From Bacteroidales bacterium (GTDB taxonomy: Bacteria > Bacteroidota > Bacteroidia > Bacteroidales > UBA932), in contig JAFSVL010000041.1 of the NCBI GenBank assembly GCA_017445015.1, positions 1-37,930 of the forward strand: a DNA stretch of 37,930 nt, given 5' to 3'. Positions 1 to 37,930 of the stretch are shown one piece after another. Position numbers and translations under genes: made by a program. Below the pieces are notes generated by a model. The model had not been told where the DNA came from, searched no databases, and saw only the letters and a program-made list of their open reading frames with translations. The first letter of the stretch is position 1, and every line of letters starts with the position of its first letter.

Positions 1-1381
1 CCACTTCCGCCATCGGCTTCCCTTCCGCCAGCACCCCCGCATTGAAGTCGATCCAAAGCGGTTTTTTCTCGAAAAGGGGCGTATTGGTGGAAATCTTCAT
101 CGTCGGGACGAAGGAGCCGAAGGGCGTACCGCGGCCGGTCGTAAAGAGCACCATCTGGCAGCCGGCGGCAGCGAGTGCCGTCGATGCCACCAGGTCGTTC
201 CCCGGCGCACTGAGCAGGTTCAGCCCGTTCGTCTGCAGACGCTCGCCGTAGGAAAGGACCCCGCGGACGGGACCGGCACCGCTTTTCTGCGTACAGCCCA
301 GCGACTTTTCCTCCAGCGTCGAGATCCCCCCCGCCTTGTTGCCCGGCGAGGGATTCTCGTACACCGGCATCCCCGCCTTCATAAAATAGGACTTGAAGTC
401 ATTGATGAGTGCAACGGTACGCTCGAACAGCCCACGGTCGGCGCAACGGTTCATCAGCAGATGCTCCGCGCCGAACATTTCGGGTACTTCGGTCAGCACC
501 GTCGTTCCCCCGAGGGCGGCGATACGGTCGGAAAGCACGCCGAGCAGCGGATTCGCGGTAATGCCGGAAAGGCCGTCGGAGCCGCCGCACTTGAGCCCGA
601 TGCGCAGTTTCGACGCCGGGACGCGGGTACGGCGGTCGTCCTTGCAGGCGGCGAAGATGCCGCGCAGCAGTTCCAGCCCCGCCTCGGTTTCATCGCCCTG
701 CACCTTTTGTACTACGAGCGTACGCACGCGCGCGGGATCCACCTCGCCGACGAGTTCCATAAACGGCTCGATCTGGTTGTTCTCGCAGCCGAGCGACAGC
801 ACCAGCACGCCGCCGGCATTGGGATGATGCACCATATCGGCGAGAATCGTGCGGGTATTTTCGTGGTCGCCGCCGAGCTGCGAGCAGCCGTAATTGTGCG
901 GGAAGGCGACGACGGCGTCGACACTCCCCTCCCGTCCGGCGATTTCCGCGCGGAAGGCTTCCGCCAGGCGCCCGGCAATGCCATTCACGCAGCCTACGGT
1001 AGGGATGATCCAGATCTGGTTGCGGACGCCCACCTGGCCGTCGGCGCGCACGAAGCCCTCGAAAGTGGGCATCTCTGCCGGTGCAGACGGAAGCGGGCAG
1101 TCCACCGGCTGGTACGTATAGTCTTTCAAGCCGGAGAGATTGGTCTTGATACAGGCGTGGTCCACCAGGGCGCCCGCCGGCTTGTCCACCGTGACGTGGC
1201 CCGTGGGGAAGCCATATTTGATGATGTCATCGCCGGCCTTGAGGGCCTTGAGGGTGAATTTGTGGCCGCGGGGGATGTCCTCGCAGAGCGTCACGCCCAA
1301 GGCCTGCGTCCCGGCCTTCAGGTCCGAGAGCGCCACGGCAACATTATCCGCCGGATTGATTTTGATATATTGATTTTTCAT
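1..1381 (-). CDS. uxaA: Altronate dehydratase UxaA (3' end beyond window)
   Basis: Dehydrates D-altronate to 2-keto-3-deoxygluconate (KDG) in the galacturonate branch. Reading the minus strand from the ATG at 1381 gives 460 codons with no stop before the window edge, beginning MKNQYIKINPADNVAVAL. The first ~85 residues are the small SAF-type N-terminal domain. The rest matches the galactarate/altronate dehydratase catalytic region, with blocks such as RNQIWIIPTVGCVNG, FPHNYGCSQLGGDHENT, LKCGGSDGLSGITANP and FTTGRGTPFGS. The family is about 500 residues, so only a short C-terminal piece is missing. The start overlaps the uxaB stop by four bases (ATGA), implying translational coupling and one uxaB-uxaA transcript. 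Product is clear; only the 3' end is unseen. Confidence 0.95.
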   Translation of the reverse strand, partial: MKNQYIKINPADNVAVALSDLKAGTQALGVTLCEDIPRGHKFTLKALKAGDDIIKYGFPTGHVTVDKPAGALVDHACIKTNLSGLKDYTYQPVDCPLPSAPAEMPTFEGFVRADGQVGVRNQIWIIPTVGCVNGIAGRLAEAFRAEIAGREGSVDAVVAFPHNYGCSQLGGDHENTRTILADMVHHPNAGGVLVLSLGCENNQIEPFMELVGEVDPARVRTLVVQKVQGDETEAGLELLRGIFAACKDDRRTRVPASKLRIGLKCGGSDGLSGITANPLLGVLSDRIAALGGTTVLTEVPEMFGAEHLLMNRCADRGLFERTVALINDFKSYFMKAGMPVYENPSPGNKAGGISTLEEKSLGCTQKSGAGPVRGVLSYGERLQTNGLNLLSAPGNDLVASTALAAAGCQMVLFTTGRGTPFGSFVPTMKISTNTPLFEKKPLWIDFNAGVLAEGKPMAEV

Positions 1382-2817
1382 AGCACACTTTCAACGGCCT
1401 TCCTCATGCCCTGCGACTGGATCAGCGCCAGGTCGGCGGCCAACTTGTCGGTCAGGCCAGGGACGGCATTCAGGTTCTCGCCCCAGATGAACTCCGCGGC
1501 CAGCACCCCCTCCGCCACCTTGCGCACATCGCCGGCCGCCCAGAGGTCTGCGAGCAGCTTCACGATGGCCGCATCGTCGTTGGGAACGATTTCGTCATCG
1601 CCGCGCTTGCCGCCTTTGTAATAGGTAACGATACCGGCGAGTCCGAGCACCAGGCCTTCGGGCAGCGCGCCCTTGCGCTCGAGATAGGTCTTCAGCCCGG
1701 GCAGGTCGCGGGTCTTGAACTTCGGGAAGGAATTGAGCATGATGGAGGTCACGAAATGCTTCACGAAGGGATTCACGAAACGCTCCTTGACGCTGTCCGC
1801 GAACTGGCGGAGTTCCGCCTCGGGCAGGTTCAGCGTCTGCATCAGTTCTTCATACATCACTTTGTCCACGAAACGGCCGATGACGGGGTCTTCGCAGCAT
1901 TCGCGCACGGTATCCAGGCCGCTCAGGTAACCCACCGGCGAGAGGACGGTGTGCGGACCGTTGAGCAGGGTGACCTTGCGCTCGTGGTACGGGGCCTCGG
2001 AGGGCACGAACAGCACGTTCAGGCCGGCCTTGTCGGCGGGGAATTCCGCGGCAATCTCCTTCGGCGCTTCGATGACCCAAAGGTGGAAAATTTCCGCCTT
2101 GACGAGCAGACGGTCCTCGTAGCCGACTTTTTCGCAGAGTTCGGCGGCGTTGTCACGCGGATAGCCGGGGACGATGCGGTCCACCAGCGTGCAGTAAACG
2201 CCGCAGTGGTTCTCGAACCAGGCGGAGAAGGCCTCACCCAGGTTCCAGAGCTTGATATACTCGCGGATGCAGCGCTTGAGTTCCTTTCCGTTGAGGAAAA
2301 TCAGTTCGCAGGGGAAGATGATCAGGCCCTTCGCAGGGTCGCCCTTGAAATACTCGAAGCGGTGATAGAGCAACTGCACCAGTTTGCCGGGATAGGAAGA
2401 GGCCGGCGCGTCGGTGAACTTGCAGGCCGGGTCGAAGGCGATGCCCGCCTCCGTCGTATTGGAAATGACGAAACGGATTTCCGGCTGCTCCGCCAATTTC
2501 ATATAGGCGTCAAACTCGGCGTAGGGATTGATGCCGCGGGAAATCACGTCGATCATCTCGATGCTGTCCACGCGCTGGCCCTTGTCGATGCCCTGCAGGT
2601 TCAGGTGGTAGAGGCCGTCCTGCTCACCCAGCATATCCACCATCCCGCGCTCGATGGGCTGGACAACGACCACCGATGCGTTAAAATCGGTCTTCCGGTT
2701 TGTATTCCATACGATCCAGTCCACGAATGCGCGCAGGAAATTACCTTCTCCGAACTGAATAATCTTTTCTGTGTACTGTTTCGCTGCCGGGCAGCTTTTG
2801 CGATTAAGACGTTCCAT
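1378..2817 (-). CDS. uxaB: Tagaturonate reductase UxaB (altronate oxidoreductase)
   Basis: NADH-dependent reduction of D-tagaturonate to D-altronate in the cytoplasm. The 479-residue protein has the long-chain mannitol dehydrogenase architecture. An N-terminal Rossmann part opens with IQFGEGNFLRAFVDW (residues ~20-35), typical of UxaB rather than mannitol or fructuronate reductases. A helical C-terminal part contains FVNPFVKHFVTSIMLNSFPKFK, with the conserved Lys of the active site. Length is normal. It is the first gene of the leftward pair, and its stop overlaps the uxaA start. A match to the Bacteroidota -7 box lies 36 bp upstream on the same strand. Fructuronate reductase (UxuB) is the main alternative, but the uxaA partner favours UxaB. 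Confidence 0.93.
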   Translation of the reverse strand: MERLNRKSCPAAKQYTEKIIQFGEGNFLRAFVDWIVWNTNRKTDFNASVVVVQPIERGMVDMLGEQDGLYHLNLQGIDKGQRVDSIEMIDVISRGINPYAEFDAYMKLAEQPEIRFVISNTTEAGIAFDPACKFTDAPASSYPGKLVQLLYHRFEYFKGDPAKGLIIFPCELIFLNGKELKRCIREYIKLWNLGEAFSAWFENHCGVYCTLVDRIVPGYPRDNAAELCEKVGYEDRLLVKAEIFHLWVIEAPKEIAAEFPADKAGLNVLFVPSEAPYHERKVTLLNGPHTVLSPVGYLSGLDTVRECCEDPVIGRFVDKVMYEELMQTLNLPEAELRQFADSVKERFVNPFVKHFVTSIMLNSFPKFKTRDLPGLKTYLERKGALPEGLVLGLAGIVTYYKGGKRGDDEIVPNDDAAIVKLLADLWAAGDVRKVAEGVLAAEFIWGENLNAVPGLTDKLAADLALIQSQGMRKAVESVL

Positions 2818-2852
2818 AGTTTCAGTTATGATTTTAGTGGTGTGTTAATGCA

Positions 2853-2860
2853 CAAATGTA
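2853..2860 (-). promoter_or_regulatory. Candidate -7 box for uxaB-uxaA
   Basis: On the minus strand this reads TACATTTG, a full match to the Bacteroidota -7 consensus TAnnTTTG, 35 bp upstream of the uxaB ATG. The -33 region (about 2879-2884) reads TTTC rather than TTTG, so the promoter may be weak or activator-dependent. No operator could be recognised, and no regulator gene is in the window. Confidence 0.6.
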
Positions 2861-2868
2861 ATCATTTT

Positions 2869-2900
2869 TTTGGATAGGAAAGAAAAATATGATAAATTGC
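2869..2900 (+). promoter_or_regulatory. Possible promoter for uxaC-kdgK-kdgA-exuT
   Basis: TTTG at 2869-2872 is followed after 20 bases by TAAATTGC at 2893-2900, which matches the -7 consensus in its TA and first TT only. A start site near 2905 would give a leader of roughly 14 nt to the ATG at 2919 and would exclude the in-frame ATG at 2889. The match is partial. Confidence 0.4.
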
Positions 2901-2918
2901 AACAAATTTTTTAGCACT

Positions 2919-4319
2919 ATGGCTTTTATCCATCAAGATTTCATGCTCGGCACAAAGACAGCGAGGGAACTCTACCACGCGCATGCCGAAAAACTTCCGA
3001 TTATCGACTATCACTGCCACCTGATTCCCCAGATGATTGCGGACGACTACAAGTTCGCCGACATTACGGAACTCTGGCTCGGAGGCGACCAGTATAAATG
3101 GCGCGCGATGCGCGGGAACGGCGTTCCGGAAGAGTATATCACCGGAGGGCGCAGTTCCTGGGAGAAATTCGAGAAATGGGCGGAAACGGTCCCCTACACC
3201 ATGCGCAACCCGCTCTACCACTGGACGCATCTGGAACTTTCCCGCGTCTTCGGCATCGATAAAATCCTTTCTCCCGCCACCGCGCGCGAAATTTTCGAGG
3301 AATGTAATGCCAAACTTGCCACGCCCCAGTACAGCGGCCAGCAGCTGATCCGGAAGTTCAATGTGGAGACGGTCTGCACGACCGACGATCCCGCCGACGA
3401 CCTGCGCTATCACAGGCAGATTCTCGAAAAGCCCTTCGGGACGAAAGTAATTCCCGCCTGGAGGCCGGACAAGGCGATGGCCATCGAGAAACCCGACGAA
3501 TACAAGGCCTATATTGAAAAGCTCGGAGCCGCCGCCGGAATGGAAATCAAGACCTATGCAGAGCTTCTCGAAGCTCTGCAGAAGCGCCACGATTTCTTTG
3601 CATCGATGGGCTGCAAACTCTCCGACCACGGATTGGAAGCCTTCTATGCCGCGGATTATACCGAGGCGGAGATCGGACGCATCTTCAGCAAGGTGCTTGC
3701 CGGCAATGCCCCGGATGCTGACGAACTGGACAAGTTCCGCAGCGCCTTCCTCTTCGACATGGCGGTCATGGACGCCGACGCCGGCTGGGCGCAGCAGTTC
3801 CACGTGGGAGCCATCCGCAACAACAATGGCAAGATGATGCGGCAGCTCGGCCCCGCTACGGGCTACGACGCCATCCACGACCTTCCGACGGCCGCCGCGG
3901 GACACAAGTTCCTGAACCGGCTCGCCGAGGCGGGCAAACTCACCAAGACCATCCTCTACTGCCTCAATCCCAAGGACAACGAGGTGATGACGACGATGGC
4001 CTACACCTTCAACGACGGGTCCTACCCCGGCATGATGCAGTTCGGCAGCGGCTGGTGGTTCCTCGATCAGGAGGACGGCATGCGCAAGCAGATGAATGCG
4101 CTGAGCGTGCTCGGCCTGCTGAGCCGGTTCGTGGGGATGCTGACGGATTCCCGCAGTTTCATCTCTTATCCCCGGCACGAGTATTTCCGCCGCATCCTCT
4201 GCGATGTAATCGGGCGCGATGTCGAGGACGGGAAGCTCCCGGCCTCCGAAATGGAGCGTATCGGGCAGATGGTAGAAGACATTTCCTATTATAACGCAAA
4301 GAATTATTTTAATTTCTGA
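2919..4319 (+). CDS. uxaC: Glucuronate/galacturonate isomerase UxaC
   Basis: Isomerises D-galacturonate to tagaturonate and D-glucuronate to fructuronate, the entry step of the pathway. From the ATG at 2919 the protein is 466 residues and starts MAFIHQDFMLGTKTARELYH, which aligns with UxaC N-termini. An in-frame ATG at 2889 would add ten unusual residues and overlaps the likely promoter, so it was not used. The amidohydrolase-type metal site is visible as IIDYHCHL (His32, His34). The C-terminal block DSRSFISYPRHEYFRRILC is diagnostic of the family. Length is normal. It is the first gene of the rightward operon, with kdgK beginning one base after its stop. Confidence 0.96.
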   Translation: MAFIHQDFMLGTKTARELYHAHAEKLPIIDYHCHLIPQMIADDYKFADITELWLGGDQYKWRAMRGNGVPEEYITGGRSSWEKFEKWAETVPYTMRNPLYHWTHLELSRVFGIDKILSPATAREIFEECNAKLATPQYSGQQLIRKFNVETVCTTDDPADDLRYHRQILEKPFGTKVIPAWRPDKAMAIEKPDEYKAYIEKLGAAAGMEIKTYAELLEALQKRHDFFASMGCKLSDHGLEAFYAADYTEAEIGRIFSKVLAGNAPDADELDKFRSAFLFDMAVMDADAGWAQQFHVGAIRNNNGKMMRQLGPATGYDAIHDLPTAAAGHKFLNRLAEAGKLTKTILYCLNPKDNEVMTTMAYTFNDGSYPGMMQFGSGWWFLDQEDGMRKQMNALSVLGLLSRFVGMLTDSRSFISYPRHEYFRRILCDVIGRDVEDGKLPASEMERIGQMVEDISYYNAKNYFNF

Positions 4320-4320
4320 T

Positions 4321-5346
4321 ATGGCAAAAATTGTAACGCTGGGCGAGATTATGCTCCGCCTATCGCCTGCCGGAAATGACAGGTTTATCCAGACGGAAAT
4401 GCTGCGGATCATTCCGGGCGGCGGAGAGGCGAATGTCGCCGTCAGTCTGGCCAATTATGGCCACGAGGCTTATTTTGTGAGCAAACTGCCCAAGCACGAA
4501 ATCGGGCAGATTGCCGTGAACGGGCTGCGCCGCTATGGCGTCCGCACGGACTTTATCGCCCGCGGGGGTGACCGCGTGGGCCTCTATTATGCCGAGACCG
4601 GTGCGTCGATGCGTCCGTCGAAGGTCATCTATGACCGGGCGCATTCCGCCATCGCCGAGGCGAATCCGGAGGATTTTGATTTCGACGCCATTATGGAGGG
4701 TGCGGCCTGGTTCCACTGGTCCGGCATTACGCCCGCCGTTTCCGACAAGGCGGCCGAACTGACGCGTCTGGCCTGCGAGGCCGCAAAGCGCAACGGCGTC
4801 ACCGTATCCGTCGATCTCAATTTCCGCAAGAAACTCTGGACCTCCGAGAAAGCGATTTCCGTGATGCGCCCCCTGATGAAATATGTGGATATCTGCATAG
4901 GCAATGAAGAGGACGCTGAACTGTGCCTGGGCTTCAAGCCTGACGCGGATGTGGAAGGCGGCAGCACCGATGCGGCCGGCTATGAGGGAATCTTCCGCCA
5001 GATGAAGGAGGAATTCGGCTTCAAGTATGTGGTTTCCACCCTGCGCGAGTCCTTCTCCGCAACGTTCAACGGCTGGAAGGCGCTTATCTATGACGGAAAG
5101 GAGTTCTATCAGTCCAAGCGCTACGAAATCAATCCCATCATCGACCGCGTGGGCGGCGGGGATTCGTTCTCCGGCGGCCTGATTCACGGCATGCTCAAAT
5201 ATCCCGGCAACCAGGGTGCGGCGCTCGAGTTCGCGGTGGCGGCCTCCGCGCTCAAGCACACGGTTAACGGAGACTTCAATCTCGTCAGCGAAGACGAAGT
5301 CCTGAGCCTTGCCGGGGGCAATGCGAACGGCAGGGTGCAACGCTAA
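4321..5346 (+). CDS. kdgK: 2-dehydro-3-deoxygluconokinase KdgK (PfkB family)
   Basis: Phosphorylates KDG to KDPG using ATP. The 341-residue protein is a PfkB/ribokinase-type sugar kinase. The N-terminal part has PGGGEANVAVSLANYG (signature 1, ~32-47). The C-terminal signature DRVGGGDSFSGGLIHG carries the catalytic base Asp281 and the anion-hole glycines. Specificity for KDG rather than fructose or ribose is inferred mainly from context: it lies directly between uxaC and the KDPG aldolase. The start is one base after the uxaC stop. An 81-base palindromic element follows four bases after its own stop codon and separates it from kdgA. Confidence 0.93.
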   Translation: MAKIVTLGEIMLRLSPAGNDRFIQTEMLRIIPGGGEANVAVSLANYGHEAYFVSKLPKHEIGQIAVNGLRRYGVRTDFIARGGDRVGLYYAETGASMRPSKVIYDRAHSAIAEANPEDFDFDAIMEGAAWFHWSGITPAVSDKAAELTRLACEAAKRNGVTVSVDLNFRKKLWTSEKAISVMRPLMKYVDICIGNEEDAELCLGFKPDADVEGGSTDAAGYEGIFRQMKEEFGFKYVVSTLRESFSATFNGWKALIYDGKEFYQSKRYEINPIIDRVGGGDSFSGGLIHGMLKYPGNQGAALEFAVAASALKHTVNGDFNLVSEDEVLSLAGGNANGRVQR

Positions 5347-5350
5347 AATA

Positions 5351-5429
5351 GAAGCAGTTTGCAACGTTAGGGGGCATTTACCCGGATAGGGTTGCGCAGC
5401 AACAAGCCCCCGCTGTTGCAAACTGCTTC
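5351..5429. repeat. Palindromic structured element, copy 1 (three-way-junction core)
   Basis: A perfect 15-bp inverted repeat (5351-5365, GAAGCAGTTTGCAAC, with 5415-5429) encloses a 42-nt core at 5370-5411. The core folds as a closing stem GGGGGC/GCCCCC (5370-5375 with 5406-5411), a hairpin ACCC-GGATA-GGGT (5380-5392) and a hairpin TTGC-GCA-GCAA (5392-5402), making a three-way junction. A second core at 29827-29868 has the same length and 37 of 42 identical bases. The element lies between kdgK and kdgA, four bases after the kdgK stop. No T-tract follows, so a simple intrinsic terminator is unlikely in this direction. An RNA-level role (processing, stability or graded expression within the operon) is inference. 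Confidence 0.8.
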
Positions 5430-5445
5430 CAAACCATTAAACGAT

Positions 5446-6114
5446 ATGGCAAAGTACAATAAATTACAAGTAATTGCGGCGATGCAGCAGACCGGGATGG
5501 TCCCCGTGTTTTACAACGCCGACATTGAAATTTCAAAGAAGGTCCTGAAAGCCTGCTACGACGGGGGCGTACGTGCCTTCGAATTTACCAACCGCGGGGA
5601 TTTCGCGCAGGAGGTTTTCAAGGAACTCGTCAAGTATGCTGGCAAGGAACTTCCCGGAATGATCCTGGGGATAGGTTCCGTTGTCGATGCCGGCACGGCC
5701 GCCCTGTATCTGCAGCTGGGCGCCAATTTCGTGGTGGGTCCCCTCTTCAATCCGGACATCGCTCCGGTATGCAACCGCCGTCTGGTGCCCTACTGCCCCG
5801 GCTGCGGCAGCGTAAGCGAGGTGGGGAAAGCCCAGGAACTGGGCTGCGACGTGTGCAAGGTCTTCCCCGGTGACGTGCTCGGCCCCAAGTTCGTCAAGGG
5901 TCTGCGTGCACCGATGCCCTGGAGCAATATCATGGTGACCGGAGGCGTGAAACCCGAAAAGGAAAACCTCAAGGGCTGGTTTGACGCGGGAGTAACCTGC
6001 GTGGGCATGGGCTCCAACCTGTTCCCGAAAGAAGTGATGGCGGCCGGGAACTGGGCCGCGATAACCGACCTCTGCAAGGAGGCCCTCGACATTATCAAAG
6101 AAGTAAGAAAATAA
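5446..6114 (+). CDS. kdgA: KDPG aldolase (bifunctional 4-hydroxy-2-oxoglutarate/KDPG aldolase type)
   Basis: Cleaves 2-keto-3-deoxy-6-phosphogluconate to pyruvate and glyceraldehyde-3-phosphate, ending the hexuronate pathway. The ATG at 5446 gives 222 residues starting [20 protein letters not shown]; the longer in-frame extension would run through the palindrome and was rejected. It is a class I TIM-barrel aldolase. The Schiff-base lysine is Lys138 in [13 protein letters not shown], and the proton-shuttling Glu46 sits in FEFTNRG. The GIGSV and VTGGVKPE phosphate-binding segments are present. Length is normal for Eda/KdgA. It is the third gene of the uxaC operon, and exuT begins nine bases after its stop. 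Confidence 0.94.
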
Positions 6115-6123
6115 TAATACCCC

Positions 6124-7578
6124 ATGAGTACACAAACCAAACTGATGACCAACTGGCGTTGGTGGCTCTGCTCCCTGCTCTTCGTGGCGACGACCGTGAA
6201 CTACCTCGACCGCCAGGTCCTATCCCTCACTTATGAGGAATTTATCAAGCCGGAGTTCCACTGGACCGATGCCAATTACGGCACCATCACCAGTTTCTTC
6301 TCCATCTTCTATGCGATTGCCTGCCTCTTTGCCGGAAAGTTCGTGGACTGGATGGGCACCAAGAAGGGTTACCTCATCGCCATCGGCGTATGGTCGGCGG
6401 GCGCCTGCCTGCATGCCGCATGCGGCTGGGCGACGGCCCTTTTCACTCCCGGCGTAGAGAGCGCCATCGCGCTGAAGGCCATCGAAGCCGGCAGTAATAT
6501 CGCGCTTGCAGTATCCACCACCTCGGTCTATCTGTTCCTGCTCTGCCGCGGCATCCTGGCACTGGGCGAGGCCGGGAACTTCCCTGCCGCCATCAAGGTA
6601 ACCGCCGAGTACTTCCCCAAGAAAGACCGCGCCTTCGCGACCTCCATCTTCAATGCCGGTGCCTCCGTAGGCGCCCTTGCGGCTCCGCTGTGCATCCCGC
6701 CCCTCGCCGTGAAATTCGGTTGGGAGATGGCTTTCATCATCATCGGCGCTCTGGGATTCATCTGGATGTTCTTCTGGGCCTTCATGTATGAAAAGCCCGA
6801 GAACAGCAAACACGTCAATGAAGCGGAACTGGAGTACATCCATCAGGACGACGCTGCCGAGGCGGCAGAAAAGGCGGCCATCGCCGCACAGAAGGCCATC
6901 CCCTTCGGGAAATGCTTCGGCTACAAGCAGACCTGGGCCTTCATTGTCGGCAAGTTCTTCACCGACGGCGTATGGTGGTTCTTCCTCTTCTGGGCTCCTT
7001 CCTACTTCAGCAACCAGTTCTCCGCCCCCGCCACTTCCGGGCTGGGTCAAGCGCTGATTTTCACGCTCTATGCGATTGTGACCGTCATTTCCATCGGCGG
7101 CGGTTATCTGCCCAAGATTTTCGTGGATAAGAAGGGAATGAATCCCTATAACGGCCGTATGCTGGCGATGCTGATTTTCGCCTTCTTCCCGATTGCCGCG
7201 CTTTTTGCACAGCCCCTTGGAATGCACTTCGACAGCCCCTGGTGGCCGGCCATCCTCATCGGCCTCGCCGGTGCGGGACATCAGGCCTGGTCCGCGAACC
7301 TCTTCTCCACCATCGGAGACATGTTCCCCAAGAGCACCATCGCCACCATCACCGGTATCGGAGCCATGGCGGGCGGCGTCGGTTCAATGATTATCCAAAA
7401 GGTTGCAGGCAACCTCTTCACCTACGCCGAGAATGCCGGCTCCGCCTTCACGTTCTTCGGATTCGAGGGCAAGCCGGCCGGCTATTTCATCATGTTCTGT
7501 TTCTGCGGCATTGCCTACCTCATTGCCTGGAGCATCATGAAATCGCTGGTCCCGAAGTACAAACCTATCGAAGTATAA
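6124..7578 (+). CDS. exuT: Hexuronate transporter, MFS anion:cation symporter family (ExuT-like)
   Basis: An inner-membrane major facilitator of 484 residues, probably importing galacturonate and glucuronate with protons. The N-terminus WRWWLCSLLFVATTVNYLDR is typical of the ACS family (ExuT, GudP, GarP), where NYxDR in helix 1 is conserved. The next loop contains the MFS motif-A-like GKFVDWMGTKKGY, and RGILALGEAGNFPAAIK is another ACS hallmark. About twelve hydrophobic segments are visible, with a charged, Ala/Glu-rich central loop near residues 225-260. Substrate is inferred from its place as the last catabolic gene of the uxaC-kdgK-kdgA operon. Confidence 0.9.
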   Translation: MSTQTKLMTNWRWWLCSLLFVATTVNYLDRQVLSLTYEEFIKPEFHWTDANYGTITSFFSIFYAIACLFAGKFVDWMGTKKGYLIAIGVWSAGACLHAACGWATALFTPGVESAIALKAIEAGSNIALAVSTTSVYLFLLCRGILALGEAGNFPAAIKVTAEYFPKKDRAFATSIFNAGASVGALAAPLCIPPLAVKFGWEMAFIIIGALGFIWMFFWAFMYEKPENSKHVNEAELEYIHQDDAAEAAEKAAIAAQKAIPFGKCFGYKQTWAFIVGKFFTDGVWWFFLFWAPSYFSNQFSAPATSGLGQALIFTLYAIVTVISIGGGYLPKIFVDKKGMNPYNGRMLAMLIFAFFPIAALFAQPLGMHFDSPWWPAILIGLAGAGHQAWSANLFSTIGDMFPKSTIATITGIGAMAGGVGSMIIQKVAGNLFTYAENAGSAFTFFGFEGKPAGYFIMFCFCGIAYLIAWSIMKSLVPKYKPIEV

Positions 7579-7584
7579 GGACCT

Positions 7585-8025
7585 TTGTTCGGGCTTGAGG
7601 AACTGGGGCTCGCCGGCCTGTTTATCGGCACTTTTCTGGCGGCGACCATCCTGCCGTTCAGTTCCGACGCCCTGTACATTGCCGTCCTGCTGGCCGTCAA
7701 GGACCCCGTCGCCTGCCTGGTGACGGGGTCTCTCGGCAACTGGCTGGGCGGGGTCACGACCTATCTGCTCGGCCGCGTCGCCAAATGGGAGTGGCTGGAA
7801 AAGACGTTCAAGGTCCGGCGCGAAACCCTCGAAAAGCAGAAAATCCTTATCGACAAGTACGGGATATGGATAGCGCTGCTGAGTTGGGTGCCCTTCGCCG
7901 GTGATGTGATTGCCCTTGCGCTGGGATTCTACAAGAGCCCGGTCCTCTGGACGTTGCTGCTGCTCTTCGCAGGGAAGTTCGCCCGCTTCCTGCTCTGGAC
8001 CGCGATGCTCTGGGGAGCGCTATAG
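7585..8025 (+). CDS. Small SNARE-associated/DedA-like membrane protein (YqaA type)
   Basis: A 146-residue integral membrane protein resembling the YqaA/DedA (VTT-domain) family. The visible signature is LVTGSLGNWLGGVTTYLLGR, followed by an amphipathic stretch and then LLSWVPFAGDVIALALGFYK, the re-entrant-loop-like motif of this family. Two further hydrophobic segments end the protein. The start is a TTG at 7585, six bases after the exuT stop; no in-frame ATG precedes the first membrane segment, so TTG is the best choice. Related proteins act in lipid scrambling or envelope homeostasis, but the role of this short branch is not known. It may be co-transcribed with exuT purely by position. Confidence 0.75.
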   Translation: MFGLEELGLAGLFIGTFLAATILPFSSDALYIAVLLAVKDPVACLVTGSLGNWLGGVTTYLLGRVAKWEWLEKTFKVRRETLEKQKILIDKYGIWIALLSWVPFAGDVIALALGFYKSPVLWTLLLLFAGKFARFLLWTAMLWGAL

Positions 8026-8070
8026 GATTATCGCTATGTTACTGCATTTTTGAGGTCAAAACAAAGGGAT

Positions 8071-9579
8071 ATGGAAAACACCTCACAGAAAAAAACCGCA
8101 GTCATCGCCGGAGCAGGACCTGCCGGCCTGACCGCTGCACTGGAACTACTCAGGCATACAAATATCCATCCGGTCATCCTTGAAAAAGACGAGGTCGTAG
8201 GCGGCATTTCCCGCACCGTCCGCTATCATGGCAACCGCATGGACATCGGCGGGCACCGATTCTTCAGCAAAAGCCCTGAAGTACTCCGCTGGTGGGATGG
8301 ACTCATGCCCCTGCAAAGGCCCGAAGGACCCGATCCTGAAAAAGAAGACCGGGTGATGCTGCGCCGCCCCCGCATCAGCCGGATCTATTTCCTGAGAAAG
8401 TTCTTCGACTATCCTATTACCATGAAGAAAGAGACCTTCTCCGGCTTGGGGCTCAGGAGAGTGCTCCATGCCGGATTCGGCTATCTCTGGTCATGCATTC
8501 ACAGGTTGCCGGAAACCTCTCTTGAAAATTTCTATATCAACCGCTTCGGCCGTCCGCTTTACCGAATGTTTTTTGAGGCCTACACAGAGAAGGTGTGGGG
8601 GATACATCCCTCCAAACTGGGGGCCGACTGGGGAAGCCAGCGCGTCAAGGGCTTATCGGTTTCCGCTGTCCTCCGTGATATGCTCTCCAAGGCGCTGGGC
8701 AGGAAGGATCGTGACGGGGCACATGTCGAAACCTCGCTGATAGAAGAATTCATCTATCCCAAATACGGTCCCGGCCAACTTTGGGAAACGGCTGCCGAAG
8801 AGATCATGTCTCTGGGAGGCGAGATTCTCATGGAAAGTGAAATTGTCAAGGTGAAGGTGGAGCGGGGAGAGGTCAAATCCGTTTCGGCAAAAGACAAGGA
8901 TGGGAACCTGACGGAAATCCATTGTGACTACTTCCTTTCCTCCATGCCCGTCAAGGATCTGATTACCTGTATAGAGGGGACTGAAATTCCCGTGGAGGTC
9001 CGGGAAGTCGCCGCCAAATTGCCCTACAGGGATTTCATTACCGCAGGGCTTTGTGTAAACAAACTGAAAATCGGCAGGATCCAGGATACGTGGATTTATA
9101 TCCAGGAGCGGGATGTCAAATTGGGCCGGCTGCAAATCTTCAACAATTGGTCCCCGTATCTTGTCAAAGATTGCGAGGAAACCCTGTGGCTGGGGCTGGA
9201 ATATTTCTGCTCGGAAGGCGATGAACTTTGGCAGATGAGCGACGATGACTTCATCCATCTGGCAGAAAAGGAGCTGATACAGATTGGCCTGATCGACGAA
9301 GGTTGTGTTTTGGACGCCTGCCGGGTCAAAGTCAAAAAGGCCTACCCCGCCTATTTTGGAAGTTACTACTCCCTGAATACCGTAAAAACATTTTTAGATA
9401 CAATCCCAAACCTGTTCTGCATAGGCCGGAACGGGCAGCATAGATACAACAATATGGACCATTCCATGCTCACGGCAATGGAATGTGTCAGGATTATCCA
9501 ATCCGGAAACCTCACGGACAAGGACGCCATGTGGAATGTCAACACGGAGGAAGAGTATCATGAAACAAAAAAATCATGA
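8071..9579 (+). CDS. FAD-dependent oxidoreductase, UDP-galactopyranose-mutase/protoporphyrinogen-oxidase-like
   Basis: A 502-residue flavoprotein. The N-terminal dinucleotide-binding loop [15 protein letters not shown] (residues 13-27) is followed by [13 protein letters not shown] and [14 protein letters not shown], the FAD-contacting signature shared by UDP-galactopyranose mutase and amine-oxidase-like proteins. The C-terminal FAD motif is seen in [20 protein letters not shown]. Such genes usually sit in glycan clusters and act on nucleotide sugars or lipid-linked sugars; none are next to it here. By eye its third codon positions are richer in A/T than its neighbours, suggesting a different origin. 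The ATG at 8071 is preferred over an upstream TTG at 8050. The exact substrate cannot be stated. Confidence 0.8.
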
Positions 9580-9596
9580 TACGGAAACAGCGTGAT

Positions 9597-10937
9597 TTAT
9601 AGCAGTCGCGCTGCGATTTCGGAGAGTTCGCTGCGTTCTCCCTTGCGAAGGAAAACATGCTGGAAAAGGCGCTGTCCCTGCATTTTTTCGCCTAGGTGCG
9701 TCAAGCCGTTGGACCAGCGGTCCAGATAGGGCTGGTCAATCTGGAAGACATCCCCCGTAAAAACCATCTTGGTACCGGCGCCCGCGCGGGTGATGATGGT
9801 TTTGATCTCGTGCGGCGTAAGGTTCTGCGCTTCGTCGATAATAAAATAGCAGCGGCCCAGGCTGCGGCCGCGGATATAGGCCAGCGGCTCGATGATGAGT
9901 TTCTCCTTGGAGAGCATTCCCTCAAGTTTGAGGGCTTCCTTTGAGGAAGGGCGGAACTGCGCCTTGATGACATTGAGGTTGTCCATGAGCGGCTGCAGGA
10001 AGGGGCTCATCTTGCTCTTCTGGTCACCGGGCAGAAAGCCGATATCCTGATTGCCCAGGATTACGGTAGGTCTGGAGAGGATAATCTGCTCATAGTCTTT
10101 TTCCTGCTCCAGGGCGCAGGCAAGGGCCATCAGGGTCTTGCCGGTACCGGCGCCTCCGGTCAGCGACACCAGGCTGATATCCGGATTCAGGCAGGCATCC
10201 ATCGCAAACACCTGCTCCAGGTTCCGTGGACGGATACCGTAGGCCTCACGGCTGCGCACAAGCACCACGGCATCCCGCTTTATGTCATAACGGGCACATA
10301 CCACTTCGTCCGAGCCCTTCTCCCAGCGGAACTTGAAAAGTTTATTGGCAAAGGGCTTGACCTTGCTGCAGTCCTTCCAGGGAATCGCGTTCTGAGGTCC
10401 GTACACAAGTTGCTGCAGTTTGGCGGCAGGCAATACGGATTCCTCCAGTTCACGTTGTGCATCCTCGACGCGCGACTCATCCAGACGGTCGGTCAGGTAA
10501 TCCTGCACCTCCATCCCCGCGGCCTTCGCCTTCATCCGGAGATTGATATCCTTGGTGACCAGCGCCACAAAACGCCCCGGCCGGTTGTCCCGCATCCAGA
10601 TGGCGGTAGCAAGGATGCGATGGTCGGCGATATCGTTTTCAAAGAGATCGGAGAGCGCCGGCGGGAAGGGATGGTTGGGCTCGATCTTGATACGGCCCAT
10701 ATTCTTCCCGATGGGGATTCCGTCTGCACCGAACATCTTTCCTTCGGTAATGCGGTCGAGGTCGCGCATGAACGCGCGCGCATTAAAGGAGAGGGCGTCG
10801 TTCCCCTTCTTGAACTTGTCCAGTTCCTCGATGACCGCCACCGGAATGACGATATCATTATCCTGAAAACGCCGGATGGCCTTGTGGTCGTGCAGGATAA
10901 TATTCGTATCCAGCACAAAGATTTTGCTTTGACCCAT
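9597..10937 (-). CDS. PhoH-like ATPase with N-terminal PIN domain
   Basis: A cytoplasmic 446-residue protein of the PhoH2 type: a PIN ribonuclease domain followed by a PhoH ATPase domain. The PIN part starts KIFVLDTNIILHD, supplying the first catalytic acidic residue, and includes VIPVAVIEELDKFKKG. The ATPase part has Walker A GGAGTGKT (Lys267) and Walker B-like YFIIDEAQNLTPHEIKT, then GDVFQIDQPYLD. PhoH2 proteins are reported to be RNA-unwinding and RNA-cleaving enzymes; activity here is inferred. It is the last gene of a leftward folC, PurL-like, phoH run, 13 bases after its neighbour, and converges on the flavoprotein gene. Confidence 0.92.
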   Translation of the reverse strand: MGQSKIFVLDTNIILHDHKAIRRFQDNDIVIPVAVIEELDKFKKGNDALSFNARAFMRDLDRITEGKMFGADGIPIGKNMGRIKIEPNHPFPPALSDLFENDIADHRILATAIWMRDNRPGRFVALVTKDINLRMKAKAAGMEVQDYLTDRLDESRVEDAQRELEESVLPAAKLQQLVYGPQNAIPWKDCSKVKPFANKLFKFRWEKGSDEVVCARYDIKRDAVVLVRSREAYGIRPRNLEQVFAMDACLNPDISLVSLTGGAGTGKTLMALACALEQEKDYEQIILSRPTVILGNQDIGFLPGDQKSKMSPFLQPLMDNLNVIKAQFRPSSKEALKLEGMLSKEKLIIEPLAYIRGRSLGRCYFIIDEAQNLTPHEIKTIITRAGAGTKMVFTGDVFQIDQPYLDRWSNGLTHLGEKMQGQRLFQHVFLRKGERSELSEIAARLL

Positions 10938-10950
10938 ACTGAAAGAAATT

Positions 10951-12069
10951 CTAATCCTCCCCTTCCGCGCTGTGCTCGCGCAGCAGCGCGTCCAGAATAT
11001 GCTGGATGCCGGATTTTTCGCTGCAACGCAGACGGATGGCCGGATTGTCCGGATCGGGATGGCCGAGCGGGAAATAACTTACGTCCTGAAGCAGCATTTC
11101 CGCATCCAAATAGTCGAAATCCATATCGCGCACCTGCACGATGGCGCCCGGAACCTCTGAAAAAAGGACGCGCGGCAGGCATCGTTCCTGATAATAGTCC
11201 ATGATACCGGTAAGGTCCACCTCGGCACCGCAGCCGCCGGCAGCCATCCGTTCCAGCGTCGGCAGCAGTCCACCGCCGGACACCGTCTGCCCGGCTATGG
11301 CCACGCCGTCCTCCACCAGTTCCCTCACCAGTTCAAAACAGTCCATGAAATAGTCGGGGTCGTCGAGTTGCGGGCAAGGGCCGCCCGTACCGAGGGCCTG
11401 AGCCAGGAGGGAACCGCCCAGCCGGAACTCCGCCGTTTCAAAAGGGATATAGACGAGCCAGTCCCGCCGCTGGGGAAGGATCACATCCGGACAGGCACGG
11501 GCCGTCGAAAGCCTGGCTCCTGCCGTACGGTAAGGCAACACCAGGGCGCTGTCCTCGTCCAGACGGTCCCTGCCCAACTGCACCGACAGACGCAGGTCAT
11601 TCACCCCGCGGGAAACAGAGATATCATAAGCGGACAGCCGGACGCCCAGCGCATCCAGGACCTCGGAGAGCGCAGATACGGAACGGTAAAAAGCGGCGGC
11701 CGCACCCGCTTGCTTCAGATTCACCTTCCACCCGGCACGGACGCACAGATCGCCCAGCCTGAAATGCCCCTTGCGCCAAAGCAGGGAAACCAGGGCCTCC
11801 TCCAGGCGGCATTTCGTCCAATACTCCGGCTGTTGAAACGACATTTCGCGCCGCACGCCGGAAAGCAGCGAAAGGCAGTCTTCCGCACTTTTCCCGCCGA
11901 TGTCAATGGGTTCAAAGTCCGGCTCTACGGACTCGTCCATCCATGAAAAAACGGGGGGAATGGGCTCGACGGGACGTTCCGCCACAGCGGCCAGCAGGGC
12001 CTCCGGCGTCAGGGCCTGCGGGATACCGTCGATGATAAAACGGGAACGGAACAGTCGCTCGTTAGCCAT
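10951..12069 (-). CDS. AIR-synthase/PurL C-terminal-like protein without a partner catalytic domain
   Basis: A 372-residue protein I recognise only in part. From about residue 225 it resembles the C-terminal (AIRS_C) domain of PurL/PurM-type synthases: DCFELVRELVEDGVAIAGQT, then SGGGLLPTLERMAAGGCGAEV, and RVLFSEVPGAIVQV. The N-terminal half (EALVSLLWRKGHFRLGD, SVQLGRDRLDEDS) shows no clear ATP-binding AIRS_N signature or glutaminase domain, and a complete FGAM synthase is over 1200 residues. An ATP-grasp-like or ligand-binding role is possible but unproven. The start is the ATG at 12069; the upstream in-frame TTG at 12081 is less likely. It lies between folC and phoH in a compact leftward run. 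Confidence 0.6.
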   Translation of the reverse strand: MANERLFRSRFIIDGIPQALTPEALLAAVAERPVEPIPPVFSWMDESVEPDFEPIDIGGKSAEDCLSLLSGVRREMSFQQPEYWTKCRLEEALVSLLWRKGHFRLGDLCVRAGWKVNLKQAGAAAAFYRSVSALSEVLDALGVRLSAYDISVSRGVNDLRLSVQLGRDRLDEDSALVLPYRTAGARLSTARACPDVILPQRRDWLVYIPFETAEFRLGGSLLAQALGTGGPCPQLDDPDYFMDCFELVRELVEDGVAIAGQTVSGGGLLPTLERMAAGGCGAEVDLTGIMDYYQERCLPRVLFSEVPGAIVQVRDMDFDYLDAEMLLQDVSYFPLGHPDPDNPAIRLRCSEKSGIQHILDALLREHSAEGED

Positions 12070-12089
12070 AACAAGGACCAAGGTAAGAA

Positions 12090-13355
12090 TTATTTTTCAA
12101 GATTCAAAGCGGCAAGGGCTTCCGCCACGGTAAAGGTACTTCCGCCGATATAGACCAGTGCGGAAGGGACTTCCGCCGCATCGTCGAGGGCGGCACGGAC
12201 CGCCTGTGCGACGCTTTCAAAGGCCTGAAGGCTGAAATCGGGGTGCAACGCCCGCATCCGTTGCAGGAGCCTGGAGGCGGGCAGGGCGCGGTCTCCCGCC
12301 GGGGCGGCCAGATACCAGGAGGCCGAAGCGGGCATCCAGGCGGAGATACCATCCAGGTCCTTGTCCGCCATGATGCCGAATACCATGAAAAGCGGCCGTC
12401 CGGAAGCGCCAAGCCGCGAAAAATTCTCCTTCAGCGCCGGCGGATTATGTCCGATATCGGCAATGGTTTCCGGCGTGGAACGCAGTTGTTCCCACCGGCC
12501 ATGCAGGCCCGTCCGTGCGGCGGCGGAAGCAAGGGCTCCGGCATCAGCGGGTACACCGAGCAGGTGCAGCGCGCACAGTGCCGTCCGCAAGTTGATGTCC
12601 TGGCAGGGGCCGCGCAGGTCAAGCCGTTCCGGCAAACCCGCATCGGCGGAAGTCTCTTCATCCGCAAAATGGAGCGGTGCACCGACGGCGGCGGCGGCCA
12701 GGCGGAATACCGGCTCCGTTTCCGCATCGCGCACGGCAACGACCGCGGGTACGCCCGGCTTGAAGATGCCTGCTTTCTCGGCGGCGATTTTCGCCCTTGT
12801 ATCACCGAGCAGCGCACAGTGGTCCAGACCGATACCGGTAATGACGCTCAAGGCCGGGGTGATGATATTGGTACTGTCCAGACGGCCTCCCAGACCGGTT
12901 TCGATGACCGCGGCGGCAACCCCCTGTTCCTCGAACCAGCGCAATGCCATGCCGGTCGTGATTTCAAAGAAGGACAGCGGCCGGATGTCCCGTTCACGGG
13001 AAAGCAGGAAATCCACCACCCAGGCCTCGTCCGGCATCGAAAATCCGCCGTCCCGATGAATGACCTTCATCCGCTCCCGCCAGTCCAGCAGGTGCGGCGA
13101 GGTGTAGAGTCCCACCGGACCGCGGGCCGCCGAGAGGGCCGAGGCGAGCATCGAACAGACCGAACCCTTGCCGTTGGTCCCCGCCACATGGAGGCAGGGA
13201 TACGCCCGCCAGGGATGTCCGAGCGCCGCATCAAAAGTACGCATCGCCTCCAGGCCCGGTTTGTACGCCCCGGCGGAGAAGCCCGCCGACTGCACGCTCG
13301 GATGCCGCCGGAACAGCCCTTGAATCAACTCATCATATGACACCGGACTTTTCAT
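12090..13355 (-). CDS. folC: Folylpolyglutamate/dihydrofolate synthase FolC
   Basis: Adds L-glutamate to dihydropteroate and/or extends the polyglutamate tail of folates, ATP-dependent and cytoplasmic. The 421-residue protein has the Mur-ligase fold. The P-loop is GTNGKGS at 59-65, the omega-loop region LYTSPHLLDWRERM follows, then ETGLGGRLDSTNI with the folate and magnesium residues, and GLDHCALLGDTRAKIAAEKAGIFK. The C-terminal domain includes DIGHNPPALKENF. Length is normal. It begins the leftward folC, PurL-like, phoH run, and 39 bases separate it from the preceding PAP2 gene. No clear promoter match was seen in that gap. Confidence 0.94.
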   Translation of the reverse strand: MKSPVSYDELIQGLFRRHPSVQSAGFSAGAYKPGLEAMRTFDAALGHPWRAYPCLHVAGTNGKGSVCSMLASALSAARGPVGLYTSPHLLDWRERMKVIHRDGGFSMPDEAWVVDFLLSRERDIRPLSFFEITTGMALRWFEEQGVAAAVIETGLGGRLDSTNIITPALSVITGIGLDHCALLGDTRAKIAAEKAGIFKPGVPAVVAVRDAETEPVFRLAAAAVGAPLHFADEETSADAGLPERLDLRGPCQDINLRTALCALHLLGVPADAGALASAAARTGLHGRWEQLRSTPETIADIGHNPPALKENFSRLGASGRPLFMVFGIMADKDLDGISAWMPASASWYLAAPAGDRALPASRLLQRMRALHPDFSLQAFESVAQAVRAALDDAAEVPSALVYIGGSTFTVAEALAALNLEK

Positions 13356-13394
13356 TATTACTTAGCACATGAGGTCGCATATCTGTTAAGAGAT

Positions 13395-14483
13395 TTACCA
13401 GCAAAAGGCAACGCTCCAGCCAAAATGGAAAGCCGGGGGCAGCGGCGTCCACCAATCCGCTTCCAGAAACAATTTCAACTTATAAAACTCCGAAGTAATG
13501 ACCGATACGCCGGCACCGCCGACCACGTCGCCGGCCCAGCGTCCCCCCTGCTCCGGTCCTGCGCCGCCGAGCATATACACATCAAAGCCAAAACGGGGAT
13601 CGATGGGGAAAGTCCAGGCCCCGCCGCCCAGGAAGGCATAACGGTTATGGTCATTCGCGGCATCCTTGTAGCGCAGCGAAAGCGCGGAGACGCGCGCCCG
13701 CAGGGAAGGTCCCGCAGGAATGGATTTCGAGAGACGGTGCAGGGGCGCATTGAACTGCAAACCGGCCATTCCGCCACGGTAGGGAAGACGTCCCGCCTCC
13801 ACTTCCGTGCCCGGGCCGAGGGGAAAACTCGTAGCGTACAGCCACTCCACGGTCCAGGCCGAGGCAAAGGGCACCAGAAAATCCCGGTCCTCATAAGCCC
13901 CCGTCAGGCCCTTGCCCTTCCAAATCAATTCATTCAGCCAGTAACCCAACTCTACGCAGCCGATACCCAAAGCCATTCCCGCCATCGTATCGCTCATCCA
14001 ATGCCATCCGGTCGTCACCCGCTGGATGGCGGTGAGCATGGCCAGGGAATAGCCTCCGATACTGTACCAGGGGCTGCGCCATCCGTATTCATGATGCAGG
14101 AAAGTCGCCGATGCGAAGGCCAGCACCGTATGGCCGGATGGAAAAGAAAGATTGCCGCCGTTGGGCCGCGTCCGTGCTGTCAGGTGCTTTAGTCCCAGGG
14201 ACAAGCCACCGGCCAGGGCGGAACCCATCGCCACTTCCGACAGGAAACGGCCCCAGTTTGTACGGCCCTCCACGCCGCCCAGTTTGAGACCGAGCAGCGT
14301 TGCAGCAGGAATATATTGGATATAATTGCCGAAATTTCCGGTAGCCCAGGTACGGCCGTCAAAACCGGGAATGGCGTTTTCGCGGATTGCCGTAATATCG
14401 GCATCGAAGTTATACTGTGCCCGCAGGTTCACCGATGCCGTCAGCAAACCCAACACAATGGCAAAGAACAACTTCAGGCGCAC
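13395..14483 (-). CDS. PAP2 phosphatase fused to a predicted outer-membrane beta-barrel
   Basis: A 362-residue exported protein with signal peptide at 1-23 (LKLFFAIVLGLLTASVNLRA). The type 2 phosphatidic acid phosphatase motifs are complete: Lys99-x6-Arg106-Pro107, PSGHT (115-119, catalytic His118), and Arg155-x5-His161-x3-Asp165. After about residue 190 the sequence turns into alternating aromatic/hydrophobic strands with turns, ending FHFGWSVAFCW, a terminal pattern usual for outer-membrane barrels. Such fusions would place a phosphatase at the outer membrane, where lipid A or undecaprenyl-type phosphates are candidate substrates; that is inference. The start lies one base from the lspA stop, so it is likely the last gene of the ileS operon. 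Confidence 0.82.
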   Translation of the reverse strand: MRLKLFFAIVLGLLTASVNLRAQYNFDADITAIRENAIPGFDGRTWATGNFGNYIQYIPAATLLGLKLGGVEGRTNWGRFLSEVAMGSALAGGLSLGLKHLTARTRPNGGNLSFPSGHTVLAFASATFLHHEYGWRSPWYSIGGYSLAMLTAIQRVTTGWHWMSDTMAGMALGIGCVELGYWLNELIWKGKGLTGAYEDRDFLVPFASAWTVEWLYATSFPLGPGTEVEAGRLPYRGGMAGLQFNAPLHRLSKSIPAGPSLRARVSALSLRYKDAANDHNRYAFLGGGAWTFPIDPRFGFDVYMLGGAGPEQGGRWAGDVVGGAGVSVITSEFYKLKLFLEADWWTPLPPAFHFGWSVAFCW

Positions 14484-14484
14484 G

Positions 14485-15045
14485 TCAGCCTTCCTTCTTT
14501 TCTTCGGCGACGAAGAATCTCCACTGGAAAAGCAGCAGATAGATTGCGCCGACGGTCACGCAGGCATCGGCGAAATTAAAGACAGGCTCGAAAAAGACGA
14601 AATGCTCCGTACGGATGATCGGGAAATAAAACATATCCACCACCCTGCCCTGCAGGAAAGGATAATGGGGCGTATAGATCAGGCCGTAGAACAGGCAGTC
14701 GATGATGTTCCCGAGCGCCCCCGCATCGATAAGCGTCAATCCGGCCAGTACCCCGGCGGGAATTTCCGGACGGCGGCACAGGCGTGCAATCCAGACCGTC
14801 AATACCGAAAACAGGCCGATGCGAAACAGGCTCAGCGCATATTTTCCCCACACTCCGCCGAATTTCATCCCGAAAGCGAAGCCCTCGTTCTCTACAAAAC
14901 ACAGGCGGAACCACTGTCCGATGACAAATATCTGTTCGCCGGGCACCATAGAAGCCTTGACCCAGGCCTTGATGACCTGGTCAATCGCGACGAGCAGTAT
15001 GCCCAATATGAGGAGCCAGGCCCCTCTGGAAAACCATTTTTTCAA
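14485..15045 (-). CDS. lspA: Lipoprotein signal peptidase LspA (signal peptidase II)
   Basis: Inner-membrane aspartyl protease that removes signal peptides of diacylglyceryl-modified prolipoproteins. Four membrane helices are visible. The family blocks are AIDQVIKAWV, VENEGFAFG (NxGxxFG), GRVVDMFYF with one catalytic Asp, and FNFADACVTVG with the other. I place the start at TTG 15045, giving 186 residues. Its first three bases overlap the stop of the DksA-like gene (TTGA), and a GGAAGGAA stretch lies just upstream. The longer open frame would run through the preceding gene, so it was rejected. The gene is co-transcribed with ileS and the DksA-like gene, an arrangement common in Bacteroidota. 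Confidence 0.92.
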   Translation of the reverse strand: MKKWFSRGAWLLILGILLVAIDQVIKAWVKASMVPGEQIFVIGQWFRLCFVENEGFAFGMKFGGVWGKYALSLFRIGLFSVLTVWIARLCRRPEIPAGVLAGLTLIDAGALGNIIDCLFYGLIYTPHYPFLQGRVVDMFYFPIIRTEHFVFFEPVFNFADACVTVGAIYLLLFQWRFFVAEEKKEG

Positions 15046-15443
15046 TTCCTTCCGGATTTGGCGAGCATTTCCTTCGCTTCCACGGTCAGGGTCGCATGCG
15101 GAACCAGGCGGAGCCTCTCCTTGGGGATGAGTTTCCCGGTCACACGGCAAATACCGTAAGTCTTGTTCTCGATCCGCACAAGCGCCGCTTCCAGATTCTG
15201 GATGAACTTATACTGGCGCTGTGCCATCTGGCTCGCTTCCTCTTTGGAAAGCTGGTCCGCACCGTCGTCCTCGACCGTCCGGAAGGAAGGAGAGGTATCG
15301 TCGGTGCCGTTGGAAGTGGCATGCATCACGACTTCACGAAGCGTAGCATATTCTTTCTTCGCCTTGTCGAGCATCTCAACGATGATAGCCTTGAACTCAG
15401 CAAGCTCCTCATCGGAGTAACGGGTTCTGGTGTCTTCTGCCAT
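15042..15443 (-). CDS. TraR/DksA-family protein with a degenerate zinc finger
   Basis: A 133-residue protein of the DksA/TraR family. It has an N-terminal helical coiled-coil region (EELAEFKAIIVEMLDKAKK and QMAQRQYKFIQNLEAALVRI) and a C-terminal block NKTYGICRVTGKLIPKERL that aligns with the DksA C4 zinc finger. Only one cysteine (Cys99) remains where the family usually has four, so zinc binding as in DksA is doubtful. The DksA coiled-coil tip aspartates needed to act in the RNA polymerase secondary channel may correspond to the DD near residues 48-60, which is uncertain. It sits between ileS and lspA, 12 bases after ileS. Confidence 0.82.
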   Translation of the reverse strand: MAEDTRTRYSDEELAEFKAIIVEMLDKAKKEYATLREVVMHATSNGTDDTSPSFRTVEDDGADQLSKEEASQMAQRQYKFIQNLEAALVRIENKTYGICRVTGKLIPKERLRLVPHATLTVEAKEMLAKSGRN

Positions 15444-15455
15444 CTTTTTTGCGTT

Positions 15456-18400
15456 TTATCGGGTTATTTTGATTTTAATGTATGCGTCCTCCCACTCCAC
15501 TTGAGCGGCATCTGAGGGCGCCTCGGCAAGCGGCAGCAGCGCCACCTGCACAGAAAGGGTCTGGGAAGCGACATACGCTTGGAAACGGGAAAGCGAATCG
15601 CCGATTTTGGCGGCGGCATCGCCTCCGGCATAAATCGCGGTGGAAATCCGGTCGGTCACGGCCAGACCGTTTTCCTTGCGAAGGTTCTGGATCGGGCGGA
15701 TCAGTTCGCGCGCCGTCCTCTCCTGCACCAGTTCGGGCGTCAGGGTAACATCGAGCGCCAGGGTGAGCGGGCCTTCGGAAGCGACGAGCCAGCCCGGCAT
15801 ATCTTCGGAATGGATCTCATAATCCTCCTTGGAGAGCATAACGGCACCGCCGGGCAGATCAAGCCTGTAATCCCCTTCACTGCGGTCCAGGGCGGCGATG
15901 GCCGCCTGGTCCAGGGCGGAGAACGCCGCGGCGATCTCCTTCATCCGCTGGCCGTATTTCTTGCCGAGGGTCCGGAAATTGGGTTTTGCCTTGCGGGTAA
16001 TCAGCCCGGTCGCATCCGTCACAAATTCCAGTTCCTTGACATTCACCTCGCTCAGGAGGAACTGCCGCACCGCTTCAAGACGCTGCCGCATCTGCTCTCC
16101 CGTTACCGGAACGAGCAGCTTCGGAAGCGGCTGTTTCACATTGATACCCACCTTCTTACGAAGCGCAAGCACCATCGAGCCGGCCTTCTGTGCAAGCGCC
16201 ATCCGCGCTTCGAGTTCCGCATCGATAAGCACCGGATCGGCTTCGGGCATCCGTTCATAATGCACGCTCTGCGCATCCGGGACGAGGTCCGTGAAGAGTT
16301 CATCGGCATAAAAAGGAGCGATCGGCGCGGAGAGCAGCGCTACGGTCTTCAGCGTCGCATAAATGGTCTGATAGGCGGACAGTTTGTCATCGTCCATCCC
16401 CGGCCCCCAGATGCGCTTTTTGTTCAGGCGCAGATACCAGTTGCTGAAATCATCGCAGACAAAATCCTGGATCAGGCGGCCGGCCGTGGTGATATCATAA
16501 TCTTCGTAGGCCGCACGGCCCCCGGCAATCAGGGTATTGAGGCGGCTCAGGGCCCAGCGGTCAAATTCCGGACGCTCCTTTACCGCGGAAGCGGCAGGAT
16601 CGAAGCCGTCGATATTCGCATAGACCGCGAAGAGCGAATAGGAATTGTAGAGCGTTCCGAAGAATTTGCGGCGGATTTCATCGACCCCTGCCTCATCGAA
16701 ACGGAGATTGTCCCAGGGCTGGGCATTGGTCAGCATGTACCAGCGCAGTGCATCGGGACCGAATTTATCCAGTTCGGCGAAGGGATCGACGGCATTTCCG
16801 AGCCGCTTGCTCATCTTGTCGCCATTCTTGTCGAGTACCAGTCCGTTGGAAATCACGCGCTTGAAGGCCGGCGTCCCGCTCACCATCGTATGGATTGCGT
16901 GCAGGGTATAGAACCATCCGCGGGTCTGGTCCACGCCTTCCGCGATAAAGTCCGCGGTGGCGCCGAAATCGGGACTGTCCATGCCGCGCAGCCCGGTCTG
17001 GGCATAGGGCATGGCGCCGGAATCGAACCACACGTCGATGAGGTCGCTCTCCCGGTGCATCGGCCGCCCCGAAGGACTGACCAGCACGATATCATCCATG
17101 TACGGACGGTGCAGGTCGATGCGGTTGTAATTCTCCAGGCTCATATCCCCGGGAACGAAGCCTTTGGCTTTCAGCGGGTTTTCGGCCATCATACCGGCCT
17201 CCACCGCCTTCTCGACGGCCTCGAACAATTCCGCGGCGGAGCCGATGCAGGCTTCCTCCTTTCCATCCTCCGTACGCCAGATGGGCAGCGGGGTTCCCCA
17301 GAAACGGCTGCGGCTCAGGTTCCAGTCCTGAATATTCTCCAGCCACCCGCCGAAACGGCCCGTTCCGGTGGATTCCGGTTTCCAGGTGATGTCCTTGTTG
17401 AGCGCCACCATCTGCTCCTTGACCGCACTCGCGCGGATGAACCAGGCATCCAGCGGGAAGTAGAGCACGGGTTTGTCCGTCCTCCAGGAATGGGGATAAC
17501 TATGCGTATGTTTCTGAATCTTAAAGGCTTTCCCCTGCTGCTTGAGCATTACGCAAAGGTCCACGTCAAGGGTGGGGGCATCCGCGGGCAGGCTGTCGTC
17601 AAAGGCATTCTTTACATAGCGCCCGGCAAATTCCGCATAGTCCGGAGATACAAAATCCGCAACATACTGCGCATCCAGCGCATCCAGCGGATAGAAGCGT
17701 CCGCTGCGGTCCACCATCGCCTGACGGCGGCCTTCACGGTCGAGCACCATCATCGGCGGGATACCGGCGGCCTCGGCCACCTTTTTGTCATCCGCACCGA
17801 AGGTAGGGGCGATGTGTACGATGCCGGTTCCCTCGTCCGTAGTCACGTAATCTCCGGCTATGACGCGGAAGGCCTCGCCCTCAAGGGGTTTGAACCAGGG
17901 GATGAGCTGCTTGTAGCGCATGCCCACGAGGTCCCGGCCCTTCATCGTTCCGGGCAGCACTTCGTGCGGGACTTTTTCTCCGAACAGCGAAGGAACCAGG
18001 TCCCTGGCGACGATATAGGTGGCGGGTGCGCCGCTGTACGGGTTCGCGGAACGGACCTTTACATAGTCGATGAGAGGGCCGACGCAGAGCGCCGTATTCG
18101 AAGGCAAGGTCCAGGGCGTGGTCGTCCATGCCAGGAAGTACAGGCCTTCCTCCCCCTCCACCTCGAACTGCACGGTAACCGTCGTGTCGGTGACATCCTT
18201 GTAGCAGCCGGGCTGGTTGAGTTCGTGGGAACTGAGCCCCGTGCCGTCGGACGGAGAGTAGGGCTGGATCGAATATCCCTTATAGAGCAGTCCTTTGTCG
18301 TAAATCTTCTTGAGCAGCCACCACAGCGTCTCGATATACCGGTTGTCATAGGTGATGTAGGGGTCCTTCATATCCACCCAGTAACCGATGCGCTCGGTCA

Positions 18401-18800
18401 TGTTGACCCACTCCGCGGTGTATTTCATCACCTCGCTGCGGCAGGTGGCATTGTAGTCCGCCACGCTGATACGGGTGCCGATGTCCTCCTTGCGGATGCC
18501 CAGTTTTTTTTCCACGCCGATCTCGACGGGAAGGCCGTGCGTATCCCAACCTGCGCGGCGGCGGACCTTGAAACCGGTCTGCGTCTTGTACCGGCAGACC
18601 GCATCTTTGATGGAACGCGCCATCACATGATGGATGCCCGGCATGCCGTTCGCCGACGGAGGGCCTTCGAAAAAGATGAATTCAGGTGCTCCCTCCCTCA
18701 GTTCAAGGGACTTTTCAAAGGCCCCCGCCGTTTTCCACCGCTCCAGAATCCGTGCGCCGGTCCCCACCAAATCCAAACCCTTATATTCTTTGAATGTCAT
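15456..18800 (-). CDS. ileS: Isoleucyl-tRNA synthetase, long eukaryote-like type
   Basis: Charges tRNA-Ile in the cytoplasm. At 1114 residues it is a complete class Ia enzyme. The HIGH-region is GIHHVMA (55-61, degenerate), and the second ATP motif is KMSKR at 662-666 instead of KMSKS. Editing-domain blocks such as LAWTTTPWTLPSNTAL are present, as is WDTHGLPVE near 95. The overall pattern (long C-terminal region, HVMAR) fits the IleS2/eukaryal-like clade found in Bacteroidota, members of which often tolerate mupirocin. The ATG at 18800 follows a strong promoter match on the same strand. It heads the ileS, DksA-like, lspA, PAP2 operon. Confidence 0.96.
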   Translation of the reverse strand: MTFKEYKGLDLVGTGARILERWKTAGAFEKSLELREGAPEFIFFEGPPSANGMPGIHHVMARSIKDAVCRYKTQTGFKVRRRAGWDTHGLPVEIGVEKKLGIRKEDIGTRISVADYNATCRSEVMKYTAEWVNMTERIGYWVDMKDPYITYDNRYIETLWWLLKKIYDKGLLYKGYSIQPYSPSDGTGLSSHELNQPGCYKDVTDTTVTVQFEVEGEEGLYFLAWTTTPWTLPSNTALCVGPLIDYVKVRSANPYSGAPATYIVARDLVPSLFGEKVPHEVLPGTMKGRDLVGMRYKQLIPWFKPLEGEAFRVIAGDYVTTDEGTGIVHIAPTFGADDKKVAEAAGIPPMMVLDREGRRQAMVDRSGRFYPLDALDAQYVADFVSPDYAEFAGRYVKNAFDDSLPADAPTLDVDLCVMLKQQGKAFKIQKHTHSYPHSWRTDKPVLYFPLDAWFIRASAVKEQMVALNKDITWKPESTGTGRFGGWLENIQDWNLSRSRFWGTPLPIWRTEDGKEEACIGSAAELFEAVEKAVEAGMMAENPLKAKGFVPGDMSLENYNRIDLHRPYMDDIVLVSPSGRPMHRESDLIDVWFDSGAMPYAQTGLRGMDSPDFGATADFIAEGVDQTRGWFYTLHAIHTMVSGTPAFKRVISNGLVLDKNGDKMSKRLGNAVDPFAELDKFGPDALRWYMLTNAQPWDNLRFDEAGVDEIRRKFFGTLYNSYSLFAVYANIDGFDPAASAVKERPEFDRWALSRLNTLIAGGRAAYEDYDITTAGRLIQDFVCDDFSNWYLRLNKKRIWGPGMDDDKLSAYQTIYATLKTVALLSAPIAPFYADELFTDLVPDAQSVHYERMPEADPVLIDAELEARMALAQKAGSMVLALRKKVGINVKQPLPKLLVPVTGEQMRQRLEAVRQFLLSEVNVKELEFVTDATGLITRKAKPNFRTLGKKYGQRMKEIAAAFSALDQAAIAALDRSEGDYRLDLPGGAVMLSKEDYEIHSEDMPGWLVASEGPLTLALDVTLTPELVQERTARELIRPIQNLRKENGLAVTDRISTAIYAGGDAAAKIGDSLSRFQAYVASQTLSVQVALLPLAEAPSDAAQVEWEDAYIKIKITR

Positions 18801-18819
18801 AACTTTTTCACTAAATTTG
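18789..18819 (+). promoter_or_regulatory. Bacteroidota promoter for cvpA-tsaB-glpABC
   Basis: TTTG at 18789-18792, a 19-base spacer, then TAAATTTG at 18812-18819: an exact fit to the TTTG-N19-TAnnTTTG consensus. Transcription would start near 18826, leaving a leader of about 48 nt before cvpA. The -33 box lies inside the first codons of the divergent ileS gene. Confidence 0.85.
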
Positions 18820-18838
18820 CACCTCAGGTTTTATCATG

Positions 18839-18870
18839 CAAAAGTAATCATTTCCGCGCTTTTATACAAA
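18839..18870 (-). promoter_or_regulatory. Bacteroidota promoter for ileS
   Basis: On the minus strand TTTG (18870-18867), a 20-base spacer, then TACTTTTG (18846-18839). Both boxes match the consensus. Its transcript leader overlaps the cvpA leader and the cvpA promoter, so the two divergent promoters face each other across fewer than 20 bp. Confidence 0.82.
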
Positions 18871-18873
18871 TAT

Positions 18874-19374
18874 ATGGGAATAACCGACATTATCCTGCTG
18901 GCCTGCTATATCCCGGGGGTCATCCGGGGGATCCTGAAGGGTTTCGTCGAGCAGGCGGTGGCGCTCTTCTCCATCCTGCTGGGCACCTGGCTCGCCTGCC
19001 GCTTCAGCGCCCGTGCGTCCGGCTGGCTCTCCGCCTATATTACCTGGAAACCGGAACTGCTGCGCGCCGCCACCTTTGTCATCATCGTCATCCTGACCAT
19101 CCTCGTCCTGTTCGTGGTGGGGCGGCTGCTTACCAAAATCGTCAAGATTTCCACCCTGGGCTGGCTCAACCGGCTGCTGGGCATCCTGCTGGGCATCCTG
19201 GTCACCACGCTTGTGCTCGCGGTAGCGGTCACCGCCGTGGACGCCTTCAACGCCCACTGGACCCTGATCAGGCCGGAACTGCTGGACGGCAGCCCCGTCT
19301 GGTGCGCGCTGCGCGCCTTCGCCTCCACGGTGTTCCCTTCCATCAAAGCCTTGATACTCACCGGACATGTCTAG
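18874..19374 (+). CDS. CvpA family membrane protein
   Basis: A 166-residue inner-membrane protein with about four hydrophobic helices. It starts MGITDIILLACYIPGVIRG, followed by ILKGFVEQAVALFSILLG, the typical CvpA N-terminal signature (G-x-x-K/R-G-F). E. coli CvpA is linked to colicin V production and envelope integrity; the molecular function is not settled. The ATG at 18874 is chosen because it begins the family alignment and lies downstream of the mapped promoter; the longer frame would reach into ileS. Its stop overlaps the tsaB start by eight bases. Confidence 0.86.
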   Translation: MGITDIILLACYIPGVIRGILKGFVEQAVALFSILLGTWLACRFSARASGWLSAYITWKPELLRAATFVIIVILTILVLFVVGRLLTKIVKISTLGWLNRLLGILLGILVTTLVLAVAVTAVDAFNAHWTLIRPELLDGSPVWCALRAFASTVFPSIKALILTGHV

Positions 19375-20077
19375 AATCCTGCTGATCGAAACCTCCACTT
19401 CCCTTTGTTCCACGGCACTCGCCCAGAACGGGAAAGTCCTGACGGCCCGGAAAAGTTCCGAGCCCCGCGCACACGCCTCCATGACGGCGGTGTTTCTCAA
19501 AGAGATGCTCGACGAATGCGGGCTGCGCGCCACGGACTGCGACGCCGTCTGTGTCAGTGCCGGGCCCGGCTCCTACACCGGACTGCGCGTGGGATCCTCT
19601 ACGGCCAAGGGCATCTGCCTCGCCGCCGGAATTCCCCTGCTGTCGCTCGGCACGCCGGACATTCTGGCTGCCCAGGCCCTCTCCGAAGGCCTGCTTCCCG
19701 AAGGCTGCCGCTACATCGTCCCGATGATCGATGCCCGCCGGATGGAGGTCTATACCGCACTGTTCAGCGCCTCAGGACAGCGGCTTTCGGACACCCGGGC
19801 CATGATTGTGGACGGGGAAAGTTACCGCGCGAAGCGGGAGGAAGGGACCGTTCTCTTCATCGGCGACGGCGCCGCCAAATGCGCGGAGGTACTGGGGGGT
19901 CCCGGGGCCGCCTTCGTGCAGGTATGCCCCGTCGCATCGGCCATGGCGGCACTGGCCCAGGAGGCTTTCGACGCCCGCCGCTTTGAAGATCCCGCCTATT
20001 TCGAGCCCTTCTACCTGAAGGAATTCGTGGCGACAAAAGGAAAAAATCTGCTGCATTCGGACCATGAAAGAATTTGA
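19367..20077 (+). CDS. tsaB: tRNA threonylcarbamoyladenosine biosynthesis protein TsaB
   Basis: Partner of TsaD and TsaE in making the t6A37 modification of ANN-decoding tRNAs. The 236-residue protein has the ASKHA fold: LLIETSTSLCSTALA at the N-terminus (phosphate-1-like loop) and CVSAGPGSYTGLRVGSSTAKG near residue 65, the hallmark of TsaB. The C-terminal half is the shorter, less conserved TsaB lobe, ending in PFYLKEFVATKG. Length is normal. Its start overlaps the cvpA stop by eight bases and its stop overlaps the glpA start by 14, so a housekeeping tRNA-modification gene is tightly linked to respiratory glycerol-3-phosphate genes. Confidence 0.94.
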   Translation: MSRILLIETSTSLCSTALAQNGKVLTARKSSEPRAHASMTAVFLKEMLDECGLRATDCDAVCVSAGPGSYTGLRVGSSTAKGICLAAGIPLLSLGTPDILAAQALSEGLLPEGCRYIVPMIDARRMEVYTALFSASGQRLSDTRAMIVDGESYRAKREEGTVLFIGDGAAKCAEVLGGPGAAFVQVCPVASAMAALAQEAFDARRFEDPAYFEPFYLKEFVATKGKNLLHSDHERI

Positions 20078-21623
20078 TGTTATTGTTGTAGGCGGCGGCA
20101 TTACCGGAGCCGCGACTGCCCGGGACTGCGCCATGCGCGGCCTCTCCACCCTGCTCATCGAGCGCAGCGACATCTGCGACGGTGCCAGCGGACGGAACCA
20201 CGGCCTGCTTCACAGCGGCGCCCGTTACGCCGTGACGGACAAGGAAGGCGCCGAAGAATGCATCCGGGAGAACAGGATCCTGCGCCGGATCGCTTCTAAT
20301 TGCGTCGAGCCGACGGGCGGCCTTTTCATCACCCTGCCCGGCGACAGCCTGGAATACCAGGAGAATTTCGTACGTTGCTGCCGCGATGCCGGGATCGATG
20401 CCGTCCCCATTTCCCCGAAGGAAGCGCTGCGGCTGGAGCCCGCGGTAAATCCGGAACTGATCGGTGCGGTCAAGGTGCCCGACGCCTCCGTCGATCCTTT
20501 CCGTCTCACGGATGCGAACATCATCGACGCCATGCAGCACGGGGCCACCATCCTGAAGTTCCACACCGTTACGGGCTTTGTCCGGAACAACGGGCGCGTC
20601 TGCGGGGTCAGGGTCACGAAACCCGGCGTAATCCGCAGCCAGGAAATCCGCGCCCGGATGGTCGTACTCGCCGCGGGAATATGGACCGCGGGGCTGATAC
20701 GGGAAGCCGGCATCAACATCGGCATGCTGCCCAGCAAGGGAGCGCTTGTCATTTTCGGACACCGCGTGGCGGGCATGGTGATCAACCGCTGCCGAAAGCC
20801 TTCCAATGCCGATATCCTTGTCCCCGGCGATGTGGTCAGCGTACTCGGCACCACCTCGGACAAAGTGCCTTTTGAGGGCATCGACGATATGCGGGCTACG
20901 CCGGAAGAGGTCGATCTGCTGCTGCGTGAAGGCGTATCTCTGGTTCCCGCCCTGTCCCACACCCGGATCATCCGCGCCTATGCGGGCGTACGTCCCCTGG
21001 TGATGGCGGACTCCGACGGCGACGGGCGCAGCGTCAGCCGGGGCATCGTGGTCCTGGATCACGAACAGCGTGACGGGGTCCCCGGCCTGATTACCATTAC
21101 CGGCGGAAAACTCACCACCTGCCGCCTGATGGCGGAAATGGTCACGGATGCCGTCTGTGCCAAACTGGGGGTGAAAGCCGTGTGCGAGACCGCCCTCCGG
21201 CCGCTCCCGGGCTCCGGGAAAGCCCATAAGGACGATGAAGAGGTCCCCTATTTCAAACGCGCCGCCATCGGGCGGCACGGCACGGAAGTCAGCCGGATGG
21301 ACTTCGACCTCGGGCACGAAATCATCTGCGAATGTGAGCAGGTGACCCGTGCGGAAATCAAATATGCCGTCAAGACGCTCGGGGTGCGGAACATCTCGGA
21401 CCTGCGCCGGCACACCCGGATCGGGATGGGGACCTGCCAGGGCTCGTTCTGCATCAAGAAGGTGGCGGCCGTACTCGCCGAAGAACTCGGTGAGCCGCTG
21501 CGCGAGAAGGAATTTATCGACGAATACCTGCAGGAACGCTGGAAAGGCATCACCCCGGTCTTCTGGGGAGACAGCCTGCGGGAAGCCGAATATATGCAAA
21601 GGACACACAAAGATGAGATTTGA
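20064..21623 (+). CDS. glpA: Anaerobic glycerol-3-phosphate dehydrogenase subunit A
   Basis: FAD-containing catalytic subunit that oxidises sn-glycerol-3-phosphate to dihydroxyacetone phosphate. The 519-residue protein starts with the Rossmann motif VIVVGGGITGAATARDCAMRG, followed by LIERSDICDGASGRNHGLLHSGARY, the GlpA/GlpD signature. A second FAD block is TITGGKLTTCRLMAEMV. The C-terminal BFD-like [2Fe-2S] domain has Cys422, Cys424, Cys458 and Cys463 in CECE...GTCQGSFC, which separates GlpA from GlpD. Length matches the family (about 540). Its stop overlaps glpB by 11 bases. Electrons would pass via GlpB and GlpC to menaquinone. Confidence 0.95.
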   Translation: MKEFDVIVVGGGITGAATARDCAMRGLSTLLIERSDICDGASGRNHGLLHSGARYAVTDKEGAEECIRENRILRRIASNCVEPTGGLFITLPGDSLEYQENFVRCCRDAGIDAVPISPKEALRLEPAVNPELIGAVKVPDASVDPFRLTDANIIDAMQHGATILKFHTVTGFVRNNGRVCGVRVTKPGVIRSQEIRARMVVLAAGIWTAGLIREAGINIGMLPSKGALVIFGHRVAGMVINRCRKPSNADILVPGDVVSVLGTTSDKVPFEGIDDMRATPEEVDLLLREGVSLVPALSHTRIIRAYAGVRPLVMADSDGDGRSVSRGIVVLDHEQRDGVPGLITITGGKLTTCRLMAEMVTDAVCAKLGVKAVCETALRPLPGSGKAHKDDEEVPYFKRAAIGRHGTEVSRMDFDLGHEIICECEQVTRAEIKYAVKTLGVRNISDLRRHTRIGMGTCQGSFCIKKVAAVLAEELGEPLREKEFIDEYLQERWKGITPVFWGDSLREAEYMQRTHKDEI

Positions 21624-22182
21624 TGCCATTGTCATCGGCGGAGGGCAAGCGGGATGCGAAGCCACCGCCCGGCTGCTCGACGCCTCATTGAAGGTCTGCC
21701 TCATATCGGCGGGACTGACCATGGAAGACGAGAACACGGACCCCTGGCGGGAAAACCGGGCCATGGCCCAGCGCGGTGCGACGGTACTGCGCGGGGACAG
21801 GGCTGTCAGCGCCGTCCTGGAAGCGGGGAAAGTGCTTTCGGTACGGACCGTCAACCTGGATGACGAACCGTTGGAAGCAGCGCTTTTCATCCTGGCGACG
21901 GGAAAGTATTTCAGCCGCGGACTGCTTTCCGACATGGAACATATTTACGAACCCGTGTTCGGCGCGGACGTGGATTATATTCCCGGCCGCAGCCATTGGT
22001 ATGACCAGGATTTCAGCGCGCCGCAGCCCTTCCTCAGTTTCGGCGTAAAGACCGATGAACGGGGGCGCGTCCTCATCGGGGGAAAAAGTATCGGGAATCT
22101 ATATGCCACCGGCGATATCCTGGCCCGGGATGCGGCCGAAGCCGATTGGGCGCAAATCATGAACGATTATGCAGGAAAATAA
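21613..22182 (+). CDS. glpB: Short GlpB-like flavoprotein subunit of anaerobic glycerol-3-phosphate dehydrogenase
   Basis: A 189-residue protein with the GlpB ends but not the usual middle. The N-terminus FDAIVIGGGQAGCEATARLL is the dinucleotide loop. Later blocks ILATGKYFSRGLLSD, GRSHWYDQDFSAPQPFLSFGV and NLYATGDILARDAAE match the C-terminal half of GlpB, including the final FAD-binding GD. Classical GlpB is about 420 residues, so more than half the length is missing, most from the centre. The reading frame is intact and overlaps both neighbours (11 bases with glpA, 14 with glpC), so a recent frameshift is unlikely. It may be a minimal electron-transfer flavoprotein form of GlpB. Confidence 0.8.
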   Translation: MRFDAIVIGGGQAGCEATARLLDASLKVCLISAGLTMEDENTDPWRENRAMAQRGATVLRGDRAVSAVLEAGKVLSVRTVNLDDEPLEAALFILATGKYFSRGLLSDMEHIYEPVFGADVDYIPGRSHWYDQDFSAPQPFLSFGVKTDERGRVLIGGKSIGNLYATGDILARDAAEADWAQIMNDYAGK

Positions 22183-23392
22183 CATCAGCGCGGGAAACCT
22201 GGAGCAGTGCCTGAAATGCAACCTCTGCACGCTCGTCTGTCCGATGATGGCGGTGAACGCCCATTACCCCGGCCCCAAGAAGGCCGGCCCGGACGGGGAA
22301 CGTTACCGGCTCAAGGATCCGCAGTACTATGACTATGCCTTGAAATACTGCCTCAACTGCAAACGTTGCGAGGTGGCCTGTCCTTCCGGAGTAATGGTGG
22401 GAGACATCATCCAGGCGGCGCGGCTGCGCTATGCCGGGCACAACCTGCGGGACTGGGCGCTGGCCAATACCGACCTGGTGGGCAGCCTGGCCTCCCCCTT
22501 CGCCCCCGTGGTAAACGGCGTGCTGGGCCTGAAACCCGTCAAGTCACTGATGCATGCTTTCATGGGGGTGGACTCACACCGGACCTTTCCTTCCTACTCG
22601 GCGCGCAGATTCACCTCCTGGATGCGCAGGCAGGACCAGGGCGGATTCGACAAGTTCGTGAGTTTCTTCCACGGCTGTTATGTCAACTACAATTATCCGC
22701 AACTGGGGAAGGACCTCGTCAGGCTCGTGAACGCCGCGGGTTACGGGGTTCACCTGCTGGAGAAGGAGAAATGCTGCGGTGTCGCGCTGATGAGCAACAG
22801 CATGGGCGCCCAGGCGCGCCGGCAGGGAGAAATCAATCTGGCCTCGATGCGGAAGGCCATCGCGGCCGGCGAGGACATCCTTACCGTTTCCTCCACCTGC
22901 ACCTTTACCATGCGGGACGAGTACCCTCATGTCCTTGCGCTGGAAAATGCGGAGGTGCGGCCGCACCTGATGCTGCTTTCCAAATGGCTGTACCAAAAGA
23001 TGGAGAGCGGTGAAGTGTCGCTCCGGTTCCGCAGGGACCTGCACCTCAAGATCGCCTACCATACCTCCTGCCACATGCAGAAACTGGGCTGGCGGAACTT
23101 TACGCTGGAACTGCTCCGGAAAATCCCCGGGGTGGAATTGGTGGAAATGGACCAGCAGTGCTGCGGAATCGCCGGGACCTTCGGCTTCAAAAAGGAGAAC
23201 TACGCCTATTCCCAGGCCATCGGCGGCCGGCTCTTCGACGAGATAGGGGCAGCCCGCGTGGCGCTCGGCGCCCAGTCCGATCCGGGCTTCGTGGTCTGTA
23301 CCGAGTGCGAGACCTGCAAGTGGCAGATCGAGATGAGCACCGGCGTCCCCGTCATGAACCCCGTCTCCATCCTCGCCATGGCGCTGGAATAG
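22169..23392 (+). CDS. glpC: Anaerobic glycerol-3-phosphate dehydrogenase iron-sulfur subunit C
   Basis: Links the GlpA/GlpB flavoproteins to the membrane quinone pool. The 407-residue protein has two [4Fe-4S] ferredoxin motifs, CLKCNLCTLVCP (Cys14, 17, 20, 24) and CLNCKRCEVACP (Cys61, 64, 67, 71). Two CCG-type cysteine-rich domains follow, with EKCCGVAL and QQCCGIAG as their cores. A further CTECETCKWQ sits near the C-terminus. This heterodisulfide-reductase-D-like layout is that of GlpC. No transmembrane segment stands out, so membrane attachment would be peripheral. It is the last gene of the cvpA-tsaB-glpABC run and converges on the lipoprotein gene 22 bases away. Confidence 0.94.
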   Translation: MQENNISAGNLEQCLKCNLCTLVCPMMAVNAHYPGPKKAGPDGERYRLKDPQYYDYALKYCLNCKRCEVACPSGVMVGDIIQAARLRYAGHNLRDWALANTDLVGSLASPFAPVVNGVLGLKPVKSLMHAFMGVDSHRTFPSYSARRFTSWMRRQDQGGFDKFVSFFHGCYVNYNYPQLGKDLVRLVNAAGYGVHLLEKEKCCGVALMSNSMGAQARRQGEINLASMRKAIAAGEDILTVSSTCTFTMRDEYPHVLALENAEVRPHLMLLSKWLYQKMESGEVSLRFRRDLHLKIAYHTSCHMQKLGWRNFTLELLRKIPGVELVEMDQQCCGIAGTFGFKKENYAYSQAIGGRLFDEIGAARVALGAQSDPGFVVCTECETCKWQIEMSTGVPVMNPVSILAMALE

Positions 23393-23414
23393 CCTTCACG
23401 GCTGCCCGCGGACG

Positions 23415-24509
23415 CTAGTACAACAGCGCGGAGAGCGTGCGGCGCAGGGCCGCGGGGCCGGCTATGCTTTGCTTGAGAATTTCGCCGTCGGCAAGCAGGA
23501 AAGTCTCCGGAAGGTTCTGCACATTGTAGAGGGTGAGCGCATGGGTAACGGCACCCCGCCCGTCATTCACGTTGACCCACGGCAGTTTCTGGGCGTTGAC
23601 GACGGAGCCCCAGCGCACCTTGTCCGCATCGATGCAGACGGAATAGATTTCCAGGCCGCGGCCGTGATATTCCTGATACAACGGCAGCAGGGTATCCAGA
23701 TTGAACATGCGCTGCGCCGGATTTTCGCTGGTCCAGAAATGCAGCAGGACCGCCTTTGCCCCCAGGGTGGAAAGACGGCGTTTCTCCCCGCGGATATCAG
23801 GCATTTCCAGGTCCGGATAGTCCACCCTGGGGGCCGCGCCCATCTGCAACTGCATATTCAGCAACTGCATGCGACGCTCCGCTTCCTTCTGCAGGGCCTT
23901 CACATAACGGGAATCCGGATAGACCGCCGTCAGCGAATCCGCCGCAGCCCTGAAAAGGACGGCATCGGCGGGACGGTTGAAAACCGCGGTTCCCTCACTG
24001 ATACGTTCATAGAGGACAGGAATGACGACCAGGGATTTGGAGTTGGAAACGACACGGCGGACGCACTCCCGATAATGTGCGACATAGAGCGCACCGAGTT
24101 CACGGCTGTCCTGCGCGGCGGAAAAGGCCGCAATAAAATCGGAATAGGCCTTTTCGGAGACACGGAGGGTATCGCACTGCGGCGACCCGGAAACCCTGTA
24201 GCGGCCGAGCGTATCGGCTTCCAGATGCACGCGGTCCCCCGATTCAAGGAGAAGGGAGGCGATGCGCTTCTCGCCATAAAAAAGATAGAAGAATTCCGGC
24301 TGCCCCTTGGATACCTTCGGTTTGAAAACCACCCGGCCGCGACGGTCTGTCGTGAGCGTATCCAGGATACGGTACACGTTCATGTCAAGTTGCCGCAGGG
24401 TGAGTTGCGAAGCGGCCGGCGCATCCAGCGTTACCTCCACCCGCACGCCTTTCCCGCAGGAAACGAGGCAGAGCAACAGGGGGAGGAGGAAGCGGCTACA
24501 GTTTTTCAT
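23415..24509 (-). CDS. TlpA/AhpC-like lipoprotein lacking the CxxC pair
   Basis: A 364-residue lipoprotein. The signal sequence ends in LVSC with the lipidated Cys18. Residues ~20-110 form a beta-rich DUF4369-like domain, the middle is helical, and the C-terminal ~140 residues are thioredoxin-like: MPDIRGEKRRLSTLGAKAVL, then LHFWTSENPAQRMF, and NLPETFLLADGEIL with the cis-proline. In redox-active TlpA proteins the WxxxxC-x-x-C motif follows LxFW; here the site reads WTSENPAQR, with no cysteine. Redox activity by that route is therefore not expected, and a binding or structural role is more likely. Its start overlaps the HIT gene by 14 bases. Confidence 0.82.
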   Translation of the reverse strand: MKNCSRFLLPLLLCLVSCGKGVRVEVTLDAPAASQLTLRQLDMNVYRILDTLTTDRRGRVVFKPKVSKGQPEFFYLFYGEKRIASLLLESGDRVHLEADTLGRYRVSGSPQCDTLRVSEKAYSDFIAAFSAAQDSRELGALYVAHYRECVRRVVSNSKSLVVIPVLYERISEGTAVFNRPADAVLFRAAADSLTAVYPDSRYVKALQKEAERRMQLLNMQLQMGAAPRVDYPDLEMPDIRGEKRRLSTLGAKAVLLHFWTSENPAQRMFNLDTLLPLYQEYHGRGLEIYSVCIDADKVRWGSVVNAQKLPWVNVNDGRGAVTHALTLYNVQNLPETFLLADGEILKQSIAGPAALRRTLSALLY

Positions 24510-24900
24510 ATTCAGAGAGGATCGCGTCTGCCGTCTCCTTCATCTGTTCGGGCGTGAATTCCGGACGTTTTTTGCGGAAATCCATATCCCCTTCCGTCTG
24601 GAGGGGTACCAGATGGATGTGCGTATGGGGCACTTCCATGCCCAGGACGGCCACCCCCACCCTTTGGCAGGGCACGGCGGCCTTGAGGGCCATGGCCACC
24701 TTGCGGGCAAAGGCCCAGAGGCGCTCATAGACGCCTTCGTCCAGATGGAACAGGTAATCGTCCTCCACCTTGCGGGGAATCACGAGGGTATGCCCCTTCG
24801 CCAGGGGGCTGATATCGAGAAAGGCGTAAAACTCTTCGTTTTCCGCCACCTTGTACGAGGGAATCTCTCCCGCAGCAATCTTGGTAAAAATCGTAGCCAT
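24496..24900 (-). CDS. HIT family nucleotide-binding hydrolase
   Basis: A 134-residue cytoplasmic histidine-triad protein of the Hint branch. The catalytic motif is HTHIHLVP (the HxHxH triad). The N-terminal IFTKIAAGEIPSYKVAENEE and FLDISPLAKGHTLVIPRK blocks are typical of HinT-type AMP-lysine or AMP-amide hydrolases. Length is normal for the family. The exact substrate cannot be told. Its start shares one base with the greA stop, and its stop overlaps the lipoprotein start, so it is the middle gene of the greA operon. Confidence 0.93.
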   Translation of the reverse strand: MATIFTKIAAGEIPSYKVAENEEFYAFLDISPLAKGHTLVIPRKVEDDYLFHLDEGVYERLWAFARKVAMALKAAVPCQRVGVAVLGMEVPHTHIHLVPLQTEGDMDFRKKRPEFTPEQMKETADAILSEYEKL

Positions 24901-25370
24901 CAGAGGGAAATGTCAAGAATCTTGAATTTCAGGATGCCCGAAGGGACGCGGGCCTCCACGGTCTCCCCTTTCGCGTGCCCGATCAGGGCCTTGGCGATGG
25001 GCGTGGTAGCGGCGAGCCGGCCCTGGGAGAAATCCGCCTCCTTCTCCCCCACGATGGTGAATTCCATCACCTGACGGGCCGAGAGGTTCTCCACCTTGAC
25101 CTTGTTGAGCATCTGCACCTTGTCGGTGCCGATGGCGGAACCGTTCACCACCTTGGCGTTGATCAGCGTATCCTGGAGGCGGGCTATCTTGAGTTCCAGC
25201 AGGCCCTGCGCCTCCCGTGCGGATTCATATTCCGCGTTCTCGGAGAGATCGCCTTTCTCGCGTGCCTCCGCAATGGCGGCGGCGATGACAGGACGCTGTG
25301 CAATGGCCTCCGCAAGTTCTTTCTTCAAATTCTCGAGCCCTTCCTGGCTCAGATAATGTACTTGAGACAT
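24900..25370 (-). CDS. greA: Transcription elongation factor GreA
   Basis: Rescues backtracked RNA polymerase by stimulating transcript cleavage through the secondary channel. The 156-residue protein has the GreA layout: an N-terminal coiled coil starting YLSQEGLENLKKELAE, with the tip acidic residues in GDLSENAEYESAREAQ, and a C-terminal FKBP-like domain with GRLAATTPIAKALIGHAKGE. Length is normal. It is the first gene of the greA-HIT-lipoprotein operon. Its upstream region has a -7 box match and, between that box and the start codon, a terminator-like hairpin. Confidence 0.96.
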   Translation of the reverse strand: MSQVHYLSQEGLENLKKELAEAIAQRPVIAAAIAEAREKGDLSENAEYESAREAQGLLELKIARLQDTLINAKVVNGSAIGTDKVQMLNKVKVENLSARQVMEFTIVGEKEADFSQGRLAATTPIAKALIGHAKGETVEARVPSGILKFKILDISL

Positions 25371-25393
25371 TTCGTGTTACTAATAAAGTCAAT

Positions 25394-25423
25394 GAAAAAG
25401 GAGTTCCGCCTTGACGGCAGAAC
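25394..25423 (-). terminator. Intrinsic-terminator-like hairpin upstream of greA
   Basis: On the minus strand GTTCTGCC-GTCAA-GGCGGAAC (25423-25403) forms an eight-base-pair stem with one G-U pair and a five-base loop. It is followed by TCC and a run of five T (to 25395). It may end the upstream phosphatase operon, whose last stop is at 25462, or act as an attenuator in the greA leader. Confidence 0.65.
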
Positions 25424-25433
25424 CCTTCCACTG

Positions 25434-25441
25434 CAAAGGTA
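25434..25441 (-). promoter_or_regulatory. Candidate -7 box upstream of greA
   Basis: On the minus strand this reads TACCTTTG, a full TAnnTTTG match, about 63 bp upstream of the greA ATG. No TTTG is found at the expected -33 position. If used, the transcript would pass through the terminator-like hairpin at 25423-25394. Confidence 0.5.
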
Positions 25442-25461
25442 GTAAACGGATTTGAAAATTC

Positions 25462-26331
25462 CTAATCCGCCCTCCGGGAAATCCGCCGGAATTCCGCCTT
25501 GGCGCGGGCCACCTGCCGGCGGTATTCATCGCAGCACTGCAGACGGGCATAGCCGATGGCGGCTATCCGGGCGCTGACATCCACGTCGCTCTGCCAGTGC
25601 GCCCCGGCGATCACGCGGCTCTCGCCGTAAATGCCGGCCCGGGTAAAAAGGGCGCCGGCCGCATCAGGATTGATTTCCGTGAGGATAAAGGCGGCGCTCC
25701 AGCCCCGGATGGTATGCCCGGAGGGGTAGGAACCCTCACCGGTCAGTTCGGCACGTTCGCGCTCATCCAGCAGGCTTTCCCCGAGACGCTCGAAGGGGCG
25801 TTTGCGGGCAAAGTACGCCTTGGGGCGGACACGGATCTGCTGGATGGTCCCGACCCCGCGCTCCAACAGGGTATAGATTTCCGGTGTTTCCTCGCGCGTA
25901 ATCGCATGGCCGAAGGGAACGCTGAAAATCCGGATCATCGCATCCATCTGCCAGTCCGCATCCTGCACGGCCACGGCGGCCCGCTCCGGATTCTGACGCT
26001 GCTGCTTTCCCCAGTAGAAGCGCTGGATATCAAGCGCAAAAGCAGAATCCAGCGTATCGGGAGGCGCGGGCAGGCACATTGACAGGTCCGGAAGTTCATC
26101 CATGGAAAGGTAGGTCTGTATCTGCGCCCGGACAGGCTGCAGCGCAGCCAGGAACAGCACAAAAACCAGGATGAACGCCTTGAACCTGGGGTTCAGGATG
26201 GCATTGTCGATTATCAACTGCCGCCCGTCGATTTTGCGGGAGGGCTTTTCGGATTTCAGATCGGCAGCGGGCGCCGGCTTTGCCTTTTTGCCGGGCAGGG
26301 CCCTCTGGCCTTCTTCAAAAAGTTTCTGCAT
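25462..26331 (-). CDS. Class A non-specific acid phosphatase (PhoN-like, PAP2 superfamily)
   Basis: A 289-residue probable periplasmic phosphatase with broad phosphomonoester specificity. The superfamily motifs are all present: Lys171-x6-Arg178-Pro179, GSYPSGHT (200-207), and Ser238-Arg239-x5-His245-x3-Asp249. GSYPSGHT is the class A signature. A secretion signal (RFKAFILVFVLFLAALQPVRAQ) ends near residue 70, so about 48 charged residues precede it, which is unusual. The true start could be a downstream in-frame TTG near 26218. I keep the ATG at 26331 because it lies only seven bases after the tcdA stop. It is the last gene of the CoA-transferase, tcdA, phosphatase run. Confidence 0.86.
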   Translation of the reverse strand: MQKLFEEGQRALPGKKAKPAPAADLKSEKPSRKIDGRQLIIDNAILNPRFKAFILVFVLFLAALQPVRAQIQTYLSMDELPDLSMCLPAPPDTLDSAFALDIQRFYWGKQQRQNPERAAVAVQDADWQMDAMIRIFSVPFGHAITREETPEIYTLLERGVGTIQQIRVRPKAYFARKRPFERLGESLLDERERAELTGEGSYPSGHTIRGWSAAFILTEINPDAAGALFTRAGIYGESRVIAGAHWQSDVDVSARIAAIGYARLQCCDEYRRQVARAKAEFRRISRRAD

Positions 26332-26338
26332 GGATTTT

Positions 26339-27049
26339 CTAAGGTATTATAAGGATATTCAGGACGGCCTGCGAACAGACGCAGCCGAATACGGTCGGGA
26401 GATAGGAAACGGTCCCCACATTGGATTTCTTGTTGCGTCCTTCTTCCATCACGACCGCGCTTTCTGCGGGCACTTCCTCGGAATAGACCGCCTGGAAGCC
26501 CTCCCGGATGCCCAGTTTGTGAAGGCGTTTGCGGAGCATGTGCGCCAGCGGGCACTGGCGGGTTTTGGAAATATCGGCAATCCGCACCGCCGTCGCATCC
26601 CGCTTGGCTCCGCTGCCCATCGAACTGACCAGCGGAATACCGGCTTTGAGGCAATGCTGGATCAGCGCAATCTTGGGGCTGAGGGTATCGATGGCATCCA
26701 CCACCACGTCCGGGCGCGGTTCCAGCAGCGCGGAGACATTCCCTTCGCAGAGGAATTCCCGCACAAGATGCAGCTGAATCCCGGGATGGATATCGCAAAG
26801 GCGCTCCGACACCACCTCCGTCTTCGGTTTCCCCACGGTCGATACAAGCGCGCATAATTGGCGGTTGCGGTTGGTATCGCTTACCGTATCGCTGTCGATG
26901 AGCGTCAGCCTGCCCACGCCCGCACGCGCGAGCATTTCGGCGGCGGCACCGCCTACACCCCCCAGCCCCACGACGGCGACATGGGCCTGACGAAGCCGCT
27001 CCGCCGCCGTTTCGCCCAGGAGAAGCACTGTCCGCTCGTCCCAGGCCAT
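26339..27049 (-). CDS. tcdA: tRNA threonylcarbamoyladenosine dehydratase TcdA
   Basis: E1-like enzyme that cyclises t6A37 in tRNA to ct6A using ATP. The 236-residue protein has the ThiF/HesA fold. The nucleotide loop is VVGLGGVGGAAAEMLARAG, followed by LIDSDTVSDTNRNRQ (adenylation Asp and Arg residues) and DAIDTLSPKIALI. The later block RQCPLAHMLRKRLHKLGI with SNVGTVSYLPTVFGC is typical of TcdA (CsdL) rather than MoeB or ThiF. Length is slightly below the E. coli protein (268). Its start shares one base with the CoA-transferase stop. TsaB, acting earlier in the same tRNA modification, is also in this window but in another operon. Confidence 0.92.
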   Translation of the reverse strand: MAWDERTVLLLGETAAERLRQAHVAVVGLGGVGGAAAEMLARAGVGRLTLIDSDTVSDTNRNRQLCALVSTVGKPKTEVVSERLCDIHPGIQLHLVREFLCEGNVSALLEPRPDVVVDAIDTLSPKIALIQHCLKAGIPLVSSMGSGAKRDATAVRIADISKTRQCPLAHMLRKRLHKLGIREGFQAVYSEEVPAESAVVMEEGRNKKSNVGTVSYLPTVFGCVCSQAVLNILIIP

Positions 27050-28350
27050 CAGAGACTGAAATGATGATAATGCGGGCCAAAGCGCTCAAAGGCGGCCCGG
27101 TCCAGGGCTTCCCGGTCGTCGGGATGGGCGATACCGATCAGCAGTTTCGCCCGTTCCTGCAGCGAACGGCCGTAAAGGTCCACCGCACCGTATTCCGTCA
27201 CCACCCAGTGGGCATCGGCACGCGGCGTCACCACCCCTGCGCCGGGATTGATGCAGGGGACGATTTTTCCTTTGCCCTTTGCCGTCCTCGAAGCAAAGGC
27301 GATGATGGATTTTCCGCCTTCGGACATCGTTGCGCCGCGCACAAAATCCAACTGACCGCCGGTGCCGCTGAAAATACGCTGGCCGATGGAATCGGCGACC
27401 ACCTGTCCCGTCAAGTCCACTTCCACTGCGGAATTGATGGATTTCATATGCGGATTTTGCGCAATCACCCAGGGATCGTTCGTGTATTTGATATCCTTCA
27501 TCAGCACGGCGGGATTGTCGTCGATGAACGAATACACCTCCTGCGAGCCCAGCAGGAAGGAGGCTACGACCTTTCCCGTATCGATTTTCTTACAGGCTCC
27601 GTTGATGACGCCCGCCTTGATGAGCCTGAGCAGCCCGTCCGCAAACATCTCCGTATGCAGACCGAGGTTTTTGTGAGAACCCAACTGACCCGCAAGTGCG
27701 TTGGGAAGCGCACCGATCCCCATCTGGATACAATCTCCGTCATCCACGAGCGCCGCGCAGTTCTTTCCGATAAGCACCTCGGTGGGCGTAGGTTCGGCGA
27801 ATCCGGCGGTCACCAGCGGCGTGTCGTCCTCCACCAGATAATCGAACTGGTCCAGACTGACGAGGTCCCCGTGCGAGAAGGGCACATGGGGGTTCATCAC
27901 GCCGATAACCACATCCGCCGTCTCGATAGCGGCGACCGAACAGTCCACGGAGGTCCCGAGGCTCACCCTGCCCTCCTTGTCCGGCCGCGAGATATTGACC
28001 AGCGCCGCGCCCAGTTTAATGCAGCCGCTGCGGTAAAGCGCCTGGCTTTCGCGCAGATGGACCGGCAGGTAGTCCGCATAGCCGGCATTGACATTCGCCC
28101 GCACATTGGGGCCGACGAAGAATCCCTGGTCAAAGAAAATGCCTTCATAGCGCGGCTCGCTGTAGGGAGCCGGGCCTTCGGTATGGAAATGATGGAAGCA
28201 GAGTCCGCGCACATCCCCCGCATCGGCCCTGCGGCACAGGGCGGCAATCAGGCAGTGGGGCACGCTGGCTACGCTGCTCAGGTGCACATGGCTGCCGGAA
28301 GGGATATGACTCACTGCTTCATCCGCGGTAACAAATTTAATGGGCTTCAT
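27049..28350 (-). CDS. Acetyl-CoA hydrolase/CoA-transferase family protein
   Basis: A 433-residue class I CoA-transferase (Cat1/4-hydroxybutyrate CoA-transferase type), moving CoA between acyl-CoA and a carboxylate such as acetate. The catalytic glutamate that forms the glutamyl-CoA thioester is probably Glu234 in GLHTEMFADGL. Nearby GIGALPNALAGQLGSHKNLG and the C-terminal GTGGQLDFVRGA and AVDLYGRSLQERA are family blocks. Length is normal. Acetate, succinate, butyrate and 4-hydroxybutyrate are all possible partners. It is preceded by a strong divergent promoter shared in space with mazG and begins a leftward operon with tcdA. Confidence 0.9.
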   Translation of the reverse strand: MKPIKFVTADEAVSHIPSGSHVHLSSVASVPHCLIAALCRRADAGDVRGLCFHHFHTEGPAPYSEPRYEGIFFDQGFFVGPNVRANVNAGYADYLPVHLRESQALYRSGCIKLGAALVNISRPDKEGRVSLGTSVDCSVAAIETADVVIGVMNPHVPFSHGDLVSLDQFDYLVEDDTPLVTAGFAEPTPTEVLIGKNCAALVDDGDCIQMGIGALPNALAGQLGSHKNLGLHTEMFADGLLRLIKAGVINGACKKIDTGKVVASFLLGSQEVYSFIDDNPAVLMKDIKYTNDPWVIAQNPHMKSINSAVEVDLTGQVVADSIGQRIFSGTGGQLDFVRGATMSEGGKSIIAFASRTAKGKGKIVPCINPGAGVVTPRADAHWVVTEYGAVDLYGRSLQERAKLLIGIAHPDDREALDRAAFERFGPHYHHFSL

Positions 28351-28361
28351 ATTTTTTCTAC

Positions 28362-28369
28362 TAACTTTG
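28362..28369 (+). promoter_or_regulatory. -7 box for mazG
   Basis: TAACTTTG is a full match to TAnnTTTG, 21 bp upstream of the mazG ATG. No exact TTTG lies at the -33 position; the region reads TTTAATG. It directly abuts the opposing -7 box at 28370-28377, forming a nearly palindromic 16-mer. Confidence 0.65.
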
Positions 28370-28401
28370 CAAAATTAAAAAAATATCCGGATGCATACAA
28401 A
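28370..28401 (-). promoter_or_regulatory. Promoter for the CoA-transferase operon
   Basis: On the minus strand TTTG (28401-28398), a 20-base spacer, then TAATTTTG (28377-28370): both boxes match. The -33 box lies inside codons 3-4 of the divergent mazG, so the two promoters cannot be occupied independently. Confidence 0.8.
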
Positions 28402-29182
28402 AAAAGTAAAGATGGAGGCCTTCGGGCGACTGTTGGACATTATGGATGCGCTGCGCGAAAAGTGCCCGTGGAATGCAGAGCAGACGATGGAAAGCATCCG
28501 GCCGCTGACCGAAGAGGAAGTCTATGAGTTGAGCGACGCTATCCTGAAAAATGAGCCGGAAGCCGTCTGCAAGGAAATCGGAGACCTGCTGTACCACCTT
28601 GTCTTTTACGCGCGCATCGCGCAGGAGAAGGGACTCTTCGATATCGCGGACAGCCTGGAGAAAGTCTGCGGTAAAATGATATTCCGCCATCCGCACGTCT
28701 TCGGGAACAGTAACGGAAGGACACCGAGCGCCAAGGAAATCGCCGACACCTGGGAACTGGTCAAGGCCAAGGAAAAAGGCGGGAACAAGACCGTCATGGC
28801 CGGGATTCCCGATGCGATGCCTGCCGTTCTCAAGGCCCTGTCGATGCAGGAAAAGGCGCGCGGCTGCGGATTCGACTGGGAAAAGCCGGAAGATGTCTGG
28901 GACAAGGTGCGCGAAGAACTGGAGGAGGCGCGCGAAGCCTGCGGCGGGAAAGACGCGGCGCACAGGGAAGAAGAATTCGGGGACCTGCTCTTCGCGGTCA
29001 TCAATGCCTCCCGCCTCTACGGAACGGACCCCGAGGCGGCCCTGAACAAGGCCTGCGCCAAATTCCGGAGACGTTTCGGCTACCTTGAAGAAAATACGCT
29101 GAAAAGGGGTATCGACCTGGGAAGTCTCACCCTGGCCCAGATGGACGCCATCTGGGATGAAGCCAAGGCGAAAGGGCTATAG
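28391..29182 (+). CDS. mazG: Nucleoside triphosphate pyrophosphohydrolase MazG
   Basis: Hydrolyses (d)NTPs to monophosphates and pyrophosphate, a house-cleaning role. The 263-residue protein has the tandem MazG layout. The first domain holds LREKCPWNAEQTMESIRPL and EEEVYELSDAIL with the metal-binding Glu residues, then EIGDLLYHLVFYARIA. The second domain has REELEEAREACGGK and EEEFGDLLFAVINASRL. Length matches E. coli MazG (263). The ATG at 28391 agrees with family N-termini (M-H-x-K...). It is transcribed alone and converges on the cytidylate-kinase-like gene, overlapping it by six bases at the 3' ends. Confidence 0.94.
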   Translation: MHTKKVKMEAFGRLLDIMDALREKCPWNAEQTMESIRPLTEEEVYELSDAILKNEPEAVCKEIGDLLYHLVFYARIAQEKGLFDIADSLEKVCGKMIFRHPHVFGNSNGRTPSAKEIADTWELVKAKEKGGNKTVMAGIPDAMPAVLKALSMQEKARGCGFDWEKPEDVWDKVREELEEAREACGGKDAAHREEEFGDLLFAVINASRLYGTDPEAALNKACAKFRRRFGYLEENTLKRGIDLGSLTLAQMDAIWDEAKAKGL

Positions 29183-29788
29183 CAGCCCCCGCATCCGGGC
29201 ATAGGTGACGACCAGGTCCGCCGCGGCATCGATTCCCAGGCGGGAAGTATTGAGGCACAAATCGTACTGGGCCGCATCACCCCACCGGCCGAAAGTATAG
29301 AATTCGTACCAGTCGCGGCGCATCTTGTCGTTCTTGCGGATGAAAGCCTCCGCCTCCTTTTCGCCAATCTGTTCCCGCCCGGCAATGGCCGCAATCCGGT
29401 CGGGGAGGTCCGCGGTCAGGAAAAGGCTGACAAGGTCGTCGCGGTCGCGCAGGACATAATCCGCCGCCCGCCCCACGAAGATGCAGGAGCCCCCGTCAGC
29501 CAGACGCCGTATCGCTTCGCTTTGCAGCTTGAACAACTCTCCTTCGCTGATGGCGTTGCTGTTAAAATGGCCGTAACGGTTGGACCCGAAAAGGCTCCCG
29601 ATCATCGAGAAATGACGCTTTTCGTCGCTTTTACGGAAGAGCGAGGCACTGAAACCGCTCTCGCGGGCCGCCTCGGTCACCAGTTCATGGTCATACACGG
29701 GAATGGACAGCAGCTCGGACAAACGGGCAGCCACCCGCCGGCCCCCAGCCCCGGTCTGTCGTCCGATACATATAATCAGTCTGTTCAT
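29177..29788 (-). CDS. Cytidylate-kinase-like P-loop protein
   Basis: A 203-residue protein of the cytidylate kinase-like family common in Bacteroidota. The N-terminus MNRLIICIGRQTGAGGRRV has an atypical P-loop, GRQTGAGG at 9-16. VYDHELVTEAARESGF resembles the CMP kinase substrate region, and RADLPDRIAAIAG-like helices with KNDKMRRDWYEFYTFGRWG form the lid. Its substrate is not known; canonical Cmk is a different protein. The ATG at 29788 begins the P-loop strand, and the 12 extra codons upstream reach into the palindrome, so the longer start was rejected. It lies downstream of the MATE gene, separated by element copy 2. Confidence 0.84.
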   Translation of the reverse strand: MNRLIICIGRQTGAGGRRVAARLSELLSIPVYDHELVTEAARESGFSASLFRKSDEKRHFSMIGSLFGSNRYGHFNSNAISEGELFKLQSEAIRRLADGGSCIFVGRAADYVLRDRDDLVSLFLTADLPDRIAAIAGREQIGEKEAEAFIRKNDKMRRDWYEFYTFGRWGDAAQYDLCLNTSRLGIDAAADLVVTYARMRGLL

Positions 29789-29803
29789 ATCATTCACTGT
29801 TTG

Positions 29804-29889
29804 TATAAAAATTACCTGGCTCATAAGGGCACATTTACCCGGATAGGGTTGCGGAGCAACAAGTGCCCGTGAGGCAGGTGATTTTTATA
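29804..29889. repeat. Palindromic structured element, copy 2 (three-way-junction core)
   Basis: Outer arms of 20 bases (29804-29823 with 29870-29889; one mismatch and one wobble-type pair) enclose a 42-nt core at 29827-29868. The core has a closing stem GGGCAC/GTGCCC (29827-29832 with 29863-29868), a hairpin ACCC-GGATA-GGGT (29837-29849) and a hairpin TTGC-GGA-GCAA (29849-29859). It matches the core at 5370-5411 with two compensated base pairs in the closing stem and one loop change. It begins two bases after the MATE stop on the minus strand, so its core is antisense to transcription here, whereas copy 1 is sense. T-rich arm ends on both strands mean a bidirectional terminator is also possible. 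Confidence 0.8.
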
Positions 29890-29891
29890 TT

Positions 29892-31292
29892 TTATTCCAT
29901 AATATTGCTGCCCAGGGTTACGGGGTCTTCACCGTCCTTGAGCCCGGACAATTTCCGGAAGAGGGCGGCGACAAAAAACGCAGACACCACCACGGACAGC
30001 GTATCCGATACCGGGAATCCCCACCACACGCCGTCCACTTCCAGCCAGAAGGGCAGCGCATAGACCAGCGGAAGAAGGAAAATCAACTGCCGGCTCAGCG
30101 AGAGGAATACCGATTTCTTCACCATACCGAGGCACTGGAAAAGGTTCGAGGTTACGATGCCGAAACCCACCAGGCCGAATCCGCAGTTCATGATACGCAT
30201 GGCGCGGGCGGCCAGAGAGATGAGTTGCGGGTCATTCGTAAACAGGCCCACGGCCTGGCGCGGGAAGAACATCGACAGCAGGAAGCACAGCAGGGTAACC
30301 AGCACGGCCCACCCCGCCGTCAGGAGGAAAACCTCCCGCACCCGGCTATAGAGGCGCGCTCCGAAATTATAGCCTGCGATGGGCTGCAGGCCCTGGTTGA
30401 GTCCCATGCAAATCATGATGAAGAGCATGGTAAAGCGGTTCACGATGCCGAAGGCCCCGATGGGAAGGTCCCCGCCATAGCGTCCGAGCTGCTGGTTGAT
30501 GAACAGGGACACCAGGCAGGCGGCGACATTCATCAGGAAAGGACCGATGCCGACGGCCATCGACTGCCTTGCGATGCGGCCGTCCAACTGGAACAGCGGC
30601 TTCGGGAAGTGCAGGAAGCGATTTTGGTCCGCGAGGAAACGGAGCGTATAGACGAGCGCCAGGATCTGGCAGAGAACGGTCGCGACAGCCGCTCCCCGGA
30701 TGCCCATCCCCAGACCGAAGATGAACAGGGGGTCCAGGACGGCATTGGAAATCACCGTAAAGAGCGTAAGCCCCATCGCCGTCCGGGGATGCCCCGATAC
30801 GCGGATGATGCCGTTGAACCCGTGAAGCAGGTGCGTAAAGACGTTTCCGATGAGGATAATCAGCATATAATCCCGCGCAAAGGGCAGGGTTACGTCGCTT
30901 GCACCGAAAAAACGAAGGACCGGATCCAGGAAGGCAATGGACAAGGCGGTAAAGACTGCGCCGATAATGATGTTGAGGCTCAGCGTATTGGCGAGCACCT
31001 TGCGGGCCGTATCATAATTCTTCTGGCCGAGCAGGACGGAAATCAGCGTCATGGCCCCCACGCCGACCAGCGTGCCGAGGGCGACGGAGAGGTTCATCAG
31101 CGGGAACGTGACGGCCAGGCCGCTGATGGCGGAGGCCCCTACACCCGGAATGTGCCCGATGTAGATGCTGTCCACCATATTGTAGAGCGACGCCGCCGTC
31201 TGGGCGATGATGCCCGGTACGGCATAGTCGCGCAGCAGGCGGCTGACCTTCTGTGTCCCGAGTTCAAGCGGGGCGGCGGAAGCGGAAGGCAT
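29892..31292 (-). CDS. MATE family efflux transporter
   Basis: A 466-residue inner-membrane multidrug/toxin extrusion protein with about twelve hydrophobic helices in two homologous halves. The N-terminal block LGTQKVSRLLRDYAVPGIIAQ and YNMVDSIYIGHIPGVGASAI (helix 1-2 signature of MATE proteins) is clear; the second half has the related GLNQGLQPIAGYNFGAR. It would couple export of cations or drugs to Na+ or H+. Its start overlaps the FKBP-like lipoprotein stop (TAATG), placing it third in the DHH, FKBP, MATE run. Confidence 0.92.
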   Translation of the reverse strand: MPSASAAPLELGTQKVSRLLRDYAVPGIIAQTAASLYNMVDSIYIGHIPGVGASAISGLAVTFPLMNLSVALGTLVGVGAMTLISVLLGQKNYDTARKVLANTLSLNIIIGAVFTALSIAFLDPVLRFFGASDVTLPFARDYMLIILIGNVFTHLLHGFNGIIRVSGHPRTAMGLTLFTVISNAVLDPLFIFGLGMGIRGAAVATVLCQILALVYTLRFLADQNRFLHFPKPLFQLDGRIARQSMAVGIGPFLMNVAACLVSLFINQQLGRYGGDLPIGAFGIVNRFTMLFIMICMGLNQGLQPIAGYNFGARLYSRVREVFLLTAGWAVLVTLLCFLLSMFFPRQAVGLFTNDPQLISLAARAMRIMNCGFGLVGFGIVTSNLFQCLGMVKKSVFLSLSRQLIFLLPLVYALPFWLEVDGVWWGFPVSDTLSVVVSAFFVAALFRKLSGLKDGEDPVTLGSNIME

Positions 31293-32305
31293 TACTCGTT
31301 GTCGCAGAGTTCAATATCGAAGCGGAGCGGCGAGAAGGGAGGAATCGCGTTCCCGCTGCCGGTGGACTTGTACCCCAGGGTTGAAATAAAGATTCCCGTC
31401 CCCGCCTCGTAGCGTCCCATCTGCAGCAGGGTTTGGGCAAAGCCCGTGATGACGGACGAGCCGCTGCTGCCCATCGTGATTTTGTCGGCGGTAGCCGCCC
31501 ACTTGATACCGACGGGGCCATAGGCCCGCGTACCGCTGCGGATTCCATAGAATTCCGCGGTATCCCGGATACTGGTGTCGAATACGCGCCCGTCAAGGCA
31601 ACGCGCTACATAATTGATATAGTAGGTGGAGTCCGCCGTCATGGGGACATCGTTAATCGCTGCCTTGCGCCGGATGTAACAGAATCCGTCCTCGACGGGC
31701 GTATCCCCGGCTTCCGGGAAATGCGCTTTGAGATAAGAGCGCAGGGAATCCGTTTCCCAGGCAACGATATCCGGAATGATTTTCACCAGTTTCACATCGT
31801 AGATGGCGGCTGTCCCGGTGGCCTTGTCCAGATAGGCCGCCTCGTCCTTGTAGCGCAGATAAGTCCCCAGCCATCCGGGCATGACAAAGCGGCGCCGCCC
31901 CCCTTCCTTCATGCCGATGAGCGCGTCTTCCACACCGGCGTAGAGGGTATTTTCTCCCCGCTGCCAGATCCGGGGACCATAATAATTATACGGGGCATAA
32001 GCGTTCATCTGGCGGGCAGACGCGGCATCGGAATAGGCATTGAGACTTCCCTCGAGCGTGGTCGCCGTATATTCCACCCACAGGTAACGGTTGCCGGTCG
32101 TATCTTCCTGCACCCCGGCGCCCGTGCCCGGCGCGTCTTCCGTGATATAGCAGCCGAGCGGCGTGCGGGTCCAGTTATCCTCATGGATCTGCAGCCAGGC
32201 GTCGAACCAGACTTTGGCGGCATCGTTGGTGGCGGTGACCGGCGTCCGGGCACAGCCGGAGAGGAGCAGCAGCGCCGAAGCGCAAGTTATCGTCAAATTC
32301 TTCAT
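31292..32305 (-). CDS. Lipoprotein with FKBP-type peptidyl-prolyl isomerase-like domains
   Basis: A 337-residue lipoprotein: signal MKNLTITCASALLLLSGC with lipidated Cys18. Two FKBP-like units are visible. The first has YGPRIWQRGENTLYAG and EDALIGMKEGGRRRFVMPGW. The second has GRVFDTSIRDTAEFYG, then SSVITGFAQTLLQMGRYEAG and IPPFSPLRFDIELCDNE, the usual FKBP C-terminus. The first unit appears degenerate, so activity, if any, would be in the second. A periplasmic or surface folding role is inferred. The ATG at 32305 overlaps the DHH stop as ATGA; an upstream in-frame TTG was rejected. Confidence 0.8.
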   Translation of the reverse strand: MKNLTITCASALLLLSGCARTPVTATNDAAKVWFDAWLQIHEDNWTRTPLGCYITEDAPGTGAGVQEDTTGNRYLWVEYTATTLEGSLNAYSDAASARQMNAYAPYNYYGPRIWQRGENTLYAGVEDALIGMKEGGRRRFVMPGWLGTYLRYKDEAAYLDKATGTAAIYDVKLVKIIPDIVAWETDSLRSYLKAHFPEAGDTPVEDGFCYIRRKAAINDVPMTADSTYYINYVARCLDGRVFDTSIRDTAEFYGIRSGTRAYGPVGIKWAATADKITMGSSGSSVITGFAQTLLQMGRYEAGTGIFISTLGYKSTGSGNAIPPFSPLRFDIELCDNE

Positions 32306-33330
32306 AAGTTGCAAAGCGCCTTGCGGACATAGGCGGCGACATCCCCGCGCGAAGGGACGTCCTGTCCGATCAACAATTTACCTCCGGAGGCCTGCTCGTG
32401 ACCGCCGCCGTGGAACCATTCCCTGGCGATACGGTTCGCCGACACCCCCTTCTTCGAGCGCAGGGATACCCGGTAAATCCCGTCCGGCGATTCCCTGAAC
32501 GATGCGCTCAGGCGCACCTTCCCGATACTCAGGGGGATATTGACCAGCCCCTCGAGGTCGCCGTCCTGCAGGCCGTAACGGTCCCATAGTTCCTTGCGGA
32601 TAATAAAGAAGGCCGCTCCCTGGGGCGTAATTTCCAGTTCCCTGAGCAGGATCTCGCTCATCGCCCGCAGGCGCGATTCCTTGAAATCGCGGTAGAGCCG
32701 GTCCAGTATATCATCGCGGTCCACGCCGGAGGCGATCAGTTCCGAAGCCATCGCAAAGGTGGACGGAAAGACCGAATTGGCAAAATTGTTGGTATCGCTG
32801 GTCATCCCCGTCAGCAGCGCGGTGCGGCAGGCGGCGGGAAGGGCGGCGATATCGCCACCCACCGAAGGAAGCGCCTTGAGGATGTAGAACAGCAACTCGC
32901 TCGCCGATGAAACCTGCGTCTCGCTGAAGACGAGGGCGAAACTTTCCCGCTCCGGGAAGAGATGGTGGTCGATGAGGATGCGCGGCGCAGGGCACTCACG
33001 CACCGCCGGCCCAAGATTTTCCAGGCGCGAAAGGCAGTTGAAATCCAGGCAGAGCAGCAGATCGCAGGTTTCCAGCGCCTTGCGTACGGCACGCTCGTCA
33101 TCGGAAAAGACGGCCGCCTGTCCGGCGCCCTCCAGGAAGGTGAGATTGGAAGGCAGCGGATCGGGCAGGAGGACCTGCGGTTTCTTGCCGCGGGCAAGGA
33201 GATACGAGGCCAGGGCCAGGGAGGAACCCGCCGCGTCTCCGTCAGGCCTGGGATGGGAGACGATACAGGGTCTCTCCGAGGCCTGGAGTAAGGCCTCCAG
33301 CCGCAGGATATTTTCGCGTGCGAATTCCAT
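32302..33330 (-). CDS. DHH-family phosphoesterase (NrnA-like)
   Basis: A 342-residue cytoplasmic DHH/DHHA1 protein, probably a nanoRNase/pAp phosphatase or cyclic-dinucleotide-related phosphodiesterase. The metal site is built from SHPRPDGDAAGSS (residues 25-37), LCLDFNC, and IDHH with Asp121, His122 and His123. SDTNNFANSVF adds a further Asp. The DHHA1 domain ends in FHGGGHEQASGGKL, the GGGH substrate motif. Length fits NrnA. The ATG at 33330 is chosen over an upstream TTG. The -7 box ends only seven bases upstream, which would leave almost no leader. It is first in a leftward run with the FKBP lipoprotein and MATE genes. Confidence 0.9.
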   Translation of the reverse strand: MEFARENILRLEALLQASERPCIVSHPRPDGDAAGSSLALASYLLARGKKPQVLLPDPLPSNLTFLEGAGQAAVFSDDERAVRKALETCDLLLCLDFNCLSRLENLGPAVRECPAPRILIDHHLFPERESFALVFSETQVSSASELLFYILKALPSVGGDIAALPAACRTALLTGMTSDTNNFANSVFPSTFAMASELIASGVDRDDILDRLYRDFKESRLRAMSEILLRELEITPQGAAFFIIRKELWDRYGLQDGDLEGLVNIPLSIGKVRLSASFRESPDGIYRVSLRSKKGVSANRIAREWFHGGGHEQASGGKLLIGQDVPSRGDVAAYVRKALCNL

Positions 33331-33336
33331 AGGTCG

Positions 33337-33344
33337 CAAAATTA
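33337..33344 (-). promoter_or_regulatory. -7 box for the DHH phosphoesterase operon
   Basis: On the minus strand TAATTTTG fully matches TAnnTTTG and ends seven bases before the ATG at 33330; the -33 position reads TTTC. Transcription from here would start at or next to the initiation codon. Confidence 0.65.
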
Positions 33345-33353
33345 CTGAATTGT

Positions 33354-33384
33354 TTTGGAATCCGAAAACAATTTCCTATTTTTG
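33354..33384 (+). promoter_or_regulatory. Promoter for the membrane-anchored protein and rsmD
   Basis: TTTG at 33354-33357, a 19-base spacer, and TATTTTTG at 33377-33384 match the consensus exactly. It is divergent from the DHH operon promoter 10 bp away. Confidence 0.85.
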
Positions 33385-33415
33385 CAAGGATTGTGTAATT
33401 GACAACGAACAAGAT

Positions 33416-34111
33416 ATGAAAGGATTCTGGAAAATCTGCCTGAGCATTCTGCTTTTCTGTGTTGCGGTATTCCTCGTATGGCGCATTTATTCCTCCATTA
33501 TGGAGCCGGTTAACTTCAATAAGGAGAAGGCGTTCCGTGAGAGCGTCGCCATCTCCCGCCTCAAGGATATCCGTACCCTTCAGGTCGCCTTCAAGGGTGC
33601 GAACAACCGCTTTGTCTCCACGCTGGATTCCCTGCAGAATTTCTACCTGAACGGGCAGACCACCGTGGTCATGCAGATCGGCTCCACGGACGATTCCCTC
33701 GCCGTCGCGCACACCACCGCCATCAAGAAGAAGAATCCCAAGATCAAGGCGGCGGACCTCTATCAGATGTATCTGGCCGGGGACAAGAACCTCGTGTTTG
33801 CCATCGAGAGCAAAGTCCCCGTGAAGGATGCCGTGAAGGACGCCCTCACTTCCTCCTTCAACGTGGATTCCATCGCGTTCATCCCCTTCTCCGGCGGCCA
33901 GCAGGTGGAGATGGAAGCCGTCTCCCGTCTGGTTTCCGGCGTACAGGTCCCTCTCTTCGAGGCCCGTATGCCCTACAAGAAACTCCTCAAGGGCATGAAC
34001 AACCAGCTGCGCATCAATCTGGATGCCGAGCGCAAGGACCAGAACAAGTACGAGGGTCTGCAGGTAGGTTCGGTTTCCCAGCCGAACAACAACGCCGGCA
34101 ACTGGGAATAA
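33416..34111 (+). CDS. Unrecognised membrane-anchored protein
   Basis: A 231-residue protein I do not recognise. The N-terminus KGFWKICLSILLFCVAVFLVW is a single membrane anchor (about 2-24), followed by a soluble, presumably periplasmic domain rich in Lys, Asp and Asn. EKAFRESVAISRLKDIRTLQVAF after the anchor could pack as a long helix, loosely resembling pseudopilin-like proteins; this is only a shape similarity. No catalytic motif is seen. The ATG at 33416 follows a perfect promoter, with a leader of about 25 nt. rsmD begins two bases after its stop, so the two are co-transcribed. Confidence 0.75.
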   Translation: MKGFWKICLSILLFCVAVFLVWRIYSSIMEPVNFNKEKAFRESVAISRLKDIRTLQVAFKGANNRFVSTLDSLQNFYLNGQTTVVMQIGSTDDSLAVAHTTAIKKKNPKIKAADLYQMYLAGDKNLVFAIESKVPVKDAVKDALTSSFNVDSIAFIPFSGGQQVEMEAVSRLVSGVQVPLFEARMPYKKLLKGMNNQLRINLDAERKDQNKYEGLQVGSVSQPNNNAGNWE

Positions 34112-34112
34112 T

Positions 34113-34643
34113 ATGCGGATTATCGGCGGAAGGCTCAAGGGGAAGACCATCGTCCCGCCGAAATACTATCAAGCCCGTCCCACGACAGATTATGCCAGGG
34201 AGGGGCTTTTTAATGTCCTGGACAACACCTATGAATTCGACGGCCTGAAGGTGCTGGACCTCTTCGGGGGTACCGGAGCCGTCTCCTTCGAGTTTGCTTC
34301 ACGCGGCGTCGGAAGGGTCTGGTGCGTGGAGATGCGCCGCGAACACGCTTTCTTCATCCGCAGCGAAGCCGCCCGGCTGGGGCTGGACAATGTAACCGCC
34401 GTCCATGCCAACGTATTCGATTTCCTGCCGCTCTGCACGGAAAAGTTCGACCTGGTGTTCGCGGACCCGCCCTATGCCCTGGAGGGGCTGGAAACCCTGC
34501 CGGACAAGGTCTTCGAAGCGGGCATACTGCACCCCGATGCCTGGTTCATCCTCGAACACGGCGGGGAACACTCCTTCAAAGGGCACCCGCACTTCCTTCG
34601 CGAGAAGGAGTACGGGCGCGTGCATTTCAGTATTTTCGAATAA
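34113..34643 (+). CDS. rsmD: 16S rRNA (guanine966-N2)-methyltransferase RsmD
   Basis: SAM-dependent methylation of G966 in 16S rRNA. The 176-residue protein starts MRIIGGRLKGKTIVPPKYY, typical of RsmD, then RPTTDYAREGLFNVLDN. The SAM motif is VLDLFGGTGAVSFEFASRG, and the N6/N2-methylase motif IV is FADPPYALEGL. Length is normal. It lies two bases after the membrane-anchored protein and converges on pta six bases away. Confidence 0.94.
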   Translation: MRIIGGRLKGKTIVPPKYYQARPTTDYAREGLFNVLDNTYEFDGLKVLDLFGGTGAVSFEFASRGVGRVWCVEMRREHAFFIRSEAARLGLDNVTAVHANVFDFLPLCTEKFDLVFADPPYALEGLETLPDKVFEAGILHPDAWFILEHGGEHSFKGHPHFLREKEYGRVHFSIFE

Positions 34644-34649
34644 AAGCGA

Positions 34650-35660
34650 TCAGCCCTTGGCATCCATCGCCTGGCATGCGGTAATGGCGATCATCTTGTA
34701 AACATCATCGACGCTGCAGCCGCGGCTCAGGTCGTTGACGGGTTTGGCGATACCCTGCAGGATGGGGCCGATAGCATCCGCACCGCCGAGCCGCTGGACC
34801 AGTTTGTAGCCGATATTGCCGACTTCGAGCGACGGGAACACCAGCACGTTGGCCCTGCCTGCAATCTCCGAACCGGGAGCCTTCTTCTCCCCTACCGACG
34901 GAACGAGCGCGGCGTCTGCCTGCAGTTCGCCGTCAATCTTGAGGCCGGGGGCGAGTTCCTTCGCCTTTGCCGTAGCCTCGATGACCTTGTCCACGACTTC
35001 GTGGCTCGCAGAGCCCTTGGTGGAGAAGGACAACATCGCCACGCGCGGTTCCGCAAATCCGGCCACGCTCCTGGCGGTCTGCGCCGTACAGACGGCGATC
35101 TGGGCCAGCTGGTCGACATCGGGCACCGGAGTCACGGCGACGTCGCCGATGACAAGGACACCGTTTTCGCCATACTGGGGCTTGTCGGTCACCATCAGCA
35201 TCGCACCGCTGACGCAGCTGATGCCCGGCGCGCACTTGATGATCTGCAGCGCGGGACGCAGGGTGTCGCCCGTGGTGGAAAGGGCCCCGCTGATCTGTCC
35301 GTCCGCATCGCCGCTCTTGATGATCAGGCAGCCGAAATACAGCGGATTCAGTACGAGTTCGCGCGCTTTCTCAAGGGTCATGCCCTTCTTCTGGCGCAAC
35401 TGGAAAAGCAACTGGGCATATTCCTCCGTCATGGCAGATGTGGCGGGATCGATGATGGTCGCCTTGCCGATGTTTTTCAGTCCGAGTTTGTCCGCAAGGG
35501 CAAAAATTTCAGCGGGAGCGCCGATGAGGATGATGTCGGCGAGGTCGTCCGCAAGCGCCTTGTCGGCGGCGGTGAGGGTACGCTGCTCCAGGGATTCGGG
35601 GAGCACGATGCGCTGCCGGTTGGATTTGGCACGCGCGATAATCTGTTCAAGGAGTGTCAT
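34650..35660 (-). CDS. pta: Phosphate acetyltransferase Pta
   Basis: Interconverts acetyl-CoA and acetyl phosphate. The 336-residue protein is the short, single-domain Pta, lacking the N-terminal regulatory region of the E. coli form. It begins MTLLEQIIARAKSNRQRIVLPES. Core blocks include KSGDADGQISGALSTTGDTLRPALQI, ARSVAGFAEPRVAMLSFSTKGSA and DGELQADAALVPSVG, which line the CoA and phosphate sites. It starts one base after the ackA stop, forming the acetate-producing ackA-pta pair. Confidence 0.95.
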   Translation of the reverse strand: MTLLEQIIARAKSNRQRIVLPESLEQRTLTAADKALADDLADIILIGAPAEIFALADKLGLKNIGKATIIDPATSAMTEEYAQLLFQLRQKKGMTLEKARELVLNPLYFGCLIIKSGDADGQISGALSTTGDTLRPALQIIKCAPGISCVSGAMLMVTDKPQYGENGVLVIGDVAVTPVPDVDQLAQIAVCTAQTARSVAGFAEPRVAMLSFSTKGSASHEVVDKVIEATAKAKELAPGLKIDGELQADAALVPSVGEKKAPGSEIAGRANVLVFPSLEVGNIGYKLVQRLGGADAIGPILQGIAKPVNDLSRGCSVDDVYKMIAITACQAMDAKG

Positions 35661-35661
35661 A

Positions 35662-36873
35662 TCAGCGGTTGTTTACGATCTGCATGGTTTCGATGGCAAT
35701 CATCAGTTCTTCTTCCGTGGGGATGAGCGCAACCTTGACGCGGGAGTCGGGAGCGGAAAGCATGGCTTCTTCGCCAAAGGCTTTCTCATTGGCCTTTTCG
35801 TCGAGTTTTACGCCGGCGAAACCGAGATTGGCGCATACTTCAGCGCGCATTTTGCTATTGTGTTCGCCGATCCCGGCCGTGAACACGATGAGGTCCACAC
35901 CGTTCATCGCGGCGATATACGAGCCCACGAGTTTGGTGATGTCGTAACTGAGCTCCTTGAGCACGAGGGCGGAACGGTTGTCGCCGGCGGCGGCCGCCTC
36001 TTCCAGGTCCCGGCAGTCGGAACTGCGGCCGGAGAGCCCCATGAATCCGCTCTTCTTGTTCATGATGTCCGTCATCTGGTCCGGCGTAAGGTTTTCCTTC
36101 TTCATCACGTAGGGGACGATATTCGCATCGATGGTGCCGCAGCGGGTTCCCATGATCATGCCTTCGAGCGGGGTGAAACCCATCGAAGTATCGATGCACT
36201 TTCCGTTGAGGACGGCCGTCACCGAACTTCCGTTGCCGATATGGCAGGTGATGATCTTGGAATGGCCGAGGTCCAGTCCGGCGAATTCCGCACCCCGGCG
36301 GGAAACGTACTGATGGCTCGTTCCGTGAGCGCCGTAGCGGCGGATATGATACTTCGTATAGTATTCATAGGGAAGCGCGTACATGTATGCGTAATCCGGC
36401 ATGGTCTGATGGAACGCGGTATCGAAAACCACGACCTGCGGCACCTTGGGCAGCACCTCGCTGACGGCGGCGATACCCAGCAGGTGGGCCGGATTGTGCA
36501 GCGGGGCGAAGTCGCAGCAGATGCCGATTTTCTCCAGCACATCGTCATCGACCAGCACGCTGCCGGAGAAGAAGTCCGCGCCCTGTACGATACGGTGACC
36601 GACGGCCTCCACGTCGTCGAAACTGCCCAGGACGCCGTGTTTTGCATCCACGAGGGCATCCATCACCATCTTCATGCCGACCTTATGGTCGGAGATGGGA
36701 CATTCAGCCACGAATTTTTCCTTTCCCTCGGGCTTGTGGGTAAGGCTGCCGTCCGGGAGACCGATTTTCTCTACGAGGCCCTTGGCCATTACACGGTAAG
36801 CCTTGGGGCCCTGCATATCCAGAAGCTGGTACTTGATGGACGAGCTTCCGCAGTTGATGACAAGAATGATCAT
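35662..36873 (-). CDS. ackA: Acetate kinase AckA
   Basis: Transfers phosphate from acetyl phosphate to ADP, yielding acetate and ATP. The 403-residue protein has the ASKHA fold. Signature 1 is VINCGSSSIKYQL at the N-terminus. Signature 2 is YGAHGTSHQYVS, followed by HIGNGSSVTAVLNGKCIDTSMGFTPLEG and FTAGIGEHNS, covering nucleotide and acetate sites. Length is normal. It is transcribed first, before pta. A -7 box lies 26 bp upstream, and a 23-bp-armed palindrome separates it from comEC. Confidence 0.96.
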   Translation of the reverse strand: MIILVINCGSSSIKYQLLDMQGPKAYRVMAKGLVEKIGLPDGSLTHKPEGKEKFVAECPISDHKVGMKMVMDALVDAKHGVLGSFDDVEAVGHRIVQGADFFSGSVLVDDDVLEKIGICCDFAPLHNPAHLLGIAAVSEVLPKVPQVVVFDTAFHQTMPDYAYMYALPYEYYTKYHIRRYGAHGTSHQYVSRRGAEFAGLDLGHSKIITCHIGNGSSVTAVLNGKCIDTSMGFTPLEGMIMGTRCGTIDANIVPYVMKKENLTPDQMTDIMNKKSGFMGLSGRSSDCRDLEEAAAAGDNRSALVLKELSYDITKLVGSYIAAMNGVDLIVFTAGIGEHNSKMRAEVCANLGFAGVKLDEKANEKAFGEEAMLSAPDSRVKVALIPTEEELMIAIETMQIVNNR

Positions 36874-36899
36874 TTTGAGTTTTAGATTGTTTTAGTCTG

Positions 36900-36907
36900 C
36901 AAAATTA
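36900..36907 (-). promoter_or_regulatory. -7 box for ackA-pta
   Basis: On the minus strand TAATTTTG, a full match to TAnnTTTG, 26 bp upstream of the ackA ATG. The -33 position falls at the edge of palindrome 3 (near 36927-36930) and is not TTTG. Confidence 0.6.
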
Positions 36908-36922
36908 AGAAAATTATTGGGA

Positions 36923-37009
36923 ATTAGAAGCTGTTTTGAATGGTTTGAAATAAGATTTTATGGAATTATTTTTTTAGATATTTTGGAACCATTCAAAACA
37001 GCTTCTAAT
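36923..37009. repeat. Palindrome 3: 23-bp perfect inverted repeat with AT-rich interior
   Basis: Left arm 36923-36945 (ATTAGAAGCTGTTTTGAATGGTT) is the exact reverse complement of 36987-37009, enclosing 41 AT-rich bases. It begins one base after the comEC stop and lies upstream of the ackA promoter. Its outer end TAGAAGCTGTTT resembles TAGAAGCAGTTT at the outer end of the palindrome at 5351-5429. Its interior has no three-way-junction core. Terminator, mRNA-end stabiliser or a small mobile palindrome are all possible. Confidence 0.75.
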
Positions 37010-37010
37010 G

Positions 37011-37930
37011 TTACATCGTGGATATGATTTCGAGGGAGCGGAGCAAAAGGCTGGAGAGAAAGTCCGTGACGGCGGGGAGCAGGCCGGAGGGCCGGAGGGC
37101 GATGCACACGAGGGCGCAGAGCATCAGGGCTTCCGTGAGCGGAAGGGCGATCAGGTTGGTAAGCATGAAGTGAGGCGCGAAGGTGCCGAAGCGGGCGGCC
37201 GCCAGCGGGGCGGTGAAGACCTGGCAGGAGAACGACAGGGCGGCGCTGTTCCAGATGAAGCGGAAGGGATTTTTGGAATTCCGCGGAGCGGGATACCAGT
37301 CCCTGATCCGGGGATAGACCAGGGCGATGCCGGCCATGGCGAGGTAAGAGAGCTGGAAACCGGCCGAAGAAATGCTGAGGGGTGAAAAAAGCAGTTGGAA
37401 CAGGAGCGCCGCCGGGAGCACGCGCTGAAGGGTTTTGGCGCGTCCGGGGAAATGTCTGGCCGTCTCCGCGACGATAACGAACAGAAAGGCCCTGACAAGT
37501 GAGGGCGAAGCTCCGGTAATGACGGTGTAGAATCCGAGTGCTGCGATGATGAGGCAGCTCCTGGCGACACGCACCGGCGGGAAACGGCCCGTCAGGGACA
37601 GCACTCCAGAAAGGATGGCGTAGATGATGCCCAGGTGAAGGCCCGAGAGGGCAAGGAGGTGGGAGGCGCCGGCGGCGCGGAAGGCGGCGATGACGGGAAG
37701 CGGAAGCGCCGTCCGGTCGCCCGCGAGCAGGGCGCGGAGCAGGGGCGCGGTATGCGGCCCTGCGAAGGGAAGGGCGTCGATGCGGGCGACGAGCGCCCGC
37801 AGGGCGGTCCGCGCCGCCGGAAGCGGAGGGAGACGTGTTGCGGAGGCGGCCGTGAGGGCGGAGGTGGAATAGACCATGACGCCCAGGGAGAGGTAGAGGA
37901 GGACGGCGGGGGCGGCGCTTCCGGCGCGGA
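37011..37930 (-). CDS. ComEC/Rec2-family competence membrane protein (5' end beyond window)
   Basis: The C-terminal part of a polytopic inner-membrane protein involved in DNA uptake channels. The frame stays open to the right edge of the window with hydrophobic sequence (L-Y-L-S-L-G-V) before the first visible ATG at 37877, so that ATG is not taken as the start. The family core is FRAAGASHLLALSGLHLGI, followed by several hydrophobic helices and ITGASPSLVRAFLF and SAGFQLSYLAMAGI. About 306 residues are seen; ComEC proteins of Bacteroidota are usually 650-750, so roughly half is missing. No C-terminal metallo-beta-lactamase domain follows the channel region before the stop. Confidence 0.88.
   Translation of the reverse strand, partial: RAGSAAPAVLLYLSLGVMVYSTSALTAASATRLPPLPAARTALRALVARIDALPFAGPHTAPLLRALLAGDRTALPLPVIAAFRAAGASHLLALSGLHLGIIYAILSGVLSLTGRFPPVRVARSCLIIAALGFYTVITGASPSLVRAFLFVIVAETARHFPGRAKTLQRVLPAALLFQLLFSPLSISSAGFQLSYLAMAGIALVYPRIRDWYPAPRNSKNPFRFIWNSAALSFSCQVFTAPLAAARFGTFAPHFMLTNLIALPLTEALMLCALVCIALRPSGLLPAVTDFLSSLLLRSLEIISTM

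Follow-up and report, generated by a model that had tools for sequence, protein, structure and literature searches.

Within the window, by which we mean the whole stretch of 37,930 nucleotides that was analysed, two intergenic palindromes share a core that differs between them at paired positions, and the question that this locus raises is whether the paired changes record selection on a fold kept in place, as the original prediction had it, or a different history. The 42-nt core at 5370-5411 does recur at 29827-29868 with 37 of 42 bases identical, and the five differences comprise two closing-stem exchanges, G-C to C-G and G-C to A-T, and a single base in a terminal triloop; the outer arms are palindromic in each copy and unrelated between copies 1 and 2. 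A three-way junction had been proposed for both copies; its ACCC/GGGT and TTGC/GCAA hairpins cannot both form in full because T 5392 is common to the two. When up to three mismatches were allowed, the inner 17-mer of the core had two matches in the window, both of them exact, against a mean of 0.10 in shuffled windows, and none of 100 shuffled windows contained two. The + strand folds better than shuffled sequence both as DNA (z -6.8 for copy 1 and -5.1 for copy 2) and as RNA (z -7.4 and -5.8), while folds of the - strand are weaker (DNA z -5.3 and -3.3, RNA z -5.6 and -4.7 for copies 1 and 2, respectively), with 2 of 200 shuffles folding as well as copy 2 on the - strand as DNA. Copy 1 is located between the PfkB kinase and KDPG aldolase genes and copy 2 between the cytidylate-kinase-like and MatE genes (Table 1). 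The forked tip, predicted to consist of a short stem bearing two small hairpins, is the part that is alike in sequence between copies: in 18 aligned copies it is invariant except for the triloop and one nearly invariant A. Its second hairpin has the form GC-GNA-GC, which we take to be an unusually stable DNA mini-hairpin.

Table 1. Features of the two palindromes and their neighbouring genes, in window coordinates.
Feature	Positions	Strand	Basis and remarks
Copy 1, whole palindrome, type A	5351..5429	+	Covariance-model match G000:C92:5354-5430, 93.9 bits; empty in sister G102
Copy 1, outer left arm	5351..5366	+	Pairs with 5414-5429; folding
Copy 1, closing stem, 5' side	5370..5375	+	Pairs with 5406-5411; covariation, folding
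Copy 1, conserved forked tip	5376..5405	+	ATTT, GGATA-loop hairpin, GTTGC-GCA-GCAAC hairpin, AA
Copy 1, outer right arm	5414..5429	+	Folding
Copy 2, whole palindrome, type A	29809..29884	+	Covariance-model match G000:C92:29811-29886, 81.6 bits; empty in sister G101
Copy 2, core (closing stem and forked tip)	29827..29868	+	Sequence, 17-mer count
Copy 2, outer right arm	29869..29884	+	Sequence, DNA folding
PfkB-family carbohydrate kinase (context, outside the element)	4321..5346	+	E 1e-29
KDPG/KHG aldolase (context)	5446..6114	+	E 7e-30
Cytidylate-kinase-like (context)	29177..29785	-	E 1.5e-51
MatE transporter (context)	29892..31292	-	E 7.4e-47

Size and spread of the family

In this genome (G000) the tip 15-mer ACCCGGATAGGGTTG has 27 exact occurrences and its reversed control has none, and the same 15-mer is absent from 100 relatives, 60 of which belong to the same genus. 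A covariance-model search, the check proposed together with the original prediction, returned 52 matches in G000, some of them partial, and extended the family to 13 of the 60 other genomes of the genus (14 of 61 counting G000). Tb.RUG.181 (G102) has 49 matches. The element is patchy within the genus, and tip variants differ between species groups. By our sorting there are two types: type A, to which the 18 aligned copies belong, and type B, which by eye has GA opposite GA and is represented by six clear and two degenerate copies. Copies measure roughly 70-150 bp. The absence from named families that had been supposed was borne out for Rfam, where no match at gathering level was found in the window and a permissive search near copy 1 gave a single 9-bit hit with an E value of 3.4; it has to be qualified in that the element resembles REP- and RPE-like mobile palindromes, by kind only.

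In named genomes, the tip pattern was found in at least 107 stretches. Among the matches listed (80), 79 bear the name Bacteroidales or Bacteroidia, and many titles mention a ruminant host. Also among the matches listed is a short contig titled Schwartzia sp. (L199, JAFSWT010000131.1) with the exact tip, which is probably a mis-binned Bacteroidales contig. An order-wide search found the element in 0 of 392 other genomes, which is weak evidence of absence because 12 candidates per genome were scored and two others of the same genus are among the 21 entries listed. The tip pattern had no match in viral contigs, and a looser pattern gave six matches, none of them element-like in fold (by eye); nor did copy 1 match phages or plasmids, or a 6-kb piece of the window match plasmids. 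With no true copy in these viral, phage and plasmid collections, we rejected a phage or plasmid origin.

Several copies have local peculiarities. Two in G000 (L003/L004, C15:384-619), separated by 159 bp and with nearly the same sequence around them, form a tandem duplication; three in G102 (L355, L356 and L400) have a second-hairpin loop of four bases (GCAA, GTCA) in place of the three found elsewhere, so that loop length varies; and one in G020 (L123, C29) is followed by a short tandem repeat (AATGGCATTGATGCTATGG-like) that is shorter in RUG510.

Insertions with copy-specific matched arms

G000 was compared with two sister genomes, G102, which is 75-91% identical in the compared pieces, and RUG11938 (G101), which is 74-84% identical over the window pieces. 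An orthologous stretch in one or the other was identified for 36 of the 52 G000 copies, and for 21 of these, both window copies included, the stretch is empty, meaning that it contains no tip pattern (20 sites, since two of the 21 are one site); in the remaining 15 cases the sister stretch holds some copy. The copies are thus insertions. As most of the empty spacers inspected contain neither arm (by eye), the palindrome appears to be inserted as a whole. At one pair of loci, L016 is common to G000 and RUG11938 and L015 is absent from the latter, a 71-bp difference within flanks of 99% identity, and L015 carries a 12-bp direct repeat. General target-site duplication was not seen, direct repeats being near control levels in 81 copies. 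The region around these two loci (L266/L308 on RUG11938 C15, L015/L016 on G000:C78) is itself unusual in that several kb are about 98-99% identical between genomes that share 74-85% elsewhere, reflecting either a recent transfer or a mis-binned contig.

We consider it probable that the two window hairpins represent a mobile palindromic DNA element that is non-autonomous and behaves in an RPE/REP-like way, and the second arm of which is likely templated by the first at each transposition. A related model would have the tip alone move and copy its arms from flanking host DNA, so that one arm was present before insertion. In line with that, the outer part of the copy 2 left arm resembles the empty spacer and, by eye, the arm that lies upstream in the sense of the gene is similar to the empty orthologue in three cases, the argE-like, C135 and fmt genes; these resemblances weigh against our preferred explanation as well. 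However, the empty orthologues of rsmH and uvrA show neither arm, as is true of most empty spacers inspected, the arms of copies inside genes share a loose consensus across genes, and the repeat at L015 is direct and not inverted; we regard this model as unlikely. When 1.11 Mb of G102 and the window were scanned with a strict pattern, no split copy was found, which also counts against a mobile palindrome. Capture of arms from elsewhere in the genome was rejected, there being no excess of arm matches over the control in 1.11 Mb of G102.

The covariation noted at the outset is real. In the type A alignment 91.5% of cells are paired in the structure assigned to it, a level that none of 500 shuffles reached; the covariation score is 0.412 as compared with 0.149 after shuffling (again 0 of 500), and 13 of 26 pairs carry a change on both sides, against 9.8 in shuffles (12 of 500 reach this number). 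For a broader view of the arms we used 227 copies, obtained from 471 tip-pattern matches after dropping those less than 70 nt from a locus end and including copies at orthologous sites. Within a copy the median arm match score is 33, compared with 12 both when arms are mismatched and when left arms of different copies are aligned, and 209 of the 227 copies score above the 95th percentile of the control. None exceeds the control maximum of 67, which we counted against a mobile palindrome, and which in our reading stems from related copies. Copies of the type found inside genes also have matched arms: in 59 copies with 20 arm pairs each, 96.7% of cells are paired, against a shuffle mean of 66.5%, and 364 cells are changed on both sides, against a shuffle maximum of 122. 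Of these 1180 cells, 1107 are Watson-Crick, 34 are G.T or T.G and 39 are other mismatches (21 A.C or C.A and 18 remaining), and arms are perfectly Watson-Crick in 22 of the 59 copies, although the median number of differences between left arms of different copies is 9 in 20 positions. Nearly every copy has arms of its own that match each other.

Arms could have come to match in two ways, by compensation at a standing site or at birth, and copies shared between genomes bear on this. Four pairs, hand-picked as clearly shared (L013/L346, L023/L339, L047/L224 and L088/L203), differ at eight arm positions, all eight on one side only, and five of these changes break a pair. For 15 G000 sites the sister stretch holds a copy, and the 13 comparable ones are two-peaked, showing either the same copy or unrelated arms: four are near-identical (70-77 of 77 bases), with eight one-sided and no two-sided changes between them, and nine have different arms, with 4-12 two-sided and 0-11 one-sided changes each. 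At one site the near-identical copies (G000:C85:16443-16507 and L402 of G102, 70 of 77 bases) stand in opposite orientation in the matched stretch, through either an inversion in place or a separate insertion. A different balance was seen at 19 orthologous site pairs within genes, which include two of the four hand-picked pairs: 103 of 133 changed arm positions are two-sided with pairing kept, 25 are one-sided and five are two-sided without pairing. Two of the 19 pairs have only one-sided changes (one and three), seven only two-sided ones and ten both kinds, including a pair with four both-sided and three one-sided changes and another with four of each. Flank identity is 81 and 88 in the one-sided pairs, and some pairs at 80-82 show two-sided changes throughout.

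Because arm changes are one-sided in the clearly shared copies, arms seem to be born matched and to decay afterwards, a one-sided decay that is supported by few cases; the two-sided pairs within genes we prefer to read as repeated insertion at tolerant sites, although compensation in place may have occurred there. The hand-picking of the four pairs and the full comparison of all pairs made us slightly less confident in the mobile palindrome. The competing view, that an old, MITE-like palindromic element had its arms changed by compensation in place, draws on the very 103 of 133 two-sided positions with pairing and on the pairs of mixed kind. It is at odds with the two-peaked G000 sites, with the one-sided changes of clearly shared copies and with the fact that the conserved part is the centre and not the ends, and it appears to us improbable.

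The same observations bear on the original prediction of selection on structure, which we take to mean a structured RNA (a terminator, an mRNA-stability hairpin or a regulatory hairpin) whose fold is maintained where it stands. Strong covariation between copies is what this reading has in its favour, together with the 34 G.T as compared with 21 A.C cells, the A-runs before and T-runs after the stem of some G000 copies, such as copy 2, and the nearly exclusively intergenic position of the G000 copies (0 or 4 of 52 inside genes, depending on the test). Against it, whole units are absent from sister spacers, clearly shared copies change one-sidedly, copies occur in both orientations as well as both between and inside genes, Rfam has no match, and many double changes are transversions (143 of 360 among the in-gene arms). 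Nor is G.T strongly favoured: had the arms changed step by step through G.U, more wobble pairs and transitions than these would be expected. As the covariation lies mostly between different insertions, and clearly shared copies have one-sided changes, it does not support selection on a standing fold and is better ascribed to copying within a mobile family. We consider a structured RNA quite improbable and retain the mobile palindromic element as our preferred explanation.

Copies in frame within genes

By orientation, the G000 copies divide into 12 ++, 23 --, six +- and five -+, with two unclear and four inside genes. The habitat of other carriers can be quite different: the in-gene fraction is 12/13 in G019, 6/6 in G045, 4/5 in G028, 2/2 in G054, 3/3 in G005 and 2/3 in G037, compared with 4/52 in G000, 0/16 in G020 and 1/25 in G006. 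These counts depend on the gene caller, and a stricter test, under which 1 of 139 matches had no locus, gives 0/52 for G000 and 9/13 for G019. A coding-like open frame runs through 61 of the 227 copies, 25 of them on the + strand of the tip and 36 on its - strand. Ten host genes were recognised by NCBIfam models, namely fmt, cysS, the F1 gamma subunit, rsmH, uvrA, prephenate dehydrogenase, metG, dnaX, fabD and an NrnA-like gene, the last with a match below the cut-off.

In-gene copies were compared with empty orthologues, defined as sites without tip or N and with a net length difference of 25-140 in the in-gene case. With the best empty orthologue as reference, the net length is divisible by three in 35 of 35 copies, and over all in-gene pairs of these 35 copies in 88 of 90, with two exceptions; for seven other copies the figure is 5 of 10 pairs. 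The result is partly built in because an open frame defined "in-gene". Two alleles deserve separate mention. Compared with L047 (G037:C10), an atpG allele in G005 (L163, C101:21200-21843) has retained the right arm and is missing most of the tip together with the left arm, an in-frame deficit of 54 bp; we rejected it as a pre-insertion site, as the 3' end of the tip is still present, and it is either a deletion derivative or an assembly artefact. In the orthologue of window 6124-7578 (L082, G027:C50), a transporter loop carries a different in-frame insertion with the peptide VILSASEES/SASEES, a repeat known from other Bacteroidetes.

Open frames follow tip type. They run through 32 of 46 copies with a GTACA tip and 12 of 22 with GGACA plus TCGC, as compared with 7 of 86 with an own-like (G000) tip, 0 of 24 with a G020-like tip and 10 of 49 others. 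When one representative tip per group was considered together with a few arm bases, the tips of G019, G005, G045 and G028 were open in all six frames; the number of open frames was four for G000 type A, four or five for type B, five each for G020 and G055, and one for G006. Since the groups are related, this association of coding capacity with habitat is a correlation and not a set of independent trials.

Mobiliser, known systems and a possible way of copying

An obvious candidate mobiliser is a RAYT, the Y1 transposase that moves REP/REPIN-type repeats, and such a repeat could be what we observe. The Y1_Tnp domain (PF01797) was matched in 45 of 61 genomes of the genus, all 13 other element carriers included, and G020 has an element about 290 bp beyond its only RAYT. 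However, 32 of the 47 genomes without the element have Y1_Tnp as well, and G000, which holds the most copies, has no match in a genome that is 79.75% complete; a RAYT protein query likewise found nothing in G000 or G101 and one weak match in G102. Of 40 Y1_Tnp matches in carriers, we inspected 21 loci, and the G020 locus is the only one with an element nearby, its RAYT being flanked by a different 110-nt repeat pair. The element also has no conserved foot: in the 18-copy alignment the invariant and nearly invariant columns span 12 to 59, not the outer ends. A RAYT-mobilised repeat is therefore unlikely, and with no Y1_Tnp in G000 and an element at 1 of the 21 RAYT loci we dropped RAYT as the mobiliser. 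Several RAYT-like genes of the genus (L178-L197, L126) have their own hairpin repeats next to them.

Double-hairpin elements of fungal mitochondria are inserted in organelle genes and spacers, and parvoviruses have T-shaped terminal hairpins, in which a stem is capped by two small palindromes. By description only, our element is like the former in being a hairpin element inserted in genes and spacers; its likeness to the latter is one of shape, and we claim no homology. Like bacterial MITEs it is non-autonomous, short, palindromic and multi-copy, but it has a conserved centre where MITEs have conserved ends, and general target duplication was not seen. Terminal inverted repeats shared with an IS, as in MITEs, were not found, the arms being unrelated between copies, and our searches gave no partner IS.

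Hairpin elements have been described in mitochondria (PMC2800124). Rickettsia palindromic elements (RPEs) are in-frame palindromes in unrelated protein genes with a conserved peptide, and RPE-4 and RPE-6 have a CGTC end (PMC10969869, PMC3733652). In REP/REPIN and CGTC repeats the stem measures 5-13 bp and a tag, GTAG or CGTC, is present; they hit DNA-repair genes, among them uvrA and, in two species of Xanthomonas and at nearly the same position, recB (PMC3733652). Our element resembles RPEs in the in-frame insertion into unrelated protein genes, seen in the copies of relatives, and in that no mobiliser is named for RPEs in the passages cited and none was found here; by description only, it differs in having a conserved tip, copy-specific arms and no conserved foot. 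With REP/REPINs it shares intergenic palindromes that are sometimes in genes and are uneven between species, as well as the hit in uvrA, but its arms of about 20 bp, the lack of a tag and the lack of a RAYT found in G000 set it apart. By these descriptions, RPEs and intragenic REPs are the nearest known kind, and they have their behaviour in common with the present family. Among the open-licence papers listed for such repeats in Bacteroidales we found no description of this family, and among the open-licence papers listed more widely no account of copying that conserves a tip and leaves the arms free but matched.

A mechanism that would account for these features can be sketched. The element is spread through several species of one Bacteroidales genus, and a putative enzyme, acting in trans, presumably recognises the tip on single-stranded or cruciform DNA. 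A new copy would be born with matching arms, most simply if the element passes through a hairpin intermediate in which fold-back synthesis uses one arm as template for the other; the arms would then differ between copies while matching within each, and after insertion would decay one side at a time. Tolerant sites may be hit again by later insertions. Subfamilies differ in habitat, from nearly all intergenic in G000 to in frame in housekeeping genes, and the latter habitat goes with a tip free of stop codons in every frame. A bolder reading, which we put forward tentatively and do not yet lean towards, is a new class of mobile DNA that inherits nothing but the forked tip: copying through a hairpin intermediate could make arms perfect at birth while leaving them free to mutate between one jump and the next, and lineages with tips free of stop codons in all six frames could colonise housekeeping genes in frame.

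The observation that started this analysis is real and strong, and it was read in the wrong frame. Covariation is usually taken as the mark of a functional RNA, and copying of a mobile element explains it better in the present family; covariation as strong as that found here (364 double-changed cells against at most 122) may arise from mobile palindromes and is a trap for RNA discovery. That the tip is conserved and the arms are free yet matched hints at a mode of copying of which we found no description in the literature searched. Moreover, the element makes in-frame protein insertion testable outside Rickettsia, and in its subfamilies the coding capacity of the tip and the habitat of insertion go together.
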